Part shown: positions 1 to 44,539 of the stretch, in pieces | Position numbering within the stretch: the first letter of the stretch is position 1 | How the letters are laid out: each line of letters starts with the position of its first letter | Assembly: GCA_029550925.1 (NCBI GenBank) | Contig: JAKPGL010000090.1 | Span: 1 to 44,539 of the forward strand | Origin: Planctomycetota bacterium | GTDB lineage: Bacteria; Planctomycetota; Planctomycetia; Pirellulales; Thermoguttaceae | Direction of reading: 5' to 3' | Length of the DNA: 44,539 bases | Notes under the pieces: model-generated | What the model was told of the DNA's origin: nothing | What the model saw: the letters and a program-made list of their open reading frames with translations, nothing else | Databases searched by the model: none | Translations under genes and position numbers: made by a program

Positions 1-2679
1 ATTCGGAACGACCGGGCGCATTTCGGCTTCTATGGCAACGACACTGGCGGGAATCGGACGATTCCAACCAACCAATGGACCCACCTAGTCTGGCAGTTTG
101 ACAATGGCCAGCAGCGGATCATTGTGGACGGCCGGCTGGACGCCTCCACAGGCGGACATGCCAATTTCCAAAACACCTGGGATCCGGTCCTGATTGGCCG
201 ATGGGCATCGGACAACTATTTCGACGGACTTCTAGACGAAGTGGTCATTTATAACGAGGCCCTGGCGTCCAATCAGGTGATGTACCTGGCTGGCGGCGGA
301 GATCCGACCAATTTGCCAGCAGCAAATCCTTTATCCTTTTATCCGGGCGAACCGACCGGGCCGGTGCTGCTTGGTCCGATGCTTCCCAACGGCAAGCGGA
401 ACGCCTATCAATTGGTAGTCCAGCCGGATGGACTTACCTGGGACCAGGCCCGGGTGGATGCCGCCCAGCATACCTATATGGGCGTGCCGGGGCACTTGGT
501 GACCATCCACAACACCTCCGAAAATGCCTTCGTCCATGCCTTCGGATCGGACCAGCGGTGGATCGGCTTTACCGATAGCAATGCCACCAGCACCCTGGAC
601 GGCCAGACCATGCCCGGCGGCGGCAGCAGCACCAATCAATTCCGCTGGATCACTGGAGAACCAGTTACCTACGCCGCCTGGGCCAGCGGCGAACCAAATA
701 ATGCCGGCGGCGAAGATGCGGCCACCATCCGAGGGGATGGCCTCTGGAACGACATGCCCGCCGGCAGTACCCTCGGACAAGCCGATAGTAAATTGACTCA
801 ATATGTCATTGAATACGAAATCCAGGCTGACGGCGGCTGGCGGCTCCTGCCGAAGCTCGGTCCGGTCAAGCCGGACGGCACCCGGAACGCCTATGAAATG
901 ATCGTGAATCCTTCCACCTGGGTGGCCGCCAAGGTGGATGCCCAAAACCGCCAGTACATGGGCGTCCAGGGCCATCTGGTTACGCTCACCTCCGCGGAGG
1001 AAGATACGTTTGTGCGTACCTTTGGCAATGGCTGGATCGGGCTGACGGATGATCCGAATCATGCTCCCGGTGCGTTTGAAGGGGGCGATCAGAGCGGCTG
1101 GCCCAGCCCGCCCCAAGGCAGCACCCCCCAATATGGCGAAAAAGGCTACGGTTGGGCCTGGGTTACCGGAGAACCGCTCACCTACCATAACTGGAATAGC
1201 GCCGAGCCGAACAATGCGGGAGGTAAACATTATGCCGAGATGACCCCCGGCTGGAACGACCTGGGGGGGACTCAGACACGAAATTACGTGGTGGAATACG
1301 ACATCAACTGGCAGGCCCAGCCTGCTTTCCAGGCCCGCATGGTGCAGATCGGCTCTGGCGGTGCGGATACCCAACTGAATAGCGCTGGCGAGGCCCTGAG
1401 CGTGGCCTTGGGCTTCGGCGTCGGCGCAGCGGCGGGCAATCGCTACCAGGTCATTACCGATGCCAGCCACCAGCCGCTGGAAATCAACTACGGCAGCGGC
1501 TCCGACGGCAACTTCCCATTCGATGGCACCTATCCGAACGGCCAGGTGGACCCGGGCGAAGATTTTACCGTTCGCGTTACCTCCAGGCTCTATATCCCCG
1601 AAGGCGAATGGACCATCGCCTTTGCCGGCGACGACGGCGGTTACCTCCACCTGGACGGCATCCAGTTCATCAATCAGCTCAATACCAATAACGACTGGAA
1701 GGCCAACGACGGCACCCTGATTTGGCAGGATCAGACAGCCCATGGGGTAACCATCGGGCATTTTGTGGTTCCGCCCGGCGGCATCACCACCACACTAGAT
1801 GCAATGACTTTCGAGCGGGTTGGCGGCCAGCACTTTGAAATCTCGATCGCTCCCGGCCATTGGCCCGCCTATAACGCCCAGGCGTTTGGGCTTTTGGCCG
1901 ACGGGCAGTACGGCTGGCGAGCCACGCCCATCCCGCCACAAAACGGCTTCAACGTGGTCATGCTCCAACTGGATCCCGCTAACCCGTCCGGCTTCGACAA
2001 CGAAATCAACTCCACGCAGGAAGCTGTCCAATTGATTTCTAACGTTCGCGGGCCGGGCGATTACAATATCGGCGGCAGTGCCTATCGGGTCTCGAAGTTC
2101 ATTGTTACCCAGTCGCCGTATGTCGATTTCGGCGGGGGCGGTTCCTTCAACGAACCGACCCTGCTCTATCCGGACGGCACGAGCGACGCCGGCGAAGACT
2201 TCCTGGTCGGGGTGCAGGGCTTCATCCGGATGCCGCCGGGTACCTGGACCATCGGCTTTGCTAGCGACGACGGCGGCGTGCTCCAACTGATCAACACCCA
2301 CGGCTCGCCCATCCAGTTCTCTCAAGAGTTCAATACCGATGGGGACAGTGGCCTGGATGATACCCTGTTCTTTAATGCTCCTCGTGGTCATTCGGCCACC
2401 TGGGGCATCTTTACGCTTACCAGCGAGGCCTACCTGGAGCTGCAAGGGCTATTCTTCGAGCGGGGCGGCGGCGATTCGTTCGAAATCTTCCTAGCCAAAG
2501 GCGCCTTTACCGAGTTCAACACGACCGATTTCTTCATCTTGCGCAACGGGGTGTTTCCGGGCGTGTTGGTAGCGCCGGAGCTATTGGCCGTGGTGCCGGA
2601 GCCGAGCAGCCTGGCGCTTTTGGCCCTGGCCGGCCTGGGGCTTGTGGCGCTGGCTATCCGCCGGAGAAAGACCTCGTAG
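1..2679 (+). CDS. PEP-CTERM surface protein: LamG end, two C-type lectin-like domains, two PA14-like modules (5' truncated)
   Basis: The frame is open from base 1, so the gene begins before the window; 892 residues are visible. The first ~95 resemble the end of a LamG/concanavalin-like domain. Two C-type-lectin-like domains follow (visible residues ~133-273 and ~296-434), each with WIG, EPNNAGG and WND signatures. Two PA14-like beta modules follow, each built round a 'TIxFAxDDGG' strand. The C-terminus is a PEP-CTERM sorting tag: VPEPSS, a hydrophobic helix, then RRRK. Known of the family: such proteins are exported and processed by exosortase. Inference: a secreted or envelope-attached carbohydrate-binding protein. 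No catalytic domain is visible. The next gene carries an almost identical tag, so the pair probably shares a sorting route. No exosortase gene lies in the window. Confidence 0.85.
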   Translation: MRNDRAHFGFYGNDTGGNRTIPTNQWTHLVWQFDNGQQRIIVDGRLDASTGGHANFQNTWDPVLIGRWASDNYFDGLLDEVVIYNEALASNQVMYLAGGGDPTNLPAANPLSFYPGEPTGPVLLGPMLPNGKRNAYQLVVQPDGLTWDQARVDAAQHTYMGVPGHLVTIHNTSENAFVHAFGSDQRWIGFTDSNATSTLDGQTMPGGGSSTNQFRWITGEPVTYAAWASGEPNNAGGEDAATIRGDGLWNDMPAGSTLGQADSKLTQYVIEYEIQADGGWRLLPKLGPVKPDGTRNAYEMIVNPSTWVAAKVDAQNRQYMGVQGHLVTLTSAEEDTFVRTFGNGWIGLTDDPNHAPGAFEGGDQSGWPSPPQGSTPQYGEKGYGWAWVTGEPLTYHNWNSAEPNNAGGKHYAEMTPGWNDLGGTQTRNYVVEYDINWQAQPAFQARMVQIGSGGADTQLNSAGEALSVALGFGVGAAAGNRYQVITDASHQPLEINYGSGSDGNFPFDGTYPNGQVDPGEDFTVRVTSRLYIPEGEWTIAFAGDDGGYLHLDGIQFINQLNTNNDWKANDGTLIWQDQTAHGVTIGHFVVPPGGITTTLDAMTFERVGGQHFEISIAPGHWPAYNAQAFGLLADGQYGWRATPIPPQNGFNVVMLQLDPANPSGFDNEINSTQEAVQLISNVRGPGDYNIGGSAYRVSKFIVTQSPYVDFGGGGSFNEPTLLYPDGTSDAGEDFLVGVQGFIRMPPGTWTIGFASDDGGVLQLINTHGSPIQFSQEFNTDGDSGLDDTLFFNAPRGHSATWGIFTLTSEAYLELQGLFFERGGGDSFEIFLAKGAFTEFNTTDFFILRNGVFPGVLVAPELLAVVPEPSSLALLALAGLGLVALAIRRRKTS

Positions 2680-3101
2680 GGCCGGGGCACTGCCCCGGCC
2701 GAACGTAAGGCCAGCACCTCATCCTTGCCGGATTGCGGTGTTAGACTGGGGGGCTCTACCGTCCCGGATTGCCCATAAGGCGTAGGCCCCGCCTGCGCCG
2801 AAAATCCGGCCTGCGAAGCAGGAGGAGCTCTTGGTGGCATCCTCCGAAAGCAGTCCCTGTGGTTAACCTTGACTGTTTAGCCTGCAGTGGTTTAGCTGGG
2901 TTGGCACCGGCTGGATCCCCGGCCTTGCAAGGAAAAGGCCAAAGGTCTTTCTCCGGACCTTCGGAGAAAGCTTTTTGCTGGCAACTCTAGGGGTTTCCAT
3001 TATAATAGAGATTAATCTACAATAGTGCCTGAACTTTCCTTGACGCAGGGATTCCCCATTTGGTCCTATTTTAGTAGTGCTTTTCTATAGGAGACCCAAC
3101 G
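2680..3101. other. Intergenic region with hairpins and a promoter-like stretch
   Basis: A 10-bp GC-rich inverted repeat (2680-2689 / 2691-2700) starts at the base after the stop codon and has no T run. A T-tailed hairpin at 2947-2976 is listed separately. A TATAAT at 3001-3006 and a TTGACG at 3040-3045 could belong to promoters of the next gene, but neither has a well-spaced partner. A ribosome binding site AGGAG lies at 3089-3093. No convincing coding frame was seen. Confidence 0.4.
2947..2976 (+). terminator. Putative intrinsic terminator
   Basis: A perfect 9-bp stem (CTTTCTCCG 2947-2955 with CGGAGAAAG 2962-2970) and a 6-base loop are followed by CTTTTTG. It lies about 270 bases after the first gene's stop and before the next gene's promoter region, a plausible place to end read-through. 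Confidence 0.6.
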
Positions 3102-4580
3102 ATGTCTCGAACACTGAAGCAGCTAGCGTTAGTGGGAACCATGGGGGTAGTGGGGCTGATCTGCAACAGTAGCGCCACCGCCGGGTTAATCCATCGGTAT
3201 CTGATGGACGACGGCAGCGGTACGACGGTGAGCGATTCGGTCGGGACGGTCCCCGGTACGCTTACCGGCGGCGGCACATGGACCACCGGCCGATTCGGCG
3301 GCGCGGTGGACGCTACGGCAAGCGGCTGGATCGTCATCCCCAGCACTGGGCTTTCCACCACCGCCGGTTCCTTTGTCCAATGGGTGAAGGTGGCAACTGG
3401 GGCCAATAATTGGTCCGATACCCTGACCACGCATTTGCAGGATCCAGATTATACACCGTATCCGATGCGGTTGGAGGTAAGTAGTGACGGAACAGGCACG
3501 ATTTATGGGGTGCCGAATGGCGGCGGCGGTTGGAACACGCTTTCTACGGGAAAACCGCTTCGAGATGGTCAATGGCATCAATGGGTGGTTACCTATGATG
3601 ACGCCACGCACCAGATTGTGGCGTACTACGATGGATTGCCGGCGGGGAGTGCGTATTATTCTGCCACAGGAACCCTGACGGTAGCCAATTGGATTGTCGG
3701 CGCCCGGTCCACTTCTGGCAACGACCGATGTGCGGCTGTTTATGACAATACGGCCGTCTATGATCATGTCCTATCAGGGTGGGAAGTTTGGAAATTGTAC
3801 AACATCGCTACAGATGGAGTGAGCTTGAATGCCATGCCTCCCCTGCCTCAAGGCCGGAGCCTTCAACATCTTTATGTGTTCGACCCAGCCAGCCATCCCA
3901 GGGTGGATTTACTCCTAGATGGTGTCTCTGGCTATCATGGCAAAATCAGCGGCGGCAGTTGGAGCGTGTCGAATCCGCCGCAGGATCGGGGCGCATGGAC
4001 CAAGAGTCAAGATGCGGATGTGATTATGCTTCCGATTCCCGTCAACTTACAGGAAGGGACTTTTCTGGGGTGGTTTAAGTCGGAAACGACCTCCGGCGAT
4101 TGGAGCGATCCTATATCCACTTCCGTTCGGGATATTTATGAAGCCCATGGCCCGGACGCCATGCGAATCGAAGTGACCGGCACGCACACATATATTTTTG
4201 ACGCTCCTGGGGCCGGTACGGCCGATGCCGCTTTCGATACCACCGACGGCCAATGGCACCATTTGGCCTTGGTCTATAAAGCCGGTTCTAAGGTTCAACT
4301 GTACATTGATGGAATTCTGCGGGCCGAAACCGGCGGGATGTATAATCCGGCTCAGGCCTACGATCGCGGTTACACCATGTTAGGTACCCGGGGGATCAGT
4401 GGCACGGCTAGTTGGCGCGGCTCGGTGGGCACGTTGGCCTATTTCAACTATGCCCTTTCCGGCAGTGAAATCTATTTCTACTACAGCATGGGGTTGGTGC
4501 CGGAGCCGAGCAGCTTGGCGCTTTTGGCCCTGGGCGGCCTGGGACTGGTAGCGCTGGCTATCCGCCGGAGAAAGACCTAA
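3102..4580 (+). CDS. PEP-CTERM protein with two LamG (concanavalin-like) domains
   Basis: 492 residues. The N-terminal signal peptide probably ends near residue 27 (NSSATA/GLIHRY). Two LamG-like domains occupy about residues 28-235 and 250-462. Each has the pattern 'DGQWHxWxxxYD ... YxDGxxxG', typical of Laminin_G_3 folds. Residues 466-492 form a PEP-CTERM tag (VPEPSS, hydrophobic helix, RRRKT). AGGAG at 3089-3093 lies 8 bases before the ATG. Likely role (inference): an exported glycan-binding surface protein processed by exosortase. The DNA of the tag matches that of the preceding gene at all but 5 of 82 aligned bases, while the upstream domains differ much more. This suggests recent copying or conversion of the sorting module. 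Confidence 0.88.
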   Translation: MSRTLKQLALVGTMGVVGLICNSSATAGLIHRYLMDDGSGTTVSDSVGTVPGTLTGGGTWTTGRFGGAVDATASGWIVIPSTGLSTTAGSFVQWVKVATGANNWSDTLTTHLQDPDYTPYPMRLEVSSDGTGTIYGVPNGGGGWNTLSTGKPLRDGQWHQWVVTYDDATHQIVAYYDGLPAGSAYYSATGTLTVANWIVGARSTSGNDRCAAVYDNTAVYDHVLSGWEVWKLYNIATDGVSLNAMPPLPQGRSLQHLYVFDPASHPRVDLLLDGVSGYHGKISGGSWSVSNPPQDRGAWTKSQDADVIMLPIPVNLQEGTFLGWFKSETTSGDWSDPISTSVRDIYEAHGPDAMRIEVTGTHTYIFDAPGAGTADAAFDTTDGQWHHLALVYKAGSKVQLYIDGILRAETGGMYNPAQAYDRGYTMLGTRGISGTASWRGSVGTLAYFNYALSGSEIYFYYSMGLVPEPSSLALLALGGLGLVALAIRRRKT

Positions 4581-4616
4581 CCCGCTTGTAAGTAGCACCC
4601 GTCTGTTAGTCGCTGA

Positions 4617-4661
4617 CTCAGGCTGGACAGCCTAAGCTACCGCCTGGACAGGCTGAGCTAC
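4617..4661. repeat. Short extragenic palindromic repeats
   Basis: Two neighbouring units contain AGGCTGGACAGCCT and CCTGGACAGG cores, each followed by a GAGCTAC/AAGCTAC end. The same pattern recurs at 15467-15693, 21169-21193 and 38101-38280. It lies 37 bases after a stop codon. The function is unknown; the arrangement is REP-like. Confidence 0.6.
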
Positions 4662-4795
4662 GGAGCGACGTCTGTTTGGAGGGGATCTCACCCGGCCTGC
4701 GACCTTCGTCCTTGCGGGCGAAGTTCTTTATTCATCCAACCCTCGCCCTTGCAGGCGAGGCTCTCCCAAGGGACTGTTCCTATCGGCCAGGGCGT

Positions 4796-4804
4796 TGCTA
4801 TAAT
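4796..4804 (+). promoter_or_regulatory. Extended -10 promoter for def
   Basis: TGCTATAAT is a perfect extended -10 element (TGnTATAAT) about 86 bases before the def start. No good -35 hexamer is visible, as is usual for extended -10 promoters. The leader would be roughly 80 bases. Confidence 0.5.
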
Positions 4805-4889
4805 TGTGGGACAGACGTTTTTTCACGGCCAATTGCTTGCGGCGATTGGCCCAACTCGATCCGGCGACGTAGCGGTCAGACATTTTCCC

Positions 4890-5528
4890 ATGGAACCCAA
4901 TTCTGTCCAGCCATCTCCGGCAGCCTCTAGCCCTAAGTTGATTCGGCAGATCATTCAATATCCACACCCGACGCTTCGCCATCGGTCCAAACCGCTGCGC
5001 CGGGTCGATGGAGAGCTTCGGCAGATGATAGCCGAGATGCTGGAACTCATGTATGCCCGGGATGGAGTGGGGCTGGCGGCCAATCAGGTGGATTTGCCTT
5101 ATCGGATTTTTGTGATGAATCCGACGGGTGATCCGGCCCAAAAGGACCAGGAGTTTATTCTGATCAACCCGGAGATACTCTCTCGAAGGGGGGGGGTGGA
5201 GGAGAAGGAAGAGGGGTGCCTGAGCCTGCCGGGGATTTACGCCCCGGTCCGACGCTCGACCAAAATCGTGCTCATCGCCTACAATCTCCAGGGCCAGCAA
5301 GTGCAGTACGAATTGGAGGGGTTGGCCGCCCGGGCCGCCCAGCACGAAATCGACCATCTGGACGGCGTGTTATTCATAGATCGGCTCAGTGAAACCGCCT
5401 TGGCGGCGGTCCGGGAAAAGCTTTTAGAATTAGAACAGGAATTCCGAACCAACCGTCGGCTGGGCCTGGTCCCGGACGATCGGCAGATCGCCGCCCGGTG
5501 GGCTTCTCTGGAAGGTCTCCGGACGTAA
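4890..5528 (+). CDS. def: Peptide deformylase
   Basis: 212 residues. The enzyme is an iron or zinc hydrolase that removes the formyl group from the N-terminal methionine of nascent proteins in the cytoplasm. All three family motifs are present: GVGLAANQ (59-66), EGCLSLP (108-114, with metal ligand Cys110) and QHEIDHLDG (151-159, with His152, Glu153 and His156). The frame stays open upstream to an ATG at 4749. I chose the ATG at 4890 because the family starts shortly before 'IxxYPhPxLR' and because the extended -10 element lies at 4796-4804. No strong ribosome binding site precedes it, so the start is moderately sure. An exported phosphoesterase follows after 64 bases. Confidence 0.93.
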   Translation: MEPNSVQPSPAASSPKLIRQIIQYPHPTLRHRSKPLRRVDGELRQMIAEMLELMYARDGVGLAANQVDLPYRIFVMNPTGDPAQKDQEFILINPEILSRRGGVEEKEEGCLSLPGIYAPVRRSTKIVLIAYNLQGQQVQYELEGLAARAAQHEIDHLDGVLFIDRLSETALAAVREKLLELEQEFRTNRRLGLVPDDRQIAARWASLEGLRT

Positions 5529-5592
5529 AATAAAGAATACCAGCTTTTTTCTTGATCCGGATTCGTTTGTTAATCCTGAAAACTGATTTTTT

Positions 5593-6798
5593 ATGTACAT
5601 GAGCAGAAAATTATCCGTCTTGTGTATTTTGTGTGTATTGACATTTTTCTCCCTTGGCGGCCCCCTTTTCGCCCAAATCCCCGAAGACCTCAGACAGACG
5701 GCCCTTCGTTTGGGCAAACTCTTGGGGCCTAAACCCTATGCTAAGCCACCCAGTTGGGCCAATGCAGATACCCCGCCGCTTTTTTCTTTCGCCTGGCTAA
5801 GCGACATGCATCTGGATGGGGCCAACCAAAAACGAATGGAAGAGACCTTCTCATGGATCGACCAGCACCTGAAACCTACCTTTCTTCTGTTGACCGGGGA
5901 TAACAGCGCCATTACGCCGCCGGGACCCGATGGGACCGATCCGGCCGTGCAAAACTTGCGCCGTCAACAGTATTTCCAGAGGTGGCTGGCCGAGCATTGC
6001 AAACGCCCCTATGCGATTATCCCCGGGGACAATTGGCCGGCCGAGTTCGATCGGGTCTTTGGTCCCCGGCAATACCGGGTCCAGTGCGGCGGTTTGCATT
6101 TAGTGCTTTTGGCCCCGGACGCCATCCATCATGGACCGGGCATGGAAGGACTTTCCACCTTTGACCCGGAAACGCTCGATTGGCTGCGGAAGGACTTGGA
6201 GAAATATCGGGAGTATCCTACGTTGGTGGCCATCCATGAGCCGATCTATCCGCCCACATTTTTAGATGCGCCGGCGATTCGGAAGATCATCAAAGAGTTT
6301 CCCCAGGTCATTGGTATCTTGCAGGGGCATTTGCACATCGACATGGAGCTTCGGGATGGAAAACAAACGTATTTGGTCGCTCCGGCAGTGGGACCAGGTC
6401 AGCCGCCGTCCTTCAAACAGGTGTTGGTCTATCGCCGCACCCTGATCTTCCGGACGGCGGAAATGGACTCACAGGGCGGCCAATGGCGTTTGGTGGAAAA
6501 ATGGCAGAAGATCGACATTCCCGCGCCGTTGCAGAAATCGCTCCAGCCGGTCGGTGGGGAGAGCAACCAGTCCGCCGACCCGTCCGCCAATGGAACCAGT
6601 TGGCCGGGGCGGGAAAATCCGTTACAGATGGTCTCTTACCGGCCCCCTCGTCCGGTGCGGGACGAACCGGCCCTAGCACGCCGTGCGGGACAATTGATGG
6701 AGATGGCCCGGCAATTCCTTTTGAAAGAGTCGCCCCGACTTCTGATGCCGAACAGAGGAGAACAAAAAAATCTTCCTATGTTGCTCCTCCCTCATTAG
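5593..6798 (+). CDS. Exported calcineurin-like metallophosphoesterase
   Basis: 401 residues with a signal peptide ending near GPLFAQ. The metallophosphoesterase motifs appear in order: D-M-H in 'WLSDMHLDG', 'LLTGDNSA', a second 'IPGDNWP', 'AIHEPIYPP', and 'GHLHID' as the terminal metal-binding GHxH. Known of the family: a two-metal phosphoesterase. The substrate cannot be read from sequence. The last ~100 residues are Pro/Ser-rich and look disordered. An alternative ATG lies two codons downstream (5599); neither has a clear ribosome binding site. Inference: a periplasmic or surface phosphatase, possibly co-transcribed with def. Confidence 0.82.
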   Translation: MYMSRKLSVLCILCVLTFFSLGGPLFAQIPEDLRQTALRLGKLLGPKPYAKPPSWANADTPPLFSFAWLSDMHLDGANQKRMEETFSWIDQHLKPTFLLLTGDNSAITPPGPDGTDPAVQNLRRQQYFQRWLAEHCKRPYAIIPGDNWPAEFDRVFGPRQYRVQCGGLHLVLLAPDAIHHGPGMEGLSTFDPETLDWLRKDLEKYREYPTLVAIHEPIYPPTFLDAPAIRKIIKEFPQVIGILQGHLHIDMELRDGKQTYLVAPAVGPGQPPSFKQVLVYRRTLIFRTAEMDSQGGQWRLVEKWQKIDIPAPLQKSLQPVGGESNQSADPSANGTSWPGRENPLQMVSYRPPRPVRDEPALARRAGQLMEMARQFLLKESPRLLMPNRGEQKNLPMLLLPH

Positions 6799-7042
6799 TA
6801 TGCCCACCTTTCGTAGGATCACCCTGACGGTCCAGCCGGGCAAAGAGGTTGAAGCTCGCACGGACTACCTTATCTCTATCGAGCTTCTAGTTACAACCTG
6901 AACCCAGCCCCCTCCAGAATCCCGTAAAAATCCGGATACCGCGATTTATCTCTTGGTAAGAAAAAGCACTCTTGGTAGTATCTTTTCCCGCGCTGGATAA
7001 AAGGAGGGATACTCCGAATAATGGGGCAATGGAGAATCTCGC

Positions 7043-7852
7043 ATGGATGCGAGTCTTGGAGGAAATAGGAATTTTGAAGAAATCGGGAGGTTTGGGAGTT
7101 CTGGTAAAACATGGACTCCCAAAACGACCTTTTTGGTCGGTATCCTTCTGGTTTTGGCGTCCGGAGCAGCCTTGGCAGTAGATAGGCCGTTGGCCCGCTG
7201 GTTCCATCCCCAGACGGTTTCCCCGATCTCCGAGAGGGAGGCGGCAGGCCCTTCGGACCGGGTACCCGAAACTCCCCGCTCCAGAATTCCCGGAGACCTG
7301 AAACGGTTGCTTACCTGGTCGGAGGGGTTCGGCCATGCGGTGGGTGTGGTGCTGATGGGGTTAGTTATTTATCAATTAGACCCGGCCAATCGGCGGCGGT
7401 TGGTACGGGCTTTTTGTATGGCCCTGGGAAGTGGGCTTGTGGCCGACGGAATGAAACTGCTGGTCGAACGGACCCGGCCCAGGGCGTTTGACCTGGGACA
7501 GCCGATTTGGGAGAGTTTTACCGGGTTTTTGCCGGGCTTGGTTGGCGGCAGTGCGGGACAGTCGTTTCCCTCGGCCCATGCAGCGACAGCGGCCGGATGG
7601 GCGTTGGCGTTGGGGTGGCTTTATCCCCGGGGGAGATGGACTTTTGTTTTTCTAGCGTTTTTGGTCTTGTGTCAACGGGTAGAATCCAACGTCCATTTTC
7701 TGAGCGACGTGTTGGCCGGCGCAGCCGTCGGCTGTCTGGTAAGCAGTTTGTTTTTACCGGGCGGCTGGCTGAGCGGCGTCTTTGAGGGCTGGGAAAACGC
7801 CGCCATCCGTACCCCTTCTGCCGCCCCTTCTTTCCAGCCGTCGTCCCAATAG
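7043..7852 (+). CDS. PAP2-family membrane phosphatase
   Basis: 269 residues with several hydrophobic segments. The three PAP2 signatures are clear: 'KLLVERTRPR' (KxxxxxxRP), 'SFPSAHAAT' (PSxH) and 'RVESNVHFLSDVLAGAAVG' (SRxxxxxHxxxD type). Known of the family: dephosphorylation of phosphatidic acid, phosphatidylglycerophosphate or undecaprenyl pyrophosphate at the membrane. The exact substrate is undetermined. GGAG at 7031-7034 lies 8 bases before the ATG. The next gene, a membrane methyltransferase-like protein, begins 26 bases after the stop and a glycosyltransferase follows, so a lipid or envelope-glycolipid operon is plausible (inference). The first ~30 residues are polar and unusual for the family. 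Confidence 0.85.
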   Translation: MDASLGGNRNFEEIGRFGSSGKTWTPKTTFLVGILLVLASGAALAVDRPLARWFHPQTVSPISEREAAGPSDRVPETPRSRIPGDLKRLLTWSEGFGHAVGVVLMGLVIYQLDPANRRRLVRAFCMALGSGLVADGMKLLVERTRPRAFDLGQPIWESFTGFLPGLVGGSAGQSFPSAHAATAAGWALALGWLYPRGRWTFVFLAFLVLCQRVESNVHFLSDVLAGAAVGCLVSSLFLPGGWLSGVFEGWENAAIRTPSAAPSFQPSSQ

Positions 7853-7878
7853 AACCACCTCTTTGCAGAGTTTTTCCT

Positions 7879-8976
7879 ATGACGATGAGCAGTCCGACCG
7901 AATCTCTTCTGTCCGGCCCACCCAGAGCGGTTGTTTCACGAAGCAGCGATCGGCCTTGTCAGGAGGTTGAAAGAAAATCAGTTTCTGTGCCGACAGTTTC
8001 CCGTTGGGTGGATTGGGGGCGTTGGATGTTTCGGCATCGGGGTTGGATATTTGCTCCTCTGGGGGGGATTTTGGTTTTTCAGGCCCTGGCAAAATACTCT
8101 CAGACGGTGTGGGAGATTGGGAACGGCATTTCCGGGTTCTATCTGGCAGCGGTTGGTTTTTTGGCGTTGGGGATATGTATTCGGTTGCATGTGGCGGGCC
8201 GGGCCCGGCCTGGGACTTCGAGTCGGGGGGTTACCTTCGAGGCCGGGCAACTGATCACCACCGGCATGTACGCCTATGTGCGAAACCCGCTGTATTTGGC
8301 CAATTTGACGATCTGGGCTGGCCTGGCCTTGCTGGTGGGCCCTACGTGGTGGGCCGGACTTTTGGTAGGTTTGGCCGCTTTCTTCTATCACACCATCGTC
8401 CTGGCCGAGGAAGAGTATCTAGCAGGCCGATACCCAAGCCAATACGCCGACTACTGCCGGCAAGTCCCCCGCTGGATTCCCAATCTCGTTCGGGTGTTCC
8501 AGATCGGAGAGGCAAAAAATCCGCTTCCCTTTCCGGCCGATGAAGGCATTGTCGATCGGGCGCTTATTTTACCGGAATCTTTCGTGTCGGATATTGCCAG
8601 GGGGTGTGGGGAACAGCCGCCATTCCGGACGGCAGAGAAAGTCGCTCTTCTAGGCTCACCCTCTCCCCCGTGCAGGAAAACCTTCACTTGGCGGCGGGCG
8701 CTGTTCCGAGAAGCCGACAGTATCATGCTGGTTTTGATGGCCGGTTGGGTGCTGGCGGGATTGGGCGTCGGACGGCTCCCCTGGGAATTGCCTCCGGGAA
8801 GGTTAGGGACGATTGGGCTGGGGGCCCTAGCAGCCGCGGCGGTGGGCTGGGGGTGGATCAAATGGCTCAAAAAACGTTCTTGGCCGATGGGCGTTCCCAA
8901 TCCTGCTCCGGGGGCGTCGAAAGGAGTTGCTTCTTTTTGCGCCTCGGGAAGTGTCGTTGCCTCGGCCGGGGATTAA
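7879..8976 (+). CDS. Isoprenylcysteine / phospholipid methyltransferase-like membrane protein
   Basis: 365 residues. The core (about residues 45-205) has several membrane segments and the ICMT/PEMT signature: 'TTGMYAYVRNPLYLANL', then 'AEEEYLAGRYPSQYADYCRQVPRWIP'. Known of the family: SAM-dependent methylation of small lipids or prenyl-type substrates in the membrane. Bacterial members are poorly characterised, so the substrate is open. A C-terminal extension of ~150 residues with two further hydrophobic segments is unusual and unexplained. The ATG lies 26 bases after the PAP2 gene; a second ATG at 7885 is possible. It is probably co-transcribed with its neighbours. Confidence 0.72.
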   Translation: MTMSSPTESLLSGPPRAVVSRSSDRPCQEVERKSVSVPTVSRWVDWGRWMFRHRGWIFAPLGGILVFQALAKYSQTVWEIGNGISGFYLAAVGFLALGICIRLHVAGRARPGTSSRGVTFEAGQLITTGMYAYVRNPLYLANLTIWAGLALLVGPTWWAGLLVGLAAFFYHTIVLAEEEYLAGRYPSQYADYCRQVPRWIPNLVRVFQIGEAKNPLPFPADEGIVDRALILPESFVSDIARGCGEQPPFRTAEKVALLGSPSPPCRKTFTWRRALFREADSIMLVLMAGWVLAGLGVGRLPWELPPGRLGTIGLGALAAAAVGWGWIKWLKKRSWPMGVPNPAPGASKGVASFCASGSVVASAGD

Positions 8977-9078
8977 AATAGACTGTTTCAAGGGGCTTTT
9001 TCAGGAGGCAGATGCGATTCCCATCGGCCGGTAAGGAATCGTCCAATGGTCCGGTAAGGGATTGGGGAGGTTGTTGGA

Positions 9079-10245
9079 GTGGCGGGTCCGCGGCGCATAG
9101 CCCTGTGTATTACTGAGCTTCGGATGGGCGGGGCGGAACGCTGTTTGGCCCAATTGGCGGCCCGATTGGACCGAAACCAGTTTGAACCGGTCGTGGTCAG
9201 TCTGAAGCCCGCGCCGTCGGCGGAAGACCTATCGTGCGTCCCGCTGCTCCAGGGCGCCGGCATTGAACCTTACTTTCTGAACGCCCGTCGATGGAGGGAT
9301 TTGCCCCGGCTGCTCCGGCAACTGACAGACCTTTTCCGGCGGCATCCGATTGAACTAGTCCAGAGTTTTTTATTTCATGCGAATCTGGCGTCTCGATGGG
9401 CGGCTCGGCGGGCCAGCAGGGCGGTCGCCTGCCCAGGTACTACCTCCAGCGCCCGATGCAGAGTGGTTTCCGGCATCCGGGTGGCGGAACGGGCCTCCGG
9501 CTGGCATCTCTGGCTCGATCGGTGGACCCAGCGGTGGGTGGATCACTATGTGTGCGTCAGTCAGGCGGTGGCTGAGTTCACCGTCGTCGAGGCAGGCATC
9601 CGGCCGGAAAAGATTACGGTCATCCCCAACGGGATTGCCTGGGAGGACTATCCGGCCGCCAACCGGGCGGATTTAACCGAGTTAGGAGTTCGGCCTGGGC
9701 GAAAGGTGATCGTAGCGATCGGGCGGTTAGAGGAGCAGAAGGGATTCGGCTGGCTGATTTCGTCGGCTCGTGCATGGCTGGGAGGATTGGCGGATTGTGA
9801 TCTGCTGGTGGTGGGCGATGGGCCGATGCGGGCCTGGCTACAACAGGAGGCAAGCCGCCAAGGGCTGGCCGACCGGATCCATTTTGCCGGCCTGCGCGGG
9901 GATGTACCGGAAATTTTGGCGGCCAGCAGCCTGCTAGTGCTTCCTTCCCAATGGGAGGGGATGCCCAACGTTGTCCTGGAGGCGATGGCGAGCGGATTGC
10001 CAGTGGTCGCTACCCGGGTCGAGGGAGTGGCAGAACTTTTAGGACCGGCGTTTGAGGAACAAACCGTCGCCTACGGGGATACGCCCGCACTGGCGGATCG
10101 GCTGGCTCGCTTGGTCGGGGATCGTGGGTTGGCGGATCGGCTGGGCCGGGAAAACCAGCGACGTGTCCGCGACCATTTCGGCTTAGACCGAATGGTCCAA
10201 GCCTATCAGCAGCTATGGACCCGGTTGTTAGACACGCCGTCCTGA
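9079..10245 (+). CDS. Glycosyltransferase, GT4-like (GT-B fold)
   Basis: 388 residues. The start is a GTG chosen because GGGGAGG (9064-9070) lies 8 bases before it. The N-terminal Rossmann half begins 'RRIALCITELRMGGAERCLAQLA', where the GGAE glycine loop is typical of GT4. The C-terminal nucleotide-sugar half has 'VIPNGI', 'AIGRLEEQKGF', 'LLVVGDGPM', 'RIHFAGLRGDV' and the E-x7-E type 'EGMPNVVLEAMASGLPVVAT'. Known of the family: a retaining transferase using a nucleotide sugar, acting at the cytoplasmic face of the membrane. The acceptor is unknown. It ends a plus-strand run with PAP2 and methyltransferase genes, so glycolipid or exopolysaccharide work is plausible (inference). Confidence 0.9.
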   Translation: MAGPRRIALCITELRMGGAERCLAQLAARLDRNQFEPVVVSLKPAPSAEDLSCVPLLQGAGIEPYFLNARRWRDLPRLLRQLTDLFRRHPIELVQSFLFHANLASRWAARRASRAVACPGTTSSARCRVVSGIRVAERASGWHLWLDRWTQRWVDHYVCVSQAVAEFTVVEAGIRPEKITVIPNGIAWEDYPAANRADLTELGVRPGRKVIVAIGRLEEQKGFGWLISSARAWLGGLADCDLLVVGDGPMRAWLQQEASRQGLADRIHFAGLRGDVPEILAASSLLVLPSQWEGMPNVVLEAMASGLPVVATRVEGVAELLGPAFEEQTVAYGDTPALADRLARLVGDRGLADRLGRENQRRVRDHFGLDRMVQAYQQLWTRLLDTPS

Positions 10246-10330
10246 CGAGGCTGATATTGGTACGCGCTCCGAAGGGCGGCGGGATTTCCGTGGACTCCAG
10301 AATCAATTATGGAGGAAGGGAACAAGTTTC

Positions 10331-10526
10331 GTAACATTTCAGCCGAATGCAGTACCGTGTTACTGCCGCGCAAGCGCCCAATCTAGGCTTCTTGCAGCCT
10401 CTACTTGGGAGGAATAACAATGTAGCCGACTCATAGGACCCTGGACTGCCGTTAGAGCGGTAGTGGCCATCCTGGGCAAATTTCGTCCTAAAATAAGCCT
10501 CCTTTGCATTCGGGTTAACATGTTAC
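10331..10526. mobile_element. Family I MITE-like element, copy A (196 bp, exact 8-bp target duplication)
   Basis: The left end GTAACATTTCAGCCGAATGC and the inverted right end (…GCATTCGGGTTAACATGTTAC) bound the element. CAAGTTTC flanks it on both sides (10323-10330 and 10527-10534), a perfect 8-bp target duplication. The interior holds AGGCTTCTTGCAGCCT and a GGGAGGAATAACAA stretch shared with copy C. There is no coding capacity. It fills most of the 10246-10560 gap and ends 34 bases before the FAH-family gene, so it may have displaced that gene's promoter. Confidence 0.85.
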
Positions 10527-10560
10527 CAAGTTTCATCTTTTTTCAAGGAGACGCAGACGT

Positions 10561-11370
10561 ATGAAGATCATTCGTTATCTCGATCCGAACCAAGAGGAAA
10601 AATATGCGGCTTTACAACCGGATGGGGCTGCCGTGGAAATTGAAGGGGATATTTTTGGCAATTACGAGGTAACGGCCAAACCGGCCCGTGTGGTCAAACT
10701 GTTGGCGCCGGCGGCGCCGCCGGCCATCTACTGCATTGGCCTGAACTATCGGCAACATGCCGCCGAAAGCAACCTGCCCATTCCGGAGTTTCCGGTCGTT
10801 TTTATGAAGGCGCCTACGGCAGTGCAGAATCCGAACGATCCCATCTTGCTGCCCAGGCATTTGCGAAGCGATCAGGTCGATTATGAGGCGGAGTTGGCAG
10901 TGATCATCGGCAAAAAGGGGAAGAATATTCCCCGGCAGGAGGCCCTTCAGTATGTTCTGGGCTACACCTGCGCCAATGACGTGAGCGCCCGCGATTGGCA
11001 AATCCGCTGGGGCGGCACGCAATGGTGTCGCGGCAAGACCTTCGACACCTTCTGCCCGCTGGGGCCTTGCCTGGTTACGCCGGAGGATATCCCCAATCCG
11101 AACGAACTGGCGATTCGGCTGGAGATCAACGGCCAGGTGCTTCAGGATTGGAACACCAACGACATGATTTTCGATGTGGCCCAGCTGATCGAATTCTTGA
11201 GCGGCAGCACCACCTTACTGCCCGGCACGGTGATTTTAACGGGAACTCCGCACGGGGTAGGGTTTGCTCGCCGACCACCCCGTTGGCTTCAGCCAGGCGA
11301 CCGGTGCAGCGTCGCCATCCCGCAGATTGGTACCCTGAGCAATCCGGTGGAAGAAGAACCGCTCGGCTGA
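10561..11370 (+). CDS. Fumarylacetoacetate hydrolase (FAH) family protein
   Basis: 269 residues. FAH-fold signatures: '[13 protein letters not shown]', '[16 protein letters not shown]' (acidic metal ligands), '[14 protein letters not shown]', '[15 protein letters not shown]' and '[19 protein letters not shown]'. Known of the family: divalent-metal-dependent C-C hydrolysis, decarboxylation or hydration of acylpyruvates and 2-keto acids (fumarylpyruvate, oxaloacetate, 2-keto-3-deoxy sugar acids). The substrate cannot be assigned. AAGGAG at 10545-10550 lies 10 bases before the ATG. The gene stands alone between a mobile element and a terminator, so it is probably monocistronic. Confidence 0.9.
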
Positions 11371-11430
11371 ACGCCGGGAGAAGGACGTTTCCGCTAGGAA
11401 GAAAAAATCGCCTTTTGGCCAGCTTGATTC

Positions 11431-11494
11431 CGCCCCGGAGATGCCATTTTCCCCTCGCAAGAGGGGGGGGCTTGTCGGGGCGTTCGTTTTTTTT
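11431..11494 (+). terminator. Branched intrinsic terminator after the FAH gene
   Basis: An outer stem CGCCCCG (11431-11437) / CGGGGCG (11476-11482) encloses an inner CCCCTC-GCAA-GAGGGG hairpin (11451-11466, a GNRA loop). Eight T's follow at 11487-11494. It separates the FAH gene from mraZ. Confidence 0.65.
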
Positions 11495-11626
11495 GCCTTG
11501 GGTAGGGGGAGGTTTTTGGAAAATTTTGAAAAAACTTACGACGTAACGATTTTTTGTAACTCTGGAATAGGATTCTACCTAGGGTAATTCCGATTGCCCC
11601 AACTTATCTTACCGGCATGGGGTGTA

Positions 11627-11654
11627 TTGACAGAGGAGGGTGAGTGGGTATCTT
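11627..11654 (+). promoter_or_regulatory. mraZ promoter
   Basis: A consensus -35 TTGACA (11627-11632) is followed after 16 bases by TATCTT (11649-11654). Transcription would begin near 11661, about 37 bases before the chosen mraZ start. The -10 element is flanked and partly overlapped by the MraZ-box repeats, which suggests autorepression. Confidence 0.65.
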
Positions 11655-11689
11655 TGGGGCTAAATGGAGGTTTATGGGGATTTGTGGTA
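11645..11689 (+). promoter_or_regulatory. MraZ-box operator: five TGGxN repeats at exact 10-base spacing
   Basis: TGGGT (11645), TGGGG (11655), TGGAG (11665), TGGGG (11675) and TGGTA (11685) start exactly 10 bases apart with 5-base spacers. Established for E. coli: MraZ binds TGGGN direct repeats with 5-base spacers and controls its own operon. The array runs from the -10 element into the leader, just before the mraZ start, fitting negative autoregulation. Confidence 0.75.
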
Positions 11690-11697
11690 AAAGTGAG

Positions 11698-12171
11698 ATG
11701 CTTCTTACAGGTAGCTTCTCAAGAGCGGTGGATGAAAAACTTCGGGTGGCCCTGCCCAAACGGTTTCGGTTGGCCATGGGTTGCCCGGATCGGGGATTAT
11801 TATACTTGACGCCTGGATGGGATAAGTGCGTGGAAATCTACACCCAAGAGGCCCTAACCCGGTTGGCCCAACGATTGGCGGCCGGTTCCCCCAGCCATCC
11901 TCAAGTGCGAGATTTTGCCCGGCTCTTTTACGGGCAAACCCACCAGGTCGAACTAGACGCTCAGGGCCGGGTGCGAATCCCCAAGGAATTGGCCGATTGG
12001 GCCCAACTCCAAACCGATGTGATTTTGATCGGAGTCCAAGACCATGTGGAACTCTGGTCCAAACAACGGTGGGAAGTTTTTTTAGCAGAAAAGCAACCGC
12101 ATTTTGATCAAATCGCCCAAAGGGCCTTTGATCCCCCTACTGCGGGGAATTGCCTACCACCCTCTGGGTGA
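11698..12171 (+). CDS. mraZ: Transcriptional regulator MraZ
   Basis: 157 residues from the chosen start. Two AbrB-like MraZ half-domains are visible: 'FSRAVDEKLRVALPKRFR' near the N-terminus and 'ELDAQGRVRIPKELADWA' followed by 'VILIGVQDHVELWSKQRWE'. Known of the family: a ring-forming DNA-binding protein that regulates the division and cell-wall (dcw) cluster. The frame is open to ATGs at 11644 and 11674. I chose 11698 because the family starts 'MLLTG/MFxG' and because the earlier ATGs lie inside or upstream of the operator array and around the predicted transcription start. The first domain has D-E-K-L where many relatives have D-x-K-G. About 450 bases and a terminator separate it from rsmH. 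Confidence 0.92.
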   Translation: MLLTGSFSRAVDEKLRVALPKRFRLAMGCPDRGLLYLTPGWDKCVEIYTQEALTRLAQRLAAGSPSHPQVRDFARLFYGQTHQVELDAQGRVRIPKELADWAQLQTDVILIGVQDHVELWSKQRWEVFLAEKQPHFDQIAQRAFDPPTAGNCLPPSG

Positions 12172-12627
12172 AAAACGGAACGTCCCTCTTTGATTCTCAC
12201 ATTCTCAAAACAACCAGAAAGTAAAGAGAGGAATTAAGATTTTTAGATTTTTTCCAAGATGGTAAGGTATTTATTTCTCTGTGCGTTTCCCTTGCGGGGC
12301 ACAGGCGACTCAGAGCACCGGCTTTCGGCCACCAGCCGGTGGTCATTCGGACGATAAAAAACCGAACCGGGGAGCTATGTGCTGGGGCCATCGGAGGGCA
12401 ACCCACTGCAAGGGACTATGGGGCCTTGGCAGTCCCGCCTGCCGGGGATTCTCCAGGCACTCTACCCCGATGGCATGGATGCCGTCGGGGTAGGGTGCTT
12501 TTTTCCCTGCCGGGCAGTCCTTGCCAGAACGATTTCCCCGCCATCCATTTCTGACTATTATTCTGTTTAAGAAAGGGGCATTTTCTTTGTTAGGTCGTTT
12601 CTCCTTGGAAGCCAGTAAAAGGATGGC
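12172..12627 (+). other. Long structured gap between mraZ and rsmH
   Basis: 456 bases without a convincing gene. The stretch 12270-12504 is rich in complementary segments, for example CACCGGCT…AGCCGGTG near 12317-12342 and GGCAG…CTGCC near 12428-12443, and it ends in a strong terminator. It matches no RNA class I can recognise by eye (checked against RNase P, SRP, tmRNA, 6S and cobalamin core motifs). It could be an mraZ 3' end, an attenuating leader of rsmH or a small RNA gene. AAAGGA ahead of 12628 serves rsmH. Confidence 0.4.
12457..12504 (+). terminator. Strong intrinsic terminator between mraZ and rsmH
   Basis: A 20-bp hairpin pairs 12457-12476 with 12479-12498, with only two G-U wobbles, a very tight loop and six T's at 12499-12504. 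It should uncouple rsmH from mraZ unless it is an attenuator. No separate rsmH promoter was identified with confidence in the ~120 bases after it. Confidence 0.85.
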
Positions 12628-13530
12628 ATGAGCGATTCCTCAGCCGAACATATCCCCGTTTTATTGACGGAAGTGCTCCACTGGTTGGATCCTCAGCCGG
12701 GACAGGTCGTTGTCGATGGAACGGTCGGAGGGGGCGGCCATGCCCGGCAGATCGCCCAACGGCTGGGGCCTACCGGAAAACTGATCGGCGTGGATTTGGA
12801 CCCGGCAGCTTTAGAGTTCGCTGAAAAACGACTCGCTGGGCTACCGGTTCAGCTCATTCAAGGGAATTTTGCTGATTTGCCAGAGATTCTCCGACAACTA
12901 GGTATCCCCGCGGTCCATGGAATTTTACTGGATTTGGGGATGTCCAGCCTCCAACTGGCGGATGCGAACCGGGGGTTTAGTTTTTCCCAGGATGGACCAC
13001 TGGATATGCGACTGGATCCGAGTCGGGGGGAACCTGCCTGGCGATTGGTGAATCGACTTTCCGCGACCCATCTGGCAGACTTGTTTCGGCGGTATGGTGA
13101 GGAACGCTGGAGCCGACGGATTGCCCAGGCGATTGTGGCCCACCGTCGGCAGGGACTGATCACCACGACCGGCCAATTGGCGGCAATTATCCATTCCTGT
13201 CTGCCCCGGCGTGCGGGAGACAGGATCGACCCGGCCACCCGCACCTTTCAAGCCCTTCGGATTGCCGTCAATCAGGAGTTAGACTCCCTACAAACCGCTC
13301 TTCGGCGGTTGCCCGATTGTTTGACGCCGGGAGGCCGGTTCGCGGTCATTAGTTTTCATTCGTTGGAGGATCGGCTGGTCAAACAGGCGTTTGCCGGGGA
13401 CGAAAGGTTGCAGGTGCTGACCCGCCGTCCGATTCGGCCTAGCGAAACAGAGATTTCTCAAAATCCCCGGTCCCGAAGCGCTAAACTTCGAGTAGCCCAA
13501 GCTAAGCAGAGAGACGGCCTTTGCGGCTAG
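12628..13530 (+). CDS. rsmH: 16S rRNA (cytosine1402-N4)-methyltransferase RsmH
   Basis: 300 residues, the usual length. The enzyme methylates N4 of C1402 in 16S rRNA using SAM, in the cytoplasm. Visible motifs: 'HIPVLLTEVLHWL', the SAM loop 'VVDGTVGGGGHA', 'GVDLDPAAL', 'GILLDLGMSSLQLADANRGFSF', 'GPLDMRLD', 'TFQALRIAVNQELDSL' and 'FAVISFHSLEDRLVKQAF'. In most bacteria ftsL and ftsI follow; here a LysM membrane protein follows after 248 bases and the dcw cluster ends. AAAGGA lies just before the start. Confidence 0.96.
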   Translation: MSDSSAEHIPVLLTEVLHWLDPQPGQVVVDGTVGGGGHARQIAQRLGPTGKLIGVDLDPAALEFAEKRLAGLPVQLIQGNFADLPEILRQLGIPAVHGILLDLGMSSLQLADANRGFSFSQDGPLDMRLDPSRGEPAWRLVNRLSATHLADLFRRYGEERWSRRIAQAIVAHRRQGLITTTGQLAAIIHSCLPRRAGDRIDPATRTFQALRIAVNQELDSLQTALRRLPDCLTPGGRFAVISFHSLEDRLVKQAFAGDERLQVLTRRPIRPSETEISQNPRSRSAKLRVAQAKQRDGLCG

Positions 13531-13778
13531 GGCAATTTCCCACGGCCCCCGATTGGCTTATTGGCATAGATGATAGAAGGGGGGGTAAGAGAGGGGTATT
13601 GTGCCCCCCGGATATTCTTGCCGAATCGCCTTGCACACTTTTCCAAAATTCTGTAAGGAATAGAGGCTAGAAATTGTAGAGCCGTTGCCCCAGTTCACTC
13701 CTCCCGGGGTTTTTTTCTCCGTCGTGGCTGAAAAACCGGCGGGGGCGTCTTGATCATCTTTTAAAAAGGACGGAACCG

Positions 13779-15437
13779 ATGAGCAAACGGTATTTCAAGG
13801 ATTACGAAGAGTCTGAGGATGCCGCTCCGCAGTTCGACGCTTCCGAAGAGCACTCCGAGGAAGAGTCTTTTCCGGAACCGGAGTTCGAAGAGATGCCGGA
13901 GGGGACGCCGCTTTTTACGCGGGAAACCAAGATCGGATTGGCTGTTGTCTTGGTGCTGTTGATTGTGTTGGCGGTAGTACTGGTGAAACGATTGAGCAGT
14001 TCCTCCAGTCCGGCAGAGAACAAACAAGCTACCGCCAAGGCCGAACCTCAAAAAACCGAGTCTTCCTCCTCCCAAAACAAAACCTCCTCGCCGGTCCCCA
14101 AGCCGACGGTAATCGCACCGCCGTCGGGTGTTTCTCGACATGCCCCTCCTTCGGAATCGCCGCCGTGGAATCCTTCCGGGGGAGGCAATATGTCTAAAGA
14201 GGGAAGCGGTTCCGGAGTGTGGGGCCGAACGGCATGGGATCGTCCTTCCTCGGCTTTTTCCCAGCCTTCTTCGGGAAGTTTAACCTCCGTACGTCCTTCG
14301 GAACCTGTGGGAAACGCATGGGCCGGAGGGCAGGGCGGGAACAATGCTTTGGGCGCTTCTTCCGTTCCTTCAGCGGCGGCGACGCCCCCCTCCGCAACTT
14401 CCCCACCCCGAGACCCCAGTCCCGGCACAACCAATCCCTTACGCCCAGTCAACGTATCCGAACCCGGGCAACCCTCGTTGCAGTCTGGAAATGCCCCTCC
14501 CCTCTCGAATCCTCCGGGTCCAAATCTCTCTAACAATTCCCACTGGGGACATCATAATCCACCCAGAGAGTGGGCAAATTACGAAAATAGAATTACCCCG
14601 CCCCATACGGGTTCTCCAGGAAGTTTTAATACTCCCTATACTCCTCCCGTATATAGTGGGGGAACACCGACCGTCGATGCTGGGGGAAACACCAGGAACC
14701 CCGGCCAAGGAACCTCTGGCTCGGAAAGATCGAGCGCAGGCTCTTCGAGCAGTGGTTGGCCAACCGTCGCATCCCAGGGGCCTACCAACTCCCAGACTCC
14801 CGGTTTAATTCCTCTGGCCAGTCCGTCCCAGCCGACAGCAGCTTCCACGGGCGCCCGGTCCTACGTGGTCCAATCAGGAGATAGCTACTGGACCATTGCA
14901 GAACGATTTTACGGTGCAGGAACCTACTATCAAGCTCTGGCGGAGTACAATCGTTCCCGCATTCCCCGGCCTGAACAACTTCGAGTCGGCGACCAATTGC
15001 AGATACCTTCTCGAGAGGAACTCCAACAGGCCTATCCGCAGTTATGCCCTCGGACTCCAGTCCGAACGGATGTCTCCAGCAGTCCGGCGGGGGGATCAGA
15101 CGCCGGGTTCTCTTCGGTGGTTGGTCCTCCGAGTGCTAGGGAAAATTCCGGCTTTTCTAATCCTTTCGACCGAAAACCCCAGGAAGCCCCAACGACTACG
15201 TCTCCCAGGCAACTGCGTGTCTATATTGTCCAGGAAGGGGACAGTCTGTATGAAATCGCTCGGTATCTGTTGGGGAAACCCAGTCGATGGGTCGAAATCT
15301 ATGAGCTCAATAAGGATATCCTGGGCGACGATCTTGAACATCTACGTCCAGGAACCCAATTAGCGATTCCACCTGCCGAGTCTGTCAGTTCTCCGGGGCC
15401 GATGTCGGCCATTCCTTCCAGGCCAAGGCCCCGCTAA
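13779..15437 (+). CDS. Bitopic membrane protein with two LysM domains, in the ftsL position
   Basis: 552 residues. Residues 1-50 form a very acidic cytoplasmic tail, 52-69 a single membrane helix, and ~75-360 a Ser/Pro/Gly-rich, probably disordered linker. LysM1 is at ~362-411 ('YVVQSGDSYWTIAERFYG … LRVGDQLQIPS') and LysM2 at ~481-532 ('YIVQEGDSLYEIARYLLG … LRPGTQLAIPP'). Known of the family: LysM binds N-acetylglucosamine-containing glycans, chiefly peptidoglycan. AAAAGGA (13763-13769) precedes the ATG by 9 bases. Its place after mraZ-rsmH and its N-in/C-out topology recall divisome proteins such as FtsL or FtsN. A role in envelope growth or division is inference; there is no coiled coil as in FtsL. 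Confidence 0.85.
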   Translation: MSKRYFKDYEESEDAAPQFDASEEHSEEESFPEPEFEEMPEGTPLFTRETKIGLAVVLVLLIVLAVVLVKRLSSSSSPAENKQATAKAEPQKTESSSSQNKTSSPVPKPTVIAPPSGVSRHAPPSESPPWNPSGGGNMSKEGSGSGVWGRTAWDRPSSAFSQPSSGSLTSVRPSEPVGNAWAGGQGGNNALGASSVPSAAATPPSATSPPRDPSPGTTNPLRPVNVSEPGQPSLQSGNAPPLSNPPGPNLSNNSHWGHHNPPREWANYENRITPPHTGSPGSFNTPYTPPVYSGGTPTVDAGGNTRNPGQGTSGSERSSAGSSSSGWPTVASQGPTNSQTPGLIPLASPSQPTAASTGARSYVVQSGDSYWTIAERFYGAGTYYQALAEYNRSRIPRPEQLRVGDQLQIPSREELQQAYPQLCPRTPVRTDVSSSPAGGSDAGFSSVVGPPSARENSGFSNPFDRKPQEAPTTTSPRQLRVYIVQEGDSLYEIARYLLGKPSRWVEIYELNKDILGDDLEHLRPGTQLAIPPAESVSSPGPMSAIPSRPRPR

Positions 15438-15466
15438 GAATCTCTTTCCTCCGGAGAGACGCCATT

Positions 15467-15693
15467 TACGTAGCTTAGCCTGTCTAGGCTGTAGCTTAGG
15501 CTGTCCAGCCTGAGCCATCCCCGGCTAAACAGCCGGCGTTACAGCGCCCGCTAACAGCGGGCGTTACGTAGCTTAGCCTGTCTAGGCTGTAGCTTAGGCT
15601 GTCCAGCCTGAGCCAATCGCTGGCTAAACAGACGGCGTTACAGCGCCCGCTAACAACGGGCGTTACGTAGCTTAGGCTGTCCGGCCTGATGAG
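15467..15693. repeat. Tandem array of palindrome-rich 98-99 bp units
   Basis: Units start at TACGTAGCTTAG: 15467, 15565 and 15664, giving periods of 98 and 99 bases; the third is partial. Each unit holds CCTGTCTAGGCTG, AGGCTGTCCAGCCT and a GCCCGCTAACAGCGGGC hairpin. The sequence is related to repeats at 4617, 21169 and 38101. It occupies most of the 15438-15885 gap; the rest of that gap shows nothing else. It lies between convergent genes. Confidence 0.85.
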
Positions 15694-15885
15694 CTATCCA
15701 CCGCCGATAAGAACCCACTTTCCTCCGGGGTGTCATAGCCTCCAGGATAAAAAGCCAAGTACGCCTTCTCCTTCAACCGTATGAGAAATAGGCGTTTTTG
15801 CGCCTGTCCGTCGGAAGGAAAAAGAGGTTTTGCCGACTTCATGGCGGTTGACGCTTCGGTCTTTTCAGCGGTAGAGCTGGTGGTC

Positions 15886-16785
15886 TTACCGCACCTGGGA
15901 CATGGCCATCAAGTCGGCGGAGCGAAGTGCTTCTTCCAATTGGGCGACAATCTGATTGAGTTCCTCTCGACCCAGGTTCAATTCGGCAAAGATTTCTGGC
16001 GGCGGCAGCGGTACATTGGCAACGCCTAAGGAGGTAACGTCCTGCCGATGGCAGAGGAAATTGGCGACCGCCACGGCGCAGACCAAGGGGCGGTACGTGC
16101 CTTGGCACAATTCCGGCTGGTGATGGAAGCCGATGCTGGCCGTCAGATGGTTGGGCAGGTTCCATTGGGATGCCACCGTCTGGCCCAGTTCGGCATGGGT
16201 AAACCCGAGTACTTCCATTTCCACTTGGCAAGTCGGCCGATTGGGAGCAATGGTCTCGACGATCCGGCAGAAACCGGCATGGGCATATTGGTCCAGAAGG
16301 ATCAGGCCCAGATCATGGAGCAGCCCGGCCAGATAGGCCTCATGGGGGGGTATTCGACCAGTTGTTTGGGCTACCATCCGGGCCACAATGCCAGTTGCCA
16401 CCAAATGCCCCCACAACCCCCTTCGGGAGTAATGCTTATGCCCCTCACTAGTGCGAAATAATGAGGCCACATGGGCTGTCAGAGCTAAATTGCGAATTTC
16501 TCGGAACCCTAAAATGGCAATCGCCTGTTGGAGATCGGAGACCTTTTGTTCCAGGGCGTAATAGGGAGAATTCACGGTTCGCATGACCCGCATAGCCAGT
16601 GCGGGGTCGCTGCGAACCGCTTCGCTTAGCTCCGCCGCCCCGGTATCCGGGTCTTCCACGAGGGTCAGAATCCGGTAAACCACCTCTGGGAGGGTAGATA
16701 TCTCCCCTATTCGGGCGGCCAATCGGGCCAAAGCCGGATTGGCTTTTACCGCCGGAAATTCCACAGGTTCGCTCGTCTTTTCCAT
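15886..16785 (-). CDS. HDOD-domain signalling protein
   Basis: 299 residues. The HDOD domain covers about residues 20-230: 'IGEISTLPEVVYRILTLVED', 'LSEAVRSDPALAMRVMRTVNSPYYAL', 'AIAILGFREIRNLAL', then the degenerate HD part 'EAYLAGLLHDLGLILLDQY' and 'IGFHHQPE'. Known of the family: HDOD proteins are HD-GYP-related, usually lack catalytic activity and act in signalling. The partner is unknown. GGAGGGAG precedes the start on the minus strand. The gene is divergent from the large PEP-CTERM gene at 17015, so the two share a ~230-base control region. Confidence 0.88.
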   Translation of the reverse strand: MEKTSEPVEFPAVKANPALARLAARIGEISTLPEVVYRILTLVEDPDTGAAELSEAVRSDPALAMRVMRTVNSPYYALEQKVSDLQQAIAILGFREIRNLALTAHVASLFRTSEGHKHYSRRGLWGHLVATGIVARMVAQTTGRIPPHEAYLAGLLHDLGLILLDQYAHAGFCRIVETIAPNRPTCQVEMEVLGFTHAELGQTVASQWNLPNHLTASIGFHHQPELCQGTYRPLVCAVAVANFLCHRQDVTSLGVANVPLPPPEIFAELNLGREELNQIVAQLEEALRSADLMAMSQVR

Positions 16786-17014
16786 GCCAGTCTCCCTCCT
16801 GCTCCCTCCAAATGGAGTATGCCCATTGTAAGTTTAGCTTATCTCTAGCCAAAATGGGCCAAAATGCCTAACCAGGCTTCGGATCGACGAAAAAGAAAGG
16901 ATGCCTATTGGTTGAACTCAGGAGGGCTTCTAATTAAACTGAAAAGGGGCTTTCATAAACAGAGATGCAGGGCTTAATGAATATTTGGCTATTTCTTTCG
17001 GGAAAGGGGGAACG

Positions 17015-20000
17015 ATGAACCGTTCAGCTTTTGGCCCATGCAGTAGCATAGCGGTTGCCCTATTGCTGTTGGTCTTCGCAGCCACCCAGGTTCAGGCCGG
17101 GATCATCTTCCAACGACCCGGCGATAATTACATCGCCTTGGAAGCCGAATGGCCCGACACCCTCAACTCCACCGGCAGCGATTGGCGTATCATCGACACC
17201 ACCAACCCCTATCAACATCCCAACTGGGGGGTTCCCAATCGTTACCCCAAGACCCAATATCTATTGCCTACCAGCACCAATGCCTCCGGCAACGCCGCTG
17301 TTTTGGCGAATTTCGGACAAGTCCAAACCAGCATTGCTATCTATAAAATCTATTTCACCACCCCCGGTACTTATCGGTGGTACATCCGGGACGGTGCCTT
17401 TGAAGATGGGGTTGATCCTAGTGGTTATGGCAATGAAGATTCCTTGTTTCGGCCGACGGATTTTAATGTAGATCCTACCGAAGCCTATCACGGATTTTCT
17501 GGATTGACCGAGGGCCAGTATGGCTGGCGGAATAGTGGGTTTACCTATACTGTCTCAACCCCAGGTTTAGTCGAGTTTCGGATTCGGCCTCGGGAAAACG
17601 GGTTTTCGATCGACCGGATGGTCTTTAGTTTGGTCACCGGGCTGAGCGGCAGCCAACTGGACGCATTGGCCAATTCGGTGCTGGTTACTTCCGGTTCGCC
17701 GACGGTTACGGAATTTACCAACGGCGGCGGCGACGGCAAATGGGAAACCGCAGGCAATTGGACCGCCGGCGTTCCGACGGCTAGTTCGCTTGCGTACATC
17801 GGCAACAATCAGACGGTTAGCCTTTCCCAAGCAGGTGCAGCGGTCCTTTCGCTCTGGATCGGCCATAATACAGCCGGCACGACTTATCCGGGCAACGGAA
17901 CGTTGCAGCAAACGGCCGGTGATTTGACCGTCGGCGCCGTGCTGGCCATCGGCCTGGACGGCGCCGTGGGTAGTTACACGGCTTCCGGCGGCAGTCGGCT
18001 GACGATTGGTTCGCCTACGGACCGGGCCAATTTCTACCTCGCCCGCTCCACCGCCCAGATTACCAACAATCCGCAAAGTACTTTCGATCTGAGCGGGGCC
18101 AGCGAGTTTACCGCCTACCTAGACCAGTGGATCATTGGCCAGCGGGTCGGCGGCACCGATCCGAACTACGGAAAGCCGTATGCCCAGGTTCTCCTTGCCC
18201 AACAAAATACGATCGATGCTCGCACGATCCTGATTTCTCAGTATGACATCTGGGGCGCTGAGGCCCTGCAAACCCAGCTCCGGTTGGGCCAGAGCAATAC
18301 CATTAAGACAGACCTTCTTACCGTGGCTGGCAGCCGGGGCTACGCCCTGGTCGATTTTCAGGCTTCCGGAGGTGTTTTCAATCTCCAGGGTTCCACCGGC
18401 GCGTTGGCCGATCTGCAAATCGCCTACTGCACCCTCAGCACCGGTAACCAAACCCGGGCGACCCTGGACCTTACGGCTGGCACGTTTAACGCCCAATTGG
18501 ACGAGCTGATCATCGGCTATCGGGTCGGTAGAAATGAATACACGACGACCAGCACCGGGGTCCTTTCGTTTAATGCCGGCACAGTAACAGCCAATAGCAT
18601 CATCCTTGGCCAGGGCACGGTCGCCCCCGACAACAATCTGGGCAAAGGCGTTGGCACTCTGAATATGGGCGGCGGCAGCCTGACCGTGGCTGGCAATATC
18701 CAGATGGGCATCGGCACCACAGTAAGCGAGGGGACATTGAACCTTACCGGCGGTACGCTAACCGTCCAGGGCAGCATTCTGGGCGGCGTGGGTATCAGCA
18801 CCCTGAATCTCGACGGCCCCGCCACCGTCAACGTCCAAGGCAACCTGGAAGTCCGAAACCTCTGGGTGGGAGGCAATGGGCGAACCGTTAATCCCACCGT
18901 GGATGTAACCGGTAATTTCACCCTGCTTGGCGGCGGCGTGCTCCGGGTCGGCTACCGAAATAGCACTAGCATCAATCCGAACGATTCTACATCCGGAACC
19001 CTGGATCTACGCAATCTGGCTTCGCCTTTGGTCAGTATTGCAGCCTCGGCTATCGAGGTGGGCGTCCTCAGCGTGGATCTGAACCAGCCGGTCGAAGGCG
19101 TGCTCTGGCTTCCCACGAACCAAATGGTGAACATTTCCGCCACGACGATTACCCTCGGCCATTCCACGGCTGGTTGGACGCCGACGGTCAAAGGCACGGT
19201 CCACCTGGGCAAGCAGACGGCCATCGAAACCAACACCCTGTATGTCGGCCGACAAAAGGCCCAAGGGGTTATGGATATTGCTTCCGGCGGGGTGTTTTCG
19301 CTTACCGGACCCAGCGGCGGAAAGGCGATCCTACGGGTCGGCTATGTGGATTCGAATACCGGAACGGATGTTTCCCGAGGCACCCTGAATTTAACCGGCG
19401 GGACGTTCAACGCCAACTTGAGCGAACTTACCATCGGATATCATCTGTATCCCTGGAGCGGCACGGCCGGAAAAGCCGAGGGCATAATGACCATGGAAGC
19501 CGGCACGGTAACAGCCGATACGGTAACCATCGGCTATGGCGAACCGCCTCAAGGCAGTGCGGTAGCCGGCGGAGGCGGCATCGGCACGCTGAATCTCAAA
19601 GGCGGCAACTTCCAGGCCCAGACCATCCGACTGAGCGTAGGCGGCTCCGACCGGGCCAAAGGCACCCTGAACTTCTCCGGCGGCGTGCTGTCGGCCGAGC
19701 AAATCCTCAAAGGGGCCGCAGGCACCGCTGCCTTCAACTGGACCGGCGGTACCTTGCATGTCGATACCTTTGGCACGTCCGACGTGGCCTTTGATCTTAA
19801 CCAACAGGGCGGCGTCCTGGCCCCAGGCCGATCCATCGGGTCAACCACCATCTACGGCAATTACAACCAGGCACAGGCCGGCACGCTGGAAATCGAACTA
19901 GCTAGCCTCAGCAGCTACGATACGGTAACGGTGCACGGCCAGGCCAATCTTCAAGGCACTTTGCTGGTGAAGTTCCTGGACGGCTATGCACCGGGCCTGT

Positions 20001-20248
20001 GCGATACGTTCCATCTGGTCTATGCCTCTGGCGGAATCGATATGACGAATCTGGTTTTGGCCGGCGACGAGCCGCCCAATACCCGCTGGCTGCTGAATGT
20101 CATCCCCGGTGAAGGTCCGTGGGAGAATTGGCAGATTTTGCAGCTCCAGGCGGCGGTACCGGAACCGGCCAGTTGGTTGTTAGCCCTCCTGGCCCTGCTG
20201 ACCTGGTTCGGCTATGCTGAGCTAAAACGGTTTCCGCTTGTGCGATAA
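17015..20248 (+). CDS. Large PEP-CTERM beta-helix protein
   Basis: 1,077 residues. The signal peptide ends near 'ATQVQAG'. The start is the ATG after AAAGGGGG (17003-17010), not an upstream ATG at 16985. After a ~210-residue N-terminal beta-sandwich-like part come many repeats of the form 'GTLNLTGGTFxAxLxELxIGY' and 'GTLNMGGGSLTVAGNI', typical of autotransporter-like right-handed beta-helices. The end is a PEP-CTERM tag 'VPEPASWLLALLALL' plus a basic tail; this tag is unlike that of the two PEP-CTERM genes at the window start. Inference: a rod-shaped secreted or surface protein. No catalytic motif was seen. A weak promoter candidate is TTGAAC (16912-16917), 17 bases, TAAACT (16935-16940). Confidence 0.85.
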   Translation: MNRSAFGPCSSIAVALLLLVFAATQVQAGIIFQRPGDNYIALEAEWPDTLNSTGSDWRIIDTTNPYQHPNWGVPNRYPKTQYLLPTSTNASGNAAVLANFGQVQTSIAIYKIYFTTPGTYRWYIRDGAFEDGVDPSGYGNEDSLFRPTDFNVDPTEAYHGFSGLTEGQYGWRNSGFTYTVSTPGLVEFRIRPRENGFSIDRMVFSLVTGLSGSQLDALANSVLVTSGSPTVTEFTNGGGDGKWETAGNWTAGVPTASSLAYIGNNQTVSLSQAGAAVLSLWIGHNTAGTTYPGNGTLQQTAGDLTVGAVLAIGLDGAVGSYTASGGSRLTIGSPTDRANFYLARSTAQITNNPQSTFDLSGASEFTAYLDQWIIGQRVGGTDPNYGKPYAQVLLAQQNTIDARTILISQYDIWGAEALQTQLRLGQSNTIKTDLLTVAGSRGYALVDFQASGGVFNLQGSTGALADLQIAYCTLSTGNQTRATLDLTAGTFNAQLDELIIGYRVGRNEYTTTSTGVLSFNAGTVTANSIILGQGTVAPDNNLGKGVGTLNMGGGSLTVAGNIQMGIGTTVSEGTLNLTGGTLTVQGSILGGVGISTLNLDGPATVNVQGNLEVRNLWVGGNGRTVNPTVDVTGNFTLLGGGVLRVGYRNSTSINPNDSTSGTLDLRNLASPLVSIAASAIEVGVLSVDLNQPVEGVLWLPTNQMVNISATTITLGHSTAGWTPTVKGTVHLGKQTAIETNTLYVGRQKAQGVMDIASGGVFSLTGPSGGKAILRVGYVDSNTGTDVSRGTLNLTGGTFNANLSELTIGYHLYPWSGTAGKAEGIMTMEAGTVTADTVTIGYGEPPQGSAVAGGGGIGTLNLKGGNFQAQTIRLSVGGSDRAKGTLNFSGGVLSAEQILKGAAGTAAFNWTGGTLHVDTFGTSDVAFDLNQQGGVLAPGRSIGSTTIYGNYNQAQAGTLEIELASLSSYDTVTVHGQANLQGTLLVKFLDGYAPGLCDTFHLVYASGGIDMTNLVLAGDEPPNTRWLLNVIPGEGPWENWQILQLQAAVPEPASWLLALLALLTWFGYAELKRFPLVR

Positions 20249-20373
20249 ACTCGTGGAGAGACCTCTCTAGGTTGGCTATTTGTGTGTGGGGTGGGCATCT
20301 GGAGACCGGCTAGGAAGCTGCCAGTCGGTGCGAAAATCTTCCGGTGGAAAGTCTCCGGGGTGGCTGAGGAAGC

Positions 20374-21144
20374 ATGTCAGAGGTAGGATGTCGTTTGTTG
20401 ATGGATCCGCCCCGGGAGGGGGCCTGGAATATGGCTCTGGATGAATGGCTGCTCGTTTGGGCCGAGCGGACGGGCCAACCGGTCTTCCGAATCTACCAAT
20501 GGCGGCCGGCCACCTTGTCGTTGGGGTATTTTCAGCAGTGGCAGGATCGACGCCGGCACAGGGCCAGTTTAGACTGTCCGATGGTGCGTCGGCCAAGCGG
20601 CGGCGGGGCTATCGTGCATGATCGGGAACTGACCTACTCGCTGGCCCTGCCTTACTCTCTGTTGCCTCAGGGAGGGCCTTCTGCCCTCTATGGCCTGGTT
20701 CACGAAGCCCTGCTGGAGGTGTTTTCCCTCTGGGGATTGGCCGCTCGGCTATGGCAGTGCTCTTGCCCATCCACAGTCCCCTCCTCCGAGGAGCCCTTTT
20801 TGTGCTTCCAACGGCGGAGCCGATGGGATATAGTGGCCGACGGCCCCGACGGCAGAGAGGTAAAACTGGTCGGCAGCGCCCAGCGCCGAACCCGCACCGC
20901 GTTGCTTCAGCATGGCAGCATCCTTCTGGGTCGATCGCCGGCAGCTCCGGAACTGCCCGGAGTGAGCGAACTTCTGGGCCGACCGGTGCAGTCGGAGGAA
21001 CTCTGGCAACCATGGCTTGCTCGGCTGAGCGAAAAACTCGGTTGGAACTGGATAACCGACTCTTTCACCGCCCCGGAGCTTTCAGAGGCGGAGCAGTTGG
21101 TTCGGAGTAAATATGGGGCAGAGTCTTGGACCCTTCGACGCTAG
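20374..21144 (+). CDS. Lipoate-protein ligase A / octanoyltransferase-like protein
   Basis: 256 residues. It belongs to the biotin/lipoate ligase-transferase fold: 'GAWNMALDEWLLVWA', 'RIYQWRPATLSLGYFQ', 'VRRPSGGGAIVHDRELTYSLALP' and the lysine region 'REVKLVGSAQRRTRTALLQHGSILLG'. Known of the family: attachment of lipoate or octanoate to lipoyl domains (LplA), or octanoyl transfer from ACP (LipM). The 'NMALDE…LSLGYFQ' spacing resembles LipM-type proteins, but the motifs visible here do not decide between ligase and transferase. The gene stands alone; the ribosome binding site GAGGA is close to the ATG. Confidence 0.85.
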   Translation: MSEVGCRLLMDPPREGAWNMALDEWLLVWAERTGQPVFRIYQWRPATLSLGYFQQWQDRRRHRASLDCPMVRRPSGGGAIVHDRELTYSLALPYSLLPQGGPSALYGLVHEALLEVFSLWGLAARLWQCSCPSTVPSSEEPFLCFQRRSRWDIVADGPDGREVKLVGSAQRRTRTALLQHGSILLGRSPAAPELPGVSELLGRPVQSEELWQPWLARLSEKLGWNWITDSFTAPELSEAEQLVRSKYGAESWTLRR

Positions 21145-21530
21145 GGCGTAGGGCCGTGTCTCATACGGCAGCCTAGCCGACAGACTAGGTTACATAGCCT
21201 CATCGGTCAGACACAGTAGCGCCCACTGTCAAATACTCGTTGGCCCGTGAGGTAGAACCCAACCGTTGGTTTTTGGGCAAAATCGGGTTTGGGTTGGCAG
21301 ACGATCTTCTGACGCTGAACAAGGGACGCTTTGGGCGGGCATCCACCCTATTTAGGTGTATGTTGTAATCCAAAGTGGGTATCCTCAATCGCTCTCAACC
21401 TGCGAAAATAATGGAAAGAACCTCAGAAACGGAAAGGGGTGTTTCGAGAACCTGACCGAACCTGACCTAAAGCAATAAAGGCACGGCCTTCTTCGGGTTC
21501 AAGAAAGCCGTTTTACCTGATTGGGAAACT
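21145..21530. other. Intergenic region before queA
   Basis: 386 bases without a credible gene. A palindromic unit CAGCCTAG…AGACTAGGTTAC lies at 21169-21193, related to the repeats at 38101-38280. A hairpin CGGCCTTCTT / AAGAAAGCCG (21484-21493 / 21501-21510, one mismatch) followed by TTTT lies 17 bases before the queA ATG. It could be a terminator of upstream transcription or an attenuator. It does not match the preQ1-I riboswitch core. Confidence 0.4.
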
Positions 21531-22619
21531 ATGGACGAACAACAACCTGCCGGGCCGGTAGGTTTGACCGTGGACGAACTGGCCCAATACGATTACCATT
21601 TGCCGAAACGTCTGATCGCCCAGGCGCCCCTGCCGAACCGGGCCGACGCCCGGATGCTGGTGGTGCGACGGGCCGAGCAATCGCTAGAGCACTTGTATGT
21701 ACGGGATTTGCCCGAACTGCTCCAGCCGGGCGATTGTCTGGTGCTGAATAATACGAAAGTGATCCCTGCCCGATTGGTGGGCTATCGGCAATCGACCGGC
21801 GGTCGGTGGGAGGGGTTGTTTTTAGAGGCTTGGCCGAACGGCTTTTGGAAGGTGTTGGCCCGTACCCGCGGCAAACCCAAACCGGATGAACCCATTGTGC
21901 TGATCAATCGGTTCGGGAAGGAAGACATTCGGCTTTTTGTGGGTACGAGGTTGCCGGAGGAAGGGGCGTGGATAGTTCGGCCGGAGAGCCAGGAGGATGC
22001 ATTGAGTCTATTGGATCGGGTGGGTCGAGTGCCGTTGCCGCCGTACATCCGGCGGGGAGAGATGCGAGAGGCGGATCGGATACGGTATCAAACCGTTTAC
22101 GCTGCTGCGCCCGGTTCGATTGCGGCCCCCACCGCCGGATTGCATTTCACCCAAGCGCTGTTGGATCGGTTGGGAGACGCCGGGATAGAAATCTGCCGGA
22201 TCACTTTACACGTGGGCATAGGCACATTTCGACCGATTAAGACGGCCCGATTGGCCGATCATCAAATGCACAGCGAATGGGGCCGGATCACGGCCGAGAC
22301 CGTGGAGCGGCTCTTATCGGCCCGGCAAAAGGGGCGCCGGATCGTGGCCGTCGGCACCACCTGCGTTCGGCTGTTGGAGACGGCGGCGGCGGACGGCCAG
22401 TTGACGCCGTTTTCCGGCCATACGAACCTTTTCATTCGGCCGCCGTATCAGTTTCGGGCGGTGGATGCACTGTTGACGAATTTTCATCTACCGCGTACCA
22501 CACTTCTCGTTTTGGTGCGCACCTTCGGCGGCGATCAACTCATCCGAACGGCCTACGAAGAAGCCATCCGGCAAGAGTACCGGTTCTATAGCTACGGCGA
22601 TTGTATGCTGATCCTATAG
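21531..22619 (+). CDS. queA: S-adenosylmethionine:tRNA ribosyltransferase-isomerase QueA
   Basis: 362 residues. The enzyme transfers and isomerises the ribosyl part of SAM onto preQ1 in tRNA to form epoxyqueuosine. Family motifs: 'DYHLPKRLIAQAPLPNRADARMLVV', 'LQPGDCLVLNNTKVIPARL', 'PLPPYIRR', 'GSIAAPTAGLHFT', 'ITLHVGIGTFRPI', 'HSEWGRIT', 'VGTTCVRLLE' and 'LLTNFHLPRTTLLVLV'. The length is normal and no other queuosine gene is nearby. It is convergent with the minus-strand gene at 22717, and the two share a very stable hairpin. Confidence 0.96.
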   Translation: MDEQQPAGPVGLTVDELAQYDYHLPKRLIAQAPLPNRADARMLVVRRAEQSLEHLYVRDLPELLQPGDCLVLNNTKVIPARLVGYRQSTGGRWEGLFLEAWPNGFWKVLARTRGKPKPDEPIVLINRFGKEDIRLFVGTRLPEEGAWIVRPESQEDALSLLDRVGRVPLPPYIRRGEMREADRIRYQTVYAAAPGSIAAPTAGLHFTQALLDRLGDAGIEICRITLHVGIGTFRPIKTARLADHQMHSEWGRITAETVERLLSARQKGRRIVAVGTTCVRLLETAAADGQLTPFSGHTNLFIRPPYQFRAVDALLTNFHLPRTTLLVLVRTFGGDQLIRTAYEEAIRQEYRFYSYGDCMLIL

Positions 22620-22624
22620 AGAGA

Positions 22625-22663
22625 GTCGGCGTCCATGAGACGACGGTTCTCATGGACGCCGAC
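22625..22663. terminator. Perfect 16-bp hairpin between convergent genes
   Basis: 22625-22640 pairs perfectly with 22648-22663 around a 7-base loop. It starts 6 bases after queA and lies 54 bases from the end of the minus-strand gene. There is no T run, so it may work as a transcript-end stabiliser rather than a classical terminator. Confidence 0.5.
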
Positions 22664-22716
22664 CAATGACTTTCGACGATTTTTTGGAAAGACCCTGTTG
22701 GGCCGTTCTGGGCGGA

Positions 22717-24153
22717 TCAGCCTTCTTCAACCACCCGCAATTGCATGAGATCGGCCAGGTGGCGGGCGTTTTGCATGTGGTCGCCGTAGAAGACCACCCG
22801 ATGCAAGAGGGTCATCATATCGCCCTCCAACACGCCGCCGCCCCAATTGCGAACCATCTTAGCCGCATCGCCAATCTCGGTAACGATCTGCGTTCGGCAG
22901 GCCCGGACCGATTTCTCCGGTACTTCGCGGATCGTGCCGGTGGAAATGAGCAGGTGCTCCAAGTTGACCAGTTTGGTGCGAGTGATCTTTTGGCCAATGC
23001 GGTATTGGATTTCCGGCACCACGCCGCCGCCGACTTCGGAATGGCTGCGCAAAAGATACGGGGCCGGTTCGCCGTTGGGGCCGTCCATCTTCAGCGGACC
23101 GACGCAATGGGCAGTCCACAGGGCGTTCTTGGCCGTATCGAACGTGGCGTTACCCTGGAAGCCGGGGATATTGGCCAGGTACCAGAAAAGCATCATCGTC
23201 AGTAGCGAATCCATGTCGCCCTCGCAGGAAGCCGGGATGCCTCGGTCCCGCAACCGGGTAAATCCCAAGCAGGGGAAGCCACGTGGGAGCCAGCCCATGC
23301 AGGTTCCGACGGCCAGCGCCTGGGCCTTTTCTTCCTCCATGAGTTTATCCAGAGCCAGGCTGACCCGGGCGGCTTTGAGCACATCCTCTTCCGTGGGTTC
23401 GATCATCTTTTTAGCGCCCTTGATCCAGGCTTCCGCCTCGGCTTTCGCCTTGGCCAGATCGATCGATTCCAAAACCTCATCGAACCGCTTCTGTGGGACG
23501 ATGATCACAGTGGGACCGAGCCTCTCTTTGATCTTTTCCGGTTGGCAGGCCGGCGCAGTACCTTTCAAAGGGACAAAACCGACAATCCGGCTATGCCGCA
23601 TCAGCGGGATGACCCGGAGCACACGGGCGGCCCGCTCCAATTCGATCCGGTCGCTGCTGGCCATCAGGGTAACCGGCTTGCCTTCCTGCCGCCACCGGAA
23701 CGGATACATCCAGTCATGGCCGCTGGCCGGGGCGGAATAGACCGCCATGGGCCGACCGGCATCCACAATCGGTTTGGTAGCCCGGAGCAAGCCGCCGATG
23801 CAGAGATTGATCGCTAGCACCGGGGCTTCGGCGCCGGCTTGTTCCAGAATTTTCGCTGTCTCTTCTGGAGTATTGGCCCGGCCAGCGACAAACTCCACAT
23901 TGCCCAGTTTCGTCTCTACCTCCTTGAGACAGTTTTGCAAAGCGGCGATTTCTTCTTCACACACGCCCCAGGAACGATCACAAGGCACAGGCGAGCCGGT
24001 AAAAATGGCGGCAATCCGCACCTTTTCCGGCATGGTGGGCAGCTCGGCCGGTTTCGACGCCGCTTCTTCCGCATACAAGCCGCCCGCCGCCCACAACATC
24101 GAAGTCACTGCCCCAGTCCCTAAAAACTCTCGTCGGTTGCAGTTTTCACACAT
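22717..24153 (-). CDS. Tat-signal protein resembling L-fucose/L-arabinose isomerase family
   Basis: 478 residues from the ATG at 24153, chosen because AAGGAG precedes it by 8 bases and because it places 'NRREFLGTG', a twin-arginine signal, at the N-terminus. The body is globular: 'RIAAIFTGSPVP', 'NTPEETAKILEQAGAEAPVLAINLC' and a C-terminal 'LLRSHSEVGGGVVPEIQYRIGQKITRTKLVNLEHLL'. The overall pattern recalls FucI/AraA-type proteins, but I cannot confirm catalytic residues, so this is a tentative family call. It starts 37 bases after the ceramidase stop on the same strand, so they probably form an operon. Inference: a periplasmic partner in breakdown of sugar-containing substrates. No function is assigned. 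Confidence 0.6.
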   Translation of the reverse strand: MCENCNRREFLGTGAVTSMLWAAGGLYAEEAASKPAELPTMPEKVRIAAIFTGSPVPCDRSWGVCEEEIAALQNCLKEVETKLGNVEFVAGRANTPEETAKILEQAGAEAPVLAINLCIGGLLRATKPIVDAGRPMAVYSAPASGHDWMYPFRWRQEGKPVTLMASSDRIELERAARVLRVIPLMRHSRIVGFVPLKGTAPACQPEKIKERLGPTVIIVPQKRFDEVLESIDLAKAKAEAEAWIKGAKKMIEPTEEDVLKAARVSLALDKLMEEEKAQALAVGTCMGWLPRGFPCLGFTRLRDRGIPASCEGDMDSLLTMMLFWYLANIPGFQGNATFDTAKNALWTAHCVGPLKMDGPNGEPAPYLLRSHSEVGGGVVPEIQYRIGQKITRTKLVNLEHLLISTGTIREVPEKSVRACRTQIVTEIGDAAKMVRNWGGGVLEGDMMTLLHRVVFYGDHMQNARHLADLMQLRVVEEG

Positions 24154-24190
24154 GGACTTCTCCTTTTCAAAAAGGAAAGTGAAGACGTAC

Positions 24191-25675
24191 TTATTTTTGG
24201 AAAGTGGCTTGGGGTTTGATGCCGACGGCCTGGACGGCCCGCTGGACCGCCTGGAGGATATCGGTTTCGATGGATTCGGCCCAACGGACCGCCGGATGTC
24301 CATAGACGGAAAATGCCCCGGCTTCGTAGCCGCCCTCTTGCCAGACACGATGGGAGGGAATGTACGCCATATCATCGTTGGCATAGCCGGCTACCCAGGT
24401 GGCTGGGCCGTAAATCTCCCGGAGCCGAATTTGATAATCGACCACCACTTCGCCGCCCAAGGCGATCCAAAGTTGCTTTTGGCCCAACCGCCAGACTTGG
24501 ACCGGATAGGCGGGGTAGGCGGTAGCCCAGGGTTTGCCTTCGGCCCGCTCGGCCAGAAGCCGACGCGCCCATCGCCCCTGATAGTTCTCCTGAGAAGAGA
24601 GCTTTTTCAAATCCTCTTCCTTTGGCGGTTCCCAGGCCAGGGGGATTTCCACCCAGGCGGTCGCCAAGGTGGGTTCGATCGGACGCATTGGTTTGGAGAG
24701 GACTTCGGCCACTGCGTCGGCCAATTGCCGACCGTACTGCTTGGCAAGCTCTACCTTTCGGCGTGGGATGGGGTTCTGGTCGGCGCCGCAGCCGATGTAA
24801 AACATGGCCTGCGTCCCAGGATATTTTTCCTGCACGCCGATCTGGGCAAAGCCGGCATAATCGCCCGACCAAAGATAGTCGGCCAAAGTGGTATTATGGC
24901 AGGCGTAGCCGAAGACTACGGCCCGAAGCGTGCTTGCCTCAGCTTGTTCCTGCTTACTGGACGCTCCGTTACCGGAGGATTTCCCCGATACTTTCCGGAC
25001 GGCCAGGACAAAGACGGTAGGATCGGTGGGGCCTTTGGGCGATTGGCCCTCGGCCCGGAGCTTTTCTACCTCCGCCTCTTTGTTATTGCGTCGGTTGACG
25101 GCGAAATGGCACTGGCCTTCGCCGGCTTCCAACCGGGCCGGTTCCATCGACCCAATCGCCTGACCGATGCACTCGACGATCTTCTTTTCCAGCCAGGTGG
25201 TATATTCCGTGATGAGTTGCTTCTGCTGGTCGTCCAGGGGGTAGATATCCCAGAGGGCATTTTTCAGCACCGGGCCGCTATGGGTATGGGAACAGGTGAG
25301 CATCAAAGCGGAGCGGTCCAGATGGAAGCGTTCTTTCACGGCGGCGGCAATCCGATCGGCCAGGTCCCGAGGAAAACCGACCAGATCACTGGTTACCAGC
25401 ACCGCCCGGCGACCGTCGGCCGATTCCAGGGCTAGCACCTTGATCCAAAGATCATCCAGCACGCCTTCGGCCGGTTTGGTCCGAGCGGCATAGCCAGCAA
25501 GCCATATTGGTTTTTCCGGCGTGATCTTCACCTGGGCCAGGCCAACTTTCCAATATGTTTCGGCGGCTAGGGCGGGTTGCTCGGCCCAAACCGGCAGGTT
25601 TGCCAAGCCATACGCCAGTAAACTCAGCAAACACCATCCCCACCCAATCCATCGCAACCATTGACGCCTGTTCAT
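24191..25675 (-). CDS. Neutral/alkaline non-lysosomal ceramidase family protein
   Basis: 494 residues with an N-terminal signal or membrane segment. The family core is clear: 'VGLAQVKITPEKPIWLAGYAAR', 'LVTSDLVGFPRDLADRI', the zinc-ligand motif 'LTCSHTHSGPVL', and 'VFGYACHNTTLADYLWSGDYAGFAQ' with the second His. Known of the family: zinc-dependent amide hydrolysis of N-acyl sphingosine. Many planctomycete members are shorter and of unknown substrate; the C-terminal immunoglobulin-like domain of full-length ceramidases seems absent here. AGGAGG lies about 10 bases before the start. It is first gene of a likely operon with the Tat-signal protein. Confidence 0.87.
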   Translation of the reverse strand: MNRRQWLRWIGWGWCLLSLLAYGLANLPVWAEQPALAAETYWKVGLAQVKITPEKPIWLAGYAARTKPAEGVLDDLWIKVLALESADGRRAVLVTSDLVGFPRDLADRIAAAVKERFHLDRSALMLTCSHTHSGPVLKNALWDIYPLDDQQKQLITEYTTWLEKKIVECIGQAIGSMEPARLEAGEGQCHFAVNRRNNKEAEVEKLRAEGQSPKGPTDPTVFVLAVRKVSGKSSGNGASSKQEQAEASTLRAVVFGYACHNTTLADYLWSGDYAGFAQIGVQEKYPGTQAMFYIGCGADQNPIPRRKVELAKQYGRQLADAVAEVLSKPMRPIEPTLATAWVEIPLAWEPPKEEDLKKLSSQENYQGRWARRLLAERAEGKPWATAYPAYPVQVWRLGQKQLWIALGGEVVVDYQIRLREIYGPATWVAGYANDDMAYIPSHRVWQEGGYEAGAFSVYGHPAVRWAESIETDILQAVQRAVQAVGIKPQATFQK

Positions 25676-25908
25676 GCCTGGTACTCCTCCTATTTCTAAA
25701 AGTAACGGTTAGGAAATACAGGCGTTGCTGCCAACTTGGCCAAGGCCGGCCCGGCGATCTATATTCTACCTATCGCCGAGGAGATTTTCGAGTAAACGGG
25801 CAACAAAATATCCTCATCTGGTCAATGGCACAAAATGGCCCATAAGGATACGCTTGGTTCTGCTTTGGTAGGCGCCAAAAAGGCGGATCATGGAAGGATA
25901 GTTTTTCG

Positions 25909-26133
25909 GTAACATTTTAGTCGAATGCAGTACCTTGTCACTGCTGCGTAAGCAGCAGTCCAGGCTTGTTCCCGCACAGGCGGGGAGCCAGGTGTTGCAA
26001 GACTGTTTGTTTTCTGGATTCCCGCTTTCGCGGCAGTGACAATCTGCGGTGGACCGCCGCCTAGAGCGGCAGTGACAATACCGGGTAAATTTCGCCCTAA
26101 AATAAGCCTTTTTGCATTCGACGGAAATGTTAC
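25909..26133. mobile_element. Family I MITE-like element, copy B (225 bp)
   Basis: Left end GTAACATTTTAGTCGAATGC; right end the inverted GCATTCGACGGAAATGTTAC. The flanks GTTTTTCG (25901-25908) and GTTTTTGG (26134-26141) match at 7 of 8 bases, a decayed target duplication. The interior carries GGATTCCCGCTTTCGCGGCAG and CTAGAGCGGCAGTGACA palindromic modules. It lies 27 bases from the stop of the thioredoxin gene. The rest of the 25676-26160 gap shows nothing else. Confidence 0.8.
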
Positions 26134-26160
26134 GTTTTTGGAGCCTCCGGAGAGGAAAAA

Positions 26161-27471
26161 CTATTGCTTGGCGGGTTTGGATTCTGGTTTTTCTTCGATC
26201 GGGCCTAGGAGGCGTTTCAGTTCTTCTCGGAGTTTTTCGCCCCGGGCGTTCAGCGAGATGACTTTGCCGTCTTTACCCACCAATAACGTAGTGGGCCAAC
26301 TCGCAACGCCGTAGTATTGGACGGTCGGGCTGGGCCCTTCTTTGCCGTAGAGTATGGTCCAAGGCACTTCGACGTCTTGGAGAAACTTGTCTAAATCTTC
26401 TCGTTTTTCGTCGCCGCTAATGCCGACGATTTCAAACCCCCGGTCCCGATACGCCTGGTACAGACGTTTTAGTTCAGGGAGTTCTTTGGTGCAAAAGGAG
26501 CACCACGTGGTCCAGAAGTCGATCAACACCACCTTGCCCTGTCGGAACTTCTCCCACTCGAACTCTTTGCCATCCAAGGTGAAACCCTGAATCTCGATCG
26601 GTTTCCCAGGCAGTTCTAACCGTCGGAGCACGGCCTCCCATCGTTTGACCAGTTGTTCGGCGATCGGGAGTTTGCTTTTGGCGGCCAGTTGGCTGAATTG
26701 CCGATAGGCATCGACGGCCAATTCGGGCATCCGCAGTTCCAATTCTTGGCCTATGGTGAACATCAATCGCAATTCGGGTATCCCAACGGCGTCTTCGCCT
26801 AAAAACTGGAATACTTTTTCCAGATGTTTCTTTTTTTCCTCTACCCCTTCGATATGGCGCCACTGGATCAGTAAAAGGATGCCCCGGGCTTGTCGGGCCA
26901 GCTCTTTTTTGCCTTCTTTTTGAAGTTGCTCGATGAACTTTTCAAATCGCTCTTCTGCCGTCGGATCGCCCAATTGCAGGAGCATGATCAACCCTTGGGC
27001 TTTAGCTTCGATCGCTTGGTTGCGCTGGGTTTCGGTGGGTTTGCCTGCCAGGACTTTGTCCGCCGCTTCGGCCATGGCCTTATGGAGTTTCCGCAAAAAT
27101 TCAATCATCTGTTCCCGGGTGGTAATGTCCTTCGCTTTCAACTGCCGCAGGCCGTCGATGTATTTGAGCAATTCTTCCGGGGAACCGTCAGGGACTTGGA
27201 ATGGATCCGGTTCTGTTTTTTCTTTTTCTTGTTTTGCACCGACCTTTTCCGACGACTTTTCGGCGGCCCCTTTTTCGCCCTTTTCCGGGGAAGGTTTTTC
27301 CGGAGGAGTTTTTTCGGCGCCTTTTTCCGCTGGAGGCGGCGGGGCTCCCTCCTCGGCCAAAACGACCGATTGCATTCCAAACGTCCAGAAAGCGGCGAGC
27401 GGCTCGGACGCCATTCCGCCCGCCCACCAGCCGAACCATCCCATCACCATCGCAACACAGAGTGATTGCAT
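26161..27471 (-). CDS. Exported TlpA/ResA-like thioredoxin-fold protein
   Basis: 436 residues. The N-terminal hydrophobic segment looks like a signal or anchor. A long charged Pro/Glu/Lys-rich linker (~45-95) and a helical region follow, and a thioredoxin domain occupies ~285-425. The redox motif is CSFC (324-327) in 'VVLIDFWTTWCSFCTKELPEL'; the cis-proline region is 'VASWPTTLLV' near 393. Known of the family: TlpA/ResA-type thiol-disulfide reductases act outside the cytoplasmic membrane, often on cytochrome c apoproteins. Here the partner is unknown. The 'CSFC' dipeptide differs from the commoner CxPC. The gene stands alone and its 3' side abuts mobile-element copy B. Confidence 0.85.
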   Translation of the reverse strand: MQSLCVAMVMGWFGWWAGGMASEPLAAFWTFGMQSVVLAEEGAPPPPAEKGAEKTPPEKPSPEKGEKGAAEKSSEKVGAKQEKEKTEPDPFQVPDGSPEELLKYIDGLRQLKAKDITTREQMIEFLRKLHKAMAEAADKVLAGKPTETQRNQAIEAKAQGLIMLLQLGDPTAEERFEKFIEQLQKEGKKELARQARGILLLIQWRHIEGVEEKKKHLEKVFQFLGEDAVGIPELRLMFTIGQELELRMPELAVDAYRQFSQLAAKSKLPIAEQLVKRWEAVLRRLELPGKPIEIQGFTLDGKEFEWEKFRQGKVVLIDFWTTWCSFCTKELPELKRLYQAYRDRGFEIVGISGDEKREDLDKFLQDVEVPWTILYGKEGPSPTVQYYGVASWPTTLLVGKDGKVISLNARGEKLREELKRLLGPIEEKPESKPAKQ

Positions 27472-27873
27472 CAGTCCATCCTTTCATAAAAATAAAAAAG
27501 TTTCGGAAAAGCCACCCTTGCATTATTCCCTTTGTCGGGCGATTGTCAACAGGCCACCCCATACCCCTGATTGGACAACATGGTTCCGCCTCTTAGCTCG
27601 CCGAAGGTAAGCAGCGGCGTCCCACGCATCCACAAAGAGTAAAATCTCGTTAAGAAAATGGCGAATTCGGAAAGTCTCCGGAAAAATCTTTCCCTTTTCA
27701 CCTTGACCACTAAAGGAGTTTGGGAGGAAAATAGAATGTTTTAGGCGGGTAGGAAAAAAATAGGCTTGGCGACCAGGTGATACGAAAAGGTTCTGCCAGC
27801 CTTCCGGAGGACGGTGGTCTGTACTCAAATCGAAGAGATTAACGTATCAAAAGAGATTCCAAGGGACTTTTTC
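27472..27873. other. Intergenic region between divergent genes
   Basis: 402 bases between the divergent thioredoxin and trpB genes. No repeat end, RNA gene or clear promoter pair was recognised. AAAGGA-type ribosome binding sites serve both neighbours. The trpB frame is open back to 27814, but that extension is unlike the family. Confidence 0.35.
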
Positions 27874-29085
27874 ATGAGCATCATGTTGCAACATACGCCG
27901 GACGCTCAGGGCCGGTTTGGTCCGTTTGGAGGCCGATTTGTGCCGGAAACCCTCATCCATGCCTTGGAAGAGCTGACCGAGGCGTATGAGGCGGCCTGCA
28001 AAGACCCTTCTTTCCAGGCCGAGCTGGAGGGCCTCCTGCGCCAGTATGTGGGGCGGCCCTCGCCGCTCTATTTTGCGGAGCGGCTTAGCCGACGTTGCGG
28101 CGGCGCCCAGATCTGGCTCAAACGTGAAGACCTCAACCACACCGGCGCCCATAAGATCAACAATACTTTGGGCCAGACGTTGCTCACGGTTCGGATGGGC
28201 AAGCGGCGCGTCATTGCCGAGACCGGCGCCGGCCAGCACGGCGTGGCCACCGCAACGGCCTGCGCCCGGTTCGGTCTGGAGTGCGTGGTTTATATGGGCG
28301 AAGAAGATATCCGCCGACAGCGGCCCAACGTGCTGAACATGCAGCTTTTGGGGGCGGAGGTTCGACCGGTCCGCTCCGGCGCCCGCACGTTGCGAGATGC
28401 TATCAATGAAGCGATGCGGGACTGGATGGCCTCGTGCCCAACCACCCATTATTGTCTCGGCTCGGTGGTCGGGCCGCATCCGTTCCCGAAAATCGTTCGG
28501 GATTTTCAGTCGGTCATTGGCCGGGAAACACGCACCCAATGCCTGGAGCAGTTCGGTCGATTGCCGGAGACGATCGTCGCCTGTGTGGGCGGCGGGAGCA
28601 ATTCGGCCGGCATGTTTTATCCATTTATCGAAGACCAACAGGTGCAGTTGGTTGGTGTGGAGGCTGGTGGGCGGTCCAATCAGCCCGGCGACCATGCCGC
28701 CACGCTTTGTTTCGGTCGGCCGGGGATATTGCACGGGGCGTTTAGTTATGTCCTGCAGGATGAAGACGGCCAAACGTTGCCGGTCCACTCCGTCTCCGCC
28801 GGTTTGGATTATCCCGGCACAGGACCAGAACATAGCTACTGGAAAGAGATTGGTCGGGTCCATTATACGGCCGTGAAGGACCAGGAAGCCCTGGAGGCGT
28901 TCCAGACATTGGCCCGGTACGAAGGGATTCTACCGGCGTTAGAAAGCGCCCATGCATTGGCCGAGGCTATGCGACTGGCCGCCGCTCGGCGAACAGATGA
29001 GATCATTGTGGTATGCCTGTCCGGCCGGGGCGATAAAGACGCCGCCGAAGTGGCCCGACTACTCCAAATCCAAATTCCTTCCTGA
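27874..29085 (+). CDS. trpB: Tryptophan synthase beta chain
   Basis: 403 residues from ATG 27874. AAGGGA lies 8 bases upstream, and the family begins close to '[15 protein letters not shown]'. The PLP enzyme joins indole and serine to make tryptophan in the cytoplasm, in an alpha2-beta2 complex with TrpA. The PLP lysine is Lys94 in '[10 protein letters not shown]'. Other motifs: '[12 protein letters not shown]', '[14 protein letters not shown]', the phosphate-binding '[12 protein letters not shown]' and '[10 protein letters not shown]'. trpA follows after 64 bases; no other trp gene is in the window. Confidence 0.97.
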
Positions 29086-29149
29086 AGAATATTCCATCTA
29101 TAATCTATAAAATCCCCCAGAAAAATACGCTTGGAGAGCAGAGAAAAAG

Positions 29150-29956
29150 ATGAGTGCTATTGACCAGATGTTTGCCCAATTACGCCGGGAAGGCCGAAAG
29201 ACGTTGATCCCTTTTCTTTCGGCCGCGGACCCGGACTTGGACTTTACGACGGAACTGTTACGCCGTTTGCCAGAGGCGGGAATTCGGTTGTGCGAAGTGG
29301 GGATTCCCTATAGCGACCCGATCGCCGACGGACCGGTGATCCAGGACTCTTACACCCGGGCGTTGGAGCGGGGAATTACTGTCCGGGAGATACTAGAGGC
29401 GATTCACCGCGTAGTGGCGGAGACGCCGGTTGCACCGATCACGATGGTCAGTTACGCCATTGTGTATCGGCATGGTTTGCAGGCGTATGTTCAGGAGGCG
29501 AAACAGGCAGGGGTGGCGGGATTGATCGTGCCGGATTTACCGCTGGAAGAATCGTCCCCGTTGGCCGAGGTTTGCCGCCAGCAGGACCTCAGCCTGATCC
29601 AACTGATCACGCCCACCACGCCCAAAGAGCGGGCCAAACGGATCGCCCAGCAAACGACCGGGTTTATTTATTACGTCTCCGTGGTCGGCATCACCGGCGA
29701 GCGAACCCAGTTACCGCCAGAGGTGGTCGATAATGTGGCCTGGCTCCGAGAGCAAACCGATTTACCGATCTGTGTGGGCTTTGGCGTTAGTCGGCCGGAA
29801 CATGTGCGAATGTTAGCGCCGGTGGCCGATGGGGTGATCGTCGGCAGCGCTCTTGTCCGCCGCATCGTGGACTCCAAAGACCAACCCCGCTCAAAGACTA
29901 TCGAAAACCTCTTGAGCTTTCTCCGCCAATTGGCCGAGGCCCTGGAAATAAAGTAG
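29150..29956 (+). CDS. trpA: Tryptophan synthase alpha chain
   Basis: 268 residues. The enzyme cleaves indole-3-glycerol phosphate to indole and glyceraldehyde-3-phosphate and channels indole to TrpB. The catalytic residues fall at the classical positions: Glu49 in 'LCEVGIPYSDPIADGPVIQ' and Asp60. Other motifs: 'GLIVPDLPLEES', 'IYYVSVVGITGER', 'PICVGFGVSRPEHV' and the phosphate loop 'GVIVGSALVRRI'. It is co-transcribed with trpB. A family I mobile element is inserted 2 bases after the stop codon, with its target duplication spanning the stop, so the original transcript end has been displaced. Confidence 0.97.
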   Translation: MSAIDQMFAQLRREGRKTLIPFLSAADPDLDFTTELLRRLPEAGIRLCEVGIPYSDPIADGPVIQDSYTRALERGITVREILEAIHRVVAETPVAPITMVSYAIVYRHGLQAYVQEAKQAGVAGLIVPDLPLEESSPLAEVCRQQDLSLIQLITPTTPKERAKRIAQQTTGFIYYVSVVGITGERTQLPPEVVDNVAWLREQTDLPICVGFGVSRPEHVRMLAPVADGVIVGSALVRRIVDSKDQPRSKTIENLLSFLRQLAEALEIK

Positions 29957-29958
29957 AT

Positions 29959-30158
29959 GTAACATTTTAGCCGAATGCAGTACCTTGTCATTCCCGCGGG
30001 AATCTAGGCTTCTTGCAGCCTCTACTTGGGAGGAATAACAACGTAGCCGCCTCATAGTGCCTTGGATTCCCGCTTGCGCGGCAATGACATTTCTGCCGGA
30101 AAAATCTCGGGTTTTGCTAAGAAGATACCGGCACTTCTGCACTCGGCTGAATAATTAC
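29959..30158. mobile_element. Family I MITE-like element, copy C (200 bp, exact 8-bp target duplication)
   Basis: The left end GTAACATTTTAGCCGAATGC pairs with a diverged right end (…TGCACTCGGCTGAATAATTAC). AAGTAGAT flanks both sides exactly (29951-29958 and 30159-30166); the left copy contains the trpA stop codon. The interior shares AGGCTTCTTGCAGCCT and GGGAGGAATAACAA with copy A and has a dRS3-like ATTCCCGC…GCGG palindrome. Confidence 0.87.
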
Positions 30159-30203
30159 AAGTAGATAGCGCCTTCTCCTCTTGACCAGGTCGGTAGAATT
30201 ATG

Positions 30204-30467
30204 ATGACATTTCCGACAACCGGAGGAAACCTCCTGGGTGTCGTCCCCGTGAAAGCGATCGATGCAGAAATTTTGCCTCTCCCCCGGCCGTCGAGAGGTC
30301 GGCCGGCCGTCAGGCTGGCGGGGGGAGGGGGATTTGGATTTCCGCTTGCGCGGGAATGACAAATCAGCATACTCCCCTCGGCAGACTTCCCGAGTGCAGC
30401 TTGCGCGGGAAGGACAAGGGAGGGGCCTTCTTCCCAATATATGTCCTTCATTCGACCGAAGTGTTAC
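30204..30467. mobile_element. Degenerate family I element, copy D
   Basis: A good right end (CATTCGACCGAAGTGTTAC at 30449-30467) is similar to that of copy B. The left end near 30204 (ATGACATTTCCGACAA) is only approximate. The flanks share GAAT but not a full duplication. The interior has ATTTCCGCTTGCGCGGGAAT. It ends 31 bases before the ferritin start. Confidence 0.4.
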
Positions 30468-30498
30468 GAATCCTTTTGATTTTGCAGGAGGACCAACG

Positions 30499-30993
30499 AT
30501 GCTCAGTGCAAAGATGCAACAGGCTCTCAACGAACAGATCAACGCCGAGTTGTATTCGTCGTATTTGTATCTAGCGATGGCGGCCCATAGTGAGGCGGCC
30601 AATTTCCATGGGTTTGGCCATTGGCTGCGCATTCAGGCCGAGGAAGAACACGGCCATGCGATGAAGATTTTCGACTTTGTCTTAGATCGGGGCGGCCGGG
30701 TGGAGCTAAAACCGATTCAGGGGCCGCCCACCTCGTGGGAATCGCCGCTGGCGATGTTTGAGGCGGTCCTGGCCCACGAGCAGCATGTAACCCGGCTAAT
30801 CCACCAATTGGTGGCCCAGGCCCGCTCGGAAAACGACTACGCCGCGGAAGTCTTTTTGCAGTGGTTTGTCGATGAGCAGGTCGAAGAGGAAAAACAGTCC
30901 GACCAGATCGTGCAGAAACTCCGGCAGGTTGGCAACGTTCCGGGCGGCATCTACTGGATCGACCAAGAACTGGCCCGCCGAAAGAAAGAATAA
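30499..30993 (+). CDS. ftnA: Non-haem bacterial ferritin
   Basis: 164 residues, the normal length. The protein forms a 24-subunit iron-storage shell with ferroxidase activity. Ferroxidase ligands sit at classical FtnA positions: Glu17, Glu50, His53, Glu94, Gln127 and Glu130. The frame is open upstream through mobile-element DNA, but AGGAGG (30486-30491) 7 bases before ATG 30499 and the family N-terminus 'MLSAKMQQALNEQINAE' fix the start. Family I copies D and E flank the gene closely on both sides and could affect its expression. Confidence 0.95.
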   Translation: MLSAKMQQALNEQINAELYSSYLYLAMAAHSEAANFHGFGHWLRIQAEEEHGHAMKIFDFVLDRGGRVELKPIQGPPTSWESPLAMFEAVLAHEQHVTRLIHQLVAQARSENDYAAEVFLQWFVDEQVEEEKQSDQIVQKLRQVGNVPGGIYWIDQELARRKKE

Positions 30994-31002
30994 ACATTCA
31001 AA

Positions 31003-31193
31003 GTAACATTTCAGCCGAATGGAGTCGGGCCTAGATTTCTCCCCGCTGCCCACGGCGGGAGAGGGTTAGGGGGAGCGGGAAAGAGGCAAACAAGTAGCCT
31101 TTTTGGCCCACTCCCCCAGCCAGGCCAGAGGTCTGGCCCGCCTCTTGCCGGCCAGGGCAGCGGCGAATGTTCTTCACTCGGCTAAACTGTTAC
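31003..31193. mobile_element. Family I MITE-like element, copy E (191 bp)
   Basis: Left end GTAACATTTCAGCCGAATGG; right end the inverted CACTCGGCTAAACTGTTAC. Left flank CATTCAAA (30995-31002); right flank CATTCAAC as it stands. Once the adjoining family II element and its own 7-bp duplication are removed, the right flank becomes CATTCAAA, an exact 8-bp duplication. The interior is unlike the other copies. It begins 9 bases after the ferritin stop. Confidence 0.85.
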
Positions 31194-31200
31194 CATTCAA

Positions 31201-31325
31201 CTGGAGTTTTGCAAATTTGGGATTTCCACCAACTTGTACACTACCTACTCTCAAAAATCACAGGATTTTTGAGGGACCTGTTCAGTGTACGAACACCTGA
31301 ACTAGCCCATTTTGCAAAACTCCAG
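31201..31325. mobile_element. Family II fold-back MITE-like element, copy G (125 bp)
   Basis: Ends CTGGAGTTTTGCAAA and TTTGCAAAACTCCAG are perfect 15-bp inverted repeats. Inside are a second pair (TGTACACT / AGTGTACG) and a 10-bp hairpin CTCAAAAATC-ACAG-GATTTTTGAG (31250-31273). CATTCAA flanks both sides (31194-31200, 31326-31332), a 7-bp target duplication. It is inserted in the right target duplication of family I copy E. The whole element could fold into one long hairpin in RNA. Confidence 0.87.
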
Positions 31326-31390
31326 CATTCAAAATAGCCGAGCTTCCTCGCCAAGGCCCTGGGTGCTTCCACATCCAGAGTATTTGGTGG

Positions 31391-32776
31391 TTAGAAGACC
31401 ACCTGAAACCGCAGGCCGACTACAAAAGAATCGCGATACACGCCGGAGGGGCTGGAAATGTATTGCAGCACCGGTTGCAGCGTCATCCAGGGGGTGTATT
31501 GGATTTTGTAGAATAGTTCGCTTGCTGTTTCTCGGCCTGTGCCTCCCAGATTGTGCTGAAGATGATAGACGGCCAGACCCAGGCGGTCGTCGTCCCGGCG
31601 GGGAAGCAGTCCGCGATAGAGAATTCCTGCGGCGAAATAGTCCTTACATTCTGTTTCTGTTCTCGGAAAATCCGTGTGATATCGGAAAAAACACCCTAGG
31701 CCCTGTTCGTTTTTCTCATCGCAGGGGTCCTCTCGATAAAGCATCTGTTCGATGTCGAAATAGATGGTGTATTGTTCGGGGCTAAAGTCTCCCGGCACAT
31801 TCACCGTCGAACGGTGCGAAAAACCGAGATCGATCACTCCGGGCAAGCTGCCGCCTAGTTTATGGGTCCGCTCCAATTCCACAATGGTGAAAGTTGTTCC
31901 CGTGTTGGAAAACCCCCAGGTGGCGCCATTGGGATAACCATCCCATATACCTGCTTTGGCCGATAACGATTCGGTAATCTTTAGCAGCAGCACTGCAGCG
32001 ACGCTACCCTGGGGATAGGTAGGTGCGGGCAAGGTGGCAGGAATACCGGCGGCGGAATGGACAAAATCGGCGGCCATTTCCACCAGGTGGAATTCATCGT
32101 TGACATCTTGCTTACCTAAACGAATGATCAGTAGATCGTCGCCCAGGGTGGTTTCCCACCAGTATTTAGAGACTTGGGTGATATTGCCAAACGAGTCGAT
32201 GGTGCTCAATACTTGGGTGTCGCCGACAAAATCCAGGCTCAAACTTCGCCCGTGCGTATGCTGAAAGAGCAGATGAACCTTACCGGGCAACCGGGGACGT
32301 ATTTTTTCCAGATCCACATCCATCGCAAGGTCGAACAGACCCTCGTATCGGGTGCCCCGCCGGGTTCGGAGGCCGCCGCGGGTATTACTTAAGATTTCGC
32401 CGGTATAGATGTATTCGAAGACAACCGGCCCTCGGCCATGCAGCCGGTCGCCCAAAAGCCGGGGAGGCTTTTCTTCGTCTTGGTTGTCGGCGTCCTGGTC
32501 GTTGCCGTCCTGATTGTCGGCGTCGGTTTGATGGGCTGCTGTGGCATCATTTTCCGAAGGCCCTTCTTCCAAGCCCGATGCGGCCGCTTCCCGTTCTAGC
32601 GAACCTTGCCTTCTTCCCTGCTCAACCGTCAAGAAATCAACCGGCGGGATCGCCGGGAACGATCTGGTCGTTGATACCCGGGATAACAGAAAAATCTCTT
32701 CCGCATGGGCGTGGAGGATCTCTGCCTGCCAGGCCAGGAGCGAGCCCCAAAAAATTACGTTGCCAAGCAGACGCAT
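31391..32776 (-). CDS. OprB-like carbohydrate-selective porin
   Basis: 461 residues from ATG 32776, chosen because AGGA lies 8 bases before it; an ATG 8 codons upstream (32800) lacks a spaced ribosome binding site. The N-terminus is a signal peptide. A low-complexity Asp/Asn/Gln stretch (~80-105) follows, then alternating beta-barrel sequence: 'DRLHGRGPVVFEYIYTGE', 'LGKQDVNDEF', 'GLAVYHLQHN', 'ELFYKIQYTPWMTLQPVLQYISSPSG' and the terminal 'VVGLRFQVVF', which ends in Phe like most outer-membrane barrels. Known of the family: sugar-permeable outer-membrane porins. Inference: sugar uptake across the outer membrane. It stands upstream of no obvious partner; copies E and G lie at its 3' side. Confidence 0.83.
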   Translation of the reverse strand: MRLLGNVIFWGSLLAWQAEILHAHAEEIFLLSRVSTTRSFPAIPPVDFLTVEQGRRQGSLEREAAASGLEEGPSENDATAAHQTDADNQDGNDQDADNQDEEKPPRLLGDRLHGRGPVVFEYIYTGEILSNTRGGLRTRRGTRYEGLFDLAMDVDLEKIRPRLPGKVHLLFQHTHGRSLSLDFVGDTQVLSTIDSFGNITQVSKYWWETTLGDDLLIIRLGKQDVNDEFHLVEMAADFVHSAAGIPATLPAPTYPQGSVAAVLLLKITESLSAKAGIWDGYPNGATWGFSNTGTTFTIVELERTHKLGGSLPGVIDLGFSHRSTVNVPGDFSPEQYTIYFDIEQMLYREDPCDEKNEQGLGCFFRYHTDFPRTETECKDYFAAGILYRGLLPRRDDDRLGLAVYHLQHNLGGTGRETASELFYKIQYTPWMTLQPVLQYISSPSGVYRDSFVVGLRFQVVF

Positions 32777-32999
32777 TAACCAGTTCCTAAGACAAGGCAT
32801 CCACCGGCAAAATAGGACGTTTATGCAAACAATGCGGAATTTTCTACCTGGGAAGGAGGTACACTAGCCGGTGGGTTTGGTAGGGATATCGGAGAAGAAA
32901 TTTAGTGCCTTTAGGAAAAAAGACTGCAATGACGTTTTTCCCATTCTATCCCCGGCGTCTCTGGTTCATCAGTACTTTGTTTTGTTAGGTTTCAGAAGG

Positions 33000-34211
33000 C
33001 TAGTCCGGAGCGGGGCGGCCAGCATCGCTCAGGGCGGCCAGTTGGTTTCGCAGGGCTTCGCAGGCGGTTTGGAAGTCGCTCGGGTCGGCTTCGAGGGCGG
33101 TGGGCGTCGGGGGGAGGGAGGAATCAGCCGGGCACAGAGGGCGGCCGTCTTCGGCCAACGAATGGCCCGTAGGGAAGAGCATTTGTTCTTCTTCGGCCAG
33201 GGGAGGCAAGGATTCTTCTTCCGGCAAGGATTGCCAGAAGTCCGGGCTGGGGAAAGGCCGGTCCGCCGGACTGCAAAAGGGAATTGGTCGGCAGGTTTGC
33301 CCGTCGTGGTAAAAGCCGCAGTTGCGCCCCGCCCGTTTGGCCGCATATAACGCCTGATCCGACCGCCGAAGCACGAGCAACGAATGGTCTCCGGGCCGAA
33401 CCGCGGTCAACCCCAGACTGATGGTCATTTTCGCCGTCTGCCCGGGGGCGATCTCCAAGCGGCAGTCCGCCACCGCAGCGCGAACCCGCTGTGCCACCCG
33501 CATTCCATCCGGCAAGTTGGTGCTGGGCAATAGGACGGCAAACTCTTCCCCGCCGATTCGGGCTGCCAGGTCCATCTCTCGCAGCACGGTCAACAGCACC
33601 TCGGCCAATTGGCGAAGCACCTGGTCGCCTGCCGGATGCCCATACTGGTCGTTCAGCTCTTTGAAATGGTCGATATCCACTAACAGCAAGCAGAACAGGG
33701 CGCCTTTGCGTTTCCACTCGGCTAGTCGGCGGACCAATTCGTCGTCGAAGGCTCGGCGATTGGGCAAACCGGTCAGCGGGTCGGTGCGTGCCTCGGCCAT
33801 GTGATTTTGAATCTGTTGGGATTGCTCCTGAAGTTTGTCCTCAGCTTGTTGGAGCCGATGTTGGAGGCGTTCGTTTACCTGGACGATTTCGGCCACGGTT
33901 CGCAACACCACGGCGGCCCAGGCCGAGGGCTGATGTTCTGGCGGAAGGGAATCCTCGGCGGTAAGGGAACGAAGCCCTTCGTTGGCCTGTTTGATCCGGG
34001 TCTGATGCTGATCGACATCCTGGGCCACCGAATGGACTAGCCCCGTAAGGGCTTGGGCCAATTGAGCTAGTTGTCGGGCCTCGGCGGTCGGCCAAACCGC
34101 CGGATGGGACAAGACCGCTTTACGTCGGCCCCACCAAATCCCTAGCCTCACCAACCCGGCCATTGTGAGAACTATGCCGAGGCCTGCTAAAATCCAGAAA
34201 AATGTTTCCAT
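33000..34211 (-). CDS. Membrane-anchored diguanylate cyclase (GGDEF domain)
   Basis: 403 residues. One membrane helix lies near residues 5-27, a long helical and probably coiled-coil region at ~42-140, and the GGDEF domain at ~140-300. The signature is GGEEF (220-224) in 'ARIGGEEFAVLLP', with the inhibitory I-site RxxD (Arg211-Asp214) exactly 5 residues before it, so product inhibition is likely. Known of the family: synthesis of cyclic di-GMP from two GTP. The last ~100 residues are Pro/Ser-rich and disordered. No sensory domain is recognisable; the periplasmic part is minimal, so input probably acts through the helical region. Family II copy H lies 34 bases upstream of the start, where the promoter should be. 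Confidence 0.92.
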   Translation of the reverse strand: METFFWILAGLGIVLTMAGLVRLGIWWGRRKAVLSHPAVWPTAEARQLAQLAQALTGLVHSVAQDVDQHQTRIKQANEGLRSLTAEDSLPPEHQPSAWAAVVLRTVAEIVQVNERLQHRLQQAEDKLQEQSQQIQNHMAEARTDPLTGLPNRRAFDDELVRRLAEWKRKGALFCLLLVDIDHFKELNDQYGHPAGDQVLRQLAEVLLTVLREMDLAARIGGEEFAVLLPSTNLPDGMRVAQRVRAAVADCRLEIAPGQTAKMTISLGLTAVRPGDHSLLVLRRSDQALYAAKRAGRNCGFYHDGQTCRPIPFCSPADRPFPSPDFWQSLPEEESLPPLAEEEQMLFPTGHSLAEDGRPLCPADSSLPPTPTALEADPSDFQTACEALRNQLAALSDAGRPAPD

Positions 34212-34245
34212 TCCTGTCCTGCCTCAACGCAAAGGATTTTAATTA

Positions 34246-34371
34246 CTGGAGTTTTGCAAATTTGGGATTTCTACCGATCTTGTACACTACCGATCCTCAA
34301 AAATCACGGGATTTTTGAGGAACCTGTTCCGTGTACGAACACCTGAACTAGCCCATTTTGCAAAACTCCAG
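34246..34371. mobile_element. Family II fold-back MITE-like element, copy H (126 bp)
   Basis: Same orientation and about 90% like copy G, with the same 15-bp ends. TTAATTA flanks both sides exactly (34239-34245, 34372-34378), a 7-bp target duplication. It lies just upstream of the diguanylate cyclase gene. The 34379-34629 stretch up to copy F holds no feature I can support. Confidence 0.88.
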
Positions 34372-34629
34372 TTAATTAAATACAATTGCGGTAAGTCGCC
34401 CTTTCCCGCAACATGGGGGGATATCCGTACTGGTGTGGTCGAGGACGGCTTTGCGGCGATTCAACGGTGTCGTAGGAGATGGGGCGAATCTATCGGTTTT
34501 GCCAAAATTGCCCGAATTGCCGAAAACGCCGCCTTTCCTTTTCGATACCTTCCCGATCAAAGAAAGGCGATCCTCCCCATTCTTTCTTTATAAATCTACG
34601 TTACCTCAGGGCAGTGAGAAAGAGATTTC

Positions 34630-34877
34630 GTAACATTTTAGCCGAATGAAGAGGCTCCGTGGCTTTCTCGGCGAAGAATGTCCCTGCCGCGCAAACAGCA
34701 GTCCGGTACTCTCTTCTCATTCCCCTGGATCCCAAGAATGTCATTCCCGCTCTACCGGGAATCCAGGGACCTGTGAGGGCGGCTACTTTGGTATTCCTCC
34801 CAACTAGAGGCTGCAAGAAGCCTCGATTGGACGCTTGCGCGGGAATGAGAAGGGACTGCATTGGGCTAAAATGTTAC
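34630..34877. mobile_element. Family I MITE-like element, copy F (248 bp, inverted interior)
   Basis: Ends GTAACATTTTAGCCGAATGA and the inverted CATTGGGCTAAAATGTTAC. The interior contains the GGAGGAATAAC/AGGCTTCTTGCAGCCT block of copies A and C on the opposite strand. No target duplication is visible (GAGATTTC against CCTAAAAG), so it may be a recombinant. The 34878-35124 stretch after it shows no recognisable promoter pair. Confidence 0.75.
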
Positions 34878-35124
34878 CCTAAAAGTTTTTTCTTCCCCAC
34901 TACTACCAGTTTTACAAGACGCCGGATAGAATAATAAGGAAAGCCTGGTCTTTTCCGATTGCCTGTGCAGGGATGGAGCGTCTTTTCTCTACAAGCGGCG
35001 CATTGATTACCGCCGGGGCGGGTGTAGAAGAATAGGGACTTATTGACAGAAAGCGTTTGTGATGGCGTGGTGGCAATTTCTTTTCGGCAAACGAGGTTCT
35101 TCGGCCCAGCGGGAGGGTGTTTCG

Positions 35125-35544
35125 ATGTATGAAGCTCTTTCGGAAGATCAAGTGAGTGTGGATGTACTGGAACGGGTTTTCCAAGCCGCCTTTTTACGCA
35201 CCGAACGGGACACCGACGGAGACCTTTTAGTCCGGGATGAATCGGGAATCAACACGTTTGTCCGGGTCGATTCGGAGCGAAAGATCGTTACTTTCTTTTC
35301 GCTCTGGGGGCTTAAGGAGGAATTCCCGGAAGGGGAAAAATTGCGGTTGGCCAACGAATTGAACGACCAATTAGTCGTGGTTCGGTTTACAGTGCGATCG
35401 CCGCGGGTCTTGTGGTGTGATCATCAGTTTCTTTATGCCGGGGGCATGTCGCCGATCACGATCATCGCCGCGTATCGCCGCTTTGTCAGCGTTTGCCGGG
35501 AAGTGCCCCGCCGAGATATGTTGGGGATCGTCGGCACCGATTGA
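35125..35544 (+). CDS. YbjN-like domain protein
   Basis: 139 residues from ATG 35125, chosen because GGGAGGG (35111-35117) lies 7 bases before it. The frame continues up to 35059, adding 'MAWWQFLFGKRG', but without a ribosome binding site. The sequence 'DVLERVFQAAFLRTERDTDGDLLVRDESGINTFVRVDSERKIVTFFSLWGL' and the later 'ANELNDQLVVVRFTVRSPRVLWCDHQFLYAGGMSPITIIAAYRRFVS' fit the YbjN / type III chaperone-like alpha-beta fold. The function is unknown; such proteins are thought to act in protein interactions. It is convergent with an SPFH gene whose C-terminus looks like a related fold, so they may interact (inference). Confidence 0.65.
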   Translation: MYEALSEDQVSVDVLERVFQAAFLRTERDTDGDLLVRDESGINTFVRVDSERKIVTFFSLWGLKEEFPEGEKLRLANELNDQLVVVRFTVRSPRVLWCDHQFLYAGGMSPITIIAAYRRFVSVCREVPRRDMLGIVGTD

Positions 35545-35712
35545 GAGAACCCGACCTGGCGTCGCTTGCTGGAGTGCCCGATTAGCCCTCCCTGCTATTG
35601 AATCCTCTTTATGGGCCGGGACCCTCGGGAGTATCCCTCGGCATGATGGGGCCATCGCTGAGCCATCGGCATATCTTCCCTATTCCCACGAATACTCCCG
35701 GTTCTGCTTCCA

Positions 35713-37110
35713 CTAATAGGCGTCCTGGCCGGTGAGTTTTTCTTCCAGTTGGTCGGCTTGCCAGGCCACGGCCGATAGAGTCCGCGTCAAGGCCACCGGA
35801 TCCAACCCGGCCAACGGCAACATCGCTTGCAGCACCACGGTTGGCGCCCCCTGAATTTCACGGACGGCCAAAGCCCCATACATCAGTTGGGCGTTATACT
35901 GGAGCAGTTCGAGGGCGCTATCGGGCCGGGCTGGTCCGCAAAGAGTCCAAACAGCCAAAGCAGACGCCGTCCCAGCCTGAGCCGACGGGAATTCCACGTG
36001 CAACAGTTGCTTTCGCAGCGGCCCGACGGGGACGGTTACCTGCCAGGTTGGTCCGGAGGTATCTAATTGATATCCGGCTGCCTGGGCCACCGCCTGAACC
36101 AATACCTTCGGATCGACGGCGGTCGGCGTAGAAGCCGCCGCACCTGCCGCCCCCGCAGCCGAGCCTGCTCCTGCCGCCCCCGCAGCCGCCGCAGGTCCAA
36201 GAGGCGTTGCCGGTCCAGCAGGCGGTAGCATAGGACCGGCTGCTCCGGACGCCGCCCCACCACCTTGCCCGGCCTGCATCGCCTGCTGAATCATCCCCGG
36301 CATCATCATGCCAAAACCAAAGCCCATCCCCATACCCATGGGGCCGCTGGCCGTGGCCGGGTGCTCCGCCAATCGGGCCAGGCTCTGCGCGGTCTGAAAC
36401 TTCATGAACGCATTCAAATCTCCCACCGCACCCATCGCACTGCGGGCATCGATTGCCTTCTGCACCTCCTCGGGCGGCGTAATCGCGCTAATGAAAAAAT
36501 CTACCAGCTCCAGCCCATACCGTGCAAAATCCTCCGCCACCCGGAGCCGAAGCGCCGACGAAACTTCGTCATACCGGGCCGGCAGTTCCAGCATCCCGAT
36601 GCGTACCGTCCCCAATACGTCGGCCAATCGGGCCACGATCCCGTCCCGCAATTGTTGGGTTACTTGCTCCGTGGTATATCGTCCCTGGGTGCCCACCAAC
36701 GTATTGACCAGCAGCGCCGCATCCACACACCGGAACGAATACTTCCCAAACGCCCGAAGCCGAATCATTCCAAAATCGGCGTCCCGAAATGCAATCGGCT
36801 CCCGAGTGCCCCACTTCTGGTCCAGAAAAGTCTGTTTACCAATAAAATACACCTGACACTGGAATGGCGACTTCTCCCACGGCAGCGTCAGAAGCCTGGT
36901 GATCAGCGGCACATTGGCCGTGGTGAGTGTATATCGGCCCGGCCCGAACCGATCCATCGCCTTGCCGTCCCGAAAGAAAATCGCCTCCTGATTTTCCTGG
37001 ACAATCAACTGGGCACCCAGTTTAATGTCGGCCGACCCCTCCGGCGGAATCCGCTGCACTAGGGTTTGATTCGTGGAATCGAAAAATTGAATTACTTCCA
37101 ATAAGGCCAT
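35713..37110 (-). CDS. SPFH/Band 7-like 'virion core' family protein
   Basis: 465 residues from ATG 37110 (AAGGAG 8 bases upstream). An SPFH-like domain covers ~20-225: '[56 protein letters not shown]', then '[39 protein letters not shown]', and a helical '[31 protein letters not shown]'. A Gly/Met and Ala/Gly/Pro-rich linker (~255-330) leads to a C-terminal alpha-beta domain resembling YbjN/type III chaperone folds. There is no N-terminal membrane anchor. Known of the family: SPFH proteins form oligomeric assemblies, often at membranes. The coiled-coil gene at 37348 lies 237 bases upstream on the same strand, so a shared complex is likely (inference). Confidence 0.78.
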
Positions 37111-37240
37111 CGTTTGTCTCCTTGGAGAAAGTCTGTATCCTTCTGGCGTTTGAAGGCAATGAGTCTGGCCCGCGCTAAGGCAAGGGTTGGCTGAGGAGGG
37201 CCGCCTGTCCCTACCACGCAAGCAGAAAAACCCAAGCTGA

Positions 37241-37303
37241 GAATGTCACTGCCGCTCTAGCACCAGTCCGGTCCAAAATTGTCCCGGCCGCGCAAGCGGC
37301 AAA
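37241..37303. repeat. Fragments of family I interior modules
   Basis: GAATGTCACTGCCGCTCTAG and ATTGTCCCGGCCGCGCAAGC resemble palindromic modules inside copies A, B and F, but no GTAAC ends are present. A likely remnant or free-standing REP-like unit. Confidence 0.35.
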
Positions 37304-37347
37304 CCAATTACCTCGCCTGCCGGGAGAAAGGCCAATCCCTCCTCCCG

Positions 37348-37857
37348 CTAAGCAATCCCCCGCAGGATTTCTTCTCGCTGGGTCCACAGTCGGCCCAGGG
37401 CATCCAATTGGTCCAATATCCCGGCCAGTTTTTCCTTGGCCTCCTCCGGCTGGGCGGGTAATGGTTCTATCGCTTCCCGCAGGGCACTCACCTGTTCGAC
37501 CAAACTGGCATCATGGGCATAGACCCGATCCAGCACGTTTTCATCTATCCGCACCAGGTCGAAAAATCCGCTGTAGCCTCGCATGGCGCCCCGGATTCGG
37601 CCAATCAGTTGATCCAATCGGCTTCGCACCAGGTCGATCTGGCCCAGGTGGTCCAGTTGGCCCTGATCGAGCCATTTTCGGCCCAGGTCATCCAGGGGGC
37701 GTTTGGCCTGCTGCAATTGGTCGGCCAACCACTGCCGCTGCAAAGCGTCCGCATCCCGCCGATACTCCTTTTCCAAATACCCCCGAAACCCGGGGATATA
37801 CCGGAGGATCGTTTCCAGGGCGCCGCGACGTTCAAAGTGCTCGGTCAAATCCCGCAT
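37348..37857 (-). CDS. Coiled-coil protein of unknown function beside the SPFH gene
   Basis: 169 residues, soluble and almost wholly helical: 'MRDLTEHFERRGALETILRYIPGFRGYLEKEYRRDADALQRQWLADQL', then repeated heptad-like stretches to the C-terminus. There is no signal peptide or catalytic motif. I recall similar small helical proteins next to SPFH 'virion core' genes, but cannot verify this here. Same strand as the SPFH gene and upstream of it. Inference: an adaptor or co-chaperone of the SPFH assembly. Confidence 0.75.
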   Translation of the reverse strand: MRDLTEHFERRGALETILRYIPGFRGYLEKEYRRDADALQRQWLADQLQQAKRPLDDLGRKWLDQGQLDHLGQIDLVRSRLDQLIGRIRGAMRGYSGFFDLVRIDENVLDRVYAHDASLVEQVSALREAIEPLPAQPEEAKEKLAGILDQLDALGRLWTQREEILRGIA

Positions 37858-38100
37858 CGAAAACCCTCCCCAAAAGGCCCCTTCCTAGAACAAGTCTTTA
37901 TGCTACCCGATCTAAACTTTCCTGCCAAGCAAGGTCAGGAGAGCTAAAATGGGCAGATTGGCAAAACTGGGAAATTGCCCTCGATTTTCAAGGATCGGCC
38001 CTGGTACCAAACGTCCGGGAGCTTTTCCTGGAATCTCTCTTGGCCGGGAAGCCAGTCCGAAGGTATAACCTGGGGCATTGATCGAATGCTACACCCTCTG

Positions 38101-38280
38101 GCATGCGGTAACGCCGGGTAACGCCGTCTGTCCAGACGGCGGTTGACTCAGTCTAGACAGACTAGGTTACTAGCTCAGTCTAGACAGACTAAGCTACAGG
38201 CTCAGTCTAGACAGACTAAGTTACGTACCGCCGTGTACCAAGACGGTTAGGCAAGCCAGCCTAACAGACCTGGTTACAGC
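38101..38280. repeat. Cluster of extragenic palindromes with a 3 x 27-bp tandem array
   Basis: A CCGTCTGTCCAGACGG palindrome is followed by three 27-base units starting at 38147, 38174 and 38201, each reading CTCAGTCTAGACAGACTA then a GGTTAC/AGCTAC/AGTTAC end. A diverged unit at 38232-38277 contains GCCAGCCTAACAGACC. It is related to the repeats at 4617, 15467 and 21169. The rest of the 37858-38304 gap shows nothing else. Confidence 0.8.
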
Positions 38281-38304
38281 TATATTCCCTTTGCAGGCAG
38301 ATGC

Positions 38305-39030
38305 ATGATCGGGCGAAGAGCGTCAGTTTCTAATTGGCGGTGGGTCTTAGGGCTGTGCGGCCTTTTGGGGCTGGCCGGCTGCGAGGCCCTGGACCTGACG
38401 GACCCTGGGCGGTTTTGGCCGTTCCAAAAGGAACCTTTTACCGATCAGGTGCCGGGGGTTTCTACGCCCAAAGAACGGCTGCAAGCATTGAAACGGCTTT
38501 CCGAGCGGGCCGGTCGGGCTGGGCCGGAAGAAAAAGAGCGGATTGCCGCCGGACTGGCCCAGGCGTATCGACAAGAAGAAGACGCCGCGTTGCGGGCGGA
38601 AATCGTGCGGACCCTGGGCCGGTATCCTACCGCCGCCACCCTCCAGGTACTCCGGCAGGCGGTTACCGATTCGGAAGCCGATGTTCGGATGGCCGCCTGT
38701 GAAGCGTTGGCCCTTCAAGGAGGACCGGAAGCGGTGGAGCTTTTGGCCAGCCTGGTTCGAGGCGATGTCGATCCCGATGTACGTCTGGCCGCCGTGCGGG
38801 CTTTAGGACAGACGAAAGACCCGCGGGCCAAAGAGGCGCTCAAATATGCTCTTACCGAAGGCGACCCGGCCTTGCAACGCCAGGCCATGCTTACCCTAAA
38901 AGAAATCACCGGCCAAGACTTTGGCGGGAATGCGAAAAAGTGGCGGGAATATCTCGAAGGGGGCAATCCGGAACCCGAACGCCGCCTCTGGATCGCCGAC
39001 CGACTCCAGGACCTGCTGGGCGCATTTTAA
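38305..39030 (+). CDS. Lipoprotein with HEAT-like repeats
   Basis: 241 residues. The signal peptide ends in the lipobox LAGC, with Cys26 as the lipidation site, so the protein should be anchored to a membrane from the periplasmic side. After a short linker, residues ~60-215 form HEAT/PBS-lyase-type repeats: 'LRAEIVRTLGRYPTAATLQVLRQAV', 'DSEADVRMAACEALALQGGPEAVELL', 'DVDPDVRLAAVRALGQTKDPRAKEAL', 'EGDPALQRQAMLTLKEI'. Known: HEAT repeats are protein-binding scaffolds. The partner is unknown. The ribosome binding site is weak; an out-of-frame ATG lies 4 bases upstream. Confidence 0.85.
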   Translation: MIGRRASVSNWRWVLGLCGLLGLAGCEALDLTDPGRFWPFQKEPFTDQVPGVSTPKERLQALKRLSERAGRAGPEEKERIAAGLAQAYRQEEDAALRAEIVRTLGRYPTAATLQVLRQAVTDSEADVRMAACEALALQGGPEAVELLASLVRGDVDPDVRLAAVRALGQTKDPRAKEALKYALTEGDPALQRQAMLTLKEITGQDFGGNAKKWREYLEGGNPEPERRLWIADRLQDLLGAF

Positions 39031-39316
39031 GCTCGCTTGGGCGCCGTCTTGGTTGACGTCCGCTGGGCGGCCGCATGAATTCCGTGAACCAATCAATATC
39101 TATCCTCTCGTTCCCCGCCGAGTCATCGCCCATCGACCGGTTCATTGAAAACCTCCCGCCCTATTTGGCCGCTTTTTTCGGCGAGTCTTTGTTATTTTGC
39201 GATCCGACCTATGGGGTTGTTTTCCAGCGGCGGCAAGTGTGCGATAATCACCATGACGGTCTCCATCGGGTTAGGCCAACAGATGTGAGGGTCCCTTTGC
39301 AACAAGGAGATGCTTT

Positions 39317-40699
39317 ATGGGAAGCAATCGACGAGAAACGAGAGGCCAAAGTCGAAGAACGTTTTTGAAGACTTCCACGGCAGCGGCGGTCTCTGCGGCG
39401 GCGGCGCCGATCGTGGCCGAGAACGTTCGCGGGGCCAACGAGCGGATTCGCATCGGGCTGGTCGGTCTGGGCGGACGAATGCACTCCCATGTGGCCGCCT
39501 TGGCCGAATTGGCCGAACCAATGAACATCGAAATCGCGGCCATCTGCGATTGCGACCAACAGAAACTGGCCGAGGCCGAAAAACACTATCCCCAGTTGGC
39601 CGGCAAAAAACTGCTCCGGTACAGCGAGCAGCGCAAACTATTCGAAGATAAGTCCATCCATGCGGTCAGCTTTTCGACCCAGGACCATTGGCACGCCCTG
39701 CAAACGATCTGGGCCTGCCAGGCGGGTAAAGATGTTTATATCGAAAAGCCGCCTTCTCACAACATCTGGGAAGGCCGCAAAATGGTCGAGGCGGTCCGAA
39801 AATACGGTCGGATCGTGCAGGTGGGCACCCAGTGCCGATCCAGCCCCAACATCATCGAAGGCATCCGCAAACTTCGAGAAGGAATCATCGGCGATGTGTA
39901 TATGGCCCGCGGCATGACCTACAAAATCCGGGGCCATCTGGGCAAACACAAACCGACCCAACCGCCTCCCGGTCTGGACTGGGACGCCTGGGTCGGCCCG
40001 GCCGAGATGGTCGAATACTCCCCCTTCATGCACCGGCGATGGTACTGGATATCGAATTTCGCCAGCGGCGATACGGCCAACCAAACTGTCCATGACATTG
40101 ATATTATCCGGTGGGGGCTGGGTCTGGAGACGGCGCCGACCAAGGTGCAGTCGATGGGCGGTCGTTTCCCGCCTGCCGCCGACGATGACGCCGATACGCC
40201 CAACACACAAACCTTCTCTTGCCAATGGGAAGGGAAGGACCTACTGGTTACGTTCGAAATCCGCCATTGGTACACGCCCAGCGAAGCCGGTTTCCGGGAC
40301 CAGTATCCATTTGTAGATCATAGCAACGTGGTGGGCGTCATCTTCTTCGGGACCAAAGGCTATATGATCATCCCGGACTACTCTTCCTACCGGACATTCT
40401 TCGGTCCCAAATGCGAGCCGGGACCTTACGCCCATACGCCGGGCGAACCCATGATGGACAAAGAACATTTCGCCAATTGGATCCAGGCTATGCGGTCCCG
40501 AAAACCAGAAGACCTGACGGCCGACATCCTGACCGGCCATCTGTCCTGCTCGATTTGCCACCTGGCAAAAATCGCCTATAAACTGGGCCGAACCATCCAG
40601 TTCGATCCCAAAACCGAACAATTCCCCGGCGACGAGGAGGCCAATCGGCTGCTAAAACGGAAATACCGGCCTCCTTACATCGTCCCGGAACAGGTCTAA
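39317..40699 (+). CDS. Tat-exported Gfo/Idh/MocA family oxidoreductase
   Basis: 460 residues. The N-terminal twin-arginine signal is 'QSRRTFLKTSTAAAVSAAAAP'. The NAD(P)-binding Rossmann fold follows: 'RIRIGLVGLGGRMHSH', 'IAAICDCD', and the conserved 'DVYIEKPPSHN' with the EKP lysine. The C-terminal substrate domain has 'GDTANQTVHDIDIIRWGLG', where the D-x-x-x-H-D-I-D type motif holds catalytic residues. Known of the family: oxidation-reduction of sugars and sugar derivatives. Exported members are abundant in planctomycetes and are linked to breakdown of complex glycans. The substrate is unknown. AAGGAG (39304-39309) lies 7 bases before the ATG. The gene appears to stand alone. Confidence 0.92.
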   Translation: MGSNRRETRGQSRRTFLKTSTAAAVSAAAAPIVAENVRGANERIRIGLVGLGGRMHSHVAALAELAEPMNIEIAAICDCDQQKLAEAEKHYPQLAGKKLLRYSEQRKLFEDKSIHAVSFSTQDHWHALQTIWACQAGKDVYIEKPPSHNIWEGRKMVEAVRKYGRIVQVGTQCRSSPNIIEGIRKLREGIIGDVYMARGMTYKIRGHLGKHKPTQPPPGLDWDAWVGPAEMVEYSPFMHRRWYWISNFASGDTANQTVHDIDIIRWGLGLETAPTKVQSMGGRFPPAADDDADTPNTQTFSCQWEGKDLLVTFEIRHWYTPSEAGFRDQYPFVDHSNVVGVIFFGTKGYMIIPDYSSYRTFFGPKCEPGPYAHTPGEPMMDKEHFANWIQAMRSRKPEDLTADILTGHLSCSICHLAKIAYKLGRTIQFDPKTEQFPGDEEANRLLKRKYRPPYIVPEQV

Positions 40700-41124
40700 G
40701 CTGACCGGAGAGATACCGTCTTGACAGACGGTGGTACGTGGAAGGGGAAAAGAAAGAAGGCGTCGGATTCCGTGGATTCCCTCCGATGGGATTCGTTCAG
40801 CCCCGACTGTAAGGGGGCTTTTCCAAAAGGAGGTTTCGACGCCCTCCTTCCATCGCAGCAGGCCTGTCCAGTAAAATGGTTTTCTCTTTGGGGGCCGAGG
40901 AGGAGGGGCTCTCCTTGAAAGGAGAGGGGACCGAGTGTTTGGCGGAAACTTTCTCCAAACCCGGGTCTTAACGGAGAGTGGCTTTTTATTACACGCCGAG
41001 GCGACGTCAAGGGAGAGACGCCCTTTTATCGGAGGACCTCCTCGAAAAGAGCGAAAACTTCCAAAAACATATTCCCTCTTTTGAGGGGATGCATTTTCCG
41101 ACATTTTCCCAATGGAGGTAGGTC
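40700..41124. other. Intergenic region before the PGK-like gene
   Basis: 425 bases. A hairpin ACCGTCT-TGAC-AGACGGT (40715-40732) lies 15 bases after the upstream stop and resembles the extragenic palindromes elsewhere. Further weak stems occur, such as AAGGAGG…CCTCCTT near 40828-40852 and CCCTC-TTTT-GAGGG near 41076. GGAGG at 41114-41118 is the ribosome binding site of the next gene. No gene was recognised. Confidence 0.4.
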
Positions 41125-42513
41125 ATGAAAGTAACGGTCGAGAAGATGGAAAAATGGCTTCGAGGTGTTTTGGGGAGTGATCCCGAAGTCCCCGCCCTGG
41201 AACTGCCGGAATATCTGAAGGCGATTCCGGAATTGGATAGCCTTGCCGATGTGCCGTCGGGTACGCCCGTGTTGGTCCGCGGCGATACGGACGCAAAACC
41301 TGGCGCAAAAATCGGCGAAGGCGACATTCGACTCCGCTGTATGAAAGATACCCTGCAATTCGGCCGAGACCGCGGCTGGAAGCAGATTATCTTTGGCCAT
41401 ATTGGCCGCGAACCGGAAAAGTCGCTCAACAAGGTGCGAGATCGGCTGGCCGAGATCATGGGGTGCGAAATCACCTTTATCAAAGATTGGTTGAACCCGG
41501 AGACGTTGGAAATTCTGCCGGAGGTGTCGGCGGCCATCCAAAAGGCGGCGCCCGGCAGCCTGATCATGTTGGAAAACGTACGGAAATATGACATCGAACG
41601 GGTACTCTGGAAGGCCAAAGCGAATGACATTCCCAAACTGGCTCCCCGACTGGCGAAGCTGGCCAATGAGTTTGCCGAGAAAGTGGCCCGGGTGTATGTC
41701 CATGAGGCGTTCTCGGCCGGCAGTTTAGACGCTTCCAGTTTGGTGGTACCGGCGGCGATGGAACGGGTGGCTATGGGCAAGTATGAATGGGGGCAGTTCA
41801 CCGGCCCGCTCATGGAGTGCCTGGAAGCGGTGCTCGTGGTCTCCAGCGGCCTGAAGATCGACAAACTCGACGACCTGACAGCCATGATCAACCGGGGCAA
41901 AATTCGCTGGGTGTTTACCGGCGGGTCGTTGGCCATGGGACTGAAAAAGGCGGCGGCCCAACTCGACGGCCAAGACTTCTCGATCGGAGTCCAGGAAGAC
42001 CCAGCCCATGCCGACAAGCCGTACTACATCCCGCCCGAACGGGTCGAACAAGCCAAACGCTTGATCGCCGAAGGTCGGCAAAAAGGCATCCAGTTCATTT
42101 TCCCCGTGGATTTTGTTCTGCAAGATGGCCGGGTCTCTCGTACTATCGGTCCGAAGGATCAACAACTAGATGTTGGCCCGGAAACTAGCGAATATTACGA
42201 AAAGAAAATCGGCGAATTTTTGGATTCCGTTCGGGGCCGACAGGCAGTCGCTTTCCATAACGGCGTATTCGGGAAGTTTGAAGAACCGCAGTTTGAGGAA
42301 GGCACCCGGCGATTCATGAAACAACTCAAACGGATGAAAGATGCCGGAGTGAAGGTGTATGTGGGCGGGGGCGAAGGCGGAACGGCTTTAGAAAAGTACG
42401 GACAGCCGGATTGGGTAACCCATAACTTCACTGCTGGCGGTACCGTGCTCAACGCCCTGGGAAGTGAACCCGTGCCCTATCTGGTGGCCTTGAAGATGGC
42501 CGCTGGCCGATAG
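41125..42513 (+). CDS. Divergent phosphoglycerate kinase-like protein
   Basis: 462 residues, longer than typical PGK (~395-420). The PGK plan is clear from start to end: 'GTPVLVRGDTDAKPG' (usual VLVRVDFNVP), 'IIFGHIGREPEKSLNKV' (usual SHLGRP), 'SLIMLENVRKY' (usual LLENVRF), 'VYVHEAFSAGS' (usual NDAFG-AHR), 'VVSSGLKIDKLDDL' (usual GGAKVSDK), 'FHNGVFGKFE' (usual NGPMGVFE) and 'YVGGGEGGTALEKYG … HNFTAGGTVLNAL' (usual GGGDS/T … STGGGA). Several substrate and nucleotide residues are changed, for example the Asn of DFN and the GGGD Asp replaced by Glu. PGK activity is therefore uncertain; a changed substrate or structural role is possible. GGAGG lies 6 bases before the ATG. The gene is not in a glycolytic operon. 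Confidence 0.75.
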   Translation: MKVTVEKMEKWLRGVLGSDPEVPALELPEYLKAIPELDSLADVPSGTPVLVRGDTDAKPGAKIGEGDIRLRCMKDTLQFGRDRGWKQIIFGHIGREPEKSLNKVRDRLAEIMGCEITFIKDWLNPETLEILPEVSAAIQKAAPGSLIMLENVRKYDIERVLWKAKANDIPKLAPRLAKLANEFAEKVARVYVHEAFSAGSLDASSLVVPAAMERVAMGKYEWGQFTGPLMECLEAVLVVSSGLKIDKLDDLTAMINRGKIRWVFTGGSLAMGLKKAAAQLDGQDFSIGVQEDPAHADKPYYIPPERVEQAKRLIAEGRQKGIQFIFPVDFVLQDGRVSRTIGPKDQQLDVGPETSEYYEKKIGEFLDSVRGRQAVAFHNGVFGKFEEPQFEEGTRRFMKQLKRMKDAGVKVYVGGGEGGTALEKYGQPDWVTHNFTAGGTVLNALGSEPVPYLVALKMAAGR

Positions 42514-42547
42514 CCGCCTGGGGGAGATAAATACCGGACTTACTTAG

Positions 42548-42589
42548 AACCCCTCTTTAGATGGGATTGCTTCGGGAAGGGGGTTTTAT
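42548..42589 (+). terminator. Putative terminator after the PGK-like gene
   Basis: AACCCCTCTT (42548-42557) can pair with AAGGGGGTT (42577-42585), followed by TTATT. The stem is imperfect and the loop long. Position 34 bases after the stop is suitable. Confidence 0.5.
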
Positions 42590-42618
42590 TCTTTCCGAGG
42601 CTTTTGCTGGGCTTCCAT

Positions 42619-42650
42619 AGAGAAAAGGGAGAGCTTTAGGATTCTCCCTT
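42619..42650 (-). terminator. Putative terminator of the HPt gene
   Basis: A perfect 8-bp stem AAGGGAGA (42625-42632) / TCTCCCTT (42643-42650) reads on the minus strand into a CTTTTCTCT run. It lies 16 bases after the stop of the minus-strand HPt gene. Confidence 0.6.
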
Positions 42651-42665
42651 CTTCAGAGGGGTGGG

Positions 42666-43019
42666 TTATTTTTTGGCGGGATTCTTTTCTGCAGGGCCCC
42701 CCGATTTGGCCCGACGGCATAACTGCAGGAGATCATTCACCGTTTGCCAGATTTCTTCTTCGGGGGAATGGTTGCGGAGAGCATCGACGACCTGGGCAGC
42801 AGCTTCGCTGATAGGGGGGAATCCATACCCGCCGGCTGAACCTTTCAATTGGTGGCACAGGCGATGCAGGTTTTCTAGGTCGCCTTGATTCAAGCAGTCC
42901 AGGATTTTTTGGATCCGTTCGGGCATTTCCTGGACGAACAGGGTAACCAATTCTTGGAAGTCGGGGTCGGTTCCGATGGTGGAATATAGGGGTTGGGTAG
43001 TTTGCACTAAATTGGTCAT
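42666..43019 (-). CDS. Histidine phosphotransfer (HPt) domain protein
   Basis: 117 residues, a single HPt four-helix domain. The phosphorylated residue is predicted as His56 in 'LHRLCHQLKGSAGGYGF', the classical HxLKGxxxxxG motif. A Lys/Pro-rich tail follows. Known of the family: carries phosphate between receiver domains in multistep phosphorelays. No kinase or response regulator lies next to it, so its partners are encoded elsewhere. The ribosome binding site is weak (GAAAG). Confidence 0.9.
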   Translation of the reverse strand: MTNLVQTTQPLYSTIGTDPDFQELVTLFVQEMPERIQKILDCLNQGDLENLHRLCHQLKGSAGGYGFPPISEAAAQVVDALRNHSPEEEIWQTVNDLLQLCRRAKSGGPAEKNPAKK

Positions 43020-43375
43020 CGTTTTTTTCTTTCAAATATAAAGAAGTCCCGGGAGATAGAAAATTTGTTTTGTCGATGGAAACAGGAACGTCTATCAAAA
43101 GAATAGGTTTTTTCATGGGAAAAAAGCGTGGGGAAGTGTAGATTTCTCTGTATTTTTAGCAGACTGCTTAATCGATATAGATTTCCTATTCGGCATATTC
43201 TTTTCATTTGATATTTTGAGACCACGTAATCTACATAGTTTGGCTGAGATAGGAATCCTGGTTAATCTTTGGTCTCTACGCCGTCGATACCTATCCCTAG
43301 AATGGTCGTAGAGGTTGTATCTGCGCCAGAGTGTGTGGGTATCTGAATCGGTTCCTCTAACAAGGAGTCAGTCGA
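43020..43375. other. AT-rich intergenic region between divergent genes
   Basis: 356 bases, clearly more AT-rich than the surroundings, between the divergent HPt and cysteine-rich genes. A TTGATA (43208-43213) without a good -10 partner is the best promoter candidate for the latter. AAGGAG at 43360-43365 is its ribosome binding site. No RNA gene was recognised. Confidence 0.4.
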
Positions 43376-44011
43376 ATGAACCGCCGCATCCTATTTCTGA
43401 TTGTGGCTGCTGGTGCAGCCCTGCTGCTTGCCTCCCATGCTGAGGCAGGCTTATTGAGGAAGTGTTGTGTTTCCACTTGTGAACCCAAAACCTGTGAGCC
43501 GGCCACCTGCGCTCCGAAGACCTGCGAGCCCGCTTGCTGCGACCCCTGCTGCAAGCCCCGGCTGATCGACCGGATTCGGGCTCGTCTGGCTTGCCGGAAA
43601 GCCTGCCGGTGCGCCGCCACCTGCGAGCCGAAGACTTGCGAGCCGAAGACTTGCGAGCCGGCCACTTGCGGTCCGAAGACCTGCGATCCTTGCTGCAAGC
43701 CCCGGCTGATCGATCGGATTCGTGCTCGTCGGGCCTGCCGGAAAGCCTGCCGTTGCGCCGCTACCTGCGCTCCGAAGACCTGCGAGCCGAAGACTTGCGA
43801 ACCGGCCACCTGCGGTCCGAAGACCTGCGAGCCCGCTTGCTGCGATCCTTGCTGCAAGCCCCGGTTGATCGACCGGATTCGTGCTCGTCGGGCCTGCCGG
43901 AAAGCTTGCCGGTGCGCCGATGCGTGCTGCCCGGCTACTTGCGAGCCTGCTGGCGCTCCGGCCCCAGCGCAACCGGCTCCTCCGGCGCCTGCTCCTAAGC
44001 CTGCTGCCTAA
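43376..44011 (+). CDS. Secreted cysteine-rich repeat protein
   Basis: 211 residues. A signal peptide ends at about 'ASHAEA/G'. The mature part is built from three modules: several C-x-P-x-T pentapeptides (CEPKT, CEPAT, CGPKT, CAPKT), then 'CDPCCKPRLIDRIRARRA', then 'CRKACRCAATC'. I count 38 cysteines. The end is an Ala/Pro-rich tail. No known domain is recognised. The DNA repeats are highly alike, which points to recent internal duplication. AAGGAG lies 10 bases before the ATG. Possible roles (inference): a disulfide-linked wall or surface protein, or a metal-binding protein. Known: planctomycete envelopes are rich in cysteine proteins. It is convergent with cysteine synthase. Confidence 0.85.
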   Translation: MNRRILFLIVAAGAALLLASHAEAGLLRKCCVSTCEPKTCEPATCAPKTCEPACCDPCCKPRLIDRIRARLACRKACRCAATCEPKTCEPKTCEPATCGPKTCDPCCKPRLIDRIRARRACRKACRCAATCAPKTCEPKTCEPATCGPKTCEPACCDPCCKPRLIDRIRARRACRKACRCADACCPATCEPAGAPAPAQPAPPAPAPKPAA

Positions 44012-44075
44012 AGGACGCTCCAGCCGATTTCCCGAGCAATCGGTCGCGTTTGTCCTCTCCTCCTCCTGAAGCCCC

Positions 44076-44117
44076 AGCGGCCCGTTGGCCCCCGCCCAAC
44101 GGGCCGCTTTGCTTTTT
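44076..44117. terminator. Strong terminator shared by convergent genes
   Basis: A perfect 13-bp stem (44076-44088 / 44096-44108) with a 7-base loop is followed by TTTGCTTTTT. It lies 65 bases after the cysteine-rich gene and 15 bases from the end of the minus-strand cysteine synthase gene. Confidence 0.85.
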
Positions 44118-44131
44118 CTATGGCAGAGCGA

Positions 44132-44539
44132 CTACTCGGGAAAGAGTTTGGTCGATAGGTAGCGTTCGCCCAGATCGGGCAGGACCACGACAATGAGTTT
44201 TCCACGGTTTTCTTGGCGTCGGGCCAGTTGCAAAGCCGCCCACGCAGCCGCCCCAGAACTGATTCCGCAGAAGATTCCCTCCAGTTGGGCCAACCGACGC
44301 GCCGTCTCCATCGCATCCTCATCCTGAACCTGGATCACCTCGTCGATGATCTTCAAGTTCAGGACATCGGGAATGAATCCGGCGCCGATCCCCTGGATGG
44401 AATGTCGGCCGGGTTTGAGTTCCTGCCCGGCCAATTTTTGACTGATGACAGGACTATTGGCCGGTTCAACAGCCGTCATTCGCACGGAAGGTTTTCGGGA
44501 TTTCAGCACCTCGCCTACACCGGTGATCGTGCCGCCGGT
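44132..44539 (-). CDS. cysK: Cysteine synthase (O-acetylserine sulfhydrylase), C-terminal part
   Basis: The 135 C-terminal residues are visible; the gene runs off the window end, so its start and PLP lysine are not seen. Visible motifs: '[17 protein letters not shown]' (PLP phosphate-binding loop region), '[12 protein letters not shown]', '[22 protein letters not shown]', '[16 protein letters not shown]' and the end '[21 protein letters not shown]'. Known of the family: the PLP enzyme makes cysteine from O-acetylserine and sulfide in the cytoplasm. CysK and CysM are hard to separate here, but the '[12 protein letters not shown]' stretch fits CysK. It lies next to a 38-cysteine secreted protein, which may be coincidence. 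Confidence 0.93.

Follow-up and report, generated by a model that had tools for sequence, protein, structure and literature searches.

The window, the whole 44,539-nucleotide stretch of planctomycete DNA analysed here, carries a gene for a secreted, Cys-rich repeat protein that belongs to an undescribed family nearly confined to Thermoguttaceae. The protein is probably a wall matrix component that cross-links through disulfides and engages the YTV proteins (PF07639). This reading is favoured because the repeat protein shares pentapeptide runs with YTV proteins, YTV proteins have a role in the wall, the planctomycete wall has been described as a disulfide-bonded sacculus, and no PBP transpeptidase (PF00905) was found in the source genome.

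The gene and its repeat modules

The N-terminal segment of the encoded protein resembles a signal peptide and ends in AEA followed by G. This export signal, as expected of a disulfide-cross-linked envelope protein, was judged by eye and is kept in the orthologs. All Cys residues (38/38) lie in the mature protein, the composition is about 20% Cys and 15% Pro, and the sequence contains 21 C-x-P motifs in total. Given that Cys accounts for a mean of only 0.85% in the larger ORFs of the window, this content is far outside chance, the probability of at least 38 Cys in 211 aa being about 6e-38. Thus, the 38 Cys of a secreted protein, as stated in a preliminary description of this DNA, were borne out by a 211-aa ORF with an export signal and with every Cys in the mature part.

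The ORF is a real gene, as seen from its dN/dS, its conserved position beside an Hpt gene and its upstream element. Codon comparisons among congeners gave dN/dS values of 0.28 (window and G001), 0.10 (window and G002) and 0.24 (G001 and G002), and the substitutions fell mostly at third positions of its frame. The corresponding values were 0.16–0.23 for the neighbouring Hpt-like gene and 0.03–0.07 for cysK, placing the repeat gene near Hpt, with weaker constraint than cysK.

The three repeat modules of the preliminary description were confirmed as three helix cores, CCKPRLIDRIRAR(L/R)ACRKACR, separated by TCxPx pentapeptide runs (Table 1). The CC-D-P-CC cluster attributed to every module is missing from module 2, which reads TCDPCC. 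At the DNA level, the copies are 79%–86% alike: ungapped identity to copy 1 was 79% for copy 2 and 85% for copy 3, and TRF reported 86% matches. The helix cores differ at 4–5 of 63 nt between copies, and these differences are mostly silent. Therefore, the earlier terms "nearly identical" and "active expansion" were too strong. Length variation between species does occur, with 3, 3 and 2 modules in the three congeners, and the modules are under purifying selection.

An AlphaFold2 model built from nine orthologs (pLDDT 54, linkers mostly below 50) predicted a signal helix followed by one helix per module core, and supports only an architecture of short helices on disordered, Cys-rich linkers. 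A Foldseek search of the PDB with this model returned no fold match. One PDB sequence match, to Ruminococcus bromii Amy16 (E 0.008), was attributed to composition.

Two other repeats were observed in intergenic parts of the window. One, at 15466–15681, consists of a 99-bp unit present 2.2 times with short inverted-repeat segments (GTAGCTTAGCCTGTC..., GCCCGCTAACAGCGGGC) and is REP- or MITE-like; the other, at 38147–38224, is a 27-bp palindromic unit, CTCAGTCTAGACAGACTAAGTTACAAG, present 2.9 times.

Table 1. Positions of the repeat protein gene, its parts and its surroundings in the window.
Feature	Position	Strand	Remarks
Hpt-domain-like neighbour, 117 aa, divergent	42666..43019	-	Named from sequence motif; kept beside orthologs across genera
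Upstream element, promoter-like, CCTGGTTAA-N16-CGTCGATA-N6-CCTAGA	43257..43301	+	About 95 nt before start codon; single genome copy
Ribosome-binding site AAGGAG	43362..43367	+	By sequence; AGGAG invariant across aligned leaders
Cys-rich secreted repeat protein gene	43376..44011	+	211 aa, 38 Cys, ATG start; purifying selection against two congeners
Signal peptide, residues 1–24, MNRRILFLIVAAGAALLLASHAEA followed by G	43376..43447	+	Judged by eye; near-identical in orthologs; helix predicted 3–22
Tandem DNA repeat spanning three modules	43475..43947	+	170-nt copies begin at 43475, 43619, 43778
Helix module 1, CCKPRLIDRIRARLACRKACR, residues 59–79	43550..43612	+	Core comparison; predicted helix 63–79
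Helix module 2, CCKPRLIDRIRARRACRKACR, residues 106–126	43691..43753	+	Core comparison; predicted helix 111–126
Helix module 3, CCKPRLIDRIRARRACRKACR, residues 159–179	43850..43912	+	Core comparison; predicted helix 164–179
Intrinsic-terminator-like inverted repeat (AGCGGCCCGTTGG / CCAACGGGCCGCT, then TTTGCTTTTT)	44076..44108		Between two convergent genes (repeat protein gene, cysK-like)
cysK-like gene (cysteine synthase), 3' part, convergent	44132..44539	-	Neighbour kept in genus and G026

Family distribution and the conserved locus

No Pfam family matched the repeat protein over its cut-off, and only Keratin_B2_2 and DUF7157 appeared at E up to 10; a search of NCBIfam gave no match. The earlier statement that no known family was recognised therefore holds for these curated libraries, but the protein is a member of a multi-gene Thermoguttaceae family. 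At a threshold of E up to 1e-3, 27 of the 37 Thermoguttaceae genomes had relatives, as did 3 of the 23 genomes drawn from the order's other families. Across a phylum-wide sample with ten candidates scored per genome, at least 5 of 294 genomes had a match at 1e-8, two Thermoguttaceae among them. The named records with relatives are metagenome assemblies of Thermoguttaceae, Pirellulales and one Planctomycetia. Many genomes contain several copies, and the source genome itself has further members at C51 and C161. The common plan comprises a signal peptide, Cys-Pro linkers and short CC-K/R-P helices; the window protein has all three and occupies the Hpt-linked site with the upstream element. The helix pattern was not found in L009 and L019. 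The C51-type paralog has fewer Cys in G001 (16, contig-cut) than in G000 (23) and G002 (25). On the minus strand of L025 (G024), from position 95 onward, another Cys-rich ORF, built with CKPECKCNPCRCGEKCP repeats, adjoins a family member.

The window, G001, G002, G005, G012, G018, G028 and G026 all have the divergent Hpt-like protein beside the gene. Convergent cysK is found in the genus and in G026 and lies near a relative in G030. A functional link to cysK was treated as weak, given that G005 has a different neighbour. In the complete 4.8-Mb genome G026 (L015 / L101), the ortholog lies between Hpt and cysK and has a different repeat (ACEKPACEPC) and His-containing helices.

The upstream element, with the consensus YCTRGTnAA-N16/17-CGTCGATA-N6-CYTAGA, had one match in the whole genome, and orthologs from several genera have it between −93 and −103. 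Its sites scored 30–35, and six shuffled versions of the window reached 23 at most, although the site scores are high partly by construction because most sites entered the scoring matrix. A scan of the G026 locus did not find the element. A structured RNA leader, suggested by a hairpin (CTCTACG..CGTAGAG) in the genus, was rejected: the fold of nine sequences reached −1.6 kcal/mol with one compensated pair. With no conserved RNA fold and nothing relevant in an Rfam search of the leader, the block was read as a promoter-like DNA element, probably of the type that an alternative sigma factor would recognise. The element was not found at YTV loci or at the C51 and C161 paralog loci, and a regulon shared with the YTV genes was accordingly discarded.

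The same arrangement was found in G004, a genome with no protein match by sequence, where the Hpt gene adjoins the element and a 59-Cys protein with CCRPSLCERIKARCCC. This protein (L102, 2103–2723), located through synteny and the element, has 34% Cys in the stretch covered. In G025 and G033, also with no protein match, the Hpt gene was present and the stretch examined held no Cys-rich ORF.

A candidate component of the cell wall

Chemical work of the 1980s led to the inference of a disulfide-held protein wall in planctomycetes, to which YTV proteins have since been tied. The description of this wall as a protein sacculus with disulfide bonds is given in PMC2754498, which cites Liesack 1986 for it. 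YTV proteins are the main constituents of SDS-boiled Gemmata obscuriglobus walls (PMC5287468) and were top-scoring in walls of Tuwongella immobilis (PMC8567305). One YTV protein belongs to the essential set of Planctopirus limnophila and was suggested to be a regulator of wall rigidity (PMC10632474).

The source genome encodes a YTV protein of 338 aa (C97; PF07639, E 1e-21) that contains STCAPATCQPATCTPATCAPATC, and a CxPxT run, CAPATCQPATCTPATCAPATC, is common to this protein and the repeat protein. Among YTV loci from the source genome and its relatives (about one locus per relative), runs of at least three CxPxx occurred at 7 of 17 Thermoguttaceae loci, one of them in the source genome, and at 0 of 15 loci from the order's other families, while shuffled YTV proteins gave an expectation of 0.004 such loci in all. 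All seven genomes with pentapeptide-bearing YTV proteins (7/7) also carry the Cys-Pro repeat family. The shared pentapeptides could be convergent low-complexity sequence. YTV proteins were present in 58 of 60 genomes as against 30 of 60 for the repeat family; the repeat protein is therefore at most accessory.

Some planctomycetes make peptidoglycan too (PMC4432640). PF00905 was not found in the source genome, the two congeners or the complete genome G026. Within the family, however, this domain was present in 13 of 27 carriers of the repeat family and in 1 of 10 non-carriers. Gene presence thus does not go with PBP loss, and simple replacement of peptidoglycan was rejected. An oxidase search of the source genome found no VKOR, and DsbA remained below the cut-off, a gap that concerns its YTV proteins just as much.

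If the repeat protein is such a wall matrix protein, it would be exported, lose its signal peptide and become a structural component of the planctomycete cell wall. The Cys-Pro pentapeptide linkers, predicted to be disordered, would stay extended, and the short CC-K/R-P helices could serve as repeated docking or packing units. On oxidation, the Cys would form numerous disulfides within and between molecules, linking the protein with itself and, as the common sequence suggests, with YTV proteins. Repeat and Cys number might be free to vary because cross-link density would matter more than an exact fold.

Such variation was evident among the orthologs. In positional orthologs that were uncut or nearly so, Cys counts ran from 23 to 59, and the plan of Cys-Pro linkers plus helices mostly stayed. 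In the G002 ortholog, all Cys (25/25) align to Cys of the window protein, and the remaining deficit is mostly a missing module. In the G001 ortholog, 16 of the 38 window Cys positions hold A, L, T, V, G, W or Y (mostly A, L, T, V), with one gap, and the replacements occur at matching places across its three modules. Cys loss in the G001 species may affect two genes, this ortholog and the C51-type paralog. Such drift in Cys number is easier to reconcile with a bulk disulfide network than with a metal cluster. Of the two roles proposed in the preliminary description, the disulfide-linked coat is therefore better supported, by the YTV pentapeptides, the Cys drift and the disordered linkers with helices, and metal binding fits less well. 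The latter role would imply a secreted metallothionein-like protein whose paired Cys hold Cu, Zn or other thiophilic metals outside the cytoplasm and so protect the cell in metal-rich water. Some CC, CxC and CxxC spacings do occur among the 38 Cys, and small secreted proteins of such composition could chelate soft metals. This explanation is nonetheless rather unlikely: Cys number is not kept, the Cys spacings seen most often are 4 and 5, with an intervening Pro, unlike the CxC of metallothioneins, the mature protein contains no His, the neighbours are Hpt-like and cysK rather than metal genes, and no metallothionein matched in Pfam or NCBIfam.

The predicted helices amid disorder, the net charge of about +20 and helix cores that hardly vary within the genus and whose copies differ mostly at silent sites would also suit a precursor of cationic disulfide-rich peptides, from which three KPRLIDRIRARRACRKACRC units are excised for an antimicrobial or signalling function and the linkers act as spacers. 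Such a precursor is very unlikely, however, given that orthologs differ widely in net charge (−4 to +22), that the helix sequence drifts between genera, that the linkers match the helices in Cys richness and recur in YTV proteins, and that no protease, peptide exporter or modification gene adjoins the locus. Similarly improbable is a biased low-complexity protein without a precise role that persists through repeat slippage and is tolerated as a sink for sulfur or amino acids; although the numbers of repeats and of Cys vary, as does net charge, and the Pfam matches were only to other Cys-Pro-rich families, the gene is under purifying selection (dN/dS 0.10–0.28) close to that of its Hpt neighbour, its site and upstream element are conserved across genera, and a Cys-rich protein occupies the site even without sequence similarity (G004).

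A disulfide-cross-linking wall matrix role leads to a more tentative proposal. The family might form a second class of planctomycete wall protein apart from YTV, a disulfide "glue" built from Cys-Pro linkers with short helices and having its own dedicated promoter, which would cross-link the YTV network through the shared pentapeptides. If so, wall cross-linking could be controlled independently of the principal wall protein. The Cys-rich repeat family is a concrete candidate for a missing wall component in organisms where no PBP transpeptidase was detected.

Comparison with known Cys-rich proteins

Metallothioneins are like the repeat protein in their very high Cys content, but the repeat protein is exported, has C-x-P-x-x spacing and does not conserve its Cys number. 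A metallothionein would combine a profile match with a fixed Cys array; no Pfam or NCBIfam profile matched, and the array is not conserved.

High-sulfur keratin-associated proteins consist of Cys-Pro pentapeptide repeats that form a disulfide-cross-linked matrix. They differ from the repeat protein in being mammalian and intracellular, and they lack both a signal peptide and basic helices. The match to Keratin_B2_2 (PF13885) reached 21.5 bits against a cut-off of 27, so that the window protein falls outside this family, while the C51 paralog passes with 30.5 bits. The match most likely reflects composition, that is, convergence.

The chlamydial proteins OmcA and OmcB are not known to consist of Cys-Pro pentapeptide repeats. 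Like the repeat protein, they are Cys-rich, and they belong to the envelope of a related (PVC) phylum; no match to a chlamydial outer-membrane protein family was obtained in Pfam (E up to 10) or NCBIfam. Their complex gives the cell rigidity through disulfide cross-links (PMC6752827). The repeat protein would be similar to this complex, and to the keratin-associated proteins, in its mode of action.

The YTV proteins share most with the repeat protein, being secreted, Cys-rich, built of repeats and specific to planctomycetes, with CxPxT runs in several members from the same family. PF07639 did not match the repeat protein at E up to 10, which places it outside the YTV family. It is dominated by Pro and Cys with short helices and lacks the YTV/VYETR repeats; its family is narrower in distribution, and the upstream element is not shared. 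The repeat proteins thus constitute a new family of an already known kind, the Cys-rich, disulfide-linked envelope proteins.
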